Shown here in pieces: positions 1 to 64,000 of a DNA stretch of 64,000 bases (position 1 is its first letter; each line of letters opens with the position of its first letter). The notes under the pieces were generated by a model. It was not told the origin of the DNA. It saw only the letters and a list, made by a program, of their open reading frames with translations, and did no database searches. Position numbers and translations under genes: made by a program. Source of the DNA: Lentzea aerocolonigenes (GTDB lineage Bacteria > Actinomycetota > Actinomycetes > Mycobacteriales > Pseudonocardiaceae); NCBI RefSeq assembly GCF_000955955.1, contig NZ_JYJG01000004.1, positions 1 to 64,000 of the forward strand, read 5' to 3'.

Positions 1-4
1 CCGT

Positions 5-439
5 CTAGACCTTGTGCCAGCGCAGGCGGTTGCCTCGGTTGCCGTCCTTGCGACACTCCAGCGGCTCGCCGAGCAGGCCGATCCCGCTCGCGCCTTCCGG
101 GCTGCACGACGCGCCCTCGGAGACGAACAGCCCTTGCTGCGGGGGCGTGCTCGGCGTCGTGGTCTGCGGGGGCGGTGGCGGTGCCTGCACGGGCGGCGGC
201 TTCGGCTGCGCGGTCGTCGTGGTGGTGGTGGTCGTCGTCGTGGTCGTGGTGCTGACCGTGATGTCGACGACATCCGGTGTCGGCACGATGCTGACCGACT
301 GGGTCGGAGTAGTTGGCTGCGTGCTCGAGGCCGGCGACGAGAGCGGGCTGGAGTCGATGCTCCACCCGGCCACGCCCAGCACGATGAGCAGTCCCAGGCT
401 CGCCAAAGCCGGGATCCACAGCGACTTGCGGGTGAGCAC
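5..439 (-). CDS. Membrane-anchored protein, Thr/Pro-rich linker and small C-terminal Cys domain
   Basis: 144 aa, GTG start. Residues 8-28 form one hydrophobic segment after a positively charged start (signal anchor or signal peptide). Then comes a Ser/Thr/Pro-rich linker with an unbroken run of about 14 Thr followed by Pro-rich stretches, and a short C-terminal domain with two cysteines (CSPEGASG... and ...LECRK) ending in RLRW. From memory this CSPEG-x-G...L-x-C pattern recurs at the C-terminus of actinobacterial secreted or membrane proteins; its function is not known to me. Likely role: small extracytoplasmic binding domain on a stalk. It is divergent from purC. A TAAGGT box ends 6 bases before the GTG, suggesting a leaderless transcript. 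Confidence 0.7.
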   Translation of the reverse strand: MLTRKSLWIPALASLGLLIVLGVAGWSIDSSPLSSPASSTQPTTPTQSVSIVPTPDVVDITVSTTTTTTTTTTTTTAQPKPPPVQAPPPPPQTTTPSTPPQQGLFVSEGASCSPEGASGIGLLGEPLECRKDGNRGNRLRWHKV

Positions 440-445
440 GGGTGC

Positions 446-451
446 ACCTTA
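446..451 (-). promoter_or_regulatory. -10 box (TAAGGT), probable leaderless start
   Basis: On the minus strand TAAGGT is followed by 6 bases and the GTG of the linker protein. TANNNT at this distance puts the +1 on or next to the start codon. No -35 was recognised. Confidence 0.4.
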
Positions 452-515
452 AGCGTCAGAGAGCTTGATCTGTAGGGGTGAAGGGGTGTACGTCGGTTTC
501 CGGAACACGGGCACG

Positions 516-521
516 TAGGCT
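516..521 (+). promoter_or_regulatory. -10 box (TAGGCT) of purC, probable leaderless start
   Basis: TAGGCT is followed by exactly 7 bases (GACCAGC) and the GTG at 529. No Shine-Dalgarno sequence fits this start, which agrees with leaderless translation. The same TAGGCT-N7-start layout recurs at pabC (61442). Confidence 0.5.
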
Positions 522-528
522 GACCAGC

Positions 529-1404
529 GTGCCTACGCTCGCTGACTACCAGCACGTCGCCCGCGGCAAGGTTCGCGAACTCTACGACGTCGACGACGAG
601 CTGCTGCTGTTCGTCGCGTCGGACCGGATCTCGGCCTACGACCACGTCCTGAGCACCGAGATCCCGGACAAGGGCCGGGTGCTGACCGCGATGAGCGTGT
701 TCTGGTTCGAGCGGCTCGCCCCCAACCACCTGGTCGCCTACGACGACCCGCGCATCCCGGCCGAGGTCCGCGGCCGCGCGCTGCTGGTGCGCAAGCTGCA
801 GATGGTCGACGTGGAGTGCGTGGCACGCGGCTACCTGACGGGTTCTGGCATGGCCGACTACACGGCAACGGGCGCGGTGTGCGGGATCGAGCTGCCGGCC
901 GGGCTGGTCGAGGCGTCCGAGCTGACGCCGCCGATCTTCACGCCCGCGTCGAAGGCCGAGATCGGGGCGCACGACGAGAACGTGTCGTTCGAGGTCATCG
1001 CGGAGAAGCACGGTGTCGAGCTGGCGTCGAAGCTGCGCGACCGGACGATCGAGCTGTACAGCGAGGCGCGCGCGTACGCGTTGACGCGCGGCCTGATCCT
1101 GGCGGACACGAAGTTCGAGTTCGGGCTGGACGCCTCGGGCGAGCTGATCCTTGCCGACGAGGTGTTCACGCCGGACTCGTCGCGGTACTGGCCGGCCGAG
1201 GGCTACGAGCCCGGTCGCGTGCAGCCGTCGTTCGACAAGCAGTACGTCCGCGACTGGCTGACGTCCGATGCGTCCGGCTGGGACCGCAAGAGCGATGTTC
1301 CGCCGCCTCCGCTGCCCGCGGACGTCGTCGAAGCCACCCGGAATCGGTACGTGGAGGCGTACGAGCGGCTCACTGGCCGGTCTTTCGCTGACTGGCTCGC
1401 CTGA
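529..1404 (+). CDS. purC: SAICAR synthase (phosphoribosylaminoimidazole-succinocarboxamide synthase)
   Basis: Joins aspartate to CAIR with ATP to give SAICAR in purine synthesis; cytoplasmic. 291 aa from GTG 529, close to the usual length of about 290-300 aa. The N-terminus ([19 protein letters not shown]) and the SDRISAYD and [10 protein letters not shown] motifs are typical. An in-frame GTG at 478 would add 17 residues that look non-coding, and a TAGGCT -10 box lies 7 bases upstream of 529, so 529 is preferred. It is separated from the other pur genes in the window, as in mycobacteria. The 50 bases after it hold only a weak 5-bp hairpin (1411-1426). Confidence 0.96.
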
Positions 1405-1454
1405 GTTAGCTCCGCTTTCACGCGGATGTCACCACGGCATGGCGCACTCAGAAC

Positions 1455-2105
1455 GTGCATTCACAGCTCGTGGTCTCACTGTCCGGCATCGGTCCGCAGA
1501 CACTCGACCGATGCGCTGATCTCGCCGCGGCCCTCGACCCGCGGAAGGTGCCGTTGTCGCTGCTCGTGAAACCTCGCGAGCTCGGCAAGGCGCAGGAATG
1601 GGTGCGGCAGCGCGCCGCGCTCGGCGATGACGTCGTGCTGCACGGTCTCGGCCAGCGGCGGCTCCCTGCCTATGAGGCGGGGTTGTTGCTGACGGGTGCC
1701 CGCGTGCAGATGGAAGCCATCGGCCTGAACACCACCACGTTCGCCCCACGGCGGTGCGTCGCGTCGCCCGGCACGTTGATCGCGCTGGCCAAGCACAGGT
1801 TCAACCGCTGTGCCGACGCCCACGCCGTGCGCGACGTCGGCACCGGGCTCGCGACGCTCGGCCGGCTGCACGCGCTGACCGAGCGCAGCAGCTTCGGTGA
1901 GCTGCGCTCGCTCGCGCTCGTCTACGCGACGGCACGGTCCGCGCGCCGCGGAGGTCTGACCCGGATCACCGTCGACGCCCGCGACCTGGACCGGCCGGGT
2001 GCGCGGCAGGCCGTGCTCGACGCCGTGGACATCGCGCTCGCGCACGACGCCGAGCCGACGACCTACGTCAAACTGCCGTCTCCTCGCTTGGCGTCAGCGG
2101 CCTGA
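1455..2105 (+). CDS. DUF2334-family polysaccharide-deacetylase-like protein
   Basis: 216 aa, GTG start. The opening (LVVSLSGIGPQTLDRCADL) followed by VPLSLLVKPR and DDVVLHG matches the DUF2334 branch of the NodB/polysaccharide deacetylase superfamily, a metal-dependent TIM-like barrel. The His of the LHG motif is present. The Asp usually found near the N-terminus of true deacetylases is replaced by the SLSGI sequence, as in mycobacterial relatives, so the reaction is uncertain. No signal peptide, so cytoplasmic. It follows purC on the same strand after 50 bases and overlaps the convergent metallo-hydrolase gene by 38 bases. Substrate unknown. Confidence 0.7.
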   Translation: MHSQLVVSLSGIGPQTLDRCADLAAALDPRKVPLSLLVKPRELGKAQEWVRQRAALGDDVVLHGLGQRRLPAYEAGLLLTGARVQMEAIGLNTTTFAPRRCVASPGTLIALAKHRFNRCADAHAVRDVGTGLATLGRLHALTERSSFGELRSLALVYATARSARRGGLTRITVDARDLDRPGARQAVLDAVDIALAHDAEPTTYVKLPSPRLASAA

Positions 2106-2691
2106 CCTCGGTGCCCTCCGGCTTCAACATGTCGAACAGCGCGTAGGCGTTCTGCGGCATCGACAGCAGCTTCTCGTGGATGGGCACGGCGACGCGCGGC
2201 TTGATCGCGCGCATGAAGTCGACGGCCTCGCCCAGCCTGAGCCACGGAGCGCCGGAGGGCAGGCCGAGCACGTCGACGTCCTCGTCCGGCACGAACAGCG
2301 AGTCGCCGGGGTGGTAGAACGCGCCGTCGCCGACCACGTACGCGGTGTTCGGCACGATGGGGATGTCCTGGTGGATCATCGCGTGCTTGCCGCCGACGAC
2401 CTTCACCGTGGTGTCGCCGACCTTGATGACGTCGCCCGGCTGGGCGACCGTCGGATTCTCGACGCTGGGCGCCGATCCCTCGTCCACGATGAGCTGAGCT
2501 TGCGGGTTCCGCGCGAGCAGTGCGGGCAGCCTCTCGGTGTCCAGGTGGTCGTAGTGCTGGTGCGTGATGAGCACTGCGTCCAGGTCTTGCACGTCCTCGA
2601 ACCCCGCGGAGAACGTGCCGGGGTCGATCAGGATGCGCGTCGACCCGGTGTCCAGAAGCACGCAGGCGTGGCCGAAATGGACAACTCGCAT
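2068..2691 (-). CDS. MBL-fold metal-dependent hydrolase (UlaG/UPF0173-like)
   Basis: 207 aa metallo-beta-lactamase-fold hydrolase. The fold is shown by MRVVHFGHACVLL at the start, the zinc motif THQHYDHLD, and the later GDGAFYHPGDSLF (metal-binding His/Asp) and VPIHEK motifs. This is the short single-domain UlaG/UPF0173-type group, usually cytoplasmic phosphodiesterases or lactonases; the substrate is not predictable. The ATG at 2691 is chosen over one 12 codons upstream because GGAGGA lies 4 bases before it. It is divergent from the serine protease gene and overlaps the 3' end of the DUF2334 gene. Confidence 0.85.
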   Translation of the reverse strand: MRVVHFGHACVLLDTGSTRILIDPGTFSAGFEDVQDLDAVLITHQHYDHLDTERLPALLARNPQAQLIVDEGSAPSVENPTVAQPGDVIKVGDTTVKVVGGKHAMIHQDIPIVPNTAYVVGDGAFYHPGDSLFVPDEDVDVLGLPSGAPWLRLGEAVDFMRAIKPRVAVPIHEKLLSMPQNAYALFDMLKPEGTEVRPLTPSEETAV

Positions 2692-2757
2692 GGATTCCTC
2701 CATTACCGACTTTTGGCGGGCTGACACGGTCAGGTGACGTCGGAAGTATCAAAAGGC

Positions 2758-3882
2758 ATGAGGAAAACCCTGCAACTCCTCACGGCACTGGCACTCGCCC
2801 TGCCGATGACGTCCTTCGTCCCTGCTACCACCACCTCTACTCCTGCTCAGGCGGCCTCGCCGCAATCCCAGGAGATCGGAACTGAGGAATCGATCTCAGT
2901 CCGCGTGGGTGGTGCAAACCGTTCTGCTGTGATCGACAGGCCGGGTTCCGGTTACGTGAAGATCCATTTCACCGACCTCCGGATCCTGCCCGGCGACGTG
3001 CTCACGGTGTCGAACCCTGACGGCACCGAGAAGTACACCTACAACCGGGATCTTCGATCTTCGTTGACGGCGACTCCTGACGCGACCGGTTTCTGGGCCA
3101 TGTCGGTCACGGGCTCATCAGCCGTGGTGTCGTTGAAGAACCCGCTGTCGCGCGTGCGGATCGACAAGATCACGCGCGGCTACACCGAGGCCGAGATGTC
3201 CTCGCAGCCGTCCGTGCAGAGCATCTGCGGCACGAACGACTACAAGGACGCGGTCTGCTACCAGTCGAGCAACCCGACCGAGTGGGGCAAGACCGCGTCC
3301 GTCGCGAAGTTGCTGAAGAACGGCAGCTCGTTGTGCACGGCGTGGCGGGTCGGCCCGAAGAACAACATGCTCACCAACAACCACTGCTTCACCAGCACCA
3401 ACGGCATCGAGGTCTGGTTCAACTACCAGTGCCCGACCTGCGGCGGCACCACGTCCGCCACGGTCACCAAGGTTCTGGCGGACAGGGTGATCAAGACCGA
3501 CTCCGGTCTCGACTACACCCTCTTCTCCGTGAACAACTTCACGGCCATCAGCTCGTTCGGCTACCTCGAACTGGACGCGCGCGTTCCGGCCGTGGGTGAG
3601 GAGATGTACATCGTCGGCCACCCGGCCGGGAAGCTGAAGAAGTTGTCATTGCGCGACAACAACAACGGCGGCGGCTACTGCGTCGTGCGCGCGGTGCGGG
3701 TCAACGGCAACGTGTCGCAGTCCGACATCAGCTACATGTGCGACACCGAAGGCGGCTCGTCCGGTTCGCCGGTGCTGTCGAGGCGCACGCACAAGGTGAT
3801 CGGGCTCCACCACTTCGGCGGCTGCCCGAACCAGGGCGTGCGCATCGACCTCGTCGCCGCGCAGATCAACCCACTGCTGTAA
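2758..3882 (+). CDS. Secreted trypsin-like serine endopeptidase
   Basis: 374 aa from ATG 2758, with a signal peptide (MRKTLQLLTALALALPMTSF, then Ala-rich up to AQAA). The N-terminal 130 residues look like a beta-rich prodomain. The C-terminal domain has the chymotrypsin-fold triad: His in MLTNNHC, Asp in GLDYTLF, Ser in GGSSGSPV. The many cysteines (SICGTNDYKDAVCY, CPTCGG, SYMCDTEGG, GGCPNQG) suggest disulfides and an extracellular enzyme, like actinobacterial lysyl-endopeptidase or glutamyl-endopeptidase relatives. Specificity cannot be read off. It overlaps the convergent epimerase gene by 17 bases with no terminator. An alternative upstream start at 2734 would precede the signal peptide. 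Confidence 0.88.
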   Translation: MRKTLQLLTALALALPMTSFVPATTTSTPAQAASPQSQEIGTEESISVRVGGANRSAVIDRPGSGYVKIHFTDLRILPGDVLTVSNPDGTEKYTYNRDLRSSLTATPDATGFWAMSVTGSSAVVSLKNPLSRVRIDKITRGYTEAEMSSQPSVQSICGTNDYKDAVCYQSSNPTEWGKTASVAKLLKNGSSLCTAWRVGPKNNMLTNNHCFTSTNGIEVWFNYQCPTCGGTTSATVTKVLADRVIKTDSGLDYTLFSVNNFTAISSFGYLELDARVPAVGEEMYIVGHPAGKLKKLSLRDNNNGGGYCVVRAVRVNGNVSQSDISYMCDTEGGSSGSPVLSRRTHKVIGLHHFGGCPNQGVRIDLVAAQINPLL

Positions 3883-4846
3883 GGATTTCCTGCTCTTCCT
3901 CCGCGGTGAGCCCAGCCTTGCGAGGCCGGTCCAGCCCGAGGCCGCGCTCGTACTCCAGCGAGTCGAGCGCGGTCTCGGCGAGCGGCCTCGTTTTGAGCCC
4001 GTTGGCGAACGCGTTGCTGACATCGCGACCGACCATCTTGGCCCACTCCTGCGGCAGCCACAGCGGCAACGACCGCGGCCCGGCCCACGGGTTGATCTCC
4101 AGCTGCTGCAGGACGTTCTCCGGCACGCTGACGATCTGCGTCCCCGGCGCCGCCGTCGCGCCCGCGATCTCCCCGATCGCCATCTGGAACGGCATGACCG
4201 GCCCGGTCGAGTCGTACGTGCCGGTGACTCCCTCCTCGGCAGCGAACACGATCCACTGCGCCAAATCCCGCACGTCGATGTGCTGGAACCCCAGGTCGGG
4301 GCTGTCCGGCACCACGACCTTCCCGCCCTGGCTGAAGCGCGCGGGCCAGTACCCGAACCTGTCACTCGGGTCGTCCGGCCCGGTGATCAGCCCGGCCCTG
4401 ACGATGAACTCGCGCCCTGCCACCGCTTCCCTGACGGCGTTCTCGCTGGCCACCTTCACGCTGCCGTACCGCTCAGCCGTGAACTCCTGCGTCGGGTCGT
4501 CCTCCAGCGGCGGCAGGAGTTCGTCGCTGCCACTGCTGTGGTCCGCGTAGACCGAGATGCTGGACACGAACGTCCAGTGCGGCGTCGTTGCGCCGAACGC
4601 CTCCAGCGCGTCCCGCACCCAGTTCACCGAGTACTTGGACACGTCGATGACCGAGTCGAACTGCTCGCCCGCCAGCTGGCCGAACGCGCCGGGCCGGTTT
4701 CTGTCGATCGAGACGAGGCGTGCGCCATCGGGGACCTCACCCGAGGCACCGCGGGCGCCGCACAGCACCTCGTGGCCCCGGCGCACCGCCTCCGCCACGA
4801 TGGCCTTGCTGAGGAACACGGTTCCGCCGAGCACCAGGATCTTCAT
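3866..4846 (-). CDS. NAD-dependent epimerase/dehydratase-like (extended SDR) protein
   Basis: 326 aa. The N-terminal Rossmann motif is MKILVLGGTVFLSKAIV (GGTxFxxxxI, an atypical SDR glycine motif); the middle carries the serine region FVSSISVYAD and YGSVKVASE (the active-site YxxxK is read here as YGSVK). Known relatives act on nucleotide sugars or are reductases of unknown substrate. The open frame extends almost 800 bases further upstream, but that part runs antisense through the DUF3800-like gene and is not credible. The ATG at 4846 has GGAG just before it; ATG 4858 is an alternative. An inverted repeat lies in the divergent gap upstream. Confidence 0.82.
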   Translation of the reverse strand: MKILVLGGTVFLSKAIVAEAVRRGHEVLCGARGASGEVPDGARLVSIDRNRPGAFGQLAGEQFDSVIDVSKYSVNWVRDALEAFGATTPHWTFVSSISVYADHSSGSDELLPPLEDDPTQEFTAERYGSVKVASENAVREAVAGREFIVRAGLITGPDDPSDRFGYWPARFSQGGKVVVPDSPDLGFQHIDVRDLAQWIVFAAEEGVTGTYDSTGPVMPFQMAIGEIAGATAAPGTQIVSVPENVLQQLEINPWAGPRSLPLWLPQEWAKMVGRDVSNAFANGLKTRPLAETALDSLEYERGLGLDRPRKAGLTAEEEQEILTAVG

Positions 4847-4908
4847 GATCTCCAGCATCCGTCGGATCCGGCTCGGGTGCCACCGGTCTCGCTTTCGGCG
4901 AAATAGCT

Positions 4909-4927
4909 TGTTGGAATGGGTCCAACA
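4909..4927. promoter_or_regulatory. Operator-like inverted repeat TGTTGGA-N5-TCCAACA
   Basis: A perfect 7-bp inverted repeat with a 5-base spacer lies in the gap between the divergent epimerase and DUF3800-like genes. A second element follows: the 11-mer GTTCGGACCCG occurs at 4935-4945 and again at 4970-4980. Size and position suit a dimeric regulator controlling one or both genes; no regulator gene is adjacent. Confidence 0.45.
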
Positions 4928-4995
4928 CCCGGTCGTTCGGACCCGATCGGCTGGACGTGGTGAACTGTTGTTCGGACCCGGCCGATGGACGTTTC

Positions 4996-5529
4996 GTGAG
5001 TCTGCACGCCTTCGTCGACGAGTCGCGGCGAAACGACACGTACCTGCTGGCGGTGGCCTTGGTGCCGCCCGGCCAGTTGCACAAGTTCCGCAAGGCCTTG
5101 CGCTGTCTGCTGATGCCTGGGCAGCGGGAACTGCATTGCAAGAAGGAGACCCCCAGTCGCCGCAAAGCGATCGCGTCCCGGATGGTGGAGGAGAAGGTCT
5201 CCGTGCGGCTGTACAGGAGCAGCTGTGACCAGGGTGACGAACAGGCGCGTCAAGCGTGCGTCCGGCGGCTCGTCGAGGATTTGCTGCAAGCCGGTGCTCA
5301 TCGACTCGTCCTTGATTCGCGTGCCCAGCGAGACCAGCACGACCTCCTGACCATCCGCACATCACTTGGCCACGTCGCGTTGTCCACGAACCTCGTCTAC
5401 GAGCACTGCCGCAGCAGCAACGAGGAGCTGCTGTGGATCGCGGATTTCGCGGCCTGGTGCTACGGCTCCGGCGGTGAGTGGCGGGAGCGGGTGATGCCGA
5501 TCGTCGAGTCGGTCGTCGACCTGAACTAG
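4996..5529 (+). CDS. DUF3800-like protein (RNase H-like fold)
   Basis: 177 aa from GTG 4996; a GTG at 4957 would add 13 residues and cannot be excluded. The start SLHAFVDES, the later LHCKKE, the LVLDSRAQRD segment and the C-terminal EELLWIADFAAW give the spaced acidic residues seen in DUF3800 proteins, which are predicted RNase H-like metal-dependent nucleases and often occur in mobile or defence contexts. Nothing else here looks mobile, so this may be a chromosomal orphan. It is read away from the epimerase and followed by a hairpin at 5545. Confidence 0.65.
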   Translation: MSLHAFVDESRRNDTYLLAVALVPPGQLHKFRKALRCLLMPGQRELHCKKETPSRRKAIASRMVEEKVSVRLYRSSCDQGDEQARQACVRRLVEDLLQAGAHRLVLDSRAQRDQHDLLTIRTSLGHVALSTNLVYEHCRSSNEELLWIADFAAWCYGSGGEWRERVMPIVESVVDLN

Positions 5530-5544
5530 CCCCAAAAAGCGCGA

Positions 5545-5580
5545 TACCCAGCCGTCGACCGTCCGGACGTGGGCTGGGTA
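5545..5580. terminator. Hairpin terminator after the DUF3800-like gene
   Basis: TACCCAGCC (5545-5553) pairs with GGCTGGGTA (5572-5580), with a further palindrome (CGTCCGGACG) in the loop. A run of five A on the left gives a T-tract in the reverse direction, so it may work better against minus-strand transcripts. The next 180 bases up to purS hold no other gene. Confidence 0.55.
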
Positions 5581-5716
5581 CACTTCCTCGGCTTACGGGC
5601 CTCGGCACGTCCAACTCTACCAAACAGCGCCGCCGAGGCAAGCTCGTTCACCCGGTGGTGAGCCGGTGAAGATGTGCCGCCCACCACGTGTCGTCTGGAT
5701 GAACCCCCAGGTCAGG

Positions 5717-5722
5717 TAGGGT
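5717..5722 (+). promoter_or_regulatory. Possible -10 box (TAGGGT) of the purSQL operon
   Basis: TAGGGT stands 42 bases before the purS GTG and agrees with the TANNNT consensus. It leaves room for a leader carrying the GGGAG ribosome binding site at 5751. No clear -35. Confidence 0.35.
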
Positions 5723-5764
5723 CTCGGAGTACCGCCAGCCCCTCAAACCCGGGAGCAGTCTGTC

Positions 5765-6004
5765 GTGGCCCGAGTCGTCGTCGACGTCATGCCGAAGCCC
5801 GAAATTCTCGACCCGCAAGGCCAGGCGGTGGCGAACGCGCTGCCGCGTCTTGGCTTCGACGGCATCACCGCCGTCCGCCAGGGCAAGCACTTCGAGCTGG
5901 AGGTCGCCGACGACGTCGACGACGCCACGCTCGCCAAGATCGCTGAGACCTTCCTCGCCAACCCCGTGATCGAGGACTGGACCGTGCGCAGGGTCGAGGC
6001 ATGA
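5765..6004 (+). CDS. purS: FGAM synthase subunit PurS
   Basis: 79 aa, GTG start with GGGAG 9 bases upstream. Small subunit of the three-part formylglycinamidine ribonucleotide synthase (PurS-PurQ-PurL) that converts FGAR to FGAM; PurS bridges the glutaminase and synthase so ammonia can be channelled. The sequence begins [20 protein letters not shown], the family signature, and ends [12 protein letters not shown]. Its stop overlaps the purQ start (ATGA), indicating translational coupling. First gene of the purSQL operon. Confidence 0.96.
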
Positions 6005-6675
6005 GGGTCGGTGTCATCACCTTCCCCGGCACGCTCGACGACGTCGACGCCCAGCGCGCCGTCAGGTACGCCGATGGGGAGGCTGTGCCGCTCTGGCACG
6101 GCGACCACGACCTCAAGGGTGTCGACGCCGTCATCGTCCCCGGCGGGTTCTCGTACGGCGACTACCTGCGCTGCGGTGCCATCGCCCGGTTCGCGCCGGT
6201 CATGCAGGAAGTGATCGAGGCCGCGCACAAGGGGATGCCGGTTCTGGGCATCTGCAACGGCTTCCAGATCCTCGCCGAGGCCCACCTGCTGCCGGGCGCG
6301 TTGGTGCGCAACCACAAGCTGCACTTCGTGTGCCGCGACCAGTGGCTCGCCGTCGAGAACAACACCACGCCGTGGACCACCAGGTACGACAAAGGTGCCG
6401 AGATCCTCGTGCCGCTGAAGTCCGGCGAGGGCGGCTACCAAGCCGACCAGAAGACACTCGACGAACTCGAAGGTGAGAACCGAGTCGTCTTCCGGTACGT
6501 CGGCGAGAACCCGAACGGCAGCCGCAACAACATCGCGGGCATCACCAACGCCAGGGGCAACGTCGTCGGCCTCATGCCGCACCCCGAGCACGCCATCGAC
6601 GCGCTCACCGGCCCGACCGACGACGGTCTGGGGATGTTCCTGTCGCTTCTCGACGCAGTGCAGGTGAAGGCATGA
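6001..6675 (+). CDS. purQ: FGAM synthase glutaminase subunit PurQ
   Basis: 224 aa class I glutamine amidotransferase that releases ammonia from glutamine for PurL. The nucleophile Cys is in GICNGFQIL, the catalytic His/Glu in LMPHPEHA, and the oxyanion region is [17 protein letters not shown]. Full length. ATGA overlaps couple it to purS upstream and purL downstream, so the three subunits are probably made in fixed ratio. Confidence 0.97.
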
Positions 6676-8927
6676 GCATCGACACCGTCAAGAACGCCGA
6701 AGCCACGCCCGACCAGGAGCAGCCCTACAAGGAGCTGGGCCTGAAGGACGACGAGTACGCGCGCATCAAGGAAATCCTGCAAAGGCGCCCAACGGACGCC
6801 GAGCTCGCCATGTACTCGGTCATGTGGAGCGAGCACTGCTCCTACAAGTCGTCCAAGGTGCACCTCAAGTACTTCGGCGACACCACGACCGACGAGATGC
6901 GCGCCAAGATGCTCGCGGGCATCGGCGAGAACGCCGGCGTCGTCGACATCGGTGACGGCTGGGCGGTTACGTTCAAGGCCGAGAGCCACAACCACCCGTC
7001 GTACGTCGAGCCCTACCAGGGCGCGGCCACGGGGGTCGGCGGCATCGTGCGCGACATCCTCGCCATGGGCGCCCGGCCGCTCGCGGTCATGGACCCGCTG
7101 CGGTTCGGCAAGCCCGACGCCGAAGACACCAAACGCGTCCTGCCCGGCATCGTCGCGGGCGTCGGCGGCTACGGGAACTGCCTCGGCCTGCCGAACATCG
7201 GCGGCGAGGTCGTGTTCGACGAGTCCTACCAGGGCAACCCGCTGGTCAACGCCCTGTGCGTGGGTGCGATGCGGGTCGAGGACCTGCACCTCGCGCACGC
7301 GTCCGGCACCGGCAACAAGGTCATCTTGTACGGCGCGCGCACGGGCCTCGACGGCATCGGCGGGGTCAGTGTCCTGGCCAGCGAGACGTTCGACGACAGC
7401 GCCGGCAAGCGCAAGAAGCTGCCGAGCGTGCAGGTCGGCGACCCGTTCACGGAGAAGGTCCTGATCGAGTGCTCGCTGGAGCTCTTCGAGAAGGGCATCG
7501 TCGTCGGCATCCAGGACCTCGGCGGCGCCGGGCTGTCCTGCGCCACGAGCGAGCTGGCGTCCGCTGGTGACGGCGGCATGCACGTCTGGCTCGACCGGGT
7601 CCCGCTCAGGGCGAAGAACATGACTCCGGCCGAGATCCTCTCCAGCGAGTCCCAGGAACGCATGTGCGCGGTCGTCGAGCCCGCGAACGTCGAGGCGTTC
7701 ATGGAGGTCTGCCGCAAGTGGGACGTCATCGCCACCGAGATCGGTGAGGTGACCGACGGCGACCGCCTGGTGATCACCTACCACGACGAGGTCGTCGTGG
7801 ACGTGCCGCCGCGCACCGTCGCGCACGAGGGCCCGGTCTACCACCGGCCCATCCAGCGACCGGCGGACCAGGATGAGCTGCAGGCGAACACGCCGGACAG
7901 CCTCGAAAGGCCCGAGAACGTCCTCGAACTCATCAAGATCATGGCGGCCAGCCCGAACCTGGCTTCCAAGAAGTGGGTCACGCAGCAGTACGACCGGTAC
8001 GTCCGCGGCGGCACGGTCCTCGCGCAGCCGAGCGACGGCGGCATGATCCGGATCGACGAGGAGACCGGCCGCGGGGTCGCTCTCTCGACGGACTGCAACG
8101 GCCGCTACACCAAGCTCGACCCGTACGAGGGCGCGAAGCTGGCGCTCGCCGAGGCCTACCGCAACGTCGCGGCCACCGGTGCCACGCCGGTCGCCGTCAC
8201 GAACTGCCTCAACTTCGGCTCGCCGGAGGACCCCGGCGTGATGTGGCAGTTCGAGCAGGCCGTGAAGGGCCTCGCGGACGGCTGTGCCGAGCTCGGCATC
8301 CCGGTGACCGGCGGCAACGTCAGCTTCTACAACCAGACCGGCACCACGGCGATCCTGCCGACGCCGGTCGTGGGTGTGCTGGGCGTGATCGACGACGTGC
8401 GACGCCGCATCCCCACCGGGATCGGCGCGGAGGCCGGCGAGACGCTGCTGCTGCTCGGCGAGACGCGCGACGAGTTCGGTGGCTCCGAGTGGGCCCACCA
8501 CGTGCACGGCCACCTCGGCGGGCTGCCGCCGAAGGTCGACCTGCAGCGCGAGAAGCTGCTCGGCCAGGTCCTCGTCGCGGGTTCCCGGGACGGCATGGTC
8601 TCGGCCGCGCACGATCTCTCCGAGGGCGGCCTGGCCCAGACGCTGGTCGAGACGTGCCTGATCGGCGAGGTGGGCGCGCGCGTGTTCCTGCAGGGCGACC
8701 TGTTCACCGAGCTGTTCAGCGAGTCCGCCGGCCGCGTGCTGGTCGCGGTTCCCCGCACGGAGGAGCAGCGCTTCACCGACATGTGCACCGCGCGGCGCCT
8801 GCCGTGGCGCAAGGTCGGTGTCGTCGACCCGGGGTCGAAGGCGCTGGAGATCCAGGGGCTCGGTGAGCTGCCGCTCGACGAGCTGCGCGAAGCCTGGGAG
8901 GGCACCCTCCCGGCTCTGTTCGACTAG
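6672..8927 (+). CDS. purL: FGAM synthase large subunit PurL
   Basis: 751 aa, the usual length for small-type PurL. ATP-dependent synthase of the AIR-synthase superfamily with two related halves. Visible motifs: [12 protein letters not shown] near the N-terminus, [21 protein letters not shown] (substrate/ATP site), [13 protein letters not shown], and [10 protein letters not shown] in the second half. Starts ATG overlapping the purQ stop. Followed 4 bases after the stop by a strong bidirectional hairpin (8932-8969). Confidence 0.97.
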
Positions 8928-8931
8928 AACC

Positions 8932-8969
8932 TGCAGCGCATCGCCGTCAGCTGGCGGCGATGCGCTGCA
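8932..8969. terminator. Bidirectional terminator between purL and the lysozyme gene
   Basis: A 15-bp perfect stem (8932-8946 with 8955-8969) and an 8-base loop. The left arm begins 4 bases after the purL stop. The right arm lies inside the last codons of the convergent GH25 gene, so its C-terminal sequence (QRIAAS) is partly shaped by the terminator. Confidence 0.85.
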
Positions 8970-9738
8970 ACTGGTCGAACTTGCCGTTGAACAGGTTCTG
9001 GTCACCGGGGAAGAGCCCGGCCGCCTGCCACTGCCAGATGGTGTGGAACTCGAAACCCATGGGCAGCGGGCCGAGCTTCGAGTTGTAGTGCGCCACCCAC
9101 AACGGGTTGTTCTCACCGAACTTCACCGAGCCGCCGACGCACTTGTTCCACCAGCTGGTGGACGTGTAGATCGCCGGATATCGCTTGGTGAGCACGAAAA
9201 CCCTGTCGCTGAACGCCTTCACCCACGCCGTCATCGCGGCCTGGTCCATCTTGTAGCAGGTGTCGCCGTACGGGTTGTACTCCATGTCCAACGCCGGCGG
9301 CAGCGTCCGGCCGTCCGGCGACCAGCCACCGCCGTTGTTGACGAAGAAGTTCGCCTGCGCCACGCCGTCGGAGCGATCGGGCAGCGCGAAGTGGTACGCG
9401 CCGCGGATCATGCCGGCGTCGTAGGAACCGTTGTACTGCTGGGTGAACTTCGGGTTCCGGTAGTGGGTGCCCTCGGTCGCCTTGACGTAGGTGAACCGGG
9501 CTCCTTTGTCCCAAGAGGACTTCCAGTCGACGTCACCCTGGTGGCTGCTGACGTCCATCCCGGGCACTTTGCCCTCTGTCGGCGGGTCTTCCTCCGCCCG
9601 CAGATCACCAAGGCCTTCGTGCTTCAGGACTTGAGACCCCGCGAAGTGGTCCGCGGAGCCCTCTGGCAAGGGCGCCGCGGACGCGGGTGCCGGTGTCATA
9701 CCGGCGACGATCGCCACGATGCTGATCAAGGTCCGCAT
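8947..9738 (-). CDS. Secreted GH25 lysozyme (muramidase)
   Basis: 263 aa with an N-terminal signal peptide (MRTLISIVAIVAG...APASAAP). The catalytic domain starts at about residue 58 with GMDVSSHQGDVDWK, the GH25 signature; the catalytic acids fit the DMEYN segment (LPPALDMEYNPYGDTCY). Other family features: FTYVKATEGTHYRN, GAYHFALP, WWNKC, IWQWQ. GH25 enzymes cut the beta-1,4 bond of peptidoglycan. No cell-wall-binding domain, so it is catalytic domain only. It is followed on the same strand by the aldo/keto reductase gene upstream; its 3' end lies in the shared terminator. Confidence 0.92.
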   Translation of the reverse strand: MRTLISIVAIVAGMTPAPASAAPLPEGSADHFAGSQVLKHEGLGDLRAEEDPPTEGKVPGMDVSSHQGDVDWKSSWDKGARFTYVKATEGTHYRNPKFTQQYNGSYDAGMIRGAYHFALPDRSDGVAQANFFVNNGGGWSPDGRTLPPALDMEYNPYGDTCYKMDQAAMTAWVKAFSDRVFVLTKRYPAIYTSTSWWNKCVGGSVKFGENNPLWVAHYNSKLGPLPMGFEFHTIWQWQAAGLFPGDQNLFNGKFDQLQRIAAS

Positions 9739-9780
9739 GGACTAGATCGTGCGACCATTTGTCCTGATTTGCCACCGGGG

Positions 9781-10620
9781 TCACCCGTCCAGGCGGGTCA
9801 GCTCGTCCTTGGTCAACTCCAGGTGGGTGGCCTGGGCCGAATCGCGGATGCTCGCCGGTCGAGAAGCACCCGGAATGGGGACTACCACTTCGGACTTCGC
9901 CAGCATCCACGCGAGACACACCTGGTGTGCGCTCACGCCGTGCGCGTCGCCGACCTCCTTGAACGGACCGCTCAACGCACCCGCCTTGCTGATCCCGCCG
10001 AACGGGCTCCACGGCAGGAAAGCGATGCCGAGCTTGTCGCACAGCTCGAGCTCCGGCTCGCTCGACCGGAACGACGGCGAGAACTGGTTCTGCACGGCCG
10101 TCAGCCGCCCGCCCAGGATCTCGTTGGCCAGCACGATCTCCTCCGGGTTGAAGTTGGAGACGCCGGCGTAGCGGATCTTCCCGTTGTCCAGCAGCTCCTT
10201 CAGTGCACCGACCGACTCGGCGATCGGCGTCCTCGGGTCCGGCCGGTGGAACTGGTACAGGAAGATCTGGTCGACCCCGAGCCGTCGCAGCGACCCGTCG
10301 ACGGCGTTCAGCAGGTATTCGCGGGTGCCGTTCAGGCCCCAGCCGCCGCCCGGCACGCGGGTGTGACCGCCCTTGGTCGCGACGAACACCTCCTCGGACC
10401 TGCCGCGCAACGCCTCGGCGATCAGCTCCTCGTTGTGCCCGAAGTCGCTGTCGTCGAGCGAGTAGGCGTCGGCGGTGTCGATGAACGTCACGCCGGCGTC
10501 GAGCGCGGCGTGAATGGTCTCGACGGCCTGCGCGCGGTCCGGCCTGCCCTGGATGGAGATGGGCATGCCGCCCAGACCGATGGCGCTGACCTCGACTTCT
10601 CCGATACGACGCTTCTGCAT
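9781..10620 (-). CDS. Aldo/keto reductase
   Basis: 279 aa NAD(P)H-dependent oxidoreductase with the (beta/alpha)8 AKR fold. The catalytic tetrad can be seen: Asp in FIDTADAY with the Tyr following, Lys in VATKGG, His in YQFHRPD. The cofactor loop is VVPIPGASRPASI. Substrate unknown. ATG 10620 is taken as start; a GTG three codons upstream (10629) is equally open, and GGAGG sits only 2 bases before the ATG. The gene is divergent from a LysR-type regulator with a dyad between them, so it is probably the regulated target. Confidence 0.88.
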   Translation of the reverse strand: MQKRRIGEVEVSAIGLGGMPISIQGRPDRAQAVETIHAALDAGVTFIDTADAYSLDDSDFGHNEELIAEALRGRSEEVFVATKGGHTRVPGGGWGLNGTREYLLNAVDGSLRRLGVDQIFLYQFHRPDPRTPIAESVGALKELLDNGKIRYAGVSNFNPEEIVLANEILGGRLTAVQNQFSPSFRSSEPELELCDKLGIAFLPWSPFGGISKAGALSGPFKEVGDAHGVSAHQVCLAWMLAKSEVVVPIPGASRPASIRDSAQATHLELTKDELTRLDG

Positions 10621-10639
10621 GTCCTCCACTCTGGCCCAC

Positions 10640-10657
10640 TTGGATTAAGCTGTCCAA
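10640..10657. promoter_or_regulatory. LysR-type box TTGGA-N8-TCCAA
   Basis: A 5-bp dyad with an 8-base spacer, close to the T-N11-A pattern of LysR-type sites, in the gap between the divergent aldo/keto reductase and lysR genes. It is about 20 bases from the reductase start. Confidence 0.55.
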
Positions 10658-10698
10658 CGCAAAGAAGTGATCTCATTGAGCACTGCGGGTGATGAATC

Positions 10699-11592
10699 GT
10701 GGAACTCAGACAGCTCGAGTACTTCCTCGCGGTCGCCGACGAATGTCATTTCACGAGGGCTGCGCGCCGGATGCACGTCTCCCAGTCGGGCCTCTCGGCG
10801 TCGATCCGGGCGCTGGAGGTCGAGCTCGGCGCGCCGCTGTTCCTGCGCACCACCCGCCAGGTCGAGCTGACCCAGGCGGGACGAGCCCTGCTGCCAGAGG
10901 CGCGCAGGGCGTTGACCAGCATCGACTCGGCGAGGGACGCGGTCGCCGCCGTGCAGGGACTGCTGCGCGGCACGTTGTCCGTCGGCAGCCTGCAGTGCCT
11001 GCACGTGGTGCACCTGCCCGCGGTGCTGGCGCGGTTCCACGAGATCCACCCCGGCGTGGAGATCCGGATGCGCCAGTCCGGCAACGCCGAGCTGGTCGAG
11101 GAGGTTCGCGCGGGCAGGCTCGACCTGGCGTTCGTCACGCGTCAGCCGAAGATGGCCGACGATGTCAGAGTGTCCACTTTGGCCACCGAACCGCTGATGC
11201 TGGCGTGCGCACTCGGAAGTCCCTTCGCCGACCGGGACTCCGTCGGCCTGGAGGAGCTCGCGGGGCTGCCGTTCGTCGATTTCAACCCCGAATGGGGCAC
11301 GCGCGACGTCGCCGACCGCACGCTCGCCGCGGCCGGGGTCGAGCGGCGCGTCGCCGTCGAGGTCAACGACGTGCACTCACTTCTCGACTTCGTCGGGTTC
11401 GGCCTCGGCGTCGCGCTAGTCCCGCAGTCCTTCGTCGTCAAGACGAACAGCGCGTGCTTCGTCGGCCTTCGCGGGGACCTTCCCGTTGCCGAGACCGTGG
11501 TCGTCACGAGCAACACCGTCAGCGCCGCCGCGAGCGTCCTGCTCGACATGGTCGCCGAAGCCAAGTCCGGCCGCCTCCGTGCTGCCGGTTAG
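10699..11592 (+). CDS. LysR-family transcriptional regulator
   Basis: 297 aa, GTG start. Winged helix-turn-helix at residues 1-60 (MELRQLEYFLAVADECHFTRAA ... SQSGLSASIRALE in separate parts), then a periplasmic-binding-like effector domain from about residue 90 (LRGTLSVGSLQ). Full length. LysR regulators usually sit divergent from a target and bind the gap between; here that target is the aldo/keto reductase and a dyad at 10640-10657 fits. Inducer unknown. Its 3' end overlaps the open frame of the convergent pentapeptide-like gene by 177 bases. Confidence 0.92.
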   Translation: MELRQLEYFLAVADECHFTRAARRMHVSQSGLSASIRALEVELGAPLFLRTTRQVELTQAGRALLPEARRALTSIDSARDAVAAVQGLLRGTLSVGSLQCLHVVHLPAVLARFHEIHPGVEIRMRQSGNAELVEEVRAGRLDLAFVTRQPKMADDVRVSTLATEPLMLACALGSPFADRDSVGLEELAGLPFVDFNPEWGTRDVADRTLAAAGVERRVAVEVNDVHSLLDFVGFGLGVALVPQSFVVKTNSACFVGLRGDLPVAETVVVTSNTVSAAASVLLDMVAEAKSGRLRAAG

Positions 11593-12456
11593 GTGCCAGC
11601 CGGTCGCGGGCTCGCGGAACTCGGTGCCCTCCAGCACCTTCATCTCGCCGCGCTGCTCGGGCGCCTTCGGTGACGGGTGGAAGAACCTGCCCAACTGGGC
11701 GGTCCCGAAGTCCCCGCTCAGCTCCACCTCGTGAGCGAAAGTGACCTCCTGGAACGAGATCCCGCCCTCGAACCTGCCGTTCTCCATCTGCAGCCTGCCG
11801 TGGAACGTGCCGCCGGAGAACAAGGTGACGCTCTGCACGTGGACGTTGCGCAGGTTCGTGATGCCGTAGAACTGGGCTCGGCGGGCGACGAACCTGTTGA
11901 CGTGCCTGCCGTCCAGGGAGAAGTACTCGAGCGTCGCCCCGGTCAGATCCAGGTTCAGGTGGTAGTGCTTGCGCGTTTTCCGCCACGACAGCGTGTCCTT
12001 GATCAGCCGCTGCGCGGTCAGCCGCACCTGGTGCTCCAGACGGACTGCCTGAGGCACATCGCCGAAGTCCTGGTCCGGGTCGGCCGGCTCGGCCAGGTGA
12101 GAGGGGTGCTCGAAGGGGCGGCGCAGGTACGCGCACAGCACGTCGATCACGGTCTGCCGGTAGCGCGGGGTGGAGTTCGCCAGCGCCGCCAGCGCGTGCA
12201 TCGCGCCCACCCGCACCTGGTCAGCCTCGTTGCCGAGCAGCTCGACCGAGCGCGCGAACCGTTCGTCCGCGGTTTTCTCGCTTTCCAGGAAGTGCTTCCT
12301 GTCGTTGAGCCACAACGCGTAGAGCGCGACGATCGCGCCGCCCGCCACGCCCGCGGTCTTCACGATCTCCACCGGCGGCGCCTTGAACCACCAGAGCAGC
12401 ACCGCGGTCCCGGCGGTGACGATGGCGGCCATCACCACCGCGAGCAGCCACTTCAC
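11416..12456 (-). CDS. Membrane-anchored pentapeptide-repeat-like protein (downstream paralogue)
   Basis: 346 aa, GTG start with GGAGG upstream. Two N-terminal hydrophobic segments (about residues 3-23 and 33-50, ending ALYALWLNDRK), then a soluble helical region (ERFARSVELLGNEADQVRVGAMHAL...DVLCAYLRRPF) and a C-terminal part with loosely repeated beta segments like degenerate pentapeptide repeats. It is 2 bases downstream of its paralogue (stop-C-GTG). The last 58 or so residues read antisense to lysR and have no match in the paralogue. A TAA in the next frame at 11589-11591 would give the same 4-base stop overlap seen at other convergent pairs, so a recent frameshift is likely. Function unknown. 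Confidence 0.75.
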   Translation of the reverse strand: MKWLLAVVMAAIVTAGTAVLLWWFKAPPVEIVKTAGVAGGAIVALYALWLNDRKHFLESEKTADERFARSVELLGNEADQVRVGAMHALAALANSTPRYRQTVIDVLCAYLRRPFEHPSHLAEPADPDQDFGDVPQAVRLEHQVRLTAQRLIKDTLSWRKTRKHYHLNLDLTGATLEYFSLDGRHVNRFVARRAQFYGITNLRNVHVQSVTLFSGGTFHGRLQMENGRFEGGISFQEVTFAHEVELSGDFGTAQLGRFFHPSPKAPEQRGEMKVLEGTEFREPATGWHLTGSTEAAGLGFGDHVEQDARGGADGVARDDHGLGNGKVPAKADEARAVRLDDEGLRD

Positions 12457-12457
12457 G

Positions 12458-13363
12458 TCAGTTCCTCCACGCTTCGGGAAGATCGGCTTCCACCGCGAAC
12501 GTACAGCCGTCCGCCTTCACGTCCGCCCACTCCGAGTCGGCGAACTTGGTCTCCCCGCCGAACTTCGTGTTGGTGAACACGGCGAGACCGCGCGACTTGA
12601 ACCGGCTGAACCACGCCTTGCCGCGGATCTCCGTGTGGTGCACCTGGAACCGGCCGTTCGCCACTGCCTCGGTGACGTAGAAGTGGCCGTGGATCAGCAT
12701 GTGGTGGAACGAGTTGGAGTCCTCGAAGTGGGCGACCCTCATGTACAGGTCGCCGACCTGCCGGTACGAGAGGTCCATGAACTCCAGGTGCGCCTTGGTC
12801 AGGTTGAGGTCGTACTGCGGGGCGTTCTCCTCGCCCAGACGTGGCAGCAGGTCCTCGATCAGCCGTTGCGAGGTGAGCCGGACCTCCAGTTCGATCTCCT
12901 CGGGGTCGTTGCTCGTCTTCTTGTACGGACGGCGCAGGTACGCGCAGAGGATGTCGAGCACCGTCTGCGTGTAGTCGGCCCTGGACTTCGCCAGGCCGGC
13001 CAACGCGTGCATGGCGCCCACGCGGACCTGCGCCGCATCGTGCCCCAGCAGCTCCACAGCGCGTGCGAACCGTTCGTCGGCGACACGGGACCTGTCGTGC
13101 TCGATGCGCTGGCTCTCGAGCTCCTGGCGGGCCTCCTCGACCTTGCGGCGCCGGTCGTTGAGCCACAACGCGTAGAGCGCCACGATCGCGCCGCCCGCGA
13201 GCCCGCCCGTCTTGATGGCCTCGTGCTTCGGCGCGCCGGGGTCGATGAGCAGCAGGACACCGCCGACCAGCACGAACGCGCCGAGCGAGGCGAGAATGGT
13301 CGGAAGAAGCAAACTTTTCGCGCGGCGGTGCTTGCGTGCGCCGCCGACCGGCAGGAACCTCAC
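12458..13363 (-). CDS. Membrane-anchored pentapeptide-repeat-like protein (upstream paralogue)
   Basis: 301 aa, GTG start. Same layout as its downstream neighbour: basic N-terminus (ARKHRRAK), two hydrophobic segments (about residues 18-40 and 52-68, ending ALYALWLNDRR), a charged linker (VEEARQELESQR), the conserved block ERFARAVELLGHDAAQVRVG with AYLRRPYKK, then a C-terminal region of short beta segments. The block AVELLG...QVRVGAMHALA...DILCAYLRRP is shared nearly word for word by both proteins. Known only as an actinobacterial family of unknown function. Tandem duplication within a two-gene operon, divergent from a methyltransferase gene. Confidence 0.8.
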   Translation of the reverse strand: MRFLPVGGARKHRRAKSLLLPTILASLGAFVLVGGVLLLIDPGAPKHEAIKTGGLAGGAIVALYALWLNDRRRKVEEARQELESQRIEHDRSRVADERFARAVELLGHDAAQVRVGAMHALAGLAKSRADYTQTVLDILCAYLRRPYKKTSNDPEEIELEVRLTSQRLIEDLLPRLGEENAPQYDLNLTKAHLEFMDLSYRQVGDLYMRVAHFEDSNSFHHMLIHGHFYVTEAVANGRFQVHHTEIRGKAWFSRFKSRGLAVFTNTKFGGETKFADSEWADVKADGCTFAVEADLPEAWRN

Positions 13364-13455
13364 GAGATCGGCATTCTGCCAACCAGGTGGTGTGCCAGGC
13401 TGACGTATTGGCCGATGATGGGCTGAACGGGTTCCTACGCGAACGGGGTGGGCGG

Positions 13456-14268
13456 GTGGAGCGGCCGAACTGGGCGCCAGGAGACATCGACCTGGAGCGG
13501 CCGAGCGTCGCGCGTGTGTACGACTACTGGTTGGGCGGCGCGCACAACTTCGCCGCGGACCGGGCCGCCGCGCAGAAGACGCTCGAGTACCTGCCCGAGC
13601 TGCGCAACATCGTGCTGAACCACCGCGCGTTCCTGCGCCGGGCGGTCCGCTACCTGCTGAGCAGGGGCATCAGGCAGTTCCTGGACCTCGGCTCCGGCAT
13701 CCCGACGGTCGGCAACGTGCACGAGATCGCCCAGACCGCCGACCCGAACTCGCGGATCGTCTACGTCGACATGGATCCGGTCGCGGTCGCGCACAGCCGG
13801 TCGCTGCTCAACGGCAACGACCGGGTGAGCGTGCTGCAGGCCGACGTGCGCGACCCGGAGTCGGTGCTCACCTCGGCCGAGGTGACCGAGCAACTGGACT
13901 TCGACGAGCCGGTCGGCGTGCTGATGATCGCGCTGCTGCACTTCGTGTCGGACGACGACAACCCGACGGGCATCATCGGCGGCTACCGCGACCGTCTCGT
14001 TCCCGGCAGCTTCCTCGCCGTCTCCCACGCGGGCTACGAGGCCGACGAGGAGACCGGCTCGTACCGGGCCGCGAGGTCCAACTACGACCGCAGCGTCACA
14101 CAGATGACATATCGCAACAAAGTCGAGTTCACCAAGCTCTTCGAGGGGTTCGCGCTGGTCGAACCCGGTGTCGCGCGGCTGCCCGCGTGGCACCCGGAGT
14201 CGCCGGACGACCTGGACGACGCGGGCACGTCGTTCCCGGGCTTCGGCGCGGTGGGCCGGAAGGAGTAA
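13456..14268 (+). CDS. SAM-dependent methyltransferase, Methyltransf_19 (PF04672) family
   Basis: 270 aa from GTG 13456 (GGGGTGG upstream); the frame is open for 40 codons more but that part overlaps the divergent gene start and lacks family similarity. The hallmark SVARVYDYWLGGAHNFAADR is present, followed by the SAM motif FLDLGSGIPTVGNVHE and VDMDPVAVAHS. This family is expanded in filamentous actinomycetes; substrates are mostly unknown. It stands 60 bases before the c-di-GMP gene on the same strand. Confidence 0.88.
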   Translation: MERPNWAPGDIDLERPSVARVYDYWLGGAHNFAADRAAAQKTLEYLPELRNIVLNHRAFLRRAVRYLLSRGIRQFLDLGSGIPTVGNVHEIAQTADPNSRIVYVDMDPVAVAHSRSLLNGNDRVSVLQADVRDPESVLTSAEVTEQLDFDEPVGVLMIALLHFVSDDDNPTGIIGGYRDRLVPGSFLAVSHAGYEADEETGSYRAARSNYDRSVTQMTYRNKVEFTKLFEGFALVEPGVARLPAWHPESPDDLDDAGTSFPGFGAVGRKE

Positions 14269-14270
14269 AG

Positions 14271-14300
14271 GTGACTCCGCACGGCGACCGCCCGTATGCT
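14271..14300 (+). promoter_or_regulatory. Possible promoter of the GGDEF-EAL gene
   Basis: GTGACT (14271-14276) and TATGCT (14295-14300) are 18 bases apart and precede ATG 14329. A second possibility is TAGGGC at 14316-14321, 7 bases before the ATG, which would make the transcript leaderless. Confidence 0.35.
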
Positions 14301-14328
14301 GCGCGTTCGTGGCGTTAGGGCCGAGCAG

Positions 14329-16494
14329 ATGACCGAACGGGTAGACCAGCGTTTGCGCGAGGATCGCTCTCCTTTGGGCCCGGCCGTTCTGGCCGGTGCC
14401 GAGTCGTTCGCGCGCAGCTGGGCCACGGCTGTCATCGGTTCGAGCTACGTCCCGATGACCCGCGCCGAGGTCGCCCAGCACCTCCAGGACCTCACCGAGA
14501 TGCTGGTCGAGGCGCTGTTCGCGAGCCCGTTCCGCACCGCACCCGGCTACGACATCGGCTCCAAGCTGGTCGACGCGCACTTCACCGGCACGGACACGCT
14601 GGGCCGCACCGTGCAGCTGCTCGGCGACGACCTGCTGGCCGAGCTGGGCTTCCCCGGTGACGAACGTCTGCAATCCCGGCTCGCGGCTCTGCAGGGCGCG
14701 CTGGCCGCCGGGTACGCCCGTGCCCTGCGCGAACGCACGCTCGCCGAGCAGGAGGCGATCAGGGCCGCTGTCCTGGACGCCCGCGACCAGGCGGAAGCGA
14801 TGCTGCGGGCGTCGGAGGCCCGGTTCCGCGCGATGTTCACCGAGGCCGCGATCGGCATCGGCATCGCGGACATCGAGGGCCGGATACTGGACGTCAACCA
14901 GGCACTGCAGGACATGCTCGGGTTCAGCGTCGAGGAGATGCGCCAGTACAACGTGCGCGACCTCATGCACCCCGAGGACGCGGGCAGCGTGTGGCGGCTC
15001 TACGACCAGCTCATCGCGGGCGAGTGCGACCACTACCGCGCCGAGAAGCGCTTCCACCGGGCCGACGGCGAGCAGGTGTGGACGCATCTGACGTTGTCAC
15101 TGGTCCGCGACGACCACGGCGAGCCGCAGTACCAGGTCGCGATGATCGAGGACGTCACCGATCGCCACCTGCTGCAGAACCGCCTGCGCTACCAGGCGCT
15201 GCACGACCCGCTGACCGGCCTGCCGAACCGCGCGCTGTTCCTCGAACGGCTGGGGCGCGTCTTCAACAACCGGGCCAAGCACGTCCGGGCCGGTCTTTGT
15301 TACCTGGACCTGGACGGCTTCAAGGTCATCAACGACTCGCTGGGCCACGACATAGGAGATCAGCTCCTGGTCGAGGTCGGCCGGCGCCTGGACCACTCGG
15401 TGTCCGGCGAGGGCAAGCTGGTCGCGCGCATGGGCGGCGACGAGTTCGTGATCCTGGTCGAGGGCTCGACCGGCGAACAGGACATCGTCGACGTGGCGGA
15501 CCGGGTGCTGACCGAGCTGGAGGCGCCGATCCGCATCGCGGGCCACGAGCTTTCGGTTTCCGCGTCCATCGGCATCGTCGAACGGCAGCTGTCCGGCACG
15601 ACGTCCGCCGATCTGATGCGCGACGCGGACATCACGCTGTACTGGGCCAAGGCCGACGGCAAGGCGCGCTGGGCGTTGTACGACCCGGAGCGCAACGCCC
15701 GCGAAGTAGCTCGCTTCACGCTGTCGGCCACGATGCCGCGTGCGTTGGAACGCGGCGAGTTCTACGTCGAGTACCAGCCTTTGGTGCGTCTGGAGGACTC
15801 CACGGTTACCGGCGTGGAGGCGTTGGTGCGCTGGCAGCACCCGGAGTTCGGCCGCCTCGCGCCGGACCGGTTCATCGAGCTGGCCGAGGAGACCGGCCTC
15901 ATCGTCCCGTTAGGACGGTGGGTGCTGCGCAAGGCCTGCGAGGAAGCCCGGCGCTGGCTGGTCGAGTTCGGCGACGCGGCCCCGTTCGTCTCGGTGAACC
16001 TGGCGGTGCGCCAGTCCCGCGACCCCGAGCTGGTCCGCGACGTGAAGCGCATCCTCGACGAGTGCGCGCTGCCGCCGCACCACCTGCAGCTGGAACTGAC
16101 CGAGTCCGCGATCATGGGCACCGCCGACGAGCCGCTGGAAGCGCTGCGGGCGTTGTGCGACATGGGTGTGCGCATCGCGATCGACGACTTCGGCACGGGC
16201 TACTCGAACCTCGCGTACCTGAAGCACCTGCCCGTGCACGAGCTGAAGATCGCCGGCTCGTTCATGGAGGGTCTGCGGGCCGAGCACGAGGAAGACCCGG
16301 TCGACTCGCAGATCGTGGCGACTTTGGTGCAGCTGGCGCACGCATTGGGGTTGGGTGTGACGGCTGAAGGCGTCGAGACACCTGCTCAGTCCGCCCGGCT
16401 GCTGCGGCTCGGGTGTGACACGGGCCAAGGATGGTTCTTCGCTCGTCCCGGGCCGCCCGAGAACATCGACAGTCTGCTGCGGGGAGATCTGTAG
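14329..16494 (+). CDS. PAS-GGDEF-EAL cyclic-di-GMP turnover enzyme
   Basis: 721 aa. Layout: N-terminal helical region of unknown family (1-150), PAS sensor domain (about 165-290), GGDEF domain with intact GGDEF at 369-373, EAL domain with EAL at 497-499 and DDFGTGYSNL at 619-628. Both catalytic signatures look intact, so it may make and degrade c-di-GMP, with PAS choosing the direction. No RxxD inhibitory site is visible five residues before GGDEF. No membrane segment, so cytoplasmic, as in Streptomyces RmdA. It contains a rare TTA leucine codon (15910-15912, residue 528), which in Streptomyces makes translation depend on the bldA tRNA. An RsiG-like c-di-GMP effector is encoded at 58456. Confidence 0.9.
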   Translation: MTERVDQRLREDRSPLGPAVLAGAESFARSWATAVIGSSYVPMTRAEVAQHLQDLTEMLVEALFASPFRTAPGYDIGSKLVDAHFTGTDTLGRTVQLLGDDLLAELGFPGDERLQSRLAALQGALAAGYARALRERTLAEQEAIRAAVLDARDQAEAMLRASEARFRAMFTEAAIGIGIADIEGRILDVNQALQDMLGFSVEEMRQYNVRDLMHPEDAGSVWRLYDQLIAGECDHYRAEKRFHRADGEQVWTHLTLSLVRDDHGEPQYQVAMIEDVTDRHLLQNRLRYQALHDPLTGLPNRALFLERLGRVFNNRAKHVRAGLCYLDLDGFKVINDSLGHDIGDQLLVEVGRRLDHSVSGEGKLVARMGGDEFVILVEGSTGEQDIVDVADRVLTELEAPIRIAGHELSVSASIGIVERQLSGTTSADLMRDADITLYWAKADGKARWALYDPERNAREVARFTLSATMPRALERGEFYVEYQPLVRLEDSTVTGVEALVRWQHPEFGRLAPDRFIELAEETGLIVPLGRWVLRKACEEARRWLVEFGDAAPFVSVNLAVRQSRDPELVRDVKRILDECALPPHHLQLELTESAIMGTADEPLEALRALCDMGVRIAIDDFGTGYSNLAYLKHLPVHELKIAGSFMEGLRAEHEEDPVDSQIVATLVQLAHALGLGVTAEGVETPAQSARLLRLGCDTGQGWFFARPGPPENIDSLLRGDL

Positions 16495-16516
16495 CCGCCG
16501 GAGAACATCCGGCGGC
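16494..16516 (+). terminator. Hairpin terminator of the GGDEF-EAL gene
   Basis: GCCGCCGGA (16494-16502) pairs with TCCGGCGGC (16508-16516) across a 5-base loop, starting at the last base of the stop codon. No T-tract follows. Confidence 0.6.
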
Positions 16517-16558
16517 CACTCCGCGTGGTGATCTCCACTGCGGGGAACTCCCAGGGCC

Positions 16559-18346
16559 ATGAAGTCATTGGCCCTGGTGGTGCTTCTGCTCCTGATGATG
16601 ACCCCGGTCGTTCGTGCCGCGGCTGACGTCGTCCCGTTGCCCGCCGACAAGCAGGGTTTCGGGACTGCGAGGTCTGCGGCGAGCCCGGTCTGGTTCACGC
16701 TCGGCCACCAGGGCCTGTCCGAGATCTTCTTCCCGGACCTCAGCACGCCCGCGACCCGCGAAACCCGCCTGCTGGTCGACGGAAAGCCAGGTCAGGCCTA
16801 CACCGAACCCGCCGACGACCGATCGTTGACGTTCCGGCAACGCCTGCGCGGCGACGGCTGGCAGGCCGAGATCACCTACGTCACCGACCCGCAGCGCGCC
16901 GCCGTGCTCGCCGACGTGGCACTCACCGCACGGCGCCCGGTCCGGATCACCGTCGACCACGTTCCGATGAAGGGCGCCAGCGAGGTGGTCAGCACGTTGC
17001 CCACCGAGCCGGTGCGGCATGCGCGCGGCACGTTCGCGGTCGGGTTCGGCGACGGTGTTGGCCAGGCCGCGCTGGACCGCGGGTTCCGCGTGGTGGCGCG
17101 GGAGTACGCGCGGGGCTGGCACGCTTACCTGGACGGACTGCGGCGCCCGAAGTCGGCGGACCCGAAGCTCTACGACATGTCCGTGATGGTGCTGGCGGCG
17201 ACCGAGGACAAGACCAACCCCGGCGCGTCGATCGCGTCGCCGAGCTTCCCGTGGGCCTTCGGGTTCGATCGGGAGCTCGCACCCGAACTCGGGCCGTACG
17301 CGCTGGTGTGGCCGCGCGATCTCTACCACGTGTCGACGGCCATGATCGCGGCCGGCGATCGCGCGTTCGCCGGCCGCGCGCTGGACTTCATGCTCCAGCG
17401 GCAACAACAGCCCGACGGCCACCTCCCGCAGAACACGAAGGTGGACGGCACCCCGTTCTGGAAGAGCGTCCAGCTCGACGAGACTGCGGCACCTCTGCTG
17501 CTGGCCTGGCAACTGGACCGCCGCGACAAGTCCACTGTGGACGCGATGCGCAAAGCCGCCGACTACCTGCTGAGCTACCCGAACGCCCCGTTCAGCGAGC
17601 AGGAGCGGTGGGAGAACCAGAGCGGCTACTCGCCCGCCACGATCGCCTCGGTCGTCGCCGGCCTGGTGTGCTTCGCGGACCTGTTGCAGCGCAACGGAGA
17701 GGACGCCGGCAAGTACCTCAAGGCCGCCGACGAGTGGCAGAGCGAGGTGGAGAGCTGGACCGCGACCAGCACCGGCCCGTACGCGCCCAAGCCGTACTAC
17801 CTGCGGCTGACCAAGGACGGAAACCCCGACGCGGCGACGAAGTACAACCTCGGTGACAACAACCCGGCCGACATCGACCAGCGCGCGGTCGTCGACCCGA
17901 GCTTCCTCGAACTGGTCAGGCTGGGCGTCAAACGCGCCGACGACCCGGTCATCCGCAACACCGTCGAAGTCGTCGACCAGCAGTTGAAGGAACAGGGCTA
18001 CTGGCACCGGTTCACACAGGACGGCTACGGCGAGACCAAGGACGGCGGGCCGTGGAACGTGCCGAACCCAGTCCGCACCTACGGGCGCCTGTGGCCGTTG
18101 CTGACCGGCGAGCGCGGTGAGTACGAGCTGCTCATCGACCAGAAGGCGAGCGCCGCCAAGCGTCTGAGGGAAATCGCGGCCACCGCCAACAACGGCCGGA
18201 TGCTGCCGGAACAGGTGTGGGGTGGCCGGGGAACCACCTCGGCCACCCCACTCGCCTGGACGCACGCGCAATACGTGCGGCTGGCGTGGTCGCTGGACGC
18301 GGGCCGTCCCGTGGAACGACCCGACGTCGTGGCGAACCGCTACTAG
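16559..18346 (+). CDS. Secreted GH15-type glucoamylase/glucodextranase-like enzyme
   Basis: 595 aa with signal peptide (MKSLALVVLLLLMMTPVVRAAA). The N-terminal part (about 25-170) resembles the super-sandwich domain of glucodextranases (PVWFTLGHQGLSEIFFPD); the (alpha/alpha)6 barrel follows, with YALVWPRDLYHVSTAM, QLDETAAPLL, the acidic ERWENQSGYSPATIAS (putative general acid) and MLPEQVW (putative base). GH15 enzymes release glucose from non-reducing ends of alpha-glucans. It is shorter than full glucodextranases, lacking the C-terminal cell-binding domains. It ends in a 4-base CTAG overlap with the convergent exo-glucosaminidase gene. Confidence 0.85.
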   Translation: MKSLALVVLLLLMMTPVVRAAADVVPLPADKQGFGTARSAASPVWFTLGHQGLSEIFFPDLSTPATRETRLLVDGKPGQAYTEPADDRSLTFRQRLRGDGWQAEITYVTDPQRAAVLADVALTARRPVRITVDHVPMKGASEVVSTLPTEPVRHARGTFAVGFGDGVGQAALDRGFRVVAREYARGWHAYLDGLRRPKSADPKLYDMSVMVLAATEDKTNPGASIASPSFPWAFGFDRELAPELGPYALVWPRDLYHVSTAMIAAGDRAFAGRALDFMLQRQQQPDGHLPQNTKVDGTPFWKSVQLDETAAPLLLAWQLDRRDKSTVDAMRKAADYLLSYPNAPFSEQERWENQSGYSPATIASVVAGLVCFADLLQRNGEDAGKYLKAADEWQSEVESWTATSTGPYAPKPYYLRLTKDGNPDAATKYNLGDNNPADIDQRAVVDPSFLELVRLGVKRADDPVIRNTVEVVDQQLKEQGYWHRFTQDGYGETKDGGPWNVPNPVRTYGRLWPLLTGERGEYELLIDQKASAAKRLREIAATANNGRMLPEQVWGGRGTTSATPLAWTHAQYVRLAWSLDAGRPVERPDVVANRY

Positions 18347-20982
18347 CGCTTCGAAACGTTGTGGCCCGACACCTCCACGACCGGCTGGGCGCCACCCAGG
18401 TCGGACGCGCGGTACTCGGCCCTGATCGTCTGGGTCTCACCGGGGAACAACGTGATGTAGTTGTCCGTCCAGTCGACCGGCAGCACCTCGGCGCCACCCG
18501 TGCCCTTGCGCAGCGACGCCCGCAGGAAGAACGCCACGGAAGTGCCGGTGTTCTTGATGGTCACGTGCGTGGCCTGCCTGCCGTCCGTGCCAGGCGTGGT
18601 CGTGGAGGACACCGACACCTGACCGGCCTTCAGCGAGCTCAACGACTTCAGGTCCGTGTACGCGGACTGCGGCGTGTAGTACCAGTCACCGCCGTTGTAG
18701 TTGAGCGTGTCCGCCTTGGTGGACAGCCAGTACACGTTGCGGTCGATCTCCTTGCCGCTGGAGTCCTTGAGCACCAACCGCACGAAGTACGCCGTGGACA
18801 GGCCAGAGGGCTGCGGCACGTTGCCGACCCGCACGGAACCGTTGGCCTTGGCCGGAACCGGGCGCGTCTCGTTCGCCTTCTGGGAGCCGTCGGAGTTGAA
18901 GACGGTCACCTGGAGGCTGAGGCCGTCCTGCGCCTGCAGACCCATGTTCACGACGGCGAGCGACTTGTCGTCGTAGGAGTACTGCGCGTGCAGGGCCTTG
19001 TTCGCCGTCTTGGCACCGAAGTACGAACCCGCGGTCGCGAGGTTGTAGTTGTAGAGGTGCCAGTACAGCTTGGGCCACGGGTCGTTCTGCATCCAGTAGA
19101 TGACGCCCTGCGCCTGGTTCGCGCCGGTGTCGGAGAAGTCGCGGCCGAACGCCTCGAACTGCGCGCGGTTCGTCTCGTACTGCTGCAGCTGGGCCTTCTT
19201 CACGAAGTCGTTGACGTCAGAAGGCTTGCCGTAGCGGTTGTCCAGCGCGGTGCCCCAGAATCCGAGCTTGCTGAACGTGCCCGACGGGGACAGGTGGTAC
19301 TGCGAGGCGTTGTAGTCGGTCAGCTTGTTGATCTCGGAGGAGCTGAGGAACTTCTTCAGCTCGTCCATCTCCGGGATCGCCGGGCCGGGGCCGATCTCCG
19401 ACGCGAAGCCGGCCGAGCCGCCCTTCTGGTTGTTGTACCAGTAGACCGGCGGCTCCCACCAGTACGGGCCGTCCATCTTCATGCCCGAGTCACCGAGCTG
19501 AGGGGAACTGCGGCGAGCGGCCGCGGTGACGATCGGGGTCTGCCAGTCGGCCCGCTTCAGGGCGTCCAGGTAGATCTTCTCGACGGCGGCCACCGGGGCC
19601 TCGTCCGAGCCGATCAGGAACGTGAACACGCTGGGGTGGTTGCGAATCCGCTTGGCCTCGCCCTCGGCGGACGCGCCCGCGACCTTCTTGTCCTCCGCGG
19701 AGTAGCTGCCGGTGCTCTGCCACTTCGAGCAGCACTCCCAGCCGGTCATGATCAGGATGCCCATGCGGTCGGCCATGTCGTAGATCTCGTCGTTCTCGGG
19801 CTTGCCCTCGAGACGGATCGTGTTGAGGCCCATGGACTTCGTCAGCAGCATCTCGTCGGCGATCTTCTGCACGTTGGTGCGCAGGAAGAGGTCCGACGCC
19901 CAGCCGCCGCCGCGGATCAGGATCGGCTTGCCGTTGATCTGGTACTGGATGTTGCCGCTGACCATCTTCGAGGTGACCTCGCGGATGCCGAACGTCGTCT
20001 TCTGCTCGTCCGACTTCGCGCTCGCCACGGTCGCGGTCGCCGTCGCGTCGTACAGCGGCTGCGCGCCCATCTGGAACGGCCACCAGACCTGCGGGTTGCT
20101 GACGTTCAGCGTGAACGTGACCGTCTTGGTCTCGTTCGCGGCCAGGCTCACGTTCTGGCTGTAGTTCTGGCCCGCGGCACTGCCGGCGACGGTCGTGGTG
20201 ACCGCGCCGCCGGTGTTGTTGCGCGCGTCGACCTTCACGGTGACCGTGGCGCTGTTCAGGTTCGGCAGCGGCAGGTCGGTCGTGACGTGCAGGCCGCGCA
20301 ACGAGACAGGACCGCTCGCGGCCAGGTCGACGTCGCGGAAGATGCCCTGGTTGCGGTCGGGCGGGAGCTGGGACCAGTCGATGAAGTGGATCACCAGGTC
20401 CTTGGCCGGGTCGGACGGCGAGGCCTTGATGGCCAGCGCGTTGTCGCCCTTCTTCAGCAGGCTGGTGACGTTGAACTCGAAGGTCGGGTAGGCGCCGATC
20501 ACGGTGTCGGTGCCCGCGACCTTCTTGCCGTTCAGCCAGATCTCACCGCGGGAGATGATGCCGCCGTTGAGCTTGAGGAACGTGTTGACGCCCGGCTGCG
20601 GGTCGGCCTGGAAGGTCTTGCGGTACCACCAGGGGACCTGGAAGTCCGCGCGGTTCGCCTTCTTCAGGTTGTCCGAGTAGTTGACGTCGCCGTACTTGTT
20701 GTTCGCGATCAGGCCGGCCATGACCGTCGATCGCGCGGGCACGGTGAGCCATCCGGAGTCCGAATAGGTCGGCGCGGAGATCACGTCACCGGCCTGGGTG
20801 GCGGTCTTGCTGGTCTGCATCCGCCAGTCGGGGACGGTGGAGACGGATCCGGGGCTGGCGGCCGCCTTGAGCGCCGCCCCCGTGCCGGGCACGGGGCCCG
20901 CGTTGGCTGATGTAGCTGGCACGAACAGGGCCAGACCCACCGCCGCCACGACCAGTGTCGGTAGTGGTCGGTTGCGCAGCAT
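18343..20982 (-). CDS. csxA: Secreted GH2 exo-beta-D-glucosaminidase
   Basis: 879 aa with signal peptide (MLRNRPLPTLVVAAVGLALF ... ANAG). Domain order of GH2: jelly-roll sugar-binding domain, Ig-like domain, TIM barrel with the acid Asp in LIGSDEAP and the nucleophile Glu in ASEIGPGP, then C-terminal Ig-like domains. These sequences match actinobacterial CsxA exo-glucosaminidases, which release glucosamine from chitosan ends; no C-terminal carbohydrate-binding module. ATG 20982 has GAGGAG 4 bases upstream; the longer frame covers promoter sequence. A palindromic site (21027-21044) between the promoter elements suggests repression by a CsnR-like ROK regulator, as for chitosanase genes in Streptomyces. 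Confidence 0.9.
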   Translation of the reverse strand: MLRNRPLPTLVVAAVGLALFVPATSANAGPVPGTGAALKAAASPGSVSTVPDWRMQTSKTATQAGDVISAPTYSDSGWLTVPARSTVMAGLIANNKYGDVNYSDNLKKANRADFQVPWWYRKTFQADPQPGVNTFLKLNGGIISRGEIWLNGKKVAGTDTVIGAYPTFEFNVTSLLKKGDNALAIKASPSDPAKDLVIHFIDWSQLPPDRNQGIFRDVDLAASGPVSLRGLHVTTDLPLPNLNSATVTVKVDARNNTGGAVTTTVAGSAAGQNYSQNVSLAANETKTVTFTLNVSNPQVWWPFQMGAQPLYDATATATVASAKSDEQKTTFGIREVTSKMVSGNIQYQINGKPILIRGGGWASDLFLRTNVQKIADEMLLTKSMGLNTIRLEGKPENDEIYDMADRMGILIMTGWECCSKWQSTGSYSAEDKKVAGASAEGEAKRIRNHPSVFTFLIGSDEAPVAAVEKIYLDALKRADWQTPIVTAAARRSSPQLGDSGMKMDGPYWWEPPVYWYNNQKGGSAGFASEIGPGPAIPEMDELKKFLSSSEINKLTDYNASQYHLSPSGTFSKLGFWGTALDNRYGKPSDVNDFVKKAQLQQYETNRAQFEAFGRDFSDTGANQAQGVIYWMQNDPWPKLYWHLYNYNLATAGSYFGAKTANKALHAQYSYDDKSLAVVNMGLQAQDGLSLQVTVFNSDGSQKANETRPVPAKANGSVRVGNVPQPSGLSTAYFVRLVLKDSSGKEIDRNVYWLSTKADTLNYNGGDWYYTPQSAYTDLKSLSSLKAGQVSVSSTTTPGTDGRQATHVTIKNTGTSVAFFLRASLRKGTGGAEVLPVDWTDNYITLFPGETQTIRAEYRASDLGGAQPVVEVSGHNVSKR

Positions 20983-21020
20983 GTCGCTCCTCGACGCATC
21001 GGGGCGGCGGCGCTTCGGGG

Positions 21021-21026
21021 TATCGT
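21021..21026 (-). promoter_or_regulatory. -10 box (TACGAT) of the exo-glucosaminidase gene
   Basis: Minus strand TACGAT, about 38 bases before the ATG at 20982. The palindrome at 21027-21044 abuts its upstream edge, where the -10/-35 spacer would be. Confidence 0.4.
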
Positions 21027-21044
21027 AAAGAAGGTTTCCTTTTT
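21027..21044. promoter_or_regulatory. AAGGTTTCCTT operator-like palindrome upstream of csxA
   Basis: A/T-rich imperfect palindrome centred on AAGGTTTCCTT in otherwise GC-rich DNA, next to the -10 box. From memory it resembles the AGGAAA/TTTCCT operators bound by CsnR upstream of actinomycete chitosanase and csx genes. Confidence 0.5.
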
Positions 21045-21119
21045 GTGAGGTCACCGGCAATGCGCCTTATGGGTGACGCGGGACACATCAATCGCAACAC
21101 TCCGTGCGCGACGGTCGGA

Positions 21120-21125
21120 TAGGTT
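21120..21125 (+). promoter_or_regulatory. -10 box (TAGGTT), probable leaderless start
   Basis: TAGGTT, 7 bases, then ATG 21133 of the DUF3558 lipoprotein. No ribosome binding site is visible. Confidence 0.45.
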
Positions 21126-21132
21126 GACCGGC

Positions 21133-21729
21133 ATGCGTCGACTTGTCGTCCCGTTCGTGCTGGCAGCGGTCCTGACCGGGTGTTCTTCGACCGAGCAGGG
21201 GACGCCCTCGGCGGGCAACCCGACCAGTGGGACACCGACGACCGGAACTTCTGCCGGTACTGCCCCCGTGGACAGGCCCAAGGCCGTCGACATGAAGACC
21301 CTCGACCCGTGCTCGCTGATCACGCCGGAGACGAAGAAGGCTCTCGGCATCCGCACCGCCGAGGCGCTCCCCGCGGACAACGACTACGGCGACGGCGCGA
21401 AGGCGTGCGGTACGACCTACGAGGACCGAACGTACAACTGGGACATCGAGACGATCGTCAACGGCGGTGTCGCCAGGCTGAAGTCGACCGAGGGCAAGGC
21501 GCGTGAACTGACCGAGCTCAAGATCGCCGGTTATCCCGCCTATCTCGGCAAGGGGAAGTCGCAGGGCACTGGCTCGCCCCAATGCGAGATCTACATCGAC
21601 GCGCACGACGATCAGCTGCTGCTGGTCTCGGTGAGCGCGCCGTTCAGCGGCACCGTCACCGAGGACAGTGCCTGCGACAAGGTCAAACCGCTCGCGGAGG
21701 CGGTAGGAGCCGTGCTCGCCACGAAGTGA
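21133..21729 (+). CDS. DUF3558-family lipoprotein
   Basis: 198 aa from ATG 21133. The signal peptide ends in a lipobox (VLTGC), followed by a Ser/Thr/Pro/Gly linker and a compact domain starting LDPCSLITPETKKALGI with conserved cysteines (DGAKACGTTY, PQCEIY, DSACDKV). This is the DUF3558 signature, common next to ESX substrate genes in Pseudonocardiaceae. Anchored on the outer face of the membrane; function unknown. It leads into the WXG-like/PPE-like/EspG genes on the same strand after 116 bases, which contain a weak promoter (GTCACT 21760, TAAAGT 21784). Confidence 0.85.
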   Translation: MRRLVVPFVLAAVLTGCSSTEQGTPSAGNPTSGTPTTGTSAGTAPVDRPKAVDMKTLDPCSLITPETKKALGIRTAEALPADNDYGDGAKACGTTYEDRTYNWDIETIVNGGVARLKSTEGKARELTELKIAGYPAYLGKGKSQGTGSPQCEIYIDAHDDQLLLVSVSAPFSGTVTEDSACDKVKPLAEAVGAVLATK

Positions 21730-21759
21730 GTAGAAGTACTCCCCTTGTACCGGGAACCG

Positions 21760-21789
21760 GTCACTCGCGTCATGCATCAGAGCTAAAGT
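21760..21789 (+). promoter_or_regulatory. Possible promoter of the WXG-like/PPE-like/EspG operon
   Basis: GTCACT (21760-21765), 18 bases, TAAAGT (21784-21789). A small hairpin (CGGCCC ... GGGCCG, about 21808-21826) and a strong GAGGAGGG ribosome binding site follow before GTG 21846. Confidence 0.35.
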
Positions 21790-21845
21790 CGTCCCAAATG
21801 CACACGCGGCCCGTTGCTGTGGGGCCGTACTGAGGAGGGTGTGCC

Positions 21846-22220
21846 GTGTATCTCGCGGATGGTGGTGGGGGTGGCGTGTCCACGCCCACGGAGTTCGGTC
21901 AGCGCAAGCTGAAGGTGGACCCGTCTGCCATTCCAGAGGCCAGAAAGGCCTTCGAACACGCGCTCGACGAGTTCGACGCCAAGATCAGGCGTGCGGTGGA
22001 CCACCTGCCCACGAAGCCGTGGGCAGAAGACCCGATCAGCAGCGAGACGTCGAAGGCGTTCAACGAGCAGACGTCCGACAAGGCGCTCGCGGCGCTGAAG
22101 TTCTACCGCGAGCAGCTCGTCGGCGTGATCAGCCAGCTCAAGATGATCGAGGAGCAGTACCGCAAGGTCGAGGGCGACAACACGGCCATGTGGGGCAAGC
22201 ACCAGCGAGACCTGGGCTGA
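21846..22220 (+). CDS. Small helical WXG100/PE-like type VII secretion protein
   Basis: 124 aa, GTG start with GAGGAGGG 7 bases upstream. After a Gly-rich start (ADGGGGGVSTP) the protein is two predicted long helices (AIPEARKAFEHALDEFDAKI and ALAALKFYREQLVGVISQ) joined by a loop with Trp (KPWAEDP), the size and layout of PE or WXG100 partners. It directly precedes a PPE-like gene (15 bases) and an EspG gene, the arrangement in which the small protein pairs with the PPE protein for export by an ESX system. Not a canonical WXG motif; identified mainly by context. Confidence 0.65.
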   Translation: MYLADGGGGGVSTPTEFGQRKLKVDPSAIPEARKAFEHALDEFDAKIRRAVDHLPTKPWAEDPISSETSKAFNEQTSDKALAALKFYREQLVGVISQLKMIEEQYRKVEGDNTAMWGKHQRDLG

Positions 22221-22235
22221 GAGGGGGACTGACCG

Positions 22236-23462
22236 ATGACTGACCACCGCTTTCAGGGGTACGCACACCCCGAGCTGTACAAGATGATCAACTCTGGTCC
22301 TGGCGTCTCCGCCTCCATCCCGGTGGAGCAGGGCTGGAAGACGATCAAGGAGACGCTCGCCCAGATCGACGGCGACCTGCACACCGCGCTGAGCAAGATG
22401 GGTGCGGGCTGGGAGTCCGACGCCGCCGACGCCGCGGGTGCCGCGCTGTCGCCGCTGGCGCAGTGGGCCGGGTACGCCGAGCAGGGCTCCGGCACGATGG
22501 AGAGCTCCGCGCGCCTGCAGGGCGAGTTCATCGCCGACGCGCGCAAGAAGATGCCCGAGGTCGTCCCGGTCACCACCGAGAAGCCCGGCCTCCTCGACAT
22601 CGCGGTCGGCGGCCTGACCGGTCCGGTCGGCATGGCGCACGTCGTGGGCCAGCAGTTGGACCACGAGAAGCAGGAAGCCGCCGCGGACAACGCCGCAGCC
22701 CAGGCCGTCAAGGTCATGGAGGACTACCAGTCGGACAGCCGCTGGAACTCCTCGACGCTCGGTGAGTTCCCGGAGCCGCCTCAGGTCGTGATCGACACGC
22801 CGCCTCCTGCCGGGTCCGGCACGGAGAACACGCGCGTCGGCTACTCGTCCACCGGCACGCCCACGGTGTCCGGCCACAACACCGGCACGACGAGCCCGTC
22901 CTGGGCCACGCCGCCGTCGACGCAGCAGCACGTCCAGACCTGGACGCCGCCGCCCACCGACACGACGCACACGTCGTGGGTGCAGCCGCCGACGCCGACG
23001 CCGACGCCGCCGGTGCACACGCCGCTGCCCACGAACCTCCCGACGCCCGAACCGCGCCCGACCCCGGTCGGCCCGGTGTTCACCCGGCCCACCACGAGCG
23101 GCACCACCGGTGTCCGCGGTGGCGGTGCCGGCGGCGTTCGTGGTGGTCAGCTCGGGTCCGGCAAGGCGTTCGGCCCGATGTCCGGCTCGCTCGGCGCGTC
23201 CGGTCAGCAGGGCTCGATGAAGCCCGGTGCCATGGGCATGGGTTCCGGTCCCGAAGGCATGCGCGGTGGGGCCATGGGTTCCGGCGGGGCTGCCGGCAAG
23301 GGCGGTGCCGCGGGTTCGGGCGCTGGTGGCGCGCACGGCCAGAAGGGCGAGGGCGAGGACGACATCGAGCACAAGGCGGCCGACTACCTGGTCGAGACCG
23401 ACGACGTGTTCGGTGACGAGCGCATGGTCGCGCCTCCGGTCATCGGAGGCTTCTCGGAGTGA
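22236..23462 (+). CDS. PPE-like type VII secretion substrate with Pro- and Gly-rich tail
   Basis: 408 aa. Residues 1-170 are helical and PPE-like (HPELYKMINSGPG, IPVEQGWKTIKETLAQID, GAGWESDAADAAGAAL), including a W-x-x motif at the helical turn. Residues about 180-285 are Pro/Thr-rich; the remainder is Gly/Met/Ala-rich (GGAMGSGGAAGKGGAAG) and ends in an acidic segment. This is the layout of Pseudonocardiaceae PPE-type ESX substrates. The downstream espG overlaps by 4 bases (GTGA), so chaperone and substrate are coupled. Confidence 0.78.
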   Translation: MTDHRFQGYAHPELYKMINSGPGVSASIPVEQGWKTIKETLAQIDGDLHTALSKMGAGWESDAADAAGAALSPLAQWAGYAEQGSGTMESSARLQGEFIADARKKMPEVVPVTTEKPGLLDIAVGGLTGPVGMAHVVGQQLDHEKQEAAADNAAAQAVKVMEDYQSDSRWNSSTLGEFPEPPQVVIDTPPPAGSGTENTRVGYSSTGTPTVSGHNTGTTSPSWATPPSTQQHVQTWTPPPTDTTHTSWVQPPTPTPTPPVHTPLPTNLPTPEPRPTPVGPVFTRPTTSGTTGVRGGGAGGVRGGQLGSGKAFGPMSGSLGASGQQGSMKPGAMGMGSGPEGMRGGAMGSGGAAGKGGAAGSGAGGAHGQKGEGEDDIEHKAADYLVETDDVFGDERMVAPPVIGGFSE

Positions 23463-24277
23463 GCCTGTTCGGCGCACCGGCGGAGAGGGAGCCGATCACT
23501 CTCTCCGCCGAGGAGTTCGACGTGGTGTGGGAACGGATGAACGTCGGCCCGATGCCGCTCGTGCTCAAAGTTCCCACTCCCGGTAAGACGCGAGACGAGC
23601 GGATCACCCTCGAAAACCGCGTCTACCAGCAGTTGGACTACCGGCGCCTGGGCAACTCGCGCGGTCTTTCGTCCGAACTGGACGGACTGCTGCGCATGTT
23701 CGTGAAGCCCGAGCGGGAGGCGGACGGCCGCCTCTGGCTCGGCCACAGCCTGCGTGTCCTGGCCGTCGCGAACGGCGACTGGGGCGCGCTGGCGACGTTG
23801 CGGGACGACCAGCTGACGTTCCAGCCGTGGGCGGGCTCCGGCCTTGCCTCCGCGGTGCTGTCCGTGCTGCCCGCGCACCCGGCCGGAACCGGTCTTTCGG
23901 TGACGCTGCCCAGCGCGGACATCGAGAAGGCGATCTCCCAGACCGACGGCTCGCCGAAGTCGATGGAGGCCGCCTTCCGGGGCGTCGGCCTGCGTGAGGC
24001 GGACGCGAAGGCGTTGGTGCAGATGTTCACCGGCATCGTGCACACCGGGAACTTCGGGGCAGCGGCACGGGACAAGTACGGGAAGCGGTGCAGGCCCGAG
24101 CGCGTGATCGCGTTCTTCGACACCGAAGAGGGCCGCTACCTGCAGCAACGTCGTTCGTCGAACGGTCAGCCACCCTGGAGCACGTTCACGCCGACCGATG
24201 CTCGGCGGATGATGCACCAGGTGGACGAGCTGATCTCCGAAGCGGTTCGTTCCGCAGGCGGCTCGAGTCTGGTTTGA
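23459..24277 (+). CDS. EspG-family ESX secretion-associated chaperone
   Basis: 272 aa, GTG start overlapping the PPE-like stop. The N-terminal segment PITLSAEEFDVVWERMN and the YQQLDYRRLGN ... ELDGLLRMF region match the EspG fold; in mycobacteria EspG binds the tip of PE-PPE dimers and keeps them soluble for the ESX machine. Cytoplasmic. Its presence beside the PPE-like gene is the strongest evidence that this is a type VII export module, although no eccB, eccD, eccE or mycP lies in the window. Confidence 0.85.
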   Translation: MSLFGAPAEREPITLSAEEFDVVWERMNVGPMPLVLKVPTPGKTRDERITLENRVYQQLDYRRLGNSRGLSSELDGLLRMFVKPEREADGRLWLGHSLRVLAVANGDWGALATLRDDQLTFQPWAGSGLASAVLSVLPAHPAGTGLSVTLPSADIEKAISQTDGSPKSMEAAFRGVGLREADAKALVQMFTGIVHTGNFGAAARDKYGKRCRPERVIAFFDTEEGRYLQQRRSSNGQPPWSTFTPTDARRMMHQVDELISEAVRSAGGSSLV

Positions 24278-24321
24278 TCTGAGCACCGCCGCCGTGGCCA
24301 AGACCCCTTGGAGACGGCGAA

Positions 24322-25965
24322 ATGAGCATCGACAGACGGCAATTCCTGCTGGCTACAGGGGCTGCCTTGGTCGGGACGTCAGCGTTGACGGGGACTGCTT
24401 CGGCAGCGTCCTCGGCAACGCTCTGGCAAGAGTTCGTGGCGAACCCCTACAACCACCCGCAGATCCCGAACATCGCGTACGCCGGCTACCGGATGGGCGA
24501 AAAGCCTGCTCACCGGCCCGTGCTCGCGAACGTGCTGTTCTTCGGGGCTCGCCGGGACGGTTCCGCGGACGCCGCGCCCGCGATCAACAAGGCCATCGAG
24601 TTCGTCGGCCGCTTCGGTGGCGGCACCGTCTACGTGCCGCCGGGCCGCTACCGGATCGACGACATCATCCGCGTCGGCTACGACAACGTGGTGCTGCGCG
24701 GCGCCGGCAGCTCGAAGACCACCTTCTACGCGACCCGGTCGCTGGAGGAGATCGTCGGCATCAACCGCAGCCGCTACGGCTCGGAGAACTCGGCGTGGAG
24801 CTGGTCGGGCGGACTGGTGTGGGTGTGCCACCGCGACCGGTACCAGCCGTTGGTCGACGCGATCAAAGCGCACAAGTGGCCGTTCGAGGGCTGGACGGGC
24901 AACGAGCTGGAGCTCGGTTCGACCCTGACCGGCGTCACGGGGTCCGCTGCGCGTGGTGCGTTCGTCGTGACCGTCGAGAATGGACACAAGCTGCGTGCCG
25001 GTCAGCGCGTGCTGCTGCGGGTGGACGACGACGGCTACTCGCTGCCGAAGCACATGTGCGGCGACGTCGAGGGCACGAAGACCTACAAGTGGGACGACAA
25101 GGACAAGCTCCTGTCGTACTTCCCGTTCCTGTGGCCGGTGAAGATCGAGTGGGTGCGCGGCAACAGGGTCAAGCTCGCGCAGCCGTTGCCGGTGGAGATC
25201 CGCCCGGAGTGGAAGGCGCGCCTGACGACGATGGCGCCGGTGATCACGGGTGCCGGCGTCGAGGGCATCAAGATCGAGATGTTCAAGGTGCCGACGCCGA
25301 AGCACCTGCAGGACAAGGGGTACAACGGTCTCGCGTTCCAGTGCGCGTGGGACTGCTGGGCCGACGACGTGCACGTGCAGGACGTCGACAACGGGTTCCT
25401 CCTGGTGTCCTCCAAGGGAATCTCCCTGCTGAACACTCGGGTTTCCGGCCGTGGTCACCACCACGCGTACGCGACGCGCGAGCAGTCGCACGACAACCTG
25501 ACGGATGGCTTCGTGATCGAGGCGCCGTCCGAGCCGTCGCAGGCGGGCGCGGGCAACCACGGGCTGAACGTCGAAGGCCTGTCGTGCGGCAACGTCTGGA
25601 CGCGCGGCAAGATGGACTACGACGTCTTCGACACCCACCGCGGTCTGCCGTTCGGCAACGTCCGCACCGAGATCACCATCAACAACGTCGGTGCACACGG
25701 TGGCAGCGCCAACGCGGGCCCGTTGTACGGAGCCAGGTTCGCGCACTGGAACGTCACCGTCACGAACCAGCGTGCCGGCAACGTGCGAATCGACCAGGTC
25801 GCGCCGTGCAGTGCGACCGTGGCGATCTCCGAGGTCCGCGACTTCGGTCAGATCGACAAGCCGGACTTCGCCGGTGCGTTGAACTCGCGGCTGGAGCTCT
25901 ACGGCACGAACGAGGTGACTCCGAAGAACCTCTATGACGCGCAAAGGAAGTTGCGCCGGAACTAG
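24322..25965 (+). CDS. Tat-exported pectate-lyase-superfamily (right-handed beta-helix) protein
   Basis: 547 aa. The N-terminus MSIDRRQFLLATGAALVGTS is a twin-arginine signal ending near ASAAS. Residues 65-140 contain the pectate-lyase-3 motif NVLFFGARRDGSADAAPAIN and GGTVYVPPGRYRI, the first coil of a beta-helix typical of polysaccharide lyases, epimerases and phage tailspikes; later coils follow (NGFLLVSSKGISLL). The catalytic residues and substrate are not clear. GGAGA lies 7 bases before the ATG. It ends in a 4-base CTAG overlap with the convergent EccC-like gene and sits inside the secretion island without an evident link to it. Confidence 0.8.
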   Translation: MSIDRRQFLLATGAALVGTSALTGTASAASSATLWQEFVANPYNHPQIPNIAYAGYRMGEKPAHRPVLANVLFFGARRDGSADAAPAINKAIEFVGRFGGGTVYVPPGRYRIDDIIRVGYDNVVLRGAGSSKTTFYATRSLEEIVGINRSRYGSENSAWSWSGGLVWVCHRDRYQPLVDAIKAHKWPFEGWTGNELELGSTLTGVTGSAARGAFVVTVENGHKLRAGQRVLLRVDDDGYSLPKHMCGDVEGTKTYKWDDKDKLLSYFPFLWPVKIEWVRGNRVKLAQPLPVEIRPEWKARLTTMAPVITGAGVEGIKIEMFKVPTPKHLQDKGYNGLAFQCAWDCWADDVHVQDVDNGFLLVSSKGISLLNTRVSGRGHHHAYATREQSHDNLTDGFVIEAPSEPSQAGAGNHGLNVEGLSCGNVWTRGKMDYDVFDTHRGLPFGNVRTEITINNVGAHGGSANAGPLYGARFAHWNVTVTNQRAGNVRIDQVAPCSATVAISEVRDFGQIDKPDFAGALNSRLELYGTNEVTPKNLYDAQRKLRRN

Positions 25966-27671
25966 CCGCGCATAGCGATCGGCAGCGAGCGCGTCACGTC
26001 GGCGAGATCGGTGGGGAGCACGAAGCTCTCCACCGATCTGCTGATCCGTCGCGTCCAGCCTCGTTCGGTGAGTTCGAGCCGGTACGACAGCGAGACGCCT
26101 GGCAGATCGCTGGGTGTCGAGTCGGCGAGCAGCAGGTGCTGGCCGTAGTTGCGTCCTGCCTCGCTGAGCGCCTGCAGGACCTTGAGGAGTTCCGGGTCGG
26201 CCTCGACCAGGTCGCGCACGCCGTTCACGCAGACGAGCAGTTCCGGCAGCGGGTGCTTCAGTTCTTTCTGGGCGAGCAGTGCCGCGCGGTAGTCCCAGGT
26301 GGTCCGGAAGCCGTTGTCCGCCAACGTCCTGGCGCGTCGGTCGAGGTCGTCCAGCAGATCTCCGTGCCATACGTGCGGTGCTTCGTCGAGGCCGGTGGGG
26401 CCACCGATGAACGTGACTCGCAGGTCGTCCGGTGAGTGGCGCAGCAGCTGGCCGAGAATCAGCGCGTTGAGGGCTTCCGCGCGTCGTTCGGGTGGTGCGA
26501 CGACCTCGCCGTGCGGGCCCATCCCGTCCTGGAGGTGGGTGGACTTGAGGTCCACCTCCACCGGCTGGCCGTGCTCGTCCGCACCCACCGGAGCCCGGTA
26601 CTGCAGGGCGACGGGACGGGGCCGCCACGCGTGTTTCGGCAGGTCGTGGAGCGTGAAGAAGTCCGGCGCCGGTTCGGTCCGGTGCATGAGCAGCGGCAAC
26701 GAGACCGCGAGCTCTTCGAGGTTCGCGGGTGCGGTGCAGTCGTCGATCTGCAGGTCCGTTGTCGCGTGTGGACTGTCGAGCAGCAGCTGGATTCCCGACT
26801 TGCCGACGTCCTTGGCGACGATCACGAGGTCCGCGGCGAACGACGGATCCGCTTTGACGATGTCCTCGAACCCGTTGACGCAGACCAGAAGCTGAGGCAG
26901 CACCTGGTCGAAGCCGCGGTGGTGGAAGATCGTCCAGGTGTTGCCGACGACTTCGAGCCTGCGCTGCGACTCGGCCAGCAGCATGTCCGCGAGCTGCGCG
27001 GGATTCCTCGTCGCGTTGCGGTGATGGCTCTGCACGTGCGGCGCCTGGTCGAGTCCGGCGAAGGCATCCGTGTCGTGCGCGTCGATGAGGATCGTCTGGA
27101 ACAGCCTGGGCGAGTGCGTGGTCATCAGCCCCAGCACCAGACTCCGGAACGCGCCCGGCGAGGTGATGCTGAGATGCGATCCCGTGCGCCACTTGCCGTC
27201 GACGAACCGGGTGAGCTCGACGACGACCGGTTCGCCGGCGCCGTCGACCCCGATCGGGACCTTCCACCACCGGCCCTTCCACGCGAGCGTCCTGCTGAAC
27301 TCGTGGATGCCGTGCAGTGCGAGGAAGTCCAGCACTTCGACCTGCAGGCGAACGTTGTCGGGAAGATCGCCGAGCACACGGGCGGTGATGACCACGTTGA
27401 CCTCGTGCGCCGTCGTGGTGATCCACCGGACGGCGTCGGCGAGCCCGGGATCGCTTTCCGCGCACAGCTTCCAGTCGTCGATCAACAGCGTCGCGCCGGG
27501 TTCACCACCGCGCTCGAACCAGGTCAACAGGTTCTGGCGGCGGCGTTCGTCGGCGGGGTCGAAGCTGACGGCGGCCTGCGACTCGCCGCGCCCGATCCGG
27601 TAGACCCCTTGTCCCGCAGGGGTTCGCAGGCCGGTGAGGCGTGGCGGCCCGACCAGGGCGAGAGGCGTCAC
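25962..27671 (-). CDS. Degenerate EccC-like FtsK/SpoIIIE protein B (no Walker A)
   Basis: 569 aa from GTG 27671, overlapping the stop of the upstream paralogue by 4 bases (GTGA). At least three repeated modules can be seen: an N-terminal one with a Walker-B-like ATLLIDDWKLC but LVGPPRLTGLRT in place of a P-loop; a middle one with VPIGVDGAGEPVVVEL ... LLVCVNGFEDIVKADP; and a third with YRAPVGADEHGQPVEVDL ... LLVCVNGVRDLVEADP. The repeated GVDGxGEPVxVxL and ELLVCVNG segments correspond to ATPase modules of EccC, but none keeps GxxGxGKS. Probably a non-hydrolysing scaffold or regulator tied to type VII secretion. Frame extension beyond 27671 only reads antisense of the neighbour's frame. Confidence 0.72.
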   Translation of the reverse strand: MTPLALVGPPRLTGLRTPAGQGVYRIGRGESQAAVSFDPADERRRQNLLTWFERGGEPGATLLIDDWKLCAESDPGLADAVRWITTTAHEVNVVITARVLGDLPDNVRLQVEVLDFLALHGIHEFSRTLAWKGRWWKVPIGVDGAGEPVVVELTRFVDGKWRTGSHLSITSPGAFRSLVLGLMTTHSPRLFQTILIDAHDTDAFAGLDQAPHVQSHHRNATRNPAQLADMLLAESQRRLEVVGNTWTIFHHRGFDQVLPQLLVCVNGFEDIVKADPSFAADLVIVAKDVGKSGIQLLLDSPHATTDLQIDDCTAPANLEELAVSLPLLMHRTEPAPDFFTLHDLPKHAWRPRPVALQYRAPVGADEHGQPVEVDLKSTHLQDGMGPHGEVVAPPERRAEALNALILGQLLRHSPDDLRVTFIGGPTGLDEAPHVWHGDLLDDLDRRARTLADNGFRTTWDYRAALLAQKELKHPLPELLVCVNGVRDLVEADPELLKVLQALSEAGRNYGQHLLLADSTPSDLPGVSLSYRLELTERGWTRRISRSVESFVLPTDLADVTRSLPIAMRG

Positions 27672-29233
27672 GGCACCGCGATCTGCGACTGGACCGGGCC
27701 TGGGAGGGTGAGGGCGAAACCGGGCCGGTCCGGCACCAGGGCGGCCTGACGTGCGTCGAGCAGCGACGTGGCCGGGTCGTCGAGCCGGAACTCGATCGCG
27801 AAGCCCAGGTTCTTCATGATGAAGGCCGGAACCTCGGCCCACGTGCGGGCGGTGACCACGACGTGGCGTTGCGGGTCCAGCGGTTCGCCGGGACCGTCCA
27901 GGAGCTGGTAGTTCGGCAGTTCGTCACCGAGAACCGTCGCCAGCGTGCGCAGGGCCGTGCTCTTGCCCGTGCCCGGTTTGCCGACGATGGCGCCGTAGCG
28001 CGCTTCCGAGGTGAAGATCGGGGTGAAGACGGCACGGCGTTGCTCGAACGGGATGTCCACGATGCCCATGGCGCCGGGAGGAAGCATGTCCAGCTTCAGC
28101 TCGACCGGACTCTGGTGCAGCGGCGGCAGGACGAGCGGGTGGGCGGGTGGACCGGAGTCGGCCAGCGCCTGCGGCAGCGTCTCGGCCCACTCCTCGAGGT
28201 CGTACGGCGGTGTCGCGGACGGCCACTCCGGCAGCCTGGCGCGCAGCTGTTCGGGGAACGCCTCGCCGGAGAAGAGCAGGTAGACGCCCATGACGCGGCC
28301 GGCGCCGGTCAGGGCGTCCAGGGTGTCCTTGAAGCGGGGATTCCGCTCGATCAGCACCTCGGCGCTGTCCACGCAGACGAGCAGGGCCGGGAGCGGGTCG
28401 AGGCGCGGGTTCTCGTCGCGCTTGTCGCGGTAGTCGTTGTAGTTGCGGCACCCGTCGGTCTTGTGCACCAGTTCCTGCCGCCGGTTGAGCTCGCCGTCGA
28501 GACCGATCCGGAACCGCTCGAGGACCTCGTCGGAGTCGTCGCCGGTGAGGCTGAAAGCCATGTGCGGTGCGGGGCTCAGGCCGTCGAAGACACCGGTGTT
28601 CAACATGTCGAAGCAGCCGATGTTGAGGTCTCTCGACGAGTGCGTGGCCATGAGTCCGAGCAGGGCGGCGAGCAGCTTCTGCTCCCGTTGCGCGGCCGTG
28701 CCGAGGTAGGTGCCCGAATACCCGTCCGCACCAACGGCGATGTGCAGGTAGACCGGCCAGCCGCGCTCATCGGAACCGACGGCGGTCCTGAGGTCGCGCC
28801 GCTGCTGCTTGTTGCTCAGATCGGTCTCGATCTCGTGCAGAGCCAGGAAGTCCGCCGCCTCGCCGAGCAGATGGCGCCGCAGCCGTCCCGGCACGTCCGA
28901 CCACTTCCGCGCCGTGACCACGACCTGCACGCCCCGCGCGGGCCCGAACGCCGCTATCCACTCGACGACCTGGTCGAGCTCCGGGTCGTGTTGCACGCAC
29001 AACGCCCAGTCGTCCACCAGCAGCACCGCACCGGACGGCGCCCCGCGTTCGAACCAGTCCAGCAGACTCCGGCACCCCATCTGGTCCGACGGGTCGAAGG
29101 TCGCCGACACCGGCAACGGGTCCGCCCCGCGCCCGATCCGGTAGACGGCCATGTCCGGCGCGGCCGCGAGAGCCGCCGTCAGCCGCTCCCTCGTCGCCTG
29201 GCCGGAACCGACGACCGCGAAGTTCCTGATCAC
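27668..29233 (-). CDS. Degenerate EccC-like FtsK/SpoIIIE ATPase A (one P-loop)
   Basis: 521 aa from GTG 29233. The N-terminal module has a ruined P-loop (AVVGSGQATRERL) but an intact Walker-B-like AVLLVDDWALC and VVVTARKWSDVP. The middle module (WPVYLHIAVGADGYSGTYLG ... LLVCVDSAEVLIERNP) is an EccC D2-like domain without GKS. The C-terminal module has a perfect Walker A (GKPGTGKST from residue 418, bases 27959-27982) but then jumps from NYQLLDG to HVVVTARTWAEVP, missing the Walker B stretch. So P-loop and Walker B lie in different modules. First gene of a two-gene operon with protein B. A TATATC box ends 6 bases before the GTG. Confidence 0.75.
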   Translation of the reverse strand: MIRNFAVVGSGQATRERLTAALAAAPDMAVYRIGRGADPLPVSATFDPSDQMGCRSLLDWFERGAPSGAVLLVDDWALCVQHDPELDQVVEWIAAFGPARGVQVVVTARKWSDVPGRLRRHLLGEAADFLALHEIETDLSNKQQRRDLRTAVGSDERGWPVYLHIAVGADGYSGTYLGTAAQREQKLLAALLGLMATHSSRDLNIGCFDMLNTGVFDGLSPAPHMAFSLTGDDSDEVLERFRIGLDGELNRRQELVHKTDGCRNYNDYRDKRDENPRLDPLPALLVCVDSAEVLIERNPRFKDTLDALTGAGRVMGVYLLFSGEAFPEQLRARLPEWPSATPPYDLEEWAETLPQALADSGPPAHPLVLPPLHQSPVELKLDMLPPGAMGIVDIPFEQRRAVFTPIFTSEARYGAIVGKPGTGKSTALRTLATVLGDELPNYQLLDGPGEPLDPQRHVVVTARTWAEVPAFIMKNLGFAIEFRLDDPATSLLDARQAALVPDRPGFALTLPGPVQSQIAVP

Positions 29234-29278
29234 GGTCCAGATATACCAACAGCTCCGGGGCCGCCGCTGCCGCTTCGC

Positions 29279-29284
29279 TAATGT
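29279..29284 (+). promoter_or_regulatory. -10 box (TAATGT), probable leaderless start
   Basis: TAATGT, 7 bases (GGGCGAC), then GTG 29292 of the Rv0807-like gene. No ribosome binding site. Confidence 0.45.
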
Positions 29285-29291
29285 GGGCGAC

Positions 29292-29669
29292 GTGCCAGCC
29301 AAGCCCGTCGACCCCGCCGAGATGCGAGCCGCCGTGCAGGCCGTGCTCCCGTGGCTGCGAGGCGAGGCCGACCAGCCGGCACGCCCGCTGCTGGCCGCCG
29401 CCGTGCGCCTCAGCCTGCGCACCCTCGAGCAGATCGCACCTGGCCGCAGCGTCGAGGTCCGCGTCCCGCCGTTCGCCGCCGTGCAGTGCGTCGAGGGCCC
29501 GCGGCACACCAGAGGCACGCCCCCGAACGTGATCGAGACCGACCCGCGCACCTGGCTGGAACTCGCAGTCGGTTCTCTCGCCTGGGCCGAGGCCGTGGAC
29601 GGCGGTCGGGTCACCGCCTCAGGGACCCGAGCCGACCTCTCCCACCTCTTGCCGGTCGTGCGCTTCTAG
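29292..29669 (+). CDS. Sterol-carrier-family protein (M. tuberculosis Rv0807-like)
   Basis: 125 aa from GTG 29292. A short SCP2-like single-domain protein: helical start (VDPAEMRAAVQAVLPWL), then APGRSVEVRVPPFAAVQCVEG and TWLELAVGSLAWAEAVDGGRV, where TWxxLxxGxxxWxxA is the sterol-carrier-type motif. The orthologue Rv0807 stands directly before purF in mycobacteria; here two converse genes and a DUF1023 operon have come between (purF is 3.7 kb away). Role unknown, probably hydrophobic ligand binding. It ends in a 4-base CTAG overlap with the DUF1023 gene. Confidence 0.75.
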   Translation: MPAKPVDPAEMRAAVQAVLPWLRGEADQPARPLLAAAVRLSLRTLEQIAPGRSVEVRVPPFAAVQCVEGPRHTRGTPPNVIETDPRTWLELAVGSLAWAEAVDGGRVTASGTRADLSHLLPVVRF

Positions 29670-31708
29670 AACCACGACCCGATCGTGTTGTCGTAAACGG
29701 ACTTCGCACCGTCCGAAATGGCGCCGCCGACGTCCTTCACGACCTCGACACCACCCTCGACCACGGCCTTGCCACCCTCGTAGACGTCCCGTCCGAGCTC
29801 ACCGGCGTTGCCCAGTGTGTCAGCGGCCACGTCAACGACATCGCTGCCCAACTCGCCCACCGTGCCGACCGCGTGCCTGCCTGCGTCGCCCCAGTTGCCG
29901 TGCGAGATGTCGTCGACGACCTGGCCGCCACCGCGCCAGACGTCCTCGCCCATGTCGACGACCTCCTTGCCGGTGTTCACGCCCCAGTCGATGACCGGCC
30001 CGACACCGGGAATGTTCGAACCAGGCACCTCGACCGGCGTCGGCGAGTCCTGCCACCGCTGCTCGGTGACGTCACCGCCGTGCCCGGTAGCGATCTTCGC
30101 CAGGTTGCCCAACGACTCGGAACCCTTGTCGTAGTACGACGAGTGCGCTTCCCCGACCCAGGTCTGGCCGGAGGTGCCGAACTGCTTGGCGCCGAACGAA
30201 GCGTCGTACGGACCGGTCGACGACCCGTCCTTGGTGAACCAGTCGCCACTCGTGCCCTGGATGACCGGGTCGTGCTCGGTGCCGCCGACGTACACGTGCC
30301 CGGCACCCGGTCCGAGCTGGTTCACGTTGGACGCACCGACGCCCGGCGACCCGACGAATGCGATGTCGTCCGCCTTGAGCCCGTTGTCCATCGCCGAGTA
30401 CCCGACGACCGTGCTGCCGTAGCTGTGCCCGATCACCGTGACGTGCGCGCCCGGGTTGACCGCGCGGTAGTTCGCGACGTCCTGCGCGAGGAGCTTGCCG
30501 CCCTCGATCGCCTGTGCCGGGTCGTTGACCTGGCCGAGCGCTGCGGCAGGCGCGTCGTACCCGAGCCACTGGATCGCGGCGCCGTCGGGCCCCATCGCGT
30601 TGCTGAGGTTCGCGGCCTGCGACATGCTGAAGCCGCCTTGGAGGTCCGAAGTCGTGCCGGGCACGCAGACAGCCAGGTTCTTGGCGGTGTCCGGGTTGCC
30701 GAACGCCACCGCCATCGTGCCTTCCTTGAGCCCAGGACCGTCCGGGCTGTAGGCGAGGATGTATGGCGTCTTGCCGCTGTCCTTGCCCAGCTTGATGGCC
30801 TTGTCCATCGAGCCCTTCGCGGCCTCGGCGTTGTGGGCGCGACGTGCGGCTTCGTCGTATTGGGACAAGAGCTGCGACCCCTGCGGGTCGTTGCGCAGTG
30901 CTCGCTGGCCATCCGACGAGTTCGGGTCGACGCCCAGCTCACGAGCGCGGTCAGCCAACTGCTGCTGCAGAGCGGTCTTCTGGCTGTTGAACCGGCCGAT
31001 GTCATCGGTGATGCGTGCGCGGTTCGCCTTGTCGAGCACCTCGGCCGGCAAGCCGGGAAGCTGGCCGAGTTCCTGGAACTTGGTGTCCAGCAACGCCTTC
31101 TGCTGATCCGCGCTGAGTGACTTCCACCAAGCCGCGACCGTCTTCGGATCGGTGCCTGGTGGAGGCACCGGAGGAAGTGCCCCTGCACCGCCGGCGCGCT
31201 GTGCGGCACGATCCCAGCCGCAGTCCGTGCGAGCGGATTCCTCGAAGCCGGGCGGGATCTTGGTGAGCGCGCCCGCGTAGGACCGCAGCACGTTGTCGTA
31301 ACCCGACTTCACCTTGTTCAGGGAGTCGTTGACCTGGTTGGCGAGCGTGCGGGTCTGCTCCTCGTCGAGACCCGGAGGACGGCTGCGCCACACGTTGATC
31401 GCCTGGTCCGCAGCGCCGCGCATCTGACCGTAGGCACGGGATGCCGCCTGAACGATGTCCACGCCCGCGCCCAGTCGTTCGGCGGCGGCCTTGGTGGCTC
31501 TCGTGGACAGTTCGGCGCGTGCGGTGAACTTGGTGGAGGCTTGGCCAACCCAGTTGCTCACCGCGGTCTTGCCACCCTTGGCCACCGAGTCACCGGCGCG
31601 GCCGACGGCACTGATCGCACCGGTGATCGGATCCGCGGCGGCAGCGATCCGGCTGACATCGCCAGATGCGAGCTTGCCGTAGAGGCTCTCCGGATCCGTG
31701 TAGCTCAC
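29666..31708 (-). CDS. DUF1023 alpha/beta hydrolase, predicted type VII substrate
   Basis: 680 aa from GTG 31708. The N-terminal 200 residues are helical and WXG-like (YTDPESLYGKLASGD, AINVWRSRPPGLDEEQ). The centre (about 340-560) is an alpha/beta hydrolase: nucleophile Ser429 in GHSYGS, preceded by QWLGYDAP and YRAVNPGAHVTVI, followed by SPGVGASN, the DUF1023 pattern. The C-terminus has repeated amphipathic Gly/Asp/Val segments (GELGSDVVDVAADTLG) like 11-residue helical repeats. No signal peptide, as expected for ESX export. Coupled by a GTGA overlap to a small EspC-like gene, so the two are probably exported together. Likely a lipase or esterase acting outside; substrate unknown. Confidence 0.8.
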   Translation of the reverse strand: MSYTDPESLYGKLASGDVSRIAAAADPITGAISAVGRAGDSVAKGGKTAVSNWVGQASTKFTARAELSTRATKAAAERLGAGVDIVQAASRAYGQMRGAADQAINVWRSRPPGLDEEQTRTLANQVNDSLNKVKSGYDNVLRSYAGALTKIPPGFEESARTDCGWDRAAQRAGGAGALPPVPPPGTDPKTVAAWWKSLSADQQKALLDTKFQELGQLPGLPAEVLDKANRARITDDIGRFNSQKTALQQQLADRARELGVDPNSSDGQRALRNDPQGSQLLSQYDEAARRAHNAEAAKGSMDKAIKLGKDSGKTPYILAYSPDGPGLKEGTMAVAFGNPDTAKNLAVCVPGTTSDLQGGFSMSQAANLSNAMGPDGAAIQWLGYDAPAAALGQVNDPAQAIEGGKLLAQDVANYRAVNPGAHVTVIGHSYGSTVVGYSAMDNGLKADDIAFVGSPGVGASNVNQLGPGAGHVYVGGTEHDPVIQGTSGDWFTKDGSSTGPYDASFGAKQFGTSGQTWVGEAHSSYYDKGSESLGNLAKIATGHGGDVTEQRWQDSPTPVEVPGSNIPGVGPVIDWGVNTGKEVVDMGEDVWRGGGQVVDDISHGNWGDAGRHAVGTVGELGSDVVDVAADTLGNAGELGRDVYEGGKAVVEGGVEVVKDVGGAISDGAKSVYDNTIGSWF

Positions 31709-32028
31709 TTGCCGCCCCCAAGTCCCTGAACGAGCTTCATCAGCGCCGAGGCGTGGTCGTCGTCCGTGCGCTGGTAGGCATCGGCGTTCGAGACCAGGCC
31801 TTCCGCCGCGTCGGTGATCCACGCGGAGCCTCGTTGGAGGTCCTGCGAGTGCGTTCCGACGAACTTGGACAGGGCGTCGGCGAACTCCGCGGCTGCGTCG
31901 ACCTCACCCAGCGCGCCAGCGTCGAGCTTGAGCATCGAGATCATCTCCGCCGCCTCGCGCACCGCGTCGGAGCCGTTGCCGAACTCCTTGGACGCGTTGC
32001 GCAACAGCTCTGGCTCAACGCCGAACAT
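31705..32028 (-). CDS. EspC/WXG100-like small type VII secretion protein
   Basis: 107 aa from ATG 32028 with AGGGGGTG upstream. Nearly all helical (VEPELLRNASKEFGNGSDAV, KLDAGALGEVDAAAEFADAL, DLQRGSAWITDAAEGLV) ending in a Gly-rich tail; size and pattern match the EspC-like (DUF2580-type) group that pairs with larger substrates. The stop overlaps the start of the DUF1023 hydrolase gene (GTGA). Probably the partner that brings the hydrolase to an ESX machine encoded elsewhere. The frame is open 16 codons upstream but without a ribosome binding site. Confidence 0.72.
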   Translation of the reverse strand: MFGVEPELLRNASKEFGNGSDAVREAAEMISMLKLDAGALGEVDAAAEFADALSKFVGTHSQDLQRGSAWITDAAEGLVSNADAYQRTDDDHASALMKLVQGLGGGK

Positions 32029-32115
32029 CGCACACCCCCTGATTGGTCCTCGATCACTGCGACGCACGCACATCATCGCCGGTTCCTCCGTCGCGGGTGG
32101 ACCGTTTCAGGCACG

Positions 32116-32871
32116 ATGACCCCCATGGTGCAGACGGGGTGGACGGCCGAGCGGTGGACCGCTGTGTTCATCGAGCAGGCGGAGATGTTCCGCAAGGCAG
32201 TGGCTGACGCGGATCCGGCGGCCGAGGTGCCGACGCGTCCGGGATGGACCGTGCAGGACCTCGTCGTGCACCTCGCGCGCTTCCTGGAGACGTCCACGGC
32301 CTACCTGCGCACCGGCAGCCGCAACCCGATGAAGCCGCCGGCGCCGAGGGGCGGGCTGTCGCCGCTCGAATACCTCGACCTGCAGCTGGCCGAGGCCGGA
32401 GAGGTTCTCGCGGCCGTACCCGGCAATCGGCCGGTGTGGACGTTCTCACCCGCTGCTCCCGATCTGGCGTGGGTGTGGCACCGCCGAATCGCGCACGAGA
32501 CGGTGTTGCGCCGGTTCGACGCGCAGACGGTCGTCCGCCAGGTGGTCGCCACGGACGCGGACCTCTGCGTCGACGGCATCGACGAGGTGCTGACCACGAT
32601 CGTCGCGGCCAAGCTCGACGGTGATTCGCCCAGTGAGGTGTCCGGCACGGCCGTGGTGCGGCCGACCGACGTACCCGAGTCCTGGCTGATCTCGCTCACC
32701 GCGGGCGAGGTGCCCCAGACCCGTGCCGCCGCACCCGGCGAGGAAGGCGACGCGCAGGTGACCGGGGACGCGGAGCTCGTCTACTTCTGGCTCTGGAACC
32801 GGATGAACCTCAAGGAGATGACCGGCGACCAGCGCGTGCTGGACGTCCTGAAGGTCGGACGGGGGCACTGA
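32116..32871 (+). CDS. Maleylpyruvate isomerase N-terminal (DinB-like) family protein
   Basis: 251 aa from ATG 32116 (ATG 32125 possible). Residues 1-130 are the MDMPI_N/DinB-like four-helix domain: TRPGWTVQDLVVHLARFLE carries a metal-ligand His, and RRIAHETVLRRFDAQ carries the H-E-x-x-x-x-x-D motif typical of the family. The C-terminal part (YFWLWNRMNLKEMTGDQ) matches the accompanying MDMPI_C-like domain. Family members are mycothiol-dependent enzymes or of unknown function. It overlaps the downstream lipoprotein start by one base, so the two are co-translated. Confidence 0.82.
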   Translation: MTPMVQTGWTAERWTAVFIEQAEMFRKAVADADPAAEVPTRPGWTVQDLVVHLARFLETSTAYLRTGSRNPMKPPAPRGGLSPLEYLDLQLAEAGEVLAAVPGNRPVWTFSPAAPDLAWVWHRRIAHETVLRRFDAQTVVRQVVATDADLCVDGIDEVLTTIVAAKLDGDSPSEVSGTAVVRPTDVPESWLISLTAGEVPQTRAAAPGEEGDAQVTGDAELVYFWLWNRMNLKEMTGDQRVLDVLKVGRGH

Positions 32872-33194
32872 TGCGCAAGCTCACCGCTGTAATGGTCGGT
32901 TGTCTGGTGCTCACGGGGTGCGCGGCCTCCTGGCAGGGGGACGAGGTCCGCTACCGGATCAAGGCCGTCGACAACTCCACCCCCACTGAGTACTTCGAAC
33001 TCGAACTGGCAGGTAGTGCACCGAAGGGCGCGTTGGACGCGGCCGACATGGCACGTGAGTTCGTGCAACCGAGCGACGTCAGTGGTGGTGCCGCCGCCGG
33101 TGACGAGGTGCTCTGCCTGGTCGAGCAGAAGAAGGGCAGCGCGATCGGTGACTCGCACGTCGTGACCCGGGTGAAGAGCTGCAAGAAGGCGTGA
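32871..33194 (+). CDS. Small lipoprotein of unknown function
   Basis: 107 aa. Signal peptide with lipobox (MRKLTAVMVGCLVLTGCAAS), then a compact beta-rich domain with one later disulfide candidate pair (EVLCLVEQKK ... VKSCKKA). The ATG uses the last base of the upstream stop (TGATG), a sign of coupled translation with the DinB-like gene. No family recognised. 147 bases separate it from purF; a weak G5/C5 hairpin there (33271-33288) may end this transcript. Confidence 0.75.
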   Translation: MRKLTAVMVGCLVLTGCAASWQGDEVRYRIKAVDNSTPTEYFELELAGSAPKGALDAADMAREFVQPSDVSGGAAAGDEVLCLVEQKKGSAIGDSHVVTRVKSCKKA

Positions 33195-33297
33195 TTGGCA
33201 AGATCATCGTGCGCTGAAGGCGTTTTCGGCGTCCGAAGGCATGAGTTTGGTCACCTCACCAGGGGTTCGAGGGGGGTGGTTGGCCCCCTGCTCCACT

Positions 33298-33303
33298 TAC
33301 ACT
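33298..33303 (+). promoter_or_regulatory. Possible -10 box (TACACT) of purF
   Basis: TACACT lies 38 bases before the purF GTG, leaving a short leader with GGGAG at 33329. The -35 region is G-rich and unconvincing. Confidence 0.35.
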
Positions 33304-33341
33304 CGGGACGTAGCCAGCCCCGTCGTTAGGGAGCCAACTCG

Positions 33342-34847
33342 GTGGTCGCCGACCAGTCCCAGCCCGAACAGGAACCCCGTGAGGAGTGCGGCGTCTTCGG
33401 CGTCTGGGCTCCCGGTGAGGACGTCTCGAAGCTGACCTACTACGGGCTCTACGCCCTGCAGCACCGCGGCCAGGAGGCGGCGGGCATCTCGGTCGGTGAC
33501 GGGGCTCAGGTCGTCGTCTTCAAGGACCTCGGGCTCGTCAGCCAGGTGTTCGACGAGCAGGTGCTCCAGAGCTTGAAGGGCCACGTGGCCGTCGGGCACT
33601 GCCGTTACTCCACCACCGGGTCCACGACCTGGGAGAACGCGCAGCCGACGTTCCGCACCACCGCTGCCGGCTCGGGGCTCAGCCTCGGCCACAACGGCAA
33701 CCTGGTGAACACCGCCGAGTTGCTGGAGAAGGCCAAGGCGCTCGGCATCGTCGAGCGCAACGGCGCGACGACCGACTCGGACATCCTCTGCGGCCTGCTC
33801 GCCCACGCGGCGGCCGACAAGGGCATCGAGCAGGCGGCCCTCGAACTCCTCCCGACGGTCAAGGGCGCGTACTGCCTGACCTTCAGCGACGAGTCCACGC
33901 TCTACGCGGCGCGTGACCCGCACGGTGTCCGGCCGCTGGTGCTCGGCCGGCTGGAACGCGGCTGGGTCGTGGCGAGCGAGACCGCGGCGCTGGACATCGT
34001 GGGCGCGAGCTTCGTGCGCGAGGTCGAGCCCGGTGAGCTGATCGCCATCGACGAGAACGGGCTGCGGTCCTCCCGGTTCGGCAACCCCGACCCCAAGGGC
34101 TGCATCTTCGAGTACGTCTACCTGGCGCGGCCGGACACGACGATCTCCGGCAGGGGCGTGCACGCCACCCGCGTCGAGATCGGCCGCCGGCTCGCCAAGG
34201 AGCACCCGGTCGAGGCGGACCTGGTGATCCCGGTACCGGAGTCCGGCACGCCGGCCGCGATCGGGTACGCCCAGGCCAGCGGCATTCCGTACGGCACCGG
34301 CCTGGTCAAGAACGCCTACGTCGGCCGCACGTTCATCCAGCCGTCGCAGACCATCCGCCAGCTCGGCATCCGGTTGAAGCTGAACCCGCTCCGGGACATC
34401 ATCCGGGGCAAGCGGCTGGTCGTCGTGGACGACTCGATCGTCCGCGGCAACACCCAGCGCGCGCTCGTCCGCATGCTGCGCGAGGCCGGTGCGCTTGAAG
34501 TGCACGTCCGGATCGCGTCGCCGCCCGTCAAGTGGCCGTGCTTCTACGGCATCGACTTCGCCTCGCGTGCCGAGCTCATCGCGAACGGCCTGGACGACGA
34601 CGGCATCCGCCGCTCGGTCGGTGCCGACTCGCTCGGGTACGTGTCGCTGGAGCAGCTGGTCGCGGCGACCGAGCAGCCCAAGACGCGGTTGTGCTCGGCG
34701 TGCTTCGACGGTGAGTACCCGATCGAGCTGCCGGCGGACGCCCTCATGGGCAAGCACCTTCTTGAAGGGCTCAAGGGCGTGTCGGGCTCGGCCGCTCCCG
34801 TCCTGGCCAACGGCTATGGTGCCGAAGACGCCTTGCGTCGTCCCTGA
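33342..34847 (+). CDS. purF: Amidophosphoribosyltransferase
   Basis: 501 aa, GTG start with GGGAG 8 bases upstream. First committed step of purine synthesis: PRPP plus glutamine to phosphoribosylamine. A short propeptide precedes Cys16 in REECGVFG, which becomes the N-terminal nucleophile after cleavage. The glutaminase half has GHCRYSTTG and LGHNGNLVN; the transferase half has the PRPP motif LVVVDDSIVRGNT. Cysteines in KGCIFEYV, WPCFYGID and LCSACFDGEYP fit the [4Fe-4S] cluster of the Bacillus-type enzyme. purM follows after 30 bases. Confidence 0.97.
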   Translation: MVADQSQPEQEPREECGVFGVWAPGEDVSKLTYYGLYALQHRGQEAAGISVGDGAQVVVFKDLGLVSQVFDEQVLQSLKGHVAVGHCRYSTTGSTTWENAQPTFRTTAAGSGLSLGHNGNLVNTAELLEKAKALGIVERNGATTDSDILCGLLAHAAADKGIEQAALELLPTVKGAYCLTFSDESTLYAARDPHGVRPLVLGRLERGWVVASETAALDIVGASFVREVEPGELIAIDENGLRSSRFGNPDPKGCIFEYVYLARPDTTISGRGVHATRVEIGRRLAKEHPVEADLVIPVPESGTPAAIGYAQASGIPYGTGLVKNAYVGRTFIQPSQTIRQLGIRLKLNPLRDIIRGKRLVVVDDSIVRGNTQRALVRMLREAGALEVHVRIASPPVKWPCFYGIDFASRAELIANGLDDDGIRRSVGADSLGYVSLEQLVAATEQPKTRLCSACFDGEYPIELPADALMGKHLLEGLKGVSGSAAPVLANGYGAEDALRRP

Positions 34848-34877
34848 GCACCCAAGATCCAAGTGGAAGAAGTTGAC

Positions 34878-35939
34878 GTGACCGACAGCGCCAAGGCCAC
34901 CTACGCCGCCGCCGGAGTCAGTATCACCGCAGGTGACGAGGCGGTGGAGAAGCTCAAGCCGTGGGCGGCCAAGGCGCACCGGCCCGAGGTTCTGGGTGGC
35001 ATCGGCGGGTTCGCCGGCCTGTTCCAGCTCAAGCTCGACCGCTGGAAGGAGCCGATCCTCGCGTCCTCCACGGACGGCGTCGGCACCAAGATCGCGGTCG
35101 CGCAGGCGCTCGACAAGCACGACACCGTGGGCATCGACCTGGTCGCCATGATCGTGGACGACCTGGTCGTCTGCGGTGCCGAGCCGCTGTTCGTGCAGGA
35201 CTACATCGCGGTCGGCAAGGTCGACCCGGACAAGATCGCGTCGCTGGTCAAGGGCATCGCCGAGGGCTGTGTCCAGGCCGGTTGCGCGCTGCTCGGCGGC
35301 GAGACGGCCGAGCACCCCGGCCTGATGGGCGACGACGACTACGACATCTCCGGCACCGGTGTCGGCGTGGTCGAGCAGTCCAAGCTGCTCGGCCCGGACC
35401 GCGTGCGCGACGGCGACGTCGTGATCGCGATGGGCTCGTCCGGCCTGCACTCCAACGGCTACTCGCTCGCCCGGCACGTGCTGCTGGAGATCGGGCGCAT
35501 GCCGCTGGAGGGTCACGTCGAGGAGTTCGGCCGCACCCTCGGCGAGGAGCTGCTGGAGCCGACCAAGATCTACGCCAAGGACTGCCTCGCGCTGATCGCC
35601 GAGACGGAGGTCCGCGGGTTCTCGCACGTCACCGGTGGTGGCCTCGCCGCGAACCTGGCGCGCGTGCTGCCGGAGGGCCTGCACGCCACGCTCGACCGCG
35701 GTACCTGGTCGCCCGCGCCGATCTTCCAGCTCATCGCCCAGCGCGGCCGGGTGGAGCGCGAGGAGATGGAGAAGGCGTTCAACATGGGCGTCGGCATGGT
35801 CGCCGTCGTGGCGCCCGAGGACGTCGACCGCGCACTGGCCGTGCTCACCGCGCGCCACGTCCCGTCGTGGGTGCTCGGCGAGATCTCCAAGGCCGAGGTC
35901 GGCGGCGCCGCACTCGTCGGAGACCACCCCAGGTTCTGA
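34878..35939 (+). CDS. purM: AIR synthase (phosphoribosylformylglycinamidine cyclo-ligase)
   Basis: 353 aa from GTG 34878, with GGAAGAAG 5 bases before; a GTG at 34863 would add five residues. Converts FGAM to AIR with ATP. Motifs: TYAAAGVSITAGDEAVEKLK at the N-terminus, STDGVGTKIAVAQ (nucleotide loop), DDLVVCGAEPLFVQDYIA, GGETAEHPGLM, and HVTGGGLAANLARVLP. Operon with purF, as in mycobacteria. The product of PurSQL encoded at 5.8-8.9 kb is its substrate. Confidence 0.97.
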   Translation: MTDSAKATYAAAGVSITAGDEAVEKLKPWAAKAHRPEVLGGIGGFAGLFQLKLDRWKEPILASSTDGVGTKIAVAQALDKHDTVGIDLVAMIVDDLVVCGAEPLFVQDYIAVGKVDPDKIASLVKGIAEGCVQAGCALLGGETAEHPGLMGDDDYDISGTGVGVVEQSKLLGPDRVRDGDVVIAMGSSGLHSNGYSLARHVLLEIGRMPLEGHVEEFGRTLGEELLEPTKIYAKDCLALIAETEVRGFSHVTGGGLAANLARVLPEGLHATLDRGTWSPAPIFQLIAQRGRVEREEMEKAFNMGVGMVAVVAPEDVDRALAVLTARHVPSWVLGEISKAEVGGAALVGDHPRF

Positions 35940-36009
35940 GACAACCGGTTTCCGAGGCAACCCCCTACGGTCGTCGTTGCGTACTAAGCGGCGACCGAGG
36001 AGGGGGCAC

Positions 36010-37167
36010 TTGGACCGTCGGCTTTCTAGGGACCGCGAGTTCGGGGAGTTCGTCGACGCACGCGCTCTCGTCATGCGCCGCACGGCCTATCTGCTGTGCG
36101 GCGACTGGTACCGCGCCGAGGACATCGTCCAGAACGCGTTGATCAAGCTCTACGTGGCCTGGTCCCGCGTGCGCAAGGACAGCGTCGACGCCTACGCGCG
36201 CAAGGTGCTGGTGCGCACCGCCATCGACGAGGGCCGGCGCGGCTGGTTCCAGCGCGAACGCACGGTCGACGTCGTGCCGGAACCGGCGGTGACCGACGAC
36301 GCGGCGGACTTCGACCTGCGGCTGGCGCTGGACGCCCTGCCGCCGGGCCAGCGCGCTGTCGTCGTGCTGCGGTACTGGGAGGACCTGAGCATCACCGAGA
36401 CCGCCCGCATCCTCGGCAGGACGGAGGGCACGGTGAAGAGTCAGGCGGCCAAGGGGCTTGCCGCGTTGCGCGAACTGCTGGAGGACGAGCCGAAGCTGCG
36501 GATCTACCGCTCCGAGGTCATCCGCAAGGGCAAGGCCAAGCTCACCCGCAGGCGCACGGCGATCGCGGGTGCGCTGGCGATGGTCATGATCGTCGGCCTG
36601 GGGACGACCGGGTACGTGCTGCAGTCGTCGATGACCATGAAGGACTCGGGAGGCATGGCGACGTCCGCGACCATCGACCGCAACGCCCAGCTGACCGAGG
36701 TCCTGCGCGGCGCGGGCATCGTTCCGGCGGGTGTCACCGCGGAAGGCGTCCCCGAGATCGACGCCGGCGCTTTCACGTTCTTCACCGTCGACACCGTCCG
36801 GCGAGCCGTGGCGAGGTTGCGGGACACCGAGGGCGTCGGTGGCGTGACGATCACGCTCGACCGCCCCCCGACGAGGGACCTCGGCACCTGCGAGTTCTAC
36901 CTCGAGTGCCAGATCGTGGAACGCAACGGCATCAAGGTCCGCGTCATGGTGATGGCGGTGCCCGGCCGGCCTGCCGCACAGGTCCTGGCCGCCCTCGCCA
37001 TCCGCTCCGACGGCACGCGCGTCGAGGTCACCAGCGACAACATCGGCCGCTTCACCGACACCGTGCGCCGCGAGCCCGACCTGGTGGGTGCTCCGCAACG
37101 GCCGGCGCCCCTGCTGGACCGCGAGGCGTTGATAAAGATCGCGACACTGCCGGGGTTGACCTTCTAA
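36010..37167 (+). CDS. SigE-family (ECF-like) sigma factor fused to a membrane-anchored extracytoplasmic domain
   Basis: 385 aa from TTG 36010, fixed by AGGAGG 6 bases before. Region sigma-2 at about 10-85 (FGEFVDARALVMRRTAYLLC, AEDIVQNALIKLYVAW), region sigma-4 at about 104-160 (LDALPPGQRAVVVLRYWEDL, ARILGRTEGTVKSQAAKG with the helix-turn-helix). Then a basic stretch and one transmembrane helix (about 183-205, AIAGALAMVMIVGLGTTGYV) and about 180 residues outside, with two cysteines (GTCEFYLECQ). In most genomes this sigma family (about 170 aa) is followed by a separate membrane protein gene; here they are one polypeptide. It suggests a membrane-held sigma factor released or controlled through its outer domain. 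No anti-sigma gene is adjacent. Confidence 0.85.
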   Translation: MDRRLSRDREFGEFVDARALVMRRTAYLLCGDWYRAEDIVQNALIKLYVAWSRVRKDSVDAYARKVLVRTAIDEGRRGWFQRERTVDVVPEPAVTDDAADFDLRLALDALPPGQRAVVVLRYWEDLSITETARILGRTEGTVKSQAAKGLAALRELLEDEPKLRIYRSEVIRKGKAKLTRRRTAIAGALAMVMIVGLGTTGYVLQSSMTMKDSGGMATSATIDRNAQLTEVLRGAGIVPAGVTAEGVPEIDAGAFTFFTVDTVRRAVARLRDTEGVGGVTITLDRPPTRDLGTCEFYLECQIVERNGIKVRVMVMAVPGRPAAQVLAALAIRSDGTRVEVTSDNIGRFTDTVRREPDLVGAPQRPAPLLDREALIKIATLPGLTF

Positions 37168-37170
37168 CCT
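37165..37170 (+). promoter_or_regulatory. -10 box (TAACCT) of arfB, probable leaderless start
   Basis: TAACCT, 7 bases (TGCAGGC), then ATG 37178. The box overlaps the TAA stop of the sigma-factor fusion gene. Confidence 0.45.
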
Positions 37171-37177
37171 TGCAGGC

Positions 37178-37606
37178 ATGAACGACGTGACCGTGACGAG
37201 GACGCTGGTGATTCCGGCGTCCGAGTTGCGCGAACGTTTTTCCAGGTCAGGTGGGCCGGGCGGGCAGGGAGTGAACACGGCGGACAGCCGCGTGGAGCTC
37301 TCGTTCGACCTGGCTGCCTCGCCGTCGGTCCCCGAGCACCTCAAGCGCCGGATGCTCGATCGCCTGGAGAACCGCCTCGTCGACGGCGTGCTCACGATCG
37401 CCGCGTCCGAGCACCGGGCGCAGCTGCAGAACCGCGCCGCCGCACGGGAACGCCTCGCCGCGATCCTGCGGTCAGCAGCCGCGCCGCCGCCTCCGATGCG
37501 CAGGCCGACCAAACCCACCAAGGGCTCGCAGGAACGCCGCATCGCGGGCAAGAAACGCCGTGCGGAGACCAAGCGCGGCCGCGGTCGTTCAGGCTCCTGG
37601 GACTAA
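37178..37606 (+). CDS. arfB: Alternative ribosome-rescue factor ArfB (peptidyl-tRNA hydrolase)
   Basis: 142 aa. Catalytic GGQ motif in SRSGGPGGQGVNTADSRVEL, without the codon-recognition domain of RF1/RF2, and a basic, unstructured C-terminal tail (KGSQERRIAGKKRRAETKRGR) that in ArfB enters the empty mRNA channel. It hydrolyses peptidyl-tRNA on ribosomes stalled at the 3' end of broken mRNA. Probably leaderless. It overlaps the convergent response-regulator gene by 18 bases. Confidence 0.93.
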   Translation: MNDVTVTRTLVIPASELRERFSRSGGPGGQGVNTADSRVELSFDLAASPSVPEHLKRRMLDRLENRLVDGVLTIAASEHRAQLQNRAAARERLAAILRSAAAPPPPMRRPTKPTKGSQERRIAGKKRRAETKRGRGRSGSWD

Positions 37607-38260
37607 CGCGTAGATCCGCTCCGGACGGCCGGTTCCGCCGTACCGCAACCGAACTTCAGCGCGACCCGTCGACACGAAGTGCTCCAGATACCGGCGTGCA
37701 CTGACGCGGGCAACGCCGGTCGACGACGCGCACTCCGACGCCGACAGCCCTTCCGCGTGAGACCGCAACGCGTTCTCCACGAGCCGGGCGGTCTCCGGCG
37801 TCAACCCCTTGGGCAGCAACGGTTTCGAGGTTGGTCGAGCGCCGAACACCTGGTCCACGTCGGCTTGCCCGGCCGAGTCCAGCCGGTGCAGCTTGTCCCG
37901 CAACGACGCGTAGTGCGCGAGCTGGTCCCGCAGAGCCGAGTAGTCGAACGGCTTGATCAGGTAGTGCAGCACGCCACCGCGCATCGCACTGCGCACGGTC
38001 TCGACGTCGGTTGCCGCCGTGATCACGATGACGTCCACGTCCTCGTTGGCGCGCAAGGACTTCAGCACTTCCAGCCCGCTCTGATCGGGCAGGTAGATGT
38101 CGAGCAGCACCAGATCGGGCTTGAGGGAAGCCACCAGCTTCAACGCATCCCCGCCGCTGTGCGCGACCCCGGCCACCTCGAACCCCTCGGTGCGCGCGAC
38201 GTAGCCGCTGTGCACCTTGGCCACCATGAAGTCGTCGTCGACGACGAGCACCCGGATCAC
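37589..38260 (-). CDS. CitB/DcuR-family response regulator
   Basis: 223 aa from GTG 38260. Receiver domain at 1-120 (VIRVLVVDDDFMVAKVH, phosphoacceptor Asp in LVLLDIYLP, conserved Lys in LIKPFDY) and C-terminal helix-turn-helix (LSASECASSTGVARVSARRYLEHF), the layout of the CitB family that controls di- and tricarboxylate uptake. GTGA overlap couples it to the sensor kinase upstream. Most likely targets are the divergent tctCBA genes. Confidence 0.9.
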   Translation of the reverse strand: MIRVLVVDDDFMVAKVHSGYVARTEGFEVAGVAHSGGDALKLVASLKPDLVLLDIYLPDQSGLEVLKSLRANEDVDVIVITAATDVETVRSAMRGGVLHYLIKPFDYSALRDQLAHYASLRDKLHRLDSAGQADVDQVFGARPTSKPLLPKGLTPETARLVENALRSHAEGLSASECASSTGVARVSARRYLEHFVSTGRAEVRLRYGGTGRPERIYALVPGA

Positions 38261-39792
38261 CAGGGCAGCCTTGCCGTGAAGACCGAGCCGGTGACGCTCA
38301 CCGAACCTCCGCGCCGCAGGCACGCTCGCCTGATCAGCGCGAGCCCGATACCGCGTTCACCGTGCGATGCCGCCTTGGTCGTGAACCCGTGCCGGAACAC
38401 CTCTTCTGCCAGTTCCGGTGCCACCCCGGGACCTGAATCGCGCACCACGACCTGGACCTCGTCGTCCAACTGCATCACACCCACCTCGATCCACTTCCCA
38501 GCTCCGTTGGTGCTCAGCGAGCTCAGTGCATCCAACGCGTTGTCGACGAGATTTCCCAGCACCATCACCAAATCCGCGGACAAAGCTTCGTCGACGCGTC
38601 CCAGCACGCTGTCCGGGCCCATCCGCAGTGCCGTGCCGCGTTCGGACGCGAGCGACGCCTTGGCGATCAGCAGCGCGGCCACGGCGGGGTCGCCGATCGA
38701 CGAGCTGACCTCGGCCCGCCACTGGTCCTGCGCCGAGCTGATCTGGTGAATGTAGTTGGTGACCTCGTCGTACTCCTTCAGCGCGATCAGCCCGGCGATG
38801 GTGTGCAGCCGGTTCGCGAACTCGTGCGCCTGCGCCCGGAGCGTGTCCGTCGCGTGCTGCGAGGCGTCGAGTTCGTGTTGCAGCGCAAGGAGTTCCGTGC
38901 GATCTCGCAACGTCACGACCGCGCCGGCACCCTCGATCGGCATGCGGTTCACCGTGAGCACGGCACCCTGCCGCAGCACCAGCTGGTCGACACCGGTCGC
39001 GCGCCCGGTCAGCACGTCGCGCAGCCGGTCGTTGAGCTCCAGTTCCTCGACGGACCGGCCGACCGCGTCCTCCGGCAACGCCAGCAGGTCGCTCGCGTGG
39101 TCGTTGACCAGCGTGATCCGGTTCTGCCCGTCGAGACCGACAACGCCCTCGCGGATACCGTGCAGCAACGCCTCGCGGTTCTCGACCAGCGCGGTGATCT
39201 CGTGCGGTTCCAGCCCGAGCGTCTGGTTCTTCACCCTGCGCGCCAGCAGCAACGATCCGGTGACGCCGATGACCAGCGCGATCGCCAGGTACCGCAGCAC
39301 GTCGACCGGCTGGTTCAACGCACCGACGAACAGGCCCGGCTCGATCGCACCGGCGATCACCATGCCGTTCACCTTGCGGCTCTGCTCGTCGAACACCGGC
39401 ACGTGCGCCTCGATCGAGTCGTCCACCGTGCCGACCCAGGCCTTGCCGTCGAGCGCTGTCGTCGGAGTGTCCAGTTTGGACCCGATCTGGGCCGGATCGG
39501 GTGACGCGATCACGATCCGCCGGGCGTCGACGATCAGCACGTAGGAGGCACCGGAGAGGCTCCGCGCGGTCTCGGCGGGCGCGGCCAGAATTCGCCAGTT
39601 GCCCATCGACGTCTGCACGACGTTGGTCGCCGCCACGTTCTCCGCGACGGACAGCATCCGGCGCTCCTCGTTCGAGCGGAAGTTGCTGCCCAACTGGACG
39701 ACCGTCAGCGCGCCGACCGCGCACAGTAGCAACGTGACGACAACGAGTTGCCACACTAGGAGCTGGCTGGCCAGGGAACGGCGGCGACGCAT
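38257..39792 (-). CDS. CitA/DcuS-family sensor histidine kinase
   Basis: 511 aa from ATG 39792 with GGGAGG 4 bases before. Two membrane helices (about 8-33 and 163-185) bracket an extracytoplasmic PAS-like sensor (NEERRMLSVAENVAATNVV ... GSKLDTP), the CitA fold for citrate-like ligands. A cytoplasmic PAS domain follows (ALLHGIREGVVGLDGQNRIT), then the H-box AQAHEFANRLHTIAGLI, N-box LGNLVDNALDAL, and G-boxes DSGPGV and GERGIGLALI. Forms a two-component pair with the response regulator and stands divergent from the tricarboxylate transporter genes. Confidence 0.92.
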   Translation of the reverse strand: MRRRRSLASQLLVWQLVVVTLLLCAVGALTVVQLGSNFRSNEERRMLSVAENVAATNVVQTSMGNWRILAAPAETARSLSGASYVLIVDARRIVIASPDPAQIGSKLDTPTTALDGKAWVGTVDDSIEAHVPVFDEQSRKVNGMVIAGAIEPGLFVGALNQPVDVLRYLAIALVIGVTGSLLLARRVKNQTLGLEPHEITALVENREALLHGIREGVVGLDGQNRITLVNDHASDLLALPEDAVGRSVEELELNDRLRDVLTGRATGVDQLVLRQGAVLTVNRMPIEGAGAVVTLRDRTELLALQHELDASQHATDTLRAQAHEFANRLHTIAGLIALKEYDEVTNYIHQISSAQDQWRAEVSSSIGDPAVAALLIAKASLASERGTALRMGPDSVLGRVDEALSADLVMVLGNLVDNALDALSSLSTNGAGKWIEVGVMQLDDEVQVVVRDSGPGVAPELAEEVFRHGFTTKAASHGERGIGLALIRRACLRRGGSVSVTGSVFTARLPW

Positions 39793-39822
39793 GAGACCTC
39801 CCGTGACCAGAAAGACCGAAAG

Positions 39823-39856
39823 AAACCTTAGAAGCGCAAGAGCGACATCAAGGTTT
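39823..39856. promoter_or_regulatory. Inverted repeat AAACCTT-N20-AAGGTTT between the two-component and tct genes
   Basis: Perfect 7-bp arms at 39823-39829 and 39850-39856 in the AT-richer divergent gap. A likely binding site for the CitB-type regulator, placed between the kinase start (39792) and tctC start (39905). Confidence 0.45.
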
Positions 39857-39904
39857 ACACCAGAGCAACATGTCGAACCACGCGGATGAGAGGCGGGGAT
39901 CACA

Positions 39905-40891
39905 GTGTCGGTGAAGGTGTGGGTGGCAGTGGCGACGGCGTTGCTCGCCGTCCTGCTGGTGCCACCGCTGCTGACGCCGGGTGCGGACAGCGGCGAGACC
40001 AGTCAGGTGCGGGCGTTGCGCGTGCTGGTGCCGAACCAGCCCGGCGGCGGGTACGACATCACGGCCCGCACTGCGGCGAAGGCCATGGAGGACGCTGACC
40101 TGCTGCGCAACGCCGAGGTGTTCAACCTCCCCGGCGCGGGCGGCACGGTCGGGCTCGGGCGCACGGTCGGTGAGCGCGGCAACGGCAAGCTGATCATGTC
40201 GATGGGCCTGGGCGTCGTGGGCGCGGTGTACACGAACAAGTCGCCGAACTCGCTGCTGGACACCACCCCGATCGCGAAGCTGATCGAGGAACCGGACATC
40301 GTCGTGGTCGGCAAGGACTCGCCGTACACGTCGTTGCAGCAGCTCGTGGACGCGTGGAAGGCCAACCCTGGCACGGTGACGGTCGGCGGTGGTTCGGCTC
40401 CTGGCGGACCTGACCACCTGGCGCCGATGCTGATGGCCAAGGGTGTCGGGCTGGCGCCCAAGAGCGTCAACTACATCCCGTTCGACGGCGGCGGCGAACT
40501 GCTGGCCAGCGTGCTCGGCGGCAAGGTCGCGTTCGGCGTCTCCGGCGTCGGCGAGTACCGCGACCAGATCCAGGCCGGCACGTTGCGGGTGCTCGCCGTG
40601 ACGAGCTCGAAGCGCATCAGCGGCATCGACGCGCCGACGCTCAAGGAGTCCGGTGTGGACGTCGAGTTCACCAACTGGCGCGGCATCGTGGCTCCTCCCG
40701 GCATCACGCAGACCGACCGCGACAAGCTGGTCGATCTGCTGCAGCGGATGCAGAAGACCCCTCAGTGGGCAGAGGCGTTGCAGCGCAACGGCTGGACCGA
40801 CGCCTTCGCACCGGGAGACCAGTTCAAGACCTTCCTGGAAAGCGAGAACAAGCGGGTGGCAACAGTGCTGAAGGACTTGGGGCTGGCATGA
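39905..40891 (+). CDS. tctC: TctC-type solute-binding protein
   Basis: 328 aa, GTG start. N-terminal signal (WVAVATALLAVLLVPPLL) without a lipobox, then a two-lobed binding protein of the tripartite tricarboxylate transporter family: LRVLVPNQPGGGYDITART, VGGGSAPGGPDHLAPMLMA, YIPFDGGGELLASVLGGKV. TctC captures citrate or related tricarboxylates outside and hands them to TctAB. ATGA overlap with tctB. First gene of tctCBA, divergent from the CitA-type kinase. Confidence 0.9.
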   Translation: MSVKVWVAVATALLAVLLVPPLLTPGADSGETSQVRALRVLVPNQPGGGYDITARTAAKAMEDADLLRNAEVFNLPGAGGTVGLGRTVGERGNGKLIMSMGLGVVGAVYTNKSPNSLLDTTPIAKLIEEPDIVVVGKDSPYTSLQQLVDAWKANPGTVTVGGGSAPGGPDHLAPMLMAKGVGLAPKSVNYIPFDGGGELLASVLGGKVAFGVSGVGEYRDQIQAGTLRVLAVTSSKRISGIDAPTLKESGVDVEFTNWRGIVAPPGITQTDRDKLVDLLQRMQKTPQWAEALQRNGWTDAFAPGDQFKTFLESENKRVATVLKDLGLA

Positions 40892-41406
40892 CGACCGAGA
40901 CTGAGGCGGGGCCCAAGAACTGGCTCCGCGAACGTTCTGAGCTGGGCATTTGCGCCCTCCTGGTCGTGCTCGGCGTGCTGGTGCTGACCGACGCGCTGCG
41001 CATCCCCACCGACTTCGCCCAGCGCGGCCCGGTCGGCCCGAAGGCGGTGCCGATCCTGGTCGGCTCGCTGCTGCTGGTCGTCGCCGTGCTGCTGGCCCGT
41101 GACGTGCTGCGCGGCGGTCGCGGCGAGGCGGAGGGCGGCGAGGACGTCGACCTGACCGAACCGGCCGACTGGCGCACGGTTCTGCTGCTGTGCGGTGCTT
41201 TCCTCGCGAACGCCGCGCTGATCGGCGTGGTCGGGTTCCCGATCTCCGGCGCGATCCTGTTCTGGGGCGCGGCCTACGCGCTCGGCAGCCGCGCGTACGT
41301 CCGCGACCCGCTGATCGCGGCCGGGCTCTCGATCCTCACGTTCGTGGTGTTCAACAACCTGCTCGGCGTCCCCCTGCCAGGTGGCCCGTTGATGGAGGTG
41401 TTCTAG
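40888..41406 (+). CDS. tctB: TctB-type small membrane subunit
   Basis: 172 aa from ATG 40888, overlapping the tctC stop. Four hydrophobic segments (ICALLVVLGVLVLTDAL, AVPILVGSLLLVVAVLLA, LLLCGAFLANAALIGVVGF, LIAAGLSILTFVVFNNLL), typical of TctB. Small subunit of the tricarboxylate transporter. Stop and the next start are contiguous with tctA. Confidence 0.9.
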   Translation: MTTETEAGPKNWLRERSELGICALLVVLGVLVLTDALRIPTDFAQRGPVGPKAVPILVGSLLLVVAVLLARDVLRGGRGEAEGGEDVDLTEPADWRTVLLLCGAFLANAALIGVVGFPISGAILFWGAAYALGSRAYVRDPLIAAGLSILTFVVFNNLLGVPLPGGPLMEVF

Positions 41407-42924
41407 GTGGAACAACTGCTCGACGGCTTCGCGACCGCGCTGACGCCGACACACCTGCTGATGGCGGCGATCGGCGTGCTGCTCGGCACCGCGATCGGCG
41501 TCCTGCCGGGCATCGGCCCGGCCATGGCGGTGGCACTGCTGCTGCCCGTCACCTACGGCATGGAGCCGACCGGCGCGTTCATCATGTTCGCGGGCATCTA
41601 CTACGGCGGCATGTTCGGCGGCTCGACGACCTCGATCCTGCTGAACACACCAGGCGAGAGCGCCGCGGTCGTCACGGCGTTCGAAGGCAATCCCATGGCC
41701 CGCCAGGGACGTGGTGCGCAAGCGCTTGCCGCCGCTGCCATCGGCCACTTCACCGGCGGCATCATCGGCACGATCCTGATCGTCCTGCTGGCGCCGTTCG
41801 TGGCCAAGCACGCGGTCGACATCGGCGCGCCGGACCTGTTCGCGATCATGGTGCTGGCGTTCATCGCGGTGACCTCGGTGCTGGGCGCCTCGCGGATTCG
41901 CGGTGTCGCGTCGTTGCTCATCGGACTGACGATCGGTCTGGTCGGGTTGGACGAGATGACCGGCCAGCAGCGGCTCACGTTCGGCTCGTTGCACCTGGCC
42001 GACGGCATCGACGTGATCATCGTGGCGGTGGCGTTGTTCGCGGTCGGCGAGGCCCTGTGGGTCGCGGCTCACCTGCGCCGCAAGCCGTTCGTCCCGATCC
42101 CGGTCGGGCGTCCGTGGCTCGCGAAGGCGGACCTCAAGCGCACCTGGAAGCCGTGGCTGCGCGGCCCGGTGATCGGCTTCCCGTTCGGCGCGATTCCGGC
42201 CGGCGGCGCGGAGATCCCGACCTTCCTGTCGTACGTGACGGAGAAGCGGCTCTCCAAGCACAAGGACGAGTTCGGCAAGGGCGCCATCGAGGGCGTCGCG
42301 GGTCCGGAGTCGACGGCTTCCGCTTCGGCCGCAGGCACTCTGGTCACGATGCTGACCCTGGGCCTGCCGACGACGGCGACCGCGGCCGTGATGCTCGCGG
42401 CGTTCCAGACCTACGGCATCCAGCCCGGACCGTTGCTGTTCCAGCGCGAGTCCGGCCTGGTGTGGGCGCTCATCGCGTCGCTGTTCATCGGCCTGACGCT
42501 GCTGCTCGTGCTGAACCTGCCCCTCGCACCGTTGTGGGCGAAGCTGCTGCGCATCCCGCGGCCGTACCTGTACGCGGGAATCCTGTTCTTCGCCTCGGTC
42601 GGCGCCTACGCGGTGAACGCGGACATCTTCGACCTGCTGCTGATGTTCGTGATCGGCCTGCTGGGCTTCGGCATGCGCCGCTACGGTCTGCCGGTGCTGC
42701 CCGCGATCATCGGCGTGATCCTCGGCCCGGCCGCGGAACAGCAGATGCGCCGCTCGTTGCAGCTCTCCGACGGCTCGCTGACGGGCCTGGTCAACAGCCC
42801 GATGGCGATCGTGGTCTACGTGGTCATCCTGCTGATCGTGTTCTTCCCGCTCATCAAGAAGTTCCTGCCGAAGCCGACGCCTCCTGCGGCTCCGGTCGAG
42901 GAACGCGAGAAGGTCGACGCCTGA
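41407..42924 (+). CDS. tctA: TctA-type large membrane subunit
   Basis: 505 aa, GTG start directly after the tctB stop. About ten to twelve membrane segments; family blocks [40 protein letters not shown], and the matching second half [14 protein letters not shown] and [17 protein letters not shown]. It forms the transport channel, driven by cation symport, for substrates delivered by TctC. A 23-bp-stem terminator follows. Confidence 0.93.
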
Positions 42925-42933
42925 TCTGGTCGT

Positions 42934-42982
42934 GACGTCTGCAAGTACTACCAACTGCGAGTTGGTAGTACTTGCAGACGTC
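42934..42982. terminator. Very strong bidirectional terminator between tctA and mmsA
   Basis: A perfect 23-bp stem (42934-42956 with 42960-42982) with a 3-base loop (GCG), followed by TTTTCGT on the plus strand. It serves both convergent operons. Confidence 0.9.
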
Positions 42983-42988
42983 TTTTCG

Positions 42989-44482
42989 TCAGCCGTGGGT
43001 GGGGAAGCCCAGGTTCACGCCGTGCTGCTGCGGCCACCGCGCCGTGATCGCCTTGGCGCGCGTGTAGAACTTCACGCCCTCAGCGCCATGAACGTGCGTG
43101 TCGCCGAACAGCGAGTCCTTCCAGCCGCCGAACGAGTAGTAGGCCATCGGCACGGGGATCGGCACGTTGATGCCGACCATGCCGACGTGCACGCGCCGCT
43201 GGTACTCGCGCGCGGCCAGGCCGTCGCCGGTGTAGATGGCCGTGCCGTTGCCGTACTGGTTGGCGTTCACCAGTTCCACGGCGTCCTCGAACGTGTCGAC
43301 GCGGACGACCGACAGCACCGGGCCGAAGATCTCGTCGGTGTAGATCGTCATGTCGCGGGTGACGTGGTCGAAGAGCGTGGGCGCGAGCCAGAAACCGCCC
43401 TCGGATCCCTCAGGTGCGTGCCCGCGTCCGTCGACGACCAGCGACGCACCGGCAGCCTCACCAGCGTCCACATAGGACCGAACCTTGTCCCGGTGCACGC
43501 CGGTCACGAGCGGACCCATCTGGGCGGCAGGGTCGGTGCCGGGCAGGACGGACGGGTGCAGGTCACGGGTCCGTGAGGCGATCTTCGAAACCAGCTCGTC
43601 ACCGGTCTCACCCACGGCCACGACCACCGAGATCGCCATGCAGCGCTCGCCGGCAGACCCGTAACCGGCGGACACAGCGGCGTCGGCGGCCACGTCGAGA
43701 TCGGCGTCCGGCAGCACGACCATGTGGTTCTTGGCGCCGCCCAACGCCTGCACGCGCTTGCCGGCCGCGGTGCCGCGCGAGTACACGTGTCGCGCGATCG
43801 GGGTCGAGCCGACGAACGACGCCGCGGAGACGTCCGGGTGATCGAGCAGAGCGTTGACCGCGAAGGCATCGCCCTGCAGCACGTTCAGCACGCCATCCGG
43901 CAGCCCGGCCTCCTGGAACAGCTCGGCCAGCCGCACCGAAGCGGACGGGTCGCGCTCGGAAGGCTTCAACACGAAGGTGTTCCCACAAGCGATGGCGATG
44001 GGGAACATCCACATCGGCACCATCACGGGGAAGTTGAACGGCGTGATGCCCGCGACCACGCCCAGCGGCTGGCGGAAGGAGTAGGCGTCGACACCGCGCG
44101 AAACCTGCTCGGAGTGCTCGCCCTTCAGCAGCTGCGGGATGCCGCACGCGAACTCGACGACCTCCAGTCCGCGCTGCACCTCACCGGCGGCGTCCGACAG
44201 CACCTTGCCGTGCTCGGACGTGATGATCGCGGCGAGCTCGTCGCGGTTCGAGTGCAGCAGGTGGCGGTAGGCGAACAGGATCCGCGAACGCGTCGACAAC
44301 GACGACTCGGACCAGGACTGCGCGGCCTTCAACGAGGAGGACACCGCGAGGTCGACGTCAGCCTGCTCTGCCAGCACGACCTGCGCCGCCACCTCCCCGG
44401 TCGCCGGGTTGAAGACGTCGGACGTGCGGGACGACACCCCCGTGGTGCGGGCGCCGTCGATCCAGTGGGGGATGGTGCTCAA
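42989..44482 (-). CDS. mmsA: CoA-acylating methylmalonate-semialdehyde dehydrogenase
   Basis: 497 aa. Aldehyde-dehydrogenase fold; ITPFNFPVMVPMWMFPIAIA is the hallmark of MmsA/IolA, catalytic Cys in GSAGERCMAISVVV, Glu region LGGAKNHMVVLPDAD. It turns malonate semialdehyde, the last intermediate of inositol breakdown, or methylmalonate semialdehyde of valine breakdown, into acetyl-CoA or propionyl-CoA. Start is TTG 44482, overlapping the LacI stop (TTGA) and preceded by GGAGG at 7 bases. Co-transcribed with the regulator gene of the inositol cluster, so the iolA role is likely. Confidence 0.93.
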   Translation of the reverse strand: MSTIPHWIDGARTTGVSSRTSDVFNPATGEVAAQVVLAEQADVDLAVSSSLKAAQSWSESSLSTRSRILFAYRHLLHSNRDELAAIITSEHGKVLSDAAGEVQRGLEVVEFACGIPQLLKGEHSEQVSRGVDAYSFRQPLGVVAGITPFNFPVMVPMWMFPIAIACGNTFVLKPSERDPSASVRLAELFQEAGLPDGVLNVLQGDAFAVNALLDHPDVSAASFVGSTPIARHVYSRGTAAGKRVQALGGAKNHMVVLPDADLDVAADAAVSAGYGSAGERCMAISVVVAVGETGDELVSKIASRTRDLHPSVLPGTDPAAQMGPLVTGVHRDKVRSYVDAGEAAGASLVVDGRGHAPEGSEGGFWLAPTLFDHVTRDMTIYTDEIFGPVLSVVRVDTFEDAVELVNANQYGNGTAIYTGDGLAAREYQRRVHVGMVGINVPIPVPMAYYSFGGWKDSLFGDTHVHGAEGVKFYTRAKAITARWPQQHGVNLGFPTHG

Positions 44483-45531
44483 CGCAAGCCTCCGTGTTTA
44501 TTGGTCGCGGCTTCGCCGCTCCGGCGACTTCGCCTGGGAGTCGCCGGTGGAGCGGTGGTGTTGCGGACTACGAGAGAGGGATTGAGGAGATGGCGCACGG
44601 GTTCGGTGCGTTCTTCACGAACCCGCTGCAGGAGCGCCCCGGCAGCCAACCGGCCGAACTCGGCACGAGGCTGGTCGATCGTGGTCAGCGAGACGTGGCG
44701 GAGAGCCGCCAGCGAAGTGTTGTCGTACCCGACAACGGAAACGTCGTGCGGCACGCGCAGCCCGGCGTCTTCCAGAGCTGAAATGGCACCGACGGCGTTG
44801 AAGTCGTTGCAGGACAGGATGGCCGTGGGCAACGAGTCCGAGTCGATCAACGACCGGATCGCCCGGGCCCCGGCGACATCGGTGTACTCGGAGGAAACGA
44901 TCTGCGGCGCCAGCCCGTGCGCCTCCATGGCAGCGACGTAGCCACGCCGGCGAGGTCCGGCCTGAGTGCCTTCACCACCGTCTAAATGGGCAATCCTCTT
45001 GTGCCCCAGGGACACCAGGTGGTCGATCGCCAGCCGCGCGCCCTGCTCGCCGTCGTCGTTCACGGTATCCACAGTGGACACCCGGGACGACCGCGCGACC
45101 AGGACCACGGGAAGTTGTTCAGCGGCCTTGCCGATCGCGGTGGCGGGGACGACAGGTGACAGGAGAATGAGCCCGGCCGGGCGGAACGACAGCAGCGACT
45201 CCACCGCGCGGCGCTCACGGGCGGGCGAGCGGCCGCCGGTGTTGATGATGATGTCGAACCCCTGCTCGCGCGCCACCTCGTCGATGCCGTCCACGACCTC
45301 GGCGAAGAACGCGTTGTGCAGGTCGGACACCATCACGCCGAGGACGGTCGACGTGCGCGAGGCCAGTGAACGGGCCATGGCGTGCGGCGAGTACCCCAGC
45401 TCCTCCGCGGCCTTCAGCACTGCACTGCGTCGCGCCTCGCTCACCTTGGGTGAGTTGCGCATCACCAGTGACACCAGTGCGCGAGAAACTCCCGCCCGCA
45501 GAGCAACGTCCTCCATCGTCGGCCTGACCAC
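44479..45531 (-). CDS. LacI-family regulator of the inositol cluster
   Basis: 350 aa from GTG 45531 with AGGGGAGG 9 bases before. Helix-turn-helix at about 6-26 (MEDVALRAGVSRALVSLVMR) and hinge helix AMARSLASRTS, then a sugar-binding-protein-like effector domain. Two operators (45578-45591 and 45596-45607) lie in the gap to iolG, so it should repress both its own mmsA operon and the iol operon. A rare TTA leucine codon occurs at 44983-44985. A 9-bp hairpin near the gene end (CCGGCGACT 44521-44529 with 44539-44547) may reduce read-through into mmsA. Confidence 0.9.
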   Translation of the reverse strand: MVRPTMEDVALRAGVSRALVSLVMRNSPKVSEARRSAVLKAAEELGYSPHAMARSLASRTSTVLGVMVSDLHNAFFAEVVDGIDEVAREQGFDIIINTGGRSPARERRAVESLLSFRPAGLILLSPVVPATAIGKAAEQLPVVLVARSSRVSTVDTVNDDGEQGARLAIDHLVSLGHKRIAHLDGGEGTQAGPRRRGYVAAMEAHGLAPQIVSSEYTDVAGARAIRSLIDSDSLPTAILSCNDFNAVGAISALEDAGLRVPHDVSVVGYDNTSLAALRHVSLTTIDQPRAEFGRLAAGALLQRVREERTEPVRHLLNPSLVVRNTTAPPATPRRSRRSGEAATNKHGGLR

Positions 45532-45577
45532 CGATAACCACCTCCCCTCTTGACACCCTGTGGCCGAAGTTACAGCA

Positions 45578-45591
45578 TTAGAGCGCTCCAA
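45578..45591. promoter_or_regulatory. LacI operator 1 (TTAGAGCGCTCCAA)
   Basis: Nearly perfect palindrome centred on the CpG of GAGCGCTC, the usual LacI-family type. It lies 47 bases from the regulator start. Centre-to-centre distance to operator 2 is 17 bases. Confidence 0.75.
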
Positions 45592-45595
45592 CCAA

Positions 45596-45607
45596 TAGAG
45601 CGCTCTA
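45596..45607. promoter_or_regulatory. LacI operator 2 (TAGAGCGCTCTA)
   Basis: Perfect 12-bp palindrome 34 bases before the iolG start. Together with operator 1 it is likely to control both directions. Confidence 0.78.
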
Positions 45608-45641
45608 ACACATCACAGCCGATGAACAGGGGAAACCTGCG

Positions 45642-46637
45642 ATGCGGATCGGAGTAGCGGGTGTCGGCAGGATCGGCACCATGCACGCCACCAACCTCGC
45701 CGCACTGGATCGAGTCGACGAGGTGCTTCTCTTCGACCCGGTGCCCGGTCGTGCCGCGCAGGCGTCGGCTGAGCTCAAAGGGACAACCGCCGTCGAGGAC
45801 CTCGACACGTTGCTCGGCGGCGTCGACGGCGTCCTGCTCGCCACCCCGACGAACACCCACCCCGAGATGCTGCGCGCGGCGATCGGGCGCGGGGTGCCCA
45901 CGCTGTGCGAGAAGCCGATCGCGAGCGACCTCGCCGAGATGACCGCGCTGGTCGAGGACGTCGAGAAGTCCGGCGTCGAGGTCCTGGTGGGCTTCCAGCG
46001 TCGTTTCGACCCGGCCATCTACGAGCTCAACCGCCGGATCCGCGCGGGCGAGGTCGGCGACATCTACCTGGTCAGGGCGGTCGGCAACGACGCGAACCCG
46101 CCGGACTTCTCGTACCTGCCCGCGTCCGGCGGCATCTTCCGCGACCTGCTGATCCACGACCTGGACTGCGTGCCGTGGCTGGTCGGCGAGCCGGTCGTCG
46201 AGGTCTACGCGAGCGGCTCGGTCCTGGTGCACCAAGCGTTCGCCGACGCGGACGACGTGGACAACGCCGTCGTCATGCTGAAGTTCGCGGGCGGCGCGCA
46301 CGCCACGTTGGCCGGCGGCCGGCACGACCCGGTCGGCTACGACCACCGCATCGAGGTGCTCGGCAGCAAGGACTCGCTGGTCGCCGGCGTCGACTCGCGC
46401 ACGCCGCTGAACTCGCTGGAGCCCGGCGGCCACGTGGCCGGACCGGACGCGTACCCCGGCTTCCCGGAGCGCTTCCACCGCGCGTACGTCAACGAGATGA
46501 ACCTGTTCACGCAGGTCATCAAGGGCGAGGTCGCGAACCCGTCACCGGCGCGGGAGAGTTTGATCAGCCTGCGCCTGGCCGAAGCGTGTGAGCAGTCGCG
46601 CCGCAGTGGCGCACCGGTGCGGATCGAGGGGAACTAG
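45642..46637 (+). CDS. iolG: myo-Inositol 2-dehydrogenase
   Basis: 331 aa GFO/IDH/MocA oxidoreductase. N-terminal Rossmann motif MRIGVAGVGRIGTMHATNL, catalytic Lys in LCEKPIASD, and the Asp/His pair in RDLLIHDLDCVPWL. First step of inositol catabolism: NAD-dependent oxidation to scyllo-inosose. AGGGGAA lies about 10 bases before the ATG. First gene of the long iol operon, controlled by the two LacI-type operators just upstream. Confidence 0.88.
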   Translation: MRIGVAGVGRIGTMHATNLAALDRVDEVLLFDPVPGRAAQASAELKGTTAVEDLDTLLGGVDGVLLATPTNTHPEMLRAAIGRGVPTLCEKPIASDLAEMTALVEDVEKSGVEVLVGFQRRFDPAIYELNRRIRAGEVGDIYLVRAVGNDANPPDFSYLPASGGIFRDLLIHDLDCVPWLVGEPVVEVYASGSVLVHQAFADADDVDNAVVMLKFAGGAHATLAGGRHDPVGYDHRIEVLGSKDSLVAGVDSRTPLNSLEPGGHVAGPDAYPGFPERFHRAYVNEMNLFTQVIKGEVANPSPARESLISLRLAEACEQSRRSGAPVRIEGN

Positions 46638-46639
46638 GC

Positions 46640-47500
46640 ATGGCGAAGATCGCTGGGGCACCGATCTCCTGGGGCGTGTGCGAGGTTCCTGGCTGGGGCA
46701 ACGTCCTGCCGGCCACGACCGTCCTCAACGAGATGAACGAGCTGGGGCTCTCGGCCACCGAGCTCGGCCCGCCCGACTACCTGCCCGCTGACCCCGGTGC
46801 CCTGAAGGCAATGCTCAGCGAGTACGAACTGACGCTCGTCGGCGGCTTCCTCGCCGTCACGCTGCACACGGACGTTCAGTCCACTCTGGACGAAGCAGAC
46901 CGGGTGGCGGGCATTCTCAAGGCGGGTGGCGCGGAAGTTCTCGTGCTCGCCGCCGCGACGGGCCTCGACGGTTACGACGAAACGCCGCAGCTCACCGACG
47001 ACGAGTGGAACACCCTCGTCGACACCTGCGCGAAGATCCGTGAGATCGCCGCGAAGCACGGGCTCGCGACCGTGCTGCACCCGCACGTGGGCACCCACGT
47101 CGAGCGGGAGGCGGAGGTCGACAGGTTCCTCGCGGACTCCGATCTCCAGCTCTGCCTGGACACCGGCCATCTCCTCATCGGTGGCACGGACCCGGTCGAG
47201 CTGGCGCGCCGCTACCCGGACCGGATCGGTCACGTGCACCTCAAGGACGTGCGTGACGAGATCGCGGCGAAGGTGCGCAGCGGCGAGCTCAGTTACACCG
47301 ATGCCGTGGAACAGGGCATCTACGTGCCGCTCGGGGACGGCGACGTGGACGTGGAAGCGCTGGTGAAGCTCGTTCAAGAGGCGGGCTACACCGGTTGGTT
47401 CGTGCTTGAGCAGGACACCCAGCTCAAGGACGGAAGTCCAGTGGACAAGCCACTGAAGGACACCGGGCGCAGCCTCGCGCACCTCAGCAAGATCCTCTGA
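46640..47500 (+). CDS. iolE: Inosose dehydratase (xylose-isomerase-like TIM barrel)
   Basis: 286 aa. The start GAPISWGVCEVPGWGNVLP is the IolE signature; metal ligands fit the TELGPPDY, VLHPHVGTHVE, LCLDTGHLLIGG and IGHVHLKDV segments. Dehydrates scyllo-inosose to 3D-trihydroxy-cyclohexane-1,2-dione. Two bases after the iolG stop. IolH/IolI isomerases share the fold but usually lack the N-terminal ISWGV block. Confidence 0.88.
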   Translation: MAKIAGAPISWGVCEVPGWGNVLPATTVLNEMNELGLSATELGPPDYLPADPGALKAMLSEYELTLVGGFLAVTLHTDVQSTLDEADRVAGILKAGGAEVLVLAAATGLDGYDETPQLTDDEWNTLVDTCAKIREIAAKHGLATVLHPHVGTHVEREAEVDRFLADSDLQLCLDTGHLLIGGTDPVELARRYPDRIGHVHLKDVRDEIAAKVRSGELSYTDAVEQGIYVPLGDGDVDVEALVKLVQEAGYTGWFVLEQDTQLKDGSPVDKPLKDTGRSLAHLSKIL

Positions 47501-47514
47501 AGGGACTGGAGACG

Positions 47515-48498
47515 ATGAAGTCTCGCTTGGTCATCCGTGCGGGCGTTGCCCTCGCCGGTGTTGCTCTACTCGCCGCCTGTAGCGGTCCCACGGGTACCAA
47601 TACCCAGAACACGCAGAACAACAGCGCACCGGCGACGGGTGACCTGAAGGTAGCCGTGATCACGCACGGCACGTCGGGTGACGCGTTCTGGAGCGTGGTG
47701 AAGGTCGGTGCCGAGGACGCGGGCAAGCAGCTCGGCGTCGGCGTCACGTACAACTCCGACGGCGACCCCGGCGCCCAGGCCAAGCTGATCGACAACGCCG
47801 TGTCGCAGAAGGTCGGCGGCATCGTGGTGTCGATGGCGAACCCGGACGCGCTGAAGACGTCCATCGAGAACGCGGTGAAGGCCGGCATCCCGGTCATCAC
47901 CATCAACTCCGGCAGCGCGAAGAGCGCGGAGTTCGGCGCCATGGCGCACGTCGGCCAGGAGGAGTCGATCGCCGGTGAGGAAGCCGGCAAGAAGCTCAAG
48001 GCCGCGGGCAAGACCAAGCTGCTGTGCGTGATCCACGAGGCCGGCAACACGGGCCTCAACCAGCGCTGCGACGGTGCCCGCACCGGTTTCGGCGGCGCGG
48101 TGGAGAACCTGCAGGTCGACATCTCCAACCCGACCGACGTCGAGGCCCGGATCAAGGCCAAGCTGCAGTCCGACACGGCCGTGGACGGCGTGCTGGCACT
48201 GAACCCGCAGGTCGCCGTGAACGCCGCGTCGGCCATCAAGGGCGCGAGCTCGAAGGCGCAGGTCGCGACGTTCGACCTGAACGCGGACGTGGTCAGCTCG
48301 ATCAAGGCCGGTGAGGTGCTCTTCGCCGTCGACCAGCAGCAGTACGAGCAGGGCTACTTGCCGATCGTGATGCTGAAGCTGTTCAAGGACAACGCGAACA
48401 CGCTCGGTGGTGGCAAGCCCGTCCTCACCGGTCCCGGCTTCGTCGACAAGTCCAATGTGGACAAGGTCGCGGAGTACGCCAAGGCCGGCAAGCGCTAA
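47515..48498 (+). CDS. Sugar ABC transporter binding lipoprotein (inositol)
   Basis: 327 aa. Signal peptide with lipobox (VALLAACSGP), Asn/Thr-rich linker, then a ribose-binding-type domain (LKVAVITHGTSGDAFWSVVK, LNQRCDGARTGFGGAVENL, ATFDLNADVVSSI). Placed between iolE and its permease and ATPase, so it is the presumed inositol-binding protein, comparable with IbpA of rhizobia. The ligand is inferred from the operon. Confidence 0.88.
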   Translation: MKSRLVIRAGVALAGVALLAACSGPTGTNTQNTQNNSAPATGDLKVAVITHGTSGDAFWSVVKVGAEDAGKQLGVGVTYNSDGDPGAQAKLIDNAVSQKVGGIVVSMANPDALKTSIENAVKAGIPVITINSGSAKSAEFGAMAHVGQEESIAGEEAGKKLKAAGKTKLLCVIHEAGNTGLNQRCDGARTGFGGAVENLQVDISNPTDVEARIKAKLQSDTAVDGVLALNPQVAVNAASAIKGASSKAQVATFDLNADVVSSIKAGEVLFAVDQQQYEQGYLPIVMLKLFKDNANTLGGGKPVLTGPGFVDKSNVDKVAEYAKAGKR

Positions 48499-48513
48499 GG
48501 AGTGAGCGGAGAG

Positions 48514-49559
48514 ATGACCGTGACGGCGCAAGCGCCACCGGCGGCCGACGAACGGCTGAGCAAGCCCAGGGTGATGGATCAGCTGATCAAGCGCCCTGAG
48601 ATCGGCGCGATGCTCGGCGCGCTGCTCGTGTTCCTGTTCTTCTCCGTGGTCACCGAGCAGTTCCTGAGCATGGGCGGTGCGGCCACGTGGCTGGACGACG
48701 CGTCCATGCTCGGCATCATGGCGGTGGCCGTGGCGCTGCTGATGATCGGTGGAGAGTTCGACCTGTCCGCCGGTGTCATGACCGCGTCCACGGCGCTCGT
48801 CACGGCCATCCTCTCCACCCAGCTGGGCCTCAACGTCTGGCTGTCGTTGCTGGTGTCGCTCGCCTTCGCGTTGGCGGTGGGCGCGTTGAACGGCTGGCTC
48901 GTGATGCGCACGGGCCTGCCGAGCTTCATCGTCACGCTGGGCAGCTTCCTCGCGTTGCAGGGCCTCAACCTCGGCGTCACCCGGCTCGTGACCGGCAGCG
49001 TGCAGGTGTCGGGCATGCGCGACACCGTCGGGTACGAGTCGGCGGGCTTCCTGTTCGCGTCGACGTTCCAGATCGGCGGCACCAGCTTCTACGTGTCGAT
49101 CATCTGGTGGCTGCTGTTCGCGGTCATCGCGTCGACCGTGTTGATGCGCACCAAGTTCGGCAACTGGATCTTCGCGATCGGTGGTGCCGCGCAGTCGTCG
49201 CGCGCGGTCGGTGTGCCGGTCGTGCGGTCGAAGATCCTGCTGTTCATGACGACCGCGTTCGCCGCGTGGCTCGTCGGCTCGATCAACATCCTGCGGTACG
49301 CGAGCGTGCAGGCGAACCAGGGAATCGGGCTGGAGTTCCAGTACATCATCGCGGCGGTGATCGGCGGCTGCCTGTTGACCGGTGGCTTCGGCTCCGCGGT
49401 GGGCGCGGCGATCGGCGCGCTGATCTTCGGCATGGCGCGGCAGGGCATCGTCTACGCCGGCTGGAACAGCGACTGGTTCCAGCTGTTCCTCGGCGTGATG
49501 CTGCTGGCCGCCGTGCTGGTGAACAACATGCTTCGCCGCCGGGCGGAAAGGGTGAAGCG

Positions 49560-49563
<4 letters not shown>
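48514..49563 (+). CDS. Sugar ABC transporter permease (inositol)
   Basis: 349 aa from ATG 48514 (GTG 48502 possible). About ten membrane segments of the RbsC/FrcC type; [18 protein letters not shown] is the family signature and [20 protein letters not shown] the ATPase-contact loop. ATGA overlap with the ATPase gene. Pairs with itself as a homodimer and the single-domain ATPase. Confidence 0.9.
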
Positions 49564-50326
<763 letters not shown>

Positions 50327-50330
<4 letters not shown>

Positions 50331-51259
50331 CGTCGCTGGAAGTGCTGACCGTCGGCCGGGTCGGCGTCGACCTCTACCCCGAGCAGTCGGGCGTGCCACT
50401 GGCCGAGGTCAGCACGTTCGCCAAGTCGCTCGGCGGCACCGCGACCAACGTCGCGGTCGCCGCCGCGCGGCTCGGCCGTCGTGCCGGGGTGTTGACGAAA
50501 GTCGGACCTGACGGTTTCGGAACCTATGTGCGGCAGGCACTTGAAGGCTTCGGGGTGTCGTCGGAGCACGTCGGCACGTCGCCGGATCTGCTGACGCCGG
50601 TGGTGTTCTGCGAGCTCAACCCGCCCGCGGACCCGCCGCTGTTGTTCTACCGGCTGCCGATCGCGCCGGATCTCACGCTGAGCGAGGACGACGTGCCGTG
50701 GTCGCTCACGCGTGAAGTCCCGCTGTTGTGGGTGACCGGCACCGGAGTTTCCGCTGAGCCCGCACGTTCAAGTCAGCGGATGATGCTGGCGAACCGGGCC
50801 CGGCACGGCCACACGGTGCTGGACCTGGACTACCGGCCGATGTTCTGGCCGGACGTCAAGACCGCGCGCGAAGAGATCAGCTGGATGCTCGACCACGTGA
50901 CGGTCGCCGTGGGCAACCGGACCGAGTGCGAGGTCGCGGTCGGCACGTCCGATCCCGACGAGGCCGCGGACCGGCTGCTGGCACGCGGAATCTCGTTGGC
51001 GCTGGTCAAGAAGGGCGCCGAGGGCGTGCTGGTGGCCACGCCGGAAGGCCGCTGGACGGTCGAGCCGACGCCGGTCGAAGTCGTGTGCGGGCTTGGTGCC
51101 GGTGACGCGTTCGGTGGATCCGTGGTGCACGGCCTGCTGTCGGGCTGGGAGCCGGTGAAGATCGCCCGCTACGCCAACGCGGCCGGCGCGATCGTGGCGT
51201 CGCGGCTGGCCTGCGCGGACGCGATGCCGGACCAGAAAGAGATCGAGGAGCTGCTGTGA
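50327..51259 (+). CDS. iolC: 5-Dehydro-2-deoxygluconokinase
   Basis: 310 aa PfkB-family kinase. Substrate motif [19 protein letters not shown], and the catalytic base and anion hole in [18 protein letters not shown]. Phosphorylates 5-dehydro-2-deoxy-D-gluconate (DKG) to DKGP. GTGA overlaps on both sides couple it with the ATPase and the aldolase genes. Confidence 0.88.
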
Positions 51260-52161
51260 TCACGGACGGGCAGTGGCGCGAACTGCTGTGGCGGCGGGCC
51301 GAGGACCCCGGCTCGATCAGGCGGGCCTACCAGGCGCGCAAGCGGCGCAACTCGTTGCTGAACGGCAAGTCCACGCTGTTCCTGGTCGCGGCGGACCACC
51401 CGGCTCGAGGCGCACTGGGCGTCGGCGGCGACCCGCTGGCGATGGCCGATCGACGGTCGTTGCTCGACAGGTTGCTGACTGCGCTGGCGAATCCCGCGGT
51501 CGACGGTGTGCTCGGCACGCCGGACGTGATCGAGGACCTGTTGCTGCTCGACGGTCTGAACGAGCGCGTGGTCATCGGTTCGATGAACCGAGGTGGCCTG
51601 GCCGGTGCGGACTGGGAGATCGACGACAGGTTCACCGCCTACGACGCGTCGTCGATCGCGACGTTCGGGCTGGACGGCGGCAAGATGTTGCTGCGCCTGG
51701 TCGACTCGGATCCCGGCACCATTCCCACTTTGGAAGGCTGCGCGCGAGCCGTCACCGAACTCGCCGAGCACGGCCTGATGGCGATGGTCGAACCGTTGCC
51801 GTACAAGCGTGATCACAACGACAAGCTGGTGCTGCAGAAGGACTCCGCGGCTTTGTCGCGTGCCTCGGCCGTGGCCGCGGGCTTGGGTGCGACCTCTGCC
51901 TACACCTGGCTGAAGCTGCCCGCGCCGAACGAGCCGGAAGTCGTGCTGGACACCACCGCGTTGCCGGCCCTGGTGCTGGGCGGGGTTCCGTCCGCGAACC
52001 CCGAGGACGACCTCGCGTCGTGGGGCCGCTCGCTGCGCCATCCGACCGTGCGCGGCCTGGTAGTCGGCCGTGCGCTGCTCTATCCGCCGGACGGTGATGT
52101 TGCCGCTGCCGTTGCTGCCGCCGCCGAAATCCTGCGCACCGCAAAGGGAGTCACGGTATGA
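51256..52161 (+). CDS. Class I aldolase-like protein (Cgl0158 family), probable IolJ role
   Basis: 301 aa TIM barrel (FLVAADHPARGALGVGGDP, GVLGTPDVIEDLLLL, PYKRDHNDKLVLQKDSAALS, TWLKLPAPNEPEVVL). Resembles DhnA/deoxyribose-phosphate-type aldolases and a corynebacterial protein of inositol clusters. The cluster has no iolJ otherwise, so it is the best candidate for splitting DKGP into dihydroxyacetone phosphate and malonate semialdehyde. The Schiff-base Lys may be that of TWLKLPAP, an inference. Fully coupled by 4-base overlaps on both sides. Confidence 0.72.
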   Translation: MITDGQWRELLWRRAEDPGSIRRAYQARKRRNSLLNGKSTLFLVAADHPARGALGVGGDPLAMADRRSLLDRLLTALANPAVDGVLGTPDVIEDLLLLDGLNERVVIGSMNRGGLAGADWEIDDRFTAYDASSIATFGLDGGKMLLRLVDSDPGTIPTLEGCARAVTELAEHGLMAMVEPLPYKRDHNDKLVLQKDSAALSRASAVAAGLGATSAYTWLKLPAPNEPEVVLDTTALPALVLGGVPSANPEDDLASWGRSLRHPTVRGLVVGRALLYPPDGDVAAAVAAAAEILRTAKGVTV

Positions 52162-53045
52162 CCCTGCACCGTCCACACGGGACGCTCTCGACCGCGGCCG
52201 AGGTCATCCACCTGATGCCGGAGGACGCGGGCTGGATCTACACCGGGCTGCGGGTGATGCGGATCGAGGCCGGGTGGGTGCACACGATCGAGACCGGCGA
52301 GTTCGAGGCGTTCGTGCTGCCGCTCGCCGGGTCGTTGACGGTCGAGGTCGACGACGAGCGGTACGAGCTGCAGGGCCGTGACTCGGTGTTCACCCGCGTC
52401 ACGGACTTCGCTTACGTGCCACGGGATGCCTCGGTTGTGCTGTCCTCCGAGGACGGATGCGAGGTCGCGCTGCCGATGGCTCGCTGTGAAAAGCGGCTGA
52501 CTCCCAAGTACGGCCCTGCGGACGGCGTTCCGGTCGAGGTGCGCGGTTCCGGCAACGCCACCCGCCAGGTCACCAACTTCGGCACGCCGGGCGTGTGGGA
52601 CCACGCGGACAAGCTCAACGCGTGCGAGCTGATCACCCCGGACGGCAACTGGTCCTCGTACCCGCCGCACAAGCACGACTCCTCGGAGCCGTGCGAGGTC
52701 GAGAACGAGGAGATCTACTACTTCCGCATCGCCGACCGGGATGGCGTCACGCCGTCGCGGACCGGCTTCGGTTTCCACCGCACGTACACCGACGACGGCA
52801 CGATCGACGAAGACGTGACCGTGCGCGACGGTGACGTGTTCCTGATCCCGCGCGGCTACCACGGTCCGTGCGTCGCGGCGCCGGGTTACCCCATGTACTA
52901 CCTGAACGTTCTGGCCGGACCGGGCGACGAACGTTCGATGGCGTTCTGCGACGACCCGGCGCACACCTGGGTCCGCGACAGCTGGGCGACGCAGGAGCTC
53001 GACCCGCGCTGTCCGGTCACGACTGCTGAGGGGCGAGTGAAGTGA
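52158..53045 (+). CDS. iolB: 5-Deoxy-glucuronate isomerase
   Basis: 295 aa cupin of the KduI/IolB type. Metal ligands in SYPPHKHDSSEPCEVENEE and IPRGYHGPCVAAPG; the double-cupin layout is complete. Converts 5-deoxy-D-glucuronate into 5-dehydro-2-deoxygluconate for IolC. ATGA overlap before and GTGA overlap after it. Confidence 0.92.
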   Translation: MTLHRPHGTLSTAAEVIHLMPEDAGWIYTGLRVMRIEAGWVHTIETGEFEAFVLPLAGSLTVEVDDERYELQGRDSVFTRVTDFAYVPRDASVVLSSEDGCEVALPMARCEKRLTPKYGPADGVPVEVRGSGNATRQVTNFGTPGVWDHADKLNACELITPDGNWSSYPPHKHDSSEPCEVENEEIYYFRIADRDGVTPSRTGFGFHRTYTDDGTIDEDVTVRDGDVFLIPRGYHGPCVAAPGYPMYYLNVLAGPGDERSMAFCDDPAHTWVRDSWATQELDPRCPVTTAEGRVK

Positions 53046-54895
53046 AGCTGACGACCGCGCAGGCTCTGGTCCGGTGGATGCTGGCCCAGCGCACCGAACT
53101 GCTCGACGGTTCCACCGCCCCGTTGTTCCCCGGCGTGTTCGGGATCTTCGGGCACGGCAACGTGCTCGGCCTCGGCAACGCGCTCGAAGAGGTCCGCGAC
53201 CGCATGCCGGTCTGGCGCGGCCACAACGAACAGGGCATGGCCCTCGCCGCGGTCGGCATCGGCAAGGCCACCCATCGCCGCCAGGTCGGCGCCGCCACGT
53301 CGTCCATCGGCCCCGGCGCCCTGAACATGGTCACGGCAGCGGGCGTCGCCCACGCCAACCGGTTGCCGCTCCTGCTCCTGCCAGGCGACACCTTCACCGG
53401 CCGCGCGCCGGATCCCGTGCTGCAGCAGGTCGAGCACTTCCACGACCCGACCGCGACCGTGAACGACGCGTTCCGCGCGGTCAGCCGCTACTTCGACCGC
53501 ATCACCCGCCCCGAGCAGCTGCTGTCGACTCTGCCCCAGGTCGCGCGGGTGCTGACCGACCCGGCCGACTGCGGCCCGGTGACGCTGGCTCTGCCGCAGG
53601 ACGTCCAGGCCGAGTCCTACGACTTCCCCGACGCCCTGTTCACCCCGGTCGTCCACCGCCTGCTGCGCCAGCGCCCGGACCTGCGTGCTCTGACCGAGGC
53701 CGCCCAGGCGATCCGTTCCGCTTCGAAGCCGTTGCTGGTGCTCGGCGGCGGCGTCCGCTACTCGGGTGCTGCCGGAAGGGCGTTGCGGTTCGCCGAGCAG
53801 CACGGCATCCCGATCACCGAGACCACGGCCGGCCGCACGCTGATCCCGCACGACCACCCGCTCTACGCCGGGCCGCTGGGCATCACGGGCTCCACCTCGG
53901 CCAACGTCCTGGCCGGCGAAGCCGACCTGATCATCGCGGTGGGCACCCGGCTGCAGGACTTCACGACCGCGTCCTGGACCGTGTTCTCCGCGGACGCCCA
54001 CATGATCTCCCTGAACGCGGCTCGCTTCGACGCCGTGAAGCACGGCTCGTTCGCCCTGGTCGCCGACGCCGACGAGGGCCTGCGCGAACTGACGGACGTC
54101 CTCGCCTCCTGGCAAGGCCCGGCAACCTGGGCGGCCCGCGCCCGCACCGAACGTGCGAAGTGGGACGACCACATCACGTCGCTGCGCCGGCCTTCTGATG
54201 GCCTGCCGACGTACGCCCAGGTCGTCGGCGTCGTGAACGACGTCAGCGGCCCGCGCGACTACGTGATGACGGCATCCGGGGGCCTCCCCGGTGAGCTGAT
54301 CGGCGGCTGGCGTGCCACCGGCGAGTCCACAATGGACGTCGAGTACGGCTTCTCCTGCATGGGCTACGAACTGGCCGGGGCCTGGGGCGCTGCGATCGCC
54401 CACACCGAGGGCGTCGTCACCACCCTGCTCGGCGACGGCTCGTACCTGATGCTGAACTCCGAACTCTTCTCCGCCTCCTTCGCCGGCCACGGCTTCGTGG
54501 CGGTCGTCTGCGACAACGACGGCTACGCGGTGATCCACCGCCTGCAAACGGGCCAGGGCGGCGCGGGCTTCAACAACCTCTACGCCGACTGCACGACCAA
54601 CCACTCCGAACCGCCGCGCACGGACTTCGCCGGCCACGCCGCCGCGATGGGCTGCGCGGTCTTCCCTGCCGACTCGCTGGCCGACCTCGAAGGCGCGTAC
54701 CGCAAGGCCCGCGAGGTGGCGGTGTCCGAACGCCGCCCGGCCGTCGTCGTGATCCGCACGCACCCGTCGTCGTGGACCGAGGCAGGCGCGTGGTGGGAGG
54801 TCGGCGTGCCGGAGATCTCACATCGCGCCGAGATCGGCCAGGCCCGCGAGGAAGTTCTTGAAGGCAAGGCCAAGCAGGTCCGCTACCTGAGCTGA
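53042..54895 (+). CDS. iolD: 3D-(3,5/4)-trihydroxycyclohexane-1,2-dione hydrolase
   Basis: 617 aa thiamine-diphosphate enzyme. Starts LTTAQALVRWMLAQRTELLDG; GIFGHGNVLGLGNALEEV and HNEQGMALAAVG form the N-terminal ThDP half; the C-terminal GDGSYLMLNSELFSA and CDNDGYAVIHRLQ hold the ThDP/Mg motif. Opens the inositol ring to 5-deoxy-glucuronate. Last gene of the iol operon. A 6-bp hairpin overlaps its stop (54893-54908). Confidence 0.94.
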   Translation: MKLTTAQALVRWMLAQRTELLDGSTAPLFPGVFGIFGHGNVLGLGNALEEVRDRMPVWRGHNEQGMALAAVGIGKATHRRQVGAATSSIGPGALNMVTAAGVAHANRLPLLLLPGDTFTGRAPDPVLQQVEHFHDPTATVNDAFRAVSRYFDRITRPEQLLSTLPQVARVLTDPADCGPVTLALPQDVQAESYDFPDALFTPVVHRLLRQRPDLRALTEAAQAIRSASKPLLVLGGGVRYSGAAGRALRFAEQHGIPITETTAGRTLIPHDHPLYAGPLGITGSTSANVLAGEADLIIAVGTRLQDFTTASWTVFSADAHMISLNAARFDAVKHGSFALVADADEGLRELTDVLASWQGPATWAARARTERAKWDDHITSLRRPSDGLPTYAQVVGVVNDVSGPRDYVMTASGGLPGELIGGWRATGESTMDVEYGFSCMGYELAGAWGAAIAHTEGVVTTLLGDGSYLMLNSELFSASFAGHGFVAVVCDNDGYAVIHRLQTGQGGAGFNNLYADCTTNHSEPPRTDFAGHAAAMGCAVFPADSLADLEGAYRKAREVAVSERRPAVVVIRTHPSSWTEAGAWWEVGVPEISHRAEIGQAREEVLEGKAKQVRYLS

Positions 54896-54954
54896 GCGTC
54901 ACCGCTCAGTGACTGAGACAACCTCGCATCAGGGAACAACACCCACGGCGTGTC

Positions 54955-54992
54955 CCCTTGAACGGTTCGTAGGCCTACGAACCGTTCAAGGG
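54955..54992. promoter_or_regulatory. 38-bp perfect palindrome upstream of the Old Yellow Enzyme gene
   Basis: Two 19-base arms with no spacer (54955-54973 and 54974-54992), core GTTCGTAGGCCTACGAAC. The right end carries the GGGAG ribosome binding site of the next gene (GTG 55001). It may be an operator, a terminator of the iol operon, or a hairpin hiding the ribosome binding site. Confidence 0.7.
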
Positions 54993-55000
54993 AGTTTCCC

Positions 55001-55996
55001 GTGAGCTTGCTGTTCTCCCCGCTGACCCTGCGGTCGGTCACCCTGCCCAACCGCATCGCGGTGAGCCCGATGTGCCAGTACTCGGTGAGCGCCGAAGACG
55101 GCATCCCGATCGACTGGCACCTGGTGCACCTCGGCAGCAGGGCCGTCGGCGGCGCCGGGCTGGTCATCGCCGAGGCCACGGCGGTCGAGCCGCGGGGCCG
55201 GATCTCGCCGCAGGACGTCGGCATCTGGAACGACGCCCAGGTCGAGGCCTGGAAGCCGATCACGAAGTTCATCAAGGAGCACGGCTCGGTGCCGGGCATT
55301 CAACTCGCGCACGCTGGGCGCAAGGCGATCGGTGACTGGGTTCCGGTGGCACCCACGACCGAGCCGTTCCCCGGCGGCAACCAGCCGGAGAAGCTCACCG
55401 GCCACGCGAGCATCGTCAAGGCGTTCGTCGAAGGCGCACTCCGGGCGCTCGAAGCCGGGTTCGAGGTGCTGGAGATCCACGCCGCCCACGGTTACCTGCT
55501 GCACGAGTTCTACTCGCCGCTCACGAACGAGGGCAGCCTCGAAGAACGCATCGCCGTCCCCGTCGAGGTGACCGCCGCCGTGAGGGCAGCGGTCGGCCCG
55601 GACGTGCCGGTGATCGTCCGCATCAGCGGCACCGACTGGGTGGACGACGGCTGGACCGCCGACGACAGCGTTGTGCTGGCACAGGCGCTCAAGGCCGCGG
55701 GTGCGGACCTGATCGACGTGTCCAGCGGTGGCAACACCGCGCAGGCGGACATCCCGATCGGGCCCGGCTACCAGGTGCCGCTCGCCGAAGCGGTGCGACG
55801 CAAGGCAGACGTGCCCACGGGTGCGGTCGGCCTGATCACCGAGGCGAAGCAGGCCGAACAAGTTTTGACGGACGGTTCCGCTGACCTGGTGCTGCTCGCG
55901 CGCGAGTTGCTCCGCGACCCGTACTGGCCACTGCACGCGGCACAGCAGTTGGGTGTGGAGGTCAAGGCACCGAGGCAGTACGCCAGGGCGTTCTGA
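55001..55996 (+). CDS. Old Yellow Enzyme family NADPH:flavin oxidoreductase (YqjM-like)
   Basis: 331 aa FMN-binding TIM barrel that reduces activated C=C bonds. PMCQYS holds the regulatory Cys of the thermophilic/YqjM class, EIHAAHGYL the substrate-binding His pair, and VPTGAVGLIT the FMN phosphate loop. The usual N-x-R-x-DEYGGS loop after SPL(S/T)N is shortened by about six residues to SPLTNEGSLEER. GTG start with GGGAG 6 bases before, within a 38-bp palindrome. A hairpin terminator follows. Confidence 0.9.
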   Translation: MSLLFSPLTLRSVTLPNRIAVSPMCQYSVSAEDGIPIDWHLVHLGSRAVGGAGLVIAEATAVEPRGRISPQDVGIWNDAQVEAWKPITKFIKEHGSVPGIQLAHAGRKAIGDWVPVAPTTEPFPGGNQPEKLTGHASIVKAFVEGALRALEAGFEVLEIHAAHGYLLHEFYSPLTNEGSLEERIAVPVEVTAAVRAAVGPDVPVIVRISGTDWVDDGWTADDSVVLAQALKAAGADLIDVSSGGNTAQADIPIGPGYQVPLAEAVRRKADVPTGAVGLITEAKQAEQVLTDGSADLVLLARELLRDPYWPLHAAQQLGVEVKAPRQYARAF

Positions 55997-56007
55997 AAGC
56001 GCCCTCA

Positions 56008-56056
56008 GAGTTCAAGGGCTGGGCACCGATGATCCGGTTGCCCAACCCTTGAACTC
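56008..56056. terminator. Bidirectional terminator between the OYE and DUF3073 genes
   Basis: 18-bp stem with one mismatch (56008-56025 with 56039-56056) and a 13-base loop, 12 bases after one stop and 12 before the other. Confidence 0.8.
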
Positions 56057-56068
56057 TTCAGGCTGAAT

Positions 56069-56257
56069 TCAGCGACGGTAGTCGTCGTAGTCGTCGTACG
56101 GGTCGTCGTGGGGCACTTCGGCACCACCACTCCCGTTCGGCGACCTTTCGTCACCAGACAGCTCGCGCTGCAGCGCAGCGAAGTCGGTCTCATGAGAGCT
56201 GTATTTGAGCTCCCTGGCGACCTTCGTCTGCTTGGCCTTCGCTCGGCCGCGCCCCAT
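56069..56257 (-). CDS. DUF3073 protein (Rv0810c-like)
   Basis: 62 aa from ATG 56257 with AGGGGG 7 bases upstream. Basic N-terminus MGRGRAKAKQTKVARELKYS, the DUF3073 hallmark, then a central acidic helix and a C-terminal tail of Asp/Tyr (DPYDDYDDYRR). Conserved small protein next to purM in mycobacteria; function unknown, the basic half might bind nucleic acid. Here 20 kb of other genes have come between it and purM. Confidence 0.9.
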   Translation of the reverse strand: MGRGRAKAKQTKVARELKYSSHETDFAALQRELSGDERSPNGSGGAEVPHDDPYDDYDDYRR

Positions 56258-56430
56258 GGCTCGACCCCCTCGCACAGGGACGGGGGCGGCCGGGGGAACG
56301 GCGGCCCCACTCGTCTCGACAACTAGTTCCTGGTAACTACCGTACCGTGCCGATGGGGTTCCTCGCGACGCGGTAGGCGTGACACGTACCGCCAAATCTC
56401 GCGGCCGCCCTCGCGTGGAAGGATGCACAG

Positions 56431-57291
56431 GTGCCCAGACCGTTCGTCGCCTACCTACGGGTGTACGAACCGTTATCGGTATTGGACGCACCGCTAGCTG
56501 CGAAGGTCGAAAAAGCCCTGGAAACCGGGCCTGTCCTCCGGTCGGAGGCAGGTGACCGCGAACGGGAGCTGTGGTTGCGATCACAGTTGAGACAAAAGCT
56601 GCTTCCGGGCGAGTCGTTCGACGTGATGACGATCAGTCCGGCCGAGGTGCCGACCTCCGAAGCCGCTCGTGTCGGTCCGGGACCTCTCGTCTGCCCTCTC
56701 GACCTCCGGGCCCGTTCCGCCGCGGCTCTGGTGGGCTTCCTGGCCTCCTCTCCGCCGATCCTGCAGGACGCGGTGCTCAACCTGGCCTCCGAAACGGTCC
56801 GAGCGCGCGCGTCCGCCGTGATGGCCGAACTCTCGGCGGGAGCGGTCCACGTCATCTCCACGACCTGGACCGTGCCGCTGCCCTGGTTCTCCCTCGTCGA
56901 CCCGGCCCAGCGCCGCGTGGTGCTCGCCAGCGCCCAGGACGACCCCGAACGGCAGGTGTCCTGGCGGGTCGCGATGGCCGACGCGCGCCGCCGCGTCGCA
57001 CGGGCGTTGAAGATCGTGAAGGCGTCACTGGGTGAGGACGGGCCCGCGAAGGTCCTCGCCGACACCGGACGCTGGCTCGAGCACTTCCACCCGCACTCGG
57101 CGGTCGAGCTCGACTACGGCGGCCTGGTGCAGCTGCTGCAGGACAAGGACCTGCTGGAGGACACCTCCGCGGCCGACGTCAACGCCATCGTCGACGCGCT
57201 GGAGAACGGTGACGCCGAGGAGGTCGCGCTGCGCTACGAGACGCTGCGCGAGTTCTGGGGCGAGCTGGCCCGCAGGGAACGCCACGGCTGA
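56431..57291 (+). CDS. Conserved actinobacterial protein of unknown function
   Basis: 286 aa, GTG start with AAGGA 7 bases upstream. No signal peptide or membrane segment. Starts PRPFVAYLRVYEPLSVLDAPLA; later WTVPLPWFSLVDPAQRRVVL and a helical C-terminus ending WGELARRERHG. I do not recognise a named domain; it looks like a lineage-conserved cytoplasmic protein. It has a rare TTA leucine codon at 56473-56475. Divergent from DUF3073 and overlapping the convergent MFS gene by 58 bases. Confidence 0.7.
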   Translation: MPRPFVAYLRVYEPLSVLDAPLAAKVEKALETGPVLRSEAGDRERELWLRSQLRQKLLPGESFDVMTISPAEVPTSEAARVGPGPLVCPLDLRARSAAALVGFLASSPPILQDAVLNLASETVRARASAVMAELSAGAVHVISTTWTVPLPWFSLVDPAQRRVVLASAQDDPERQVSWRVAMADARRRVARALKIVKASLGEDGPAKVLADTGRWLEHFHPHSAVELDYGGLVQLLQDKDLLEDTSAADVNAIVDALENGDAEEVALRYETLREFWGELARRERHG

Positions 57292-58412
57292 AGCAGCACC
57301 CGCGCGGCTACCGCTGCCGCGGCTGCCAGCGCCATCGCCGCGGGCCACGCCACGTGCACGGCGACCCAGGCGGCGATCGCCGGGGTGATCGCGGCGCTCA
57401 GGTAGTTGGCCGAGTTCTGCATGGCGATCGCGGTGGCGCTGCGGCCGTCGGGCGCGAGCTCACCGGCCTCGGTGACGGCCAGGCCGTTCCAGCACACGGC
57501 CAGCGCGGTCGTCGGCACCAGTACCGCGACCAGGACGGGGACTGGCGCCTGGTCGAACACCGCGACCAGCACGAACCCCACCGCCGTGGCGATCGCGACG
57601 ATCTTCAACGGGCCGATCCGGCTGCGCGCCCGGTCCGACCACACGCCCACGGCCAGCCTTCCAGCCCCACCCACCGCCTGCGCGATGCCGAACACCACCG
57701 CCGCAGCCGTGACGGTCATGCCGTGAGTGCTCAGCAGAGGCACGAGGAGGGCGGTGGCGGTGAACTGGGGAACGACGAGCAGTCCGCTGGCCAGCGACAG
57801 CCTGAGCAGTTTCGGATCCTTGAGGATCAGGCCGTGGTCGCTGCTCGCCCTGGTCGCACCAGGCGGCTCGCGGACCAGCAGCGCCACCGCGAGCGCCACG
57901 AACGCGGTCACCGAAGCCAGGGCCACGAACGCGGCAGGGACGCCGTGAGTGATCGCGAGGCCCGGCAGGAACGCCGCCGTGAGCGCTGCACCCAGCGGGG
58001 TCGCCGTCTGCCGCACGCCCATCGCGAGCCCGCGGTTGCCGGCGCTGAACCACGACATGACCGCCCGGCCGCTCGCCGCGTTGACTGAAGCCCCGAACAA
58101 CCCGGCGCCGAGCAAAGCCAGTCCTGCGAGCCATGCGTTGCCGAGGGCAACTGCGAGCAGGCAGGCGGCCGCACCGACGCCGCCGATCGTCATGGCGAGC
58201 CGTTCACCACGGCGGTCCGCGAAGAACCCCCACGGCACCAACGCGATCATCGTGCCGAGGTTCACGGCACCGAGAAGCAGCCCGACCTGGGGCAACGTCA
58301 GGGAGAAGTGCTGCTGCAGCTGCGGGCTGATCGCGGGCAGGCCGAGGAAGACTGCCGCGTTCGTGCCCTGCGCCAAAGCTCCGATGCACAGCACGACCCA
58401 GCGATACCCCAT
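57234..58412 (-). CDS. MFS transporter
   Basis: 392 aa with twelve predicted membrane segments. First-loop motif WGFFADRRGERLAM (MFS motif A), the related VGVWSDRARSRIG in the second half, and an N-terminus MGYRWVVLCIGALAQGTNAA. Similar to oxalate/cyanate-type sugar-free MFS porters (NarK/CynX-like group); substrate unknown. A TAGCGT box ends 6 bases before the ATG, suggesting a leaderless transcript. Confidence 0.9.
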   Translation of the reverse strand: MGYRWVVLCIGALAQGTNAAVFLGLPAISPQLQQHFSLTLPQVGLLLGAVNLGTMIALVPWGFFADRRGERLAMTIGGVGAAACLLAVALGNAWLAGLALLGAGLFGASVNAASGRAVMSWFSAGNRGLAMGVRQTATPLGAALTAAFLPGLAITHGVPAAFVALASVTAFVALAVALLVREPPGATRASSDHGLILKDPKLLRLSLASGLLVVPQFTATALLVPLLSTHGMTVTAAAVVFGIAQAVGGAGRLAVGVWSDRARSRIGPLKIVAIATAVGFVLVAVFDQAPVPVLVAVLVPTTALAVCWNGLAVTEAGELAPDGRSATAIAMQNSANYLSAAITPAIAAWVAVHVAWPAAMALAAAAAVAARVLLQPWRSLRASSPQNSRSVS

Positions 58413-58418
58413 GAGGGC

Positions 58419-58424
58419 ACGCTA
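58419..58424 (-). promoter_or_regulatory. -10 box (TAGCGT) of the MFS gene
   Basis: TAGCGT on the minus strand followed by 6 bases and ATG 58412. Confidence 0.35.
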
Positions 58425-58455
58425 GGTCTGCAGTTCAGAAAGTGGAACGCCTGTC

Positions 58456-59025
58456 TTACCTCTTGGGACGGTGGTGTCCGCGCTCAGCCGCCAGCAGCTC
58501 GTCCACCGACGCACTTCCGCGCTGGTAGCGAGAGGCGATCTCGGCGTTGAGCTTGTCCACGACCACCTGCACCTCGCGCCGCCGCACCGACACCGAGGCC
58601 TCTTCCGAGATGAACGTCTCCAACGCTTCGCCGAGGCGATCGTCGGACAACTTGCTCACGTCGGAGAGGTCCACGTCGGAGACGAGCGCCTCGACGTGCC
58701 GTTGATGCGCATCAGCACGTGACGGCTCATGGGTCTGGTACCGGCCCAGACCGGTCGCCGGGCCAACGGCATTCGTGGACAGGATCGTGGCCAGCTGCTC
58801 GACCACCGCCGAGCCGCCGGAGCTGCGGCGCTCCTGTTCCGCGCGCACGATGTCGATCCGCGCGTGCAACAGCCGCCGCAGGTAGGACAGGTCGGTCTCT
58901 TCCTGCGCTGCCTCGTCGCGGAGTTCGCGCACCTCGACGAGCGGGCGCTGCTCGACGCCCTCCGTGTAGTCGGGGGCGAGCACCCGGTCGATTCGGCGGC
59001 GCCCGCCAGGACGCACCTCGATCAC
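58456..59025 (-). CDS. rsiG: RsiG-like c-di-GMP-binding anti-sigma factor
   Basis: 189 aa from GTG 59025; an in-frame GTG at 59064 would add 13 residues. It holds two copies of the c-di-GMP motif E-x3-S-x2-R-x3-Q-x3-D described for Streptomyces RsiG: helix one ETDLSYLRRLLHARID (His instead of Gln) and helix two EASVSVRRREVQVVVD (complete). In Streptomyces RsiG holds the sporulation sigma factor WhiG when c-di-GMP is bound. The window has no whiG, but has a GGDEF-EAL enzyme at 14329. A Lys/Arg-rich C-terminus (RGHHRPKR) follows. Function assigned by motif and length. Confidence 0.78.
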   Translation of the reverse strand: MIEVRPGGRRRIDRVLAPDYTEGVEQRPLVEVRELRDEAAQEETDLSYLRRLLHARIDIVRAEQERRSSGGSAVVEQLATILSTNAVGPATGLGRYQTHEPSRADAHQRHVEALVSDVDLSDVSKLSDDRLGEALETFISEEASVSVRRREVQVVVDKLNAEIASRYQRGSASVDELLAAERGHHRPKR

Positions 59026-59085
59026 GTGTCCATCCTGCGGTAGATCCTCCTCACCCGCCAACACATCCCATGCACCAAACTTGTC

Positions 59086-59910
59086 TCAAATGTGCACGCC
59101 CAGGAGCTTCCGCGTCTCATCTGGCGTCAAAGCAGGCCGTTGCGCGATCTTCGCCAGGCCTGCCGCGCGCGCTACGAGCTGTGCGTTGTCCCGAACTGGC
59201 ACACCACGTGAGTAGCTGATCGTGTCTTCCATACCCACTCGAAGGTGGCCACCCGCGCCCAAAGCGGTGAACATCACGGGCAGCGTGGTCCGGCCGATCC
59301 CGGTGGCGGAGAAGGTTGCCCCGTCCGGCAGAGCGTTGACTGCTGCGACCAGGGTCGCGGCGTCACCGGGCATGCCGCCGGGCACTCCCATGACGAAGTC
59401 GACGTGCACATGACCGCCCGCGGGCAGGCCGTGCTGGTCCAGAAGGCGCTTCAACGACGCCAGCTGGCCGATGTCGAAGATCTCGTACTCCGGGACGATG
59501 CCGCGTTCCTGCATGCCCTTGTGCAGCGCGACGATGAACTCCCAGCGGTTCATGAACACGTCGTCGCCGAAGTTGACCGTGCCCATCGTGCAGGACGCGG
59601 AGTCCGGCATCGCCTCGAGCACGCGCAGCCGGTTCTCCTCCGGGTCGTGCACCGACCCGCCGGACGACAGCTGGACGACGAGGTTGGTCTCGGAGCGCAG
59701 AGCCTCGACGGTGGCCTTCAGCCGGCCGAGGTCGAGCGACGGCTTCGCGTCCTCGCCACGGATGTGGACGTGGATCATCGCCGCGCCGACCTGCTCGCAG
59801 CTCTGAGCCGTCGCGACCAGCTCTTCCAGGGTGACTGGAAGCTGCGGGACGTCCGCTTTCGCGTGTTCCGCTCCGGTGGGAGCGACCGTGATGAGAGTGC
59901 CCAAGGACAT
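59086..59910 (-). CDS. BKACE-family beta-keto acid cleavage enzyme (DUF849)
   Basis: 274 aa TIM barrel. The zinc-binding pattern is AAMIHVHIRGED, followed by NLVVQLSSGG, TMGTVNFGDDVFMNR and GGHLRVGMEDTI. The family condenses a beta-keto acid with acetyl-CoA (first described as 3-keto-5-aminohexanoate cleavage enzyme of lysine fermentation). The precise substrate is not predictable. Separate from neighbours; a TAGAGT box lies 7 bases upstream of the ATG. Confidence 0.88.
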   Translation of the reverse strand: MSLGTLITVAPTGAEHAKADVPQLPVTLEELVATAQSCEQVGAAMIHVHIRGEDAKPSLDLGRLKATVEALRSETNLVVQLSSGGSVHDPEENRLRVLEAMPDSASCTMGTVNFGDDVFMNRWEFIVALHKGMQERGIVPEYEIFDIGQLASLKRLLDQHGLPAGGHVHVDFVMGVPGGMPGDAATLVAAVNALPDGATFSATGIGRTTLPVMFTALGAGGHLRVGMEDTISYSRGVPVRDNAQLVARAAGLAKIAQRPALTPDETRKLLGVHI

Positions 59911-59917
59911 GGGCGCG

Positions 59918-59923
59918 ACTCTA
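59918..59923 (-). promoter_or_regulatory. -10 box (TAGAGT) of the BKACE gene, probable leaderless start
   Basis: TAGAGT on the minus strand, 7 bases (CGCGCCC), then ATG 59910. No ribosome binding site. Confidence 0.5.
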
Positions 59924-59928
59924 GGGCC

Positions 59929-60990
59929 TCATCCCCGCAGGTTGCGAACAGCTTCCCGGCCCAGACCGGGGGTGTCCGGCGGCACCGAATCGGGGTCGAT
60001 TCGTGCCTGAACCTCCCTTTCGGGGGCTCCGGCGACGAGGTCCGATTCCACCGGCACAGACCGCTTGACCAGCGCCAACGCGATCGGACCCAGCTCGTGG
60101 TGCAGCACCACGCTGCCCACCCGGCCGACCGCGCGCCCGTCCAGGGTGACGGGGTCACCGGTCTCCGGCGTGCCGTCCGCAGAACCATCCAGGTGGAGTA
60201 GGAGCATCCGGCGCGGCGGGCGTCCCACGTTGTGGACCTTCGCGACCGTCTCCTGGCCCCGGTAGCAGCCCTTGTTGAGGTGCACGGCCGGGTCGATCAG
60301 GTTGACCTCGTGCGGGATCGTGCGCTCGTCGGTGTCGATGCCCTGGCGCGGCCGCAGCGCCTCGACCCGCAGCGCCTCGAACGCGAAGCTGCCGGCCGGG
60401 CGAGCACCCGCGTCGGTGATCCGCTGCCACCAGTCCGTGAGCTCGGAACGTGGCACCAGCAGGTCGAACGAGCGCTGAAGTGGCCACGACGTCCTGCGCA
60501 CGAAACCTTCGCCGAGCGCGTCGACGCCGGTGGGCACGGGGATGCCGAGCTTCTCCAGCACCGCGGGCGCGTCCGGTCCGATGATCGACAGCAGCGCGAA
60601 CTCCGCCGTCGCGTCCCGTGGCTCGACCTTCGACCAGAAGACCATCTTCTGCAGGTACTTGAGCAGCTCGTCGACCTTCTCGACGTCCAGGAACACCGTG
60701 CCGCCGACGTTCGCGACGACCATGTGGTGCTCGAGGCGGCCCTGCGCGTCGAGGATCAGCGCCTCGGTCGCGGCACCCTCGCCCAGCTGCTCGAAGTGCT
60801 GGCTGGTGAGCTGGTGCAGCCACTTGAGCCGGTCCTCGCCGGGAATCGCGATGACACCGCGGTTGGAGCGGTCCACGACCACGACCGACCGAGCTGCCGA
60901 ACGTTGCTCGGCGAACGGGTCGCCGTAGTGCCAGGCAACACCTGCGTCGGTGGAATCGTCGGGCGGCGGGACGGCTCCGGGGAGGATCAC
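59929..60990 (-). CDS. ygfZ: YgfZ-family folate-binding Fe-S cluster repair protein
   Basis: 353 aa. GcvT-like fold; the diagnostic KGCYRGQETVAKVHNVG contains the conserved Cys. YgfZ uses tetrahydrofolate and supports certain Fe-S enzymes. Same place as Rv0811c in M. tuberculosis (between DUF3073 and the lyase gene Rv0812). GTG 60990 overlaps the Fur-family stop (GTGA), so the two genes form an operon. Confidence 0.9.
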   Translation of the reverse strand: MILPGAVPPPDDSTDAGVAWHYGDPFAEQRSAARSVVVVDRSNRGVIAIPGEDRLKWLHQLTSQHFEQLGEGAATEALILDAQGRLEHHMVVANVGGTVFLDVEKVDELLKYLQKMVFWSKVEPRDATAEFALLSIIGPDAPAVLEKLGIPVPTGVDALGEGFVRRTSWPLQRSFDLLVPRSELTDWWQRITDAGARPAGSFAFEALRVEALRPRQGIDTDERTIPHEVNLIDPAVHLNKGCYRGQETVAKVHNVGRPPRRMLLLHLDGSADGTPETGDPVTLDGRAVGRVGSVVLHHELGPIALALVKRSVPVESDLVAGAPEREVQARIDPDSVPPDTPGLGREAVRNLRG

Positions 60991-61427
60991 TCGGTCTCCT
61001 GCTCCTGCTCTTGCTTCAGACAGTCACGGCACGTGCCGGACAGCGCGAGGTGGCTCGCATCCAGTTCAAACCCGTCTCGCTCCCGCAATGTTCCGACCAG
61101 CGGGTCGAGCAGCTCACACGGGATCTCGTCGATCCGGCCGCACACGTGGCACACGAGATGCACGTGCTGGTGGTCGTCGACCGAGTAGCTCGGCGCGCCG
61201 TGACCCAGGTGCGTGTGCCGGACCAGCCCGAGCCGGTCGAGCAGGTCGAGCGTGCGGTAGATCGTGGTGATGTTGACCGTCGGCGCGGTCTCCTGGACGC
61301 GCTGGCAGATCTGCTCGGGCGTCGAATGCTCGAGCGACCTGACCGCGTCCAGCACGAGCTGGCGCTGCGGCGTCATCCGCATGCCGCGGTCGTGCAGCGT
61401 TTTGCGCAGGCCTCTTGCGGTCTCCAC
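60987..61427 (-). CDS. Fur-family metal-dependent regulator
   Basis: 146 aa from GTG 61427. Winged helix (MRMTPQRQLVLDAVR, TVNITTIYRTLDLLDRLGLV) and dimerisation domain with metal ligands HQHVHLVCHVCGRIDEI and the C-terminal CRDC, forming the structural zinc site. Could be Fur-, Zur- or PerR-like; the sequence does not decide. Coupled to ygfZ downstream. A TAACAT box lies 7 bases before the GTG, back to back with the pabC promoter. Confidence 0.87.
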   Translation of the reverse strand: METARGLRKTLHDRGMRMTPQRQLVLDAVRSLEHSTPEQICQRVQETAPTVNITTIYRTLDLLDRLGLVRHTHLGHGAPSYSVDDHQHVHLVCHVCGRIDEIPCELLDPLVGTLRERDGFELDASHLALSGTCRDCLKQEQEQETE

Positions 61428-61434
61428 ACCACCG

Positions 61435-61440
61435 ATGTTA
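61435..61440 (-). promoter_or_regulatory. -10 box (TAACAT) of the Fur-family gene, probable leaderless start
   Basis: TAACAT on the minus strand, 7 bases, then GTG 61427. It is 1 base away from the opposite-strand box of pabC. Confidence 0.45.
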
Positions 61441-61441
61441 G

Positions 61442-61447
61442 TAGGCT
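61442..61447 (+). promoter_or_regulatory. -10 box (TAGGCT) of pabC, probable leaderless start
   Basis: TAGGCT, 7 bases (CGGCGAC), then ATG 61455. Same box and spacing as purC. Confidence 0.5.
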
Positions 61448-61454
61448 CGGCGAC

Positions 61455-62297
61455 ATGCGCGTGCTGGCACTGCTCGACGGAACCCTCGCTGACCCCGACT
61501 CGCCGCAGATCCGCGTCGACGACCTCGGACTCATGCGCGGTGACGGCGTGTTCGAAACGATCCTCGTGGTCGACGGGAAGCCCCGCGAACTCACGCCGCA
61601 CCTGGACCGGCTCGACCGGTCCGCGGCCATGCTCGACCTGCCGGCACCGCCGCGTGCGGAGTTCGAGCGCGCGGTCGAGCTCGTCATCGGAAACTGGGCA
61701 GGCGGCAAGGAGTTCGCCCTCAAGCTCGTCTACACCCGCGGCATCGAGGGCGGCGACGGCACGGGCACCGGGTTCGCGCTCGGCATGGAGATCGGCGCGA
61801 AGGTGCTCAAGCAGCGTGCCGAGGGCCTGGCCGCGGTGACGCTGGACCGCGGCATCGAGCCGGACCTGGCCGACCGCGCGCCGTGGCTGCTGCTGGGCGC
61901 GAAGTCGCTGTCGTACGCGATCAACATGGCCGCGATCCGCGAGGCCGAGCGCCGCGGAGCCGTCGAGGTCATCTTCACGACCTCCAGCGGCTCGGTGCTC
62001 GAGGGCCCGACCTCGACCGTGATCCTGGTGCGGGGCAAGACGCTGGTCACGCCGCCGTCGAAGCTCGGCATCCTGCCCGGCACCACGCAGTACGCGTTGT
62101 TCCGCGCCGCCGAGCGCGCCGGCTGGACCGTGCTCGTGGAGCCGATCCAGGCCGGCGAGCTCTACGACGCCGAGGGCGTGTTCCTCGCGTCCAGCGTTCG
62201 CAAGATCACGCGCGTGACCACGCTGGACGGCAAGCAGCTGCCCGACTCCTCAGCCCTGCTCACTGAGCTGCAGGGCCTTTACGAGTCCGAGTACTAA
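61455..62297 (+). CDS. pabC: Aminodeoxychorismate lyase (class IV aminotransferase fold)
   Basis: 280 aa PLP enzyme. Opening ALLDGTLADPDSPQIRVDD and GLMRGDGVFETILVVDG, the PLP Lys in LLGAKSLSYAIN, and the ending VFLASSVRKITRV. Releases pyruvate from aminodeoxychorismate to make p-aminobenzoate for folate; the orthologue Rv0812 occupies the same place next to Rv0811c. Branched-chain aminotransferase is the main alternative of this fold. It ends in a 4-base CTAA overlap with the convergent chitinase gene. Confidence 0.85.
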   Translation: MRVLALLDGTLADPDSPQIRVDDLGLMRGDGVFETILVVDGKPRELTPHLDRLDRSAAMLDLPAPPRAEFERAVELVIGNWAGGKEFALKLVYTRGIEGGDGTGTGFALGMEIGAKVLKQRAEGLAAVTLDRGIEPDLADRAPWLLLGAKSLSYAINMAAIREAERRGAVEVIFTTSSGSVLEGPTSTVILVRGKTLVTPPSKLGILPGTTQYALFRAAERAGWTVLVEPIQAGELYDAEGVFLASSVRKITRVTTLDGKQLPDSSALLTELQGLYESEY

Positions 62298-64000
62298 CGG
62301 AGTCCGGAGTCGACCGCGGTCAGCAACGGACCGCGGTCACCCGACATCTCCCAGAACATCGCACCGAGCAGGTTCTTCGACTTCAGCCACGCGGTCTTCT
62401 TCTGGATCGACCACGTGTCGTCGAAGGTCCACCACTGGTTGCCGGTGTAGCAGGACGTCGCCACGGCCACCTCGTCGTGGTAGACGGTGCAGTTCGGCAC
62501 GGACGCGACGAGGTTGGCGTACCCGCGCGTGCCAGCTTCCTCCGGGAACTGGCCAGGTGCCGCACCACCTGCGGCCTGCCACTCGCCGTTCTTGCCGCCG
62601 TTGACCACGTTCTGCCAGCCGCGGCCGTAGAACGCGAGCCCGAGCGTGATCTTGCGCGACGGCACCCCGGCGTCGAGGTAGGCCTGCACCGTGCTCGCCA
62701 CGTCGAAGTGGAACGAGTACGGGTCGTCCGGGTCGGGGTAGAGGTTGCCCTGGTGCCCGGTCCGGTTCGGCTCCCACGAGTTGTCGCTGCCGGAGCCGTG
62801 GAAGTCGTAGCCCTGGACGTTGAAGATGTCCATCGACTGCGCGACCCGCCCGAGCTCCCAGCCCGTCGCGATCTTGCCGGGGTCGGCCGGGGTGAACGCG
62901 GTCAGCTGGTAGCGCTTGCCGGTCGTGGCGCCGTACGCGTCGATCTGCCGGCGGAACTCCTCGATCAGCAGCGAGTTGTTGACCTTGTCCTGCGGGCCGA
63001 AGTGGTTGCCCGCGTGGCCTTCCGCGCCCGGCCACTCCCAGTCGAGGTCGAAGCCGTCGAAGATGCCGGCCGCGGTGCCGGGGCCGCCGGCGCCGTTGTA
63101 GGTCGGCAGGTTGCCCTTGAGATAGATGTCGATGCACGACGACACGAACTTCTTGCGCGAGGCGTCCGTCGCCGCGACGTCGGAGAAGTACTTCGAGTAC
63201 GTCCAGCCGCCGAGCGAGATCAGCACCTTGAGGTTCGGGAACCTGGCCTTGAGCTTGCGGAGTTGGTTGTAGTTGCCGCGCAACGGTTCCCAGCCGCTGT
63301 CCGCCACGCCGTCGACGGACTGCGCCGCGCTCATCGGCCTGCTGTAGTCGGCTTCCGCGTCACCCGCGCCGTCGCCCTGGTTCGGGTCCTGCGGGTTGGC
63401 GCTCGTGCCCTTCGTGACGCCGTGCAGACATGTCAGGTTGACCGGGTCGATGTTGCCGAACGCGTAGTTGACGTGCGTCAGCTTCGCGGCGTCCATGTCC
63501 TTCACGAAGTACTGGCGCCCGTAGATGCCCCACTGCACGAAGTAACCGACACGGGCGTACCCACCGACGATGTCACTCGTGGTCTCGGTGAGCGCGTTGC
63601 TCGGCCCGGACACGTTGTCGTAGGTGTCGCGAGCGCGCACTGTGAAGGTGTAGCTCGTCGACGGCGCGAGGCCGCTGACCACCGCCGTCGTCCCGGAGAC
63701 CGTCATCTTCACGGTTGAGCCCTGGTAGACGTCGTAGTTCGCGACACCGCTGTTGTCCGTGGAAGCGTTCCACGCCAACGTGATGCTGCCCGCGTCCTTG
63801 GCGGTCGAACGCAAGTTGCCCGGCACGCTCGGCGGAGTTGTGTCAGTGGCCGGGTTGTTGGTCGTGACGCTGACGGCCGCGCTCGGGGAGCTTTGAGTCC
63901 CCTTGGTGTCCTTGGCCCGCACCGTGAACGAGTACGCGGTGTTCGGGTTCAGGCCGGTGACGATCGCCGACGTCGTGGTGCTGCTCGTCGCGAGCGTGCT
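62294..64000 (-). CDS. GH18 chitinase with fibronectin type III domains (N-terminus beyond window)
   Basis: At least 568 codons; the frame stays open past 64000, so the N-terminus and signal peptide are outside. From the N-terminal side: the end of one FnIII domain (VRAKDTKG), a full FnIII domain (TPPSVPGNLRSTAKDAGSI ... YTFTVRARD), then a GH18 barrel beginning RVGYFVQWGIYGRQYFVKD with the catalytic DGFDLDWEWP (Glu as acid, about 63025-63055) and YDFHGSGSDNSWEP. Cuts chitin outside the cell; large insertion domain as in Streptomyces ChiC-type enzymes. Also the only member of the local glycosidase set with accessory domains. Confidence 0.92.
   Translation of the reverse strand, partial: STLATSSTTTSAIVTGLNPNTAYSFTVRAKDTKGTQSSPSAAVSVTTNNPATDTTPPSVPGNLRSTAKDAGSITLAWNASTDNSGVANYDVYQGSTVKMTVSGTTAVVSGLAPSTSYTFTVRARDTYDNVSGPSNALTETTSDIVGGYARVGYFVQWGIYGRQYFVKDMDAAKLTHVNYAFGNIDPVNLTCLHGVTKGTSANPQDPNQGDGAGDAEADYSRPMSAAQSVDGVADSGWEPLRGNYNQLRKLKARFPNLKVLISLGGWTYSKYFSDVAATDASRKKFVSSCIDIYLKGNLPTYNGAGGPGTAAGIFDGFDLDWEWPGAEGHAGNHFGPQDKVNNSLLIEEFRRQIDAYGATTGKRYQLTAFTPADPGKIATGWELGRVAQSMDIFNVQGYDFHGSGSDNSWEPNRTGHQGNLYPDPDDPYSFHFDVASTVQAYLDAGVPSRKITLGLAFYGRGWQNVVNGGKNGEWQAAGGAAPGQFPEEAGTRGYANLVASVPNCTVYHDEVAVATSCYTGNQWWTFDDTWSIQKKTAWLKSKNLLGAMFWEMSGDRGPLLTAVDSGLR

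Follow-up and report, generated by a model that had tools for sequence, protein, structure and literature searches.

How could two overlapping genes with split ATPase motifs, here called A and B, serve a type VII secretion system? The question is raised by a locus of Lentzea aerocolonigenes, which belongs to a genus of soil bacteria. The original prediction read the pair as EccC-like proteins forming either a composite ATPase or a regulatory pseudo-ATPase. In the window (the whole stretch of 64,000 nucleotides that was analysed) both overlapping reading frames were borne out, including their GTGA junction, and the two proteins were divided into the following modules:

27668..29233, minus strand: gene A, 521 aa, EccC-derived, three modules, one intact P-loop
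28844..29233, minus strand: N-terminal module of A (residues 1-130), EccC D2 tail with degenerate first strand and helix
28139..28843, minus strand: middle module of A (residues 131-365), EccC D1-like, without Walker A Lys and without catalytic Glu
27671..28126, minus strand: C-terminal module of A (residues 370-521), EccC D2-like, internal deletion of ~100 aa
25962..27671, minus strand: gene B, 569 aa, EccC-derived, three modules without P-loop, GTGA overlap with the stop of A
27318..27671, minus strand: N-terminal module of B (residues 1-118), paralogue of the N-terminal module of A
26667..27317, minus strand: first D1-like module of B (residues 119-335)
25965..26666, minus strand: second D1-like module of B (residues 336-569)

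Modules of A and B and their relation to EccC

The Pfam FtsK_SpoIIIE and the EccCa/EccCb scans were run on the longest open frames. The EccCa and EccCb profiles match A with E-values of 9e-31 and 1e-37 and B with 1e-35 and 2e-6, and FtsK_SpoIIIE (PF01580) gives 32.3 bits for A and 37.3 bits for B, both above the Pfam cut-off of 24. Because of these values the similarity is beyond chance, and on sequence grounds EccC, the ATPase of type VII secretion, is the ancestor of A and B; modules unrelated to EccC, an outcome that had been allowed for, were not what the searches returned. The best EccCa stretch is the same for both proteins (profile positions 411-606), and EccC gives their best profile matches and, like FtsK, is among their best structure matches. 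FtsK/SpoIIIE domains of D1 and D2 type are thus common to A/B and to EccC/EccCa-EccCb, the actinobacterial ESX motor. Unlike EccC, the proteins have the order D2 tail, D1-like, deleted D2 (A) or D2 tail, D1-like, D1-like (B), have no intact D1 active site, and score far under the NCBIfam equivalog cut-offs for EccCa/EccCb (107.3/129.8 bits for A and 123.3/26.6 bits for B against 509.15/346.55). The N-terminal transmembrane helices and the DUF domain of the motor are absent from both, and the highest 19-residue hydropathy (1.27 in A, 1.09 in B) indicates that neither has a stretch hydrophobic enough to anchor it in the membrane. In the comparison with the EccC domains D3 was the best match of no module, which also sets the pair apart from split EccCb (D2-D3, as in ESX-1).

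The C-terminal module of A harbors an intact P-loop, GKPGTGKS, at 27959-27982 (the final Thr of the originally reported GKPGTGKST lies beyond these coordinates, at 27956-27958), followed by LLDGPGE. It has no Walker B, as had been predicted: only ~20 residues separate the P-loop helix from HVVVTAR, and an alignment of the module with the D2 domains of the EccC proteins in this genome passes over ~100 residues. LLIDDW (27471-27488) in the N-terminal module of B and the lack of a P-loop in this protein were likewise found as described. The N-terminal module of A does have DDW (LLVDDW, 29006-29023) and no P-loop, but was taken for a module deprived of its Walker A. Its first strand and helix are still present in degenerate form, VVGSGQATRERL (strand 5-8 and helix 11-23 in the predicted model; the structure model of A has a pTM of 0.53), which makes the module look like a small independent domain, not half of one. 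Its LLVDDW is the counterpart of VDGW in D2 of EccC, where the catalytic Glu is already absent. The GKS-free modules are indeed repeated, one in A and two in B, and are D1-like instead of D2-like, with profile E-values of 4e-32, 2e-18 and 3e-44 for D1 versus 2e-12, 2e-3 and 5e-16 for D2.

Among the orthologues of A the P-loop is kept in 62/62 rows covering it and DD in 63/63; the DDW of B deviates in 6/55 rows. GxxxxGK[ST] is absent from all 58 B-type proteins, window B included, and no A or B orthologue was seen to have both motifs intact within one module. Walker A Lys and catalytic Glu are missing in every one of the 171 D1-like modules. The Lys column is occupied by Arg in 47/63 modules of A and in 54/54 second modules of B; with GxxxxGK[ST] absent there, nucleotide binding is likely lost in these modules. 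The second Arg of RRQE is kept in 171/171 D1-like modules, the first in just 26/54 second modules of B, and the GRS Arg is found in 55/63 (A), 52/54 (second module of B) and 3/54 (first module of B). These conserved arginines may represent the trans side or may be structural instead; the finger position is placed differently in those parts of the published accounts that were available. Window B stops where some other B proteins continue with an extra C-terminal module (14 of the 58), which reads GKPGSGRT. Since [K/R][T/S] is accepted as a Walker A form for EccC ATPase3 in the accessible part of PMC6954902, this reading is no proof of a dead module.

The surrounding type VII island

The pair is embedded between the following genes:

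21846..22220, plus strand: small WXG100/PE-like protein with C-terminal YRKVE (YxxxE), WXG100 profile match below cut-off
22236..23462, plus strand: PPE-like protein, PF00823 just above cut-off
23459..24277, plus strand: EspG-family protein, PF14011, 1.6e-66
29666..31822, minus strand: alpha/beta hydrolase (Abhydrolase_8), longest open frame
31705..32076, minus strand: EspC-like protein with C-terminal YQRTD (YxxxD), longest open frame

The hydrolase probably begins inside its open frame, at VSYTDPESLYG as in L153, and the EspC-like protein probably also starts inside its own. The suspected co-occurrence with ESX genes holds in 22/22 loci, where A/B lie between the EspG/PPE/WXG genes and the EspC/hydrolase genes. 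YxxxD/E is present near the C-terminus of 22/22 WXG and 22/22 EspC sequences, and the island likely consists of type VII substrates together with EspG. In contrast to the EccC motor, A and B are not encoded with eccB and eccD: neither these nor a full eccC was found on the island's contig (131 kb; the genome is in 648 contigs). Four full EccC, as well as EccB and EccD matches, are on other contigs of the genome.

The invariable position of A and B suggests, as a possible although rather unlikely reading, that they are substrate adaptors, which would bind the island cargo (EspC, WXG, PPE with EspG) and not the motor ring, through an EccC-like signal-peptide groove, and pass it on to EccC. According to the available part of PMC6954902, a hypervariable pocket of EccC ATPase3 binds substrate signal peptides and the pocket regions of ATPase1/2 bind linkers; the fast divergence of the D1-like modules would also suit cargo binding. 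However, D3, the substrate-binding domain, is the one that no module matches best, and the cargo genes also do without A/B: the island occurs without the pair in five genomes of four other genera, so A and B are not essential parts of it.

Distribution, selection and the question of decay

The N-terminal module was found in 24 of the 297 genomes searched, all 24 from the same genus, and no full-length match to A or B was obtained outside Lentzea in the sets searched. The Lentzea species carry graded forms: one module (Lentzea sp. NBRC 105346 has the N-terminal module alone, 127 aa), three modules (A without B in two genomes, L063 and L153), the pair, and the pair with the extra module. The locus with the N-terminal module only (L065) falls outside all A-bearing rows (support 100/99), though just 36% of its columns are filled. 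L063 and L153 form a clade (100/100), and a clade of the A+B loci is not rejected (p 0.36). A strict order of gain, from N-terminal module to A to A+B, was discarded, since a series of losses would take a similar number of events.

Long and short B form two largely separate clades in the B tree, and the diverged P0147-P0149 belong to neither. Rejection of a long-B clade is borderline with the upstream tree (p 0.04); the downstream (p 0.19) and purF+purM+SCP+EspG (p 0.11) trees do not reject it. A single loss may account for the short B proteins at the named loci. Repeated loss of the C-terminal module of B had been suggested by the concatenate tree (long-B clade rejected, p 4e-121) and was abandoned with it, as the concatenate is mosaic. 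The concatenated flanks support a clade of the window with L045, L051 and L056, which is rejected by the A and B trees, and also by the upstream-only (p 6e-8) and downstream-only (p 1e-4) DNA trees. Identity to the window in the hydrolase is 87–89% for these three loci, 65–66% for L058, L061 and L062 and 70–80% for the other 16; in MPI it is 91–93%, 68–70% and 73–86%, respectively. Because the single-side trees reject the clade and the hydrolase and MPI form an odd stretch, interspecies exchange of the A/B cassette is not supported. The partial Mantel result (r 0.585, 0/5000) rests on the same concatenate and was set aside. The window and L046 group together in the A tree (100/100), a pairing absent from the flank trees.

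The patchy distribution could point to decay, namely to a functionless, Lentzea-specific duplicate of EccC fragments that is being lost, as could the occurrence of the C-terminal module in a minority of B proteins and a median dN/dS as high as 0.58. But the medians of all modules (0.19–0.58; 210–231 pairs) are below 1, with 0.19 for the N-terminal, 0.34 for the C-terminal and 0.58 for the weakly constrained D1-like module of A. The frame of A is open in 21/21 named loci with full A, the 4-base overlap of B with its end is kept in 20/20 fetched loci carrying B, the P-loop and DD of A are invariant, and GKPGSGRT of long B is compatible with the Walker A form accepted for ATPase3. Decay is accordingly improbable, more so than the adaptor role.

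Proposed function of the pair

A and B are best read as lineage-specific proteins, dead for hydrolysis, that regulate a type VII system encoded at another place in the genome or serve as adaptors to it. They fit the descriptive class of pseudo-ATPases, with the fold kept, catalytic residues lost and dN/dS below 1, and are predicted not to hydrolyse ATP. The regulatory alternative of the original prediction agrees with the EccC ancestry, the uniform loss of Lys and Glu, the constant island and the selection values. In the form that we tentatively favor, ahead of its rivals and still short of an even chance, A and B would be cytosolic EccC-D1/D2-derived pseudo-ATPases. Made together, they would associate with each other and dock on an EccC from another locus via the D1-like modules, in which the cis catalytic residues are gone and arginines possibly of the trans side are retained. 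The C-terminal P-loop of A would bind nucleotide without hydrolysis and switch the docking, and EccC activity would be tuned or selected for the EspC/WXG/PPE substrates of the island. B would be the more worn partner, which has lost the P-loop module of the longer B proteins.

A precedent that supports docking is EssC of Staphylococcus aureus: variants that carry substitutions in the D1 motifs or lack D3 are dominant-negative, which is explained by mixed complexes in the part of PMC9436818 available. These catalytically altered EccC-type chains, able to join working complexes, are engineered and membrane-bound, whereas A and B are natural and apparently soluble and their joining is only proposed. 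Degenerate domains (DUF, D2, D3), ATPase folds with lost motifs as in A/B, are known in EccC/EssC, and regulation or multimerisation has been proposed for them (PMC11154593, partial text). Those domains belong to the motor chain, in contrast to A and B, which consist of domains of this kind alone and are genus-specific proteins in their own right.

More speculative, and a shade less probable than decay, is a soluble dead pair that enters EccC rings as a "poison or tuning subunit", contributing trans arginines and no active site. The P-loop would make entry nucleotide-dependent, and an orphan substrate island would thereby commandeer one of several ESX machines, the pair having been assembled within one genus from the N-terminal module to A to A+B. 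A function outside type VII secretion, for example in a nucleotide-sensing defence or regulatory protein with borrowed EccC domains, would suit lineage-specific, fast-evolving proteins and is quite unlikely. The weak PADLOC match to mad8 is confined to residues 409-437 of A and the like region of P0148, the generic P-loop region, so a defence link was rejected, and ESX genes surround the pair at every locus. Least likely of all is a composite ATPase, with the C-terminal P-loop of A and a Walker B Asp from the N-terminal module of A or B in one active site: the half motifs are invariant in the A rows covering them and sit in the more constrained parts of A, but the idea gained no support from the solitary N-terminal module, from A without B or from the deviant DDW of B, and LLVDDW is weak evidence for it because its equivalent in EccC D2 has no Glu.

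In the pseudo-ATPase regulator reading, A and B are worn-down pieces of a secretion motor, apparently no longer able to use ATP, and candidates for natural regulators. Neither Lentzea with type VII secretion nor EccC with pseudo-ATPase was found as a pairing in the literature searched, which left most subscription journals uncovered. In the accessible parts of the literature, the role of the degenerate EccC domains in type VII regulation has so far been studied inside the motor chain. A and B present such domains as separate proteins, in graded forms within one environmental genus and beside defined likely substrates, which makes deletion and pull-down tests straightforward. Should decay prove the right explanation, the pair would still be a clear record of the reuse and loss of motor parts.

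Genes A and B and their kinship with EccC

The pair is encoded as follows:
29233 (GTG) to 27668 (TGA), minus strand: gene A, 521 aa
27671 (GTG) to 25962, minus strand: gene B, 569 aa

The start of B overlaps the stop of A in the junction GTGA. The 4-base overlap is present in 20 of the 20 fetched loci having B, and the two genes are likely co-translated. The plus-strand gene with the SCP_3 domain (SCP) is overlapped by a longer open frame upstream of the start of A; if that gene begins at GTG 29280, as we read it, the divergent A and SCP starts are 46 bases apart.

Both proteins score above the cut-off of the Pfam profile FtsK_SpoIIIE and are hit by the NCBIfam EccCa and EccCb profiles far under their equivalog cut-offs. 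Among solved proteins, the closest in sequence and fold are Thermomonospora EccC, Geobacillus EssC, M. tuberculosis EccCb1-D2 and FtsK. The AlphaFold models have a mean pLDDT of 74.9 and pTM of 0.53 for A, and 86.6 and 0.83 for B. Module profiles were compared with D1, D2 and D3 of the four EccC chains of this genome, the domains being cut by us around the P-loops. A 131–365, B 119–335 and B 336–569 are D1-like. The C-module of A (370–521) spans D2 columns 17–248 with 131 aligned columns only, so about 100 residues are missing, from the P-loop helix to the HVVVTAR strand. The N-module of A (1–130) aligns by its part 67–122 to D2 columns 149–204, which form the Walker-B strand and the next helix (probability 94%). 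The N-module of B (1–118) is its paralogue (E 1e-37) and, taken alone, is too diverged for a match to D2 (probability 6%).

The original prediction offered two alternatives: a regulatory pseudo-ATPase of a type VII system, or a composite ATPase site that would combine the P-loop of A with a Walker-B Asp of A or B, from the LLVDDW and LLIDDW elements of the N-modules. At the position of DDW the four EccC chains have VDGW or IDGW in D2 and IDDY, VDDY or VDDF in D3. The element thus corresponds to an inherited D2/D3 feature, and the composite site is left without support, though on the model one formed inside A is conceivable.

Lost and retained motifs

Of the 63 A rows, 62 carry GxxGxGK[ST] (the remaining row stops short of the motif) and all 63 carry DD. 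The D1-like set comprises 171 modules: 63 from A and 54 each from the first and second positions of B. Neither the Walker A Lys nor the catalytic Glu, nor GxxxxGK[ST], was found in any of the 171, while the second Arg of RRQE is retained in every one.

Other positions in the D1-like modules (A; B first; B second)
Arg in the Walker A Lys column: 47/63; 3/54; 54/54
Walker B Asp: 58/63; 0/54; 47/54
RRQE first Arg: 63/63; 53/54; 26/54
GRS Arg: 55/63; 3/54; 52/54

The retained arginines are candidates for a trans finger. This is a hint, as published descriptions, in the parts available to us, differ on which Arg is meant. GxxxxGK[ST] was found in none of the 58 B-type proteins. Fourteen of these have an extra C-terminal module of the A type reading GKPGSGRT, which we do not call dead since Lys and Arg are both accepted at that Walker A position in EccC (PMC6954902, in the part available). 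Two diverged B-type relatives placed in the tree, P0148 (982 aa) and P0149 (497 aa), have by eye the same end modules as B; the middle modules appear more numerous in the former and fewer in the latter.

Median dN/dS (22 loci, 231 pairs; 210 for B, 221 for SCP) in A is 0.19 for the N-module, 0.58 for the D1-like module and 0.34 for the C-module, so that both ends, carrying the half motifs, are more constrained than the middle. The modules of B give 0.38, 0.40 and 0.47, and the neighbours 0.16 (EspG), 0.19 (SCP), 0.40 (PPE), 0.36 (WXG) and 0.09 (purF). Judged by these ratios, both genes are maintained and their middles are relaxed.

Distribution and the orphan island

In the protein search, the close relatives of both proteins carry Lentzea names wherever one is given, apart from three labels: Nocardia sp. 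NRRL S-836, Streptomyces sp. ID05-26A and Pseudonocardiales bacterium. By synteny, the first is a Lentzea. Remoter matches are EccC-type proteins aligned to part of the query. Among 150 genomes of the family, A is matched in full length in 7 of 7 of the same genus (in one as two overlapping pieces); the other 143 also match A, among the matches listed within A 98–330 only. Among 297 genomes, the N-module is (nearly) full-length in at least 24 of the same genus. Weak matches to it in at least 96 genomes of other genera lie, among those listed, at module positions 32–126 and mostly in frames longer than 1000 aa, as expected of EccC. Twenty-one of the 24 same-genus genomes listed have a second N-module at the place of B, and three have a single one. 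Lentzea sp. NBRC 105346, the first branch in the tree (100/99), has a 127-aa N-module alone, between SCP and the pectate-lyase-like gene; Nocardia sp. NRRL S-836 and genome G277 have A and lack B. The tree leaves this A-only pair unplaced, and stepwise growth and stepwise loss both fit.

The gene order in the 22 named loci is purM, purF, lipoprotein, MPI, EspC, hydrolase, SCP, A, B, pectate-lyase-like, EspG, PPE, WXG. B is missing in L063 (A only) and L065 (N-module only), purM lies past the fetched end in L065, and no pectate-lyase-like gene was seen in locus L060. Neither A nor B was found at E 1e-4 in 20 stretches around the SCP gene from other genera. The EspC-to-WXG island with SCP adjoining EspG occurs in five genomes of four other genera (stretches L126, with a 92-base gap between the two genes, L127, L131, L133 and L141); SCP adjoins EspG-PPE-WXG in L128 and L129, and the rest hold parts of the island or none. 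YxxxD/E, a secretion motif (PMC6954902, in the part available), stands near the C-terminus of the WXG protein and of EspC in 22 of 22 each. The four full EccC and the EccB and EccD matches all lie on other contigs, which makes the island an orphan as far as its 131-kb contig reaches.

The hydrolase and MPI genes (29666–32871) are split into divergent types between Lentzea species. Hydrolase identity to the window is 65–66% in loci L058, L061 and L062 and 87–89% in L045, L051 and L056. These types conflict with the trees of neighbouring genes, and the stretch therefore seems to have been exchanged between species.

Elsewhere in the genome, a 1043-aa minus-strand frame (contig C198, at 6547; stretch L151) has a single P-loop GPSGSGKT and VIDEF and matches EccCa over 407–607 only; by sequence it is another distant EccC or FtsK relative. 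Two adjacent frames at C212:8726–10005 match the EccD profile, possibly a split or frameshift. Matches to the EspG family number 16 on 14 contigs (two of them in a single frame), compared with four full EccC; a motor of their own may thus be lacking at some EspG loci, the contigs being too short for certainty.

Proposed role

Ancestry, motif state, selection and context of the pair are established by these comparisons. As to function, we commit to A/B being, as predicted from sequence, a regulator or adaptor that is soluble and hydrolysis-dead and acts on an EccC motor whose gene lies elsewhere. A and B would associate and dock on EccC, A would bind nucleotide, and secretion would be affected. 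The nearest experimental precedent, in the part of PMC9436818 available to us, is the poisoning of secretion by EssC chains whose D1 motifs are substituted or that lack D3, an effect that its authors explain via mixed complexes.

Degenerate EccC domains are already known inside the motor (PMC11154593, in the part available). In the literature searched, a partial library, we found no separate proteins built solely of such domains as a genus-limited pair.
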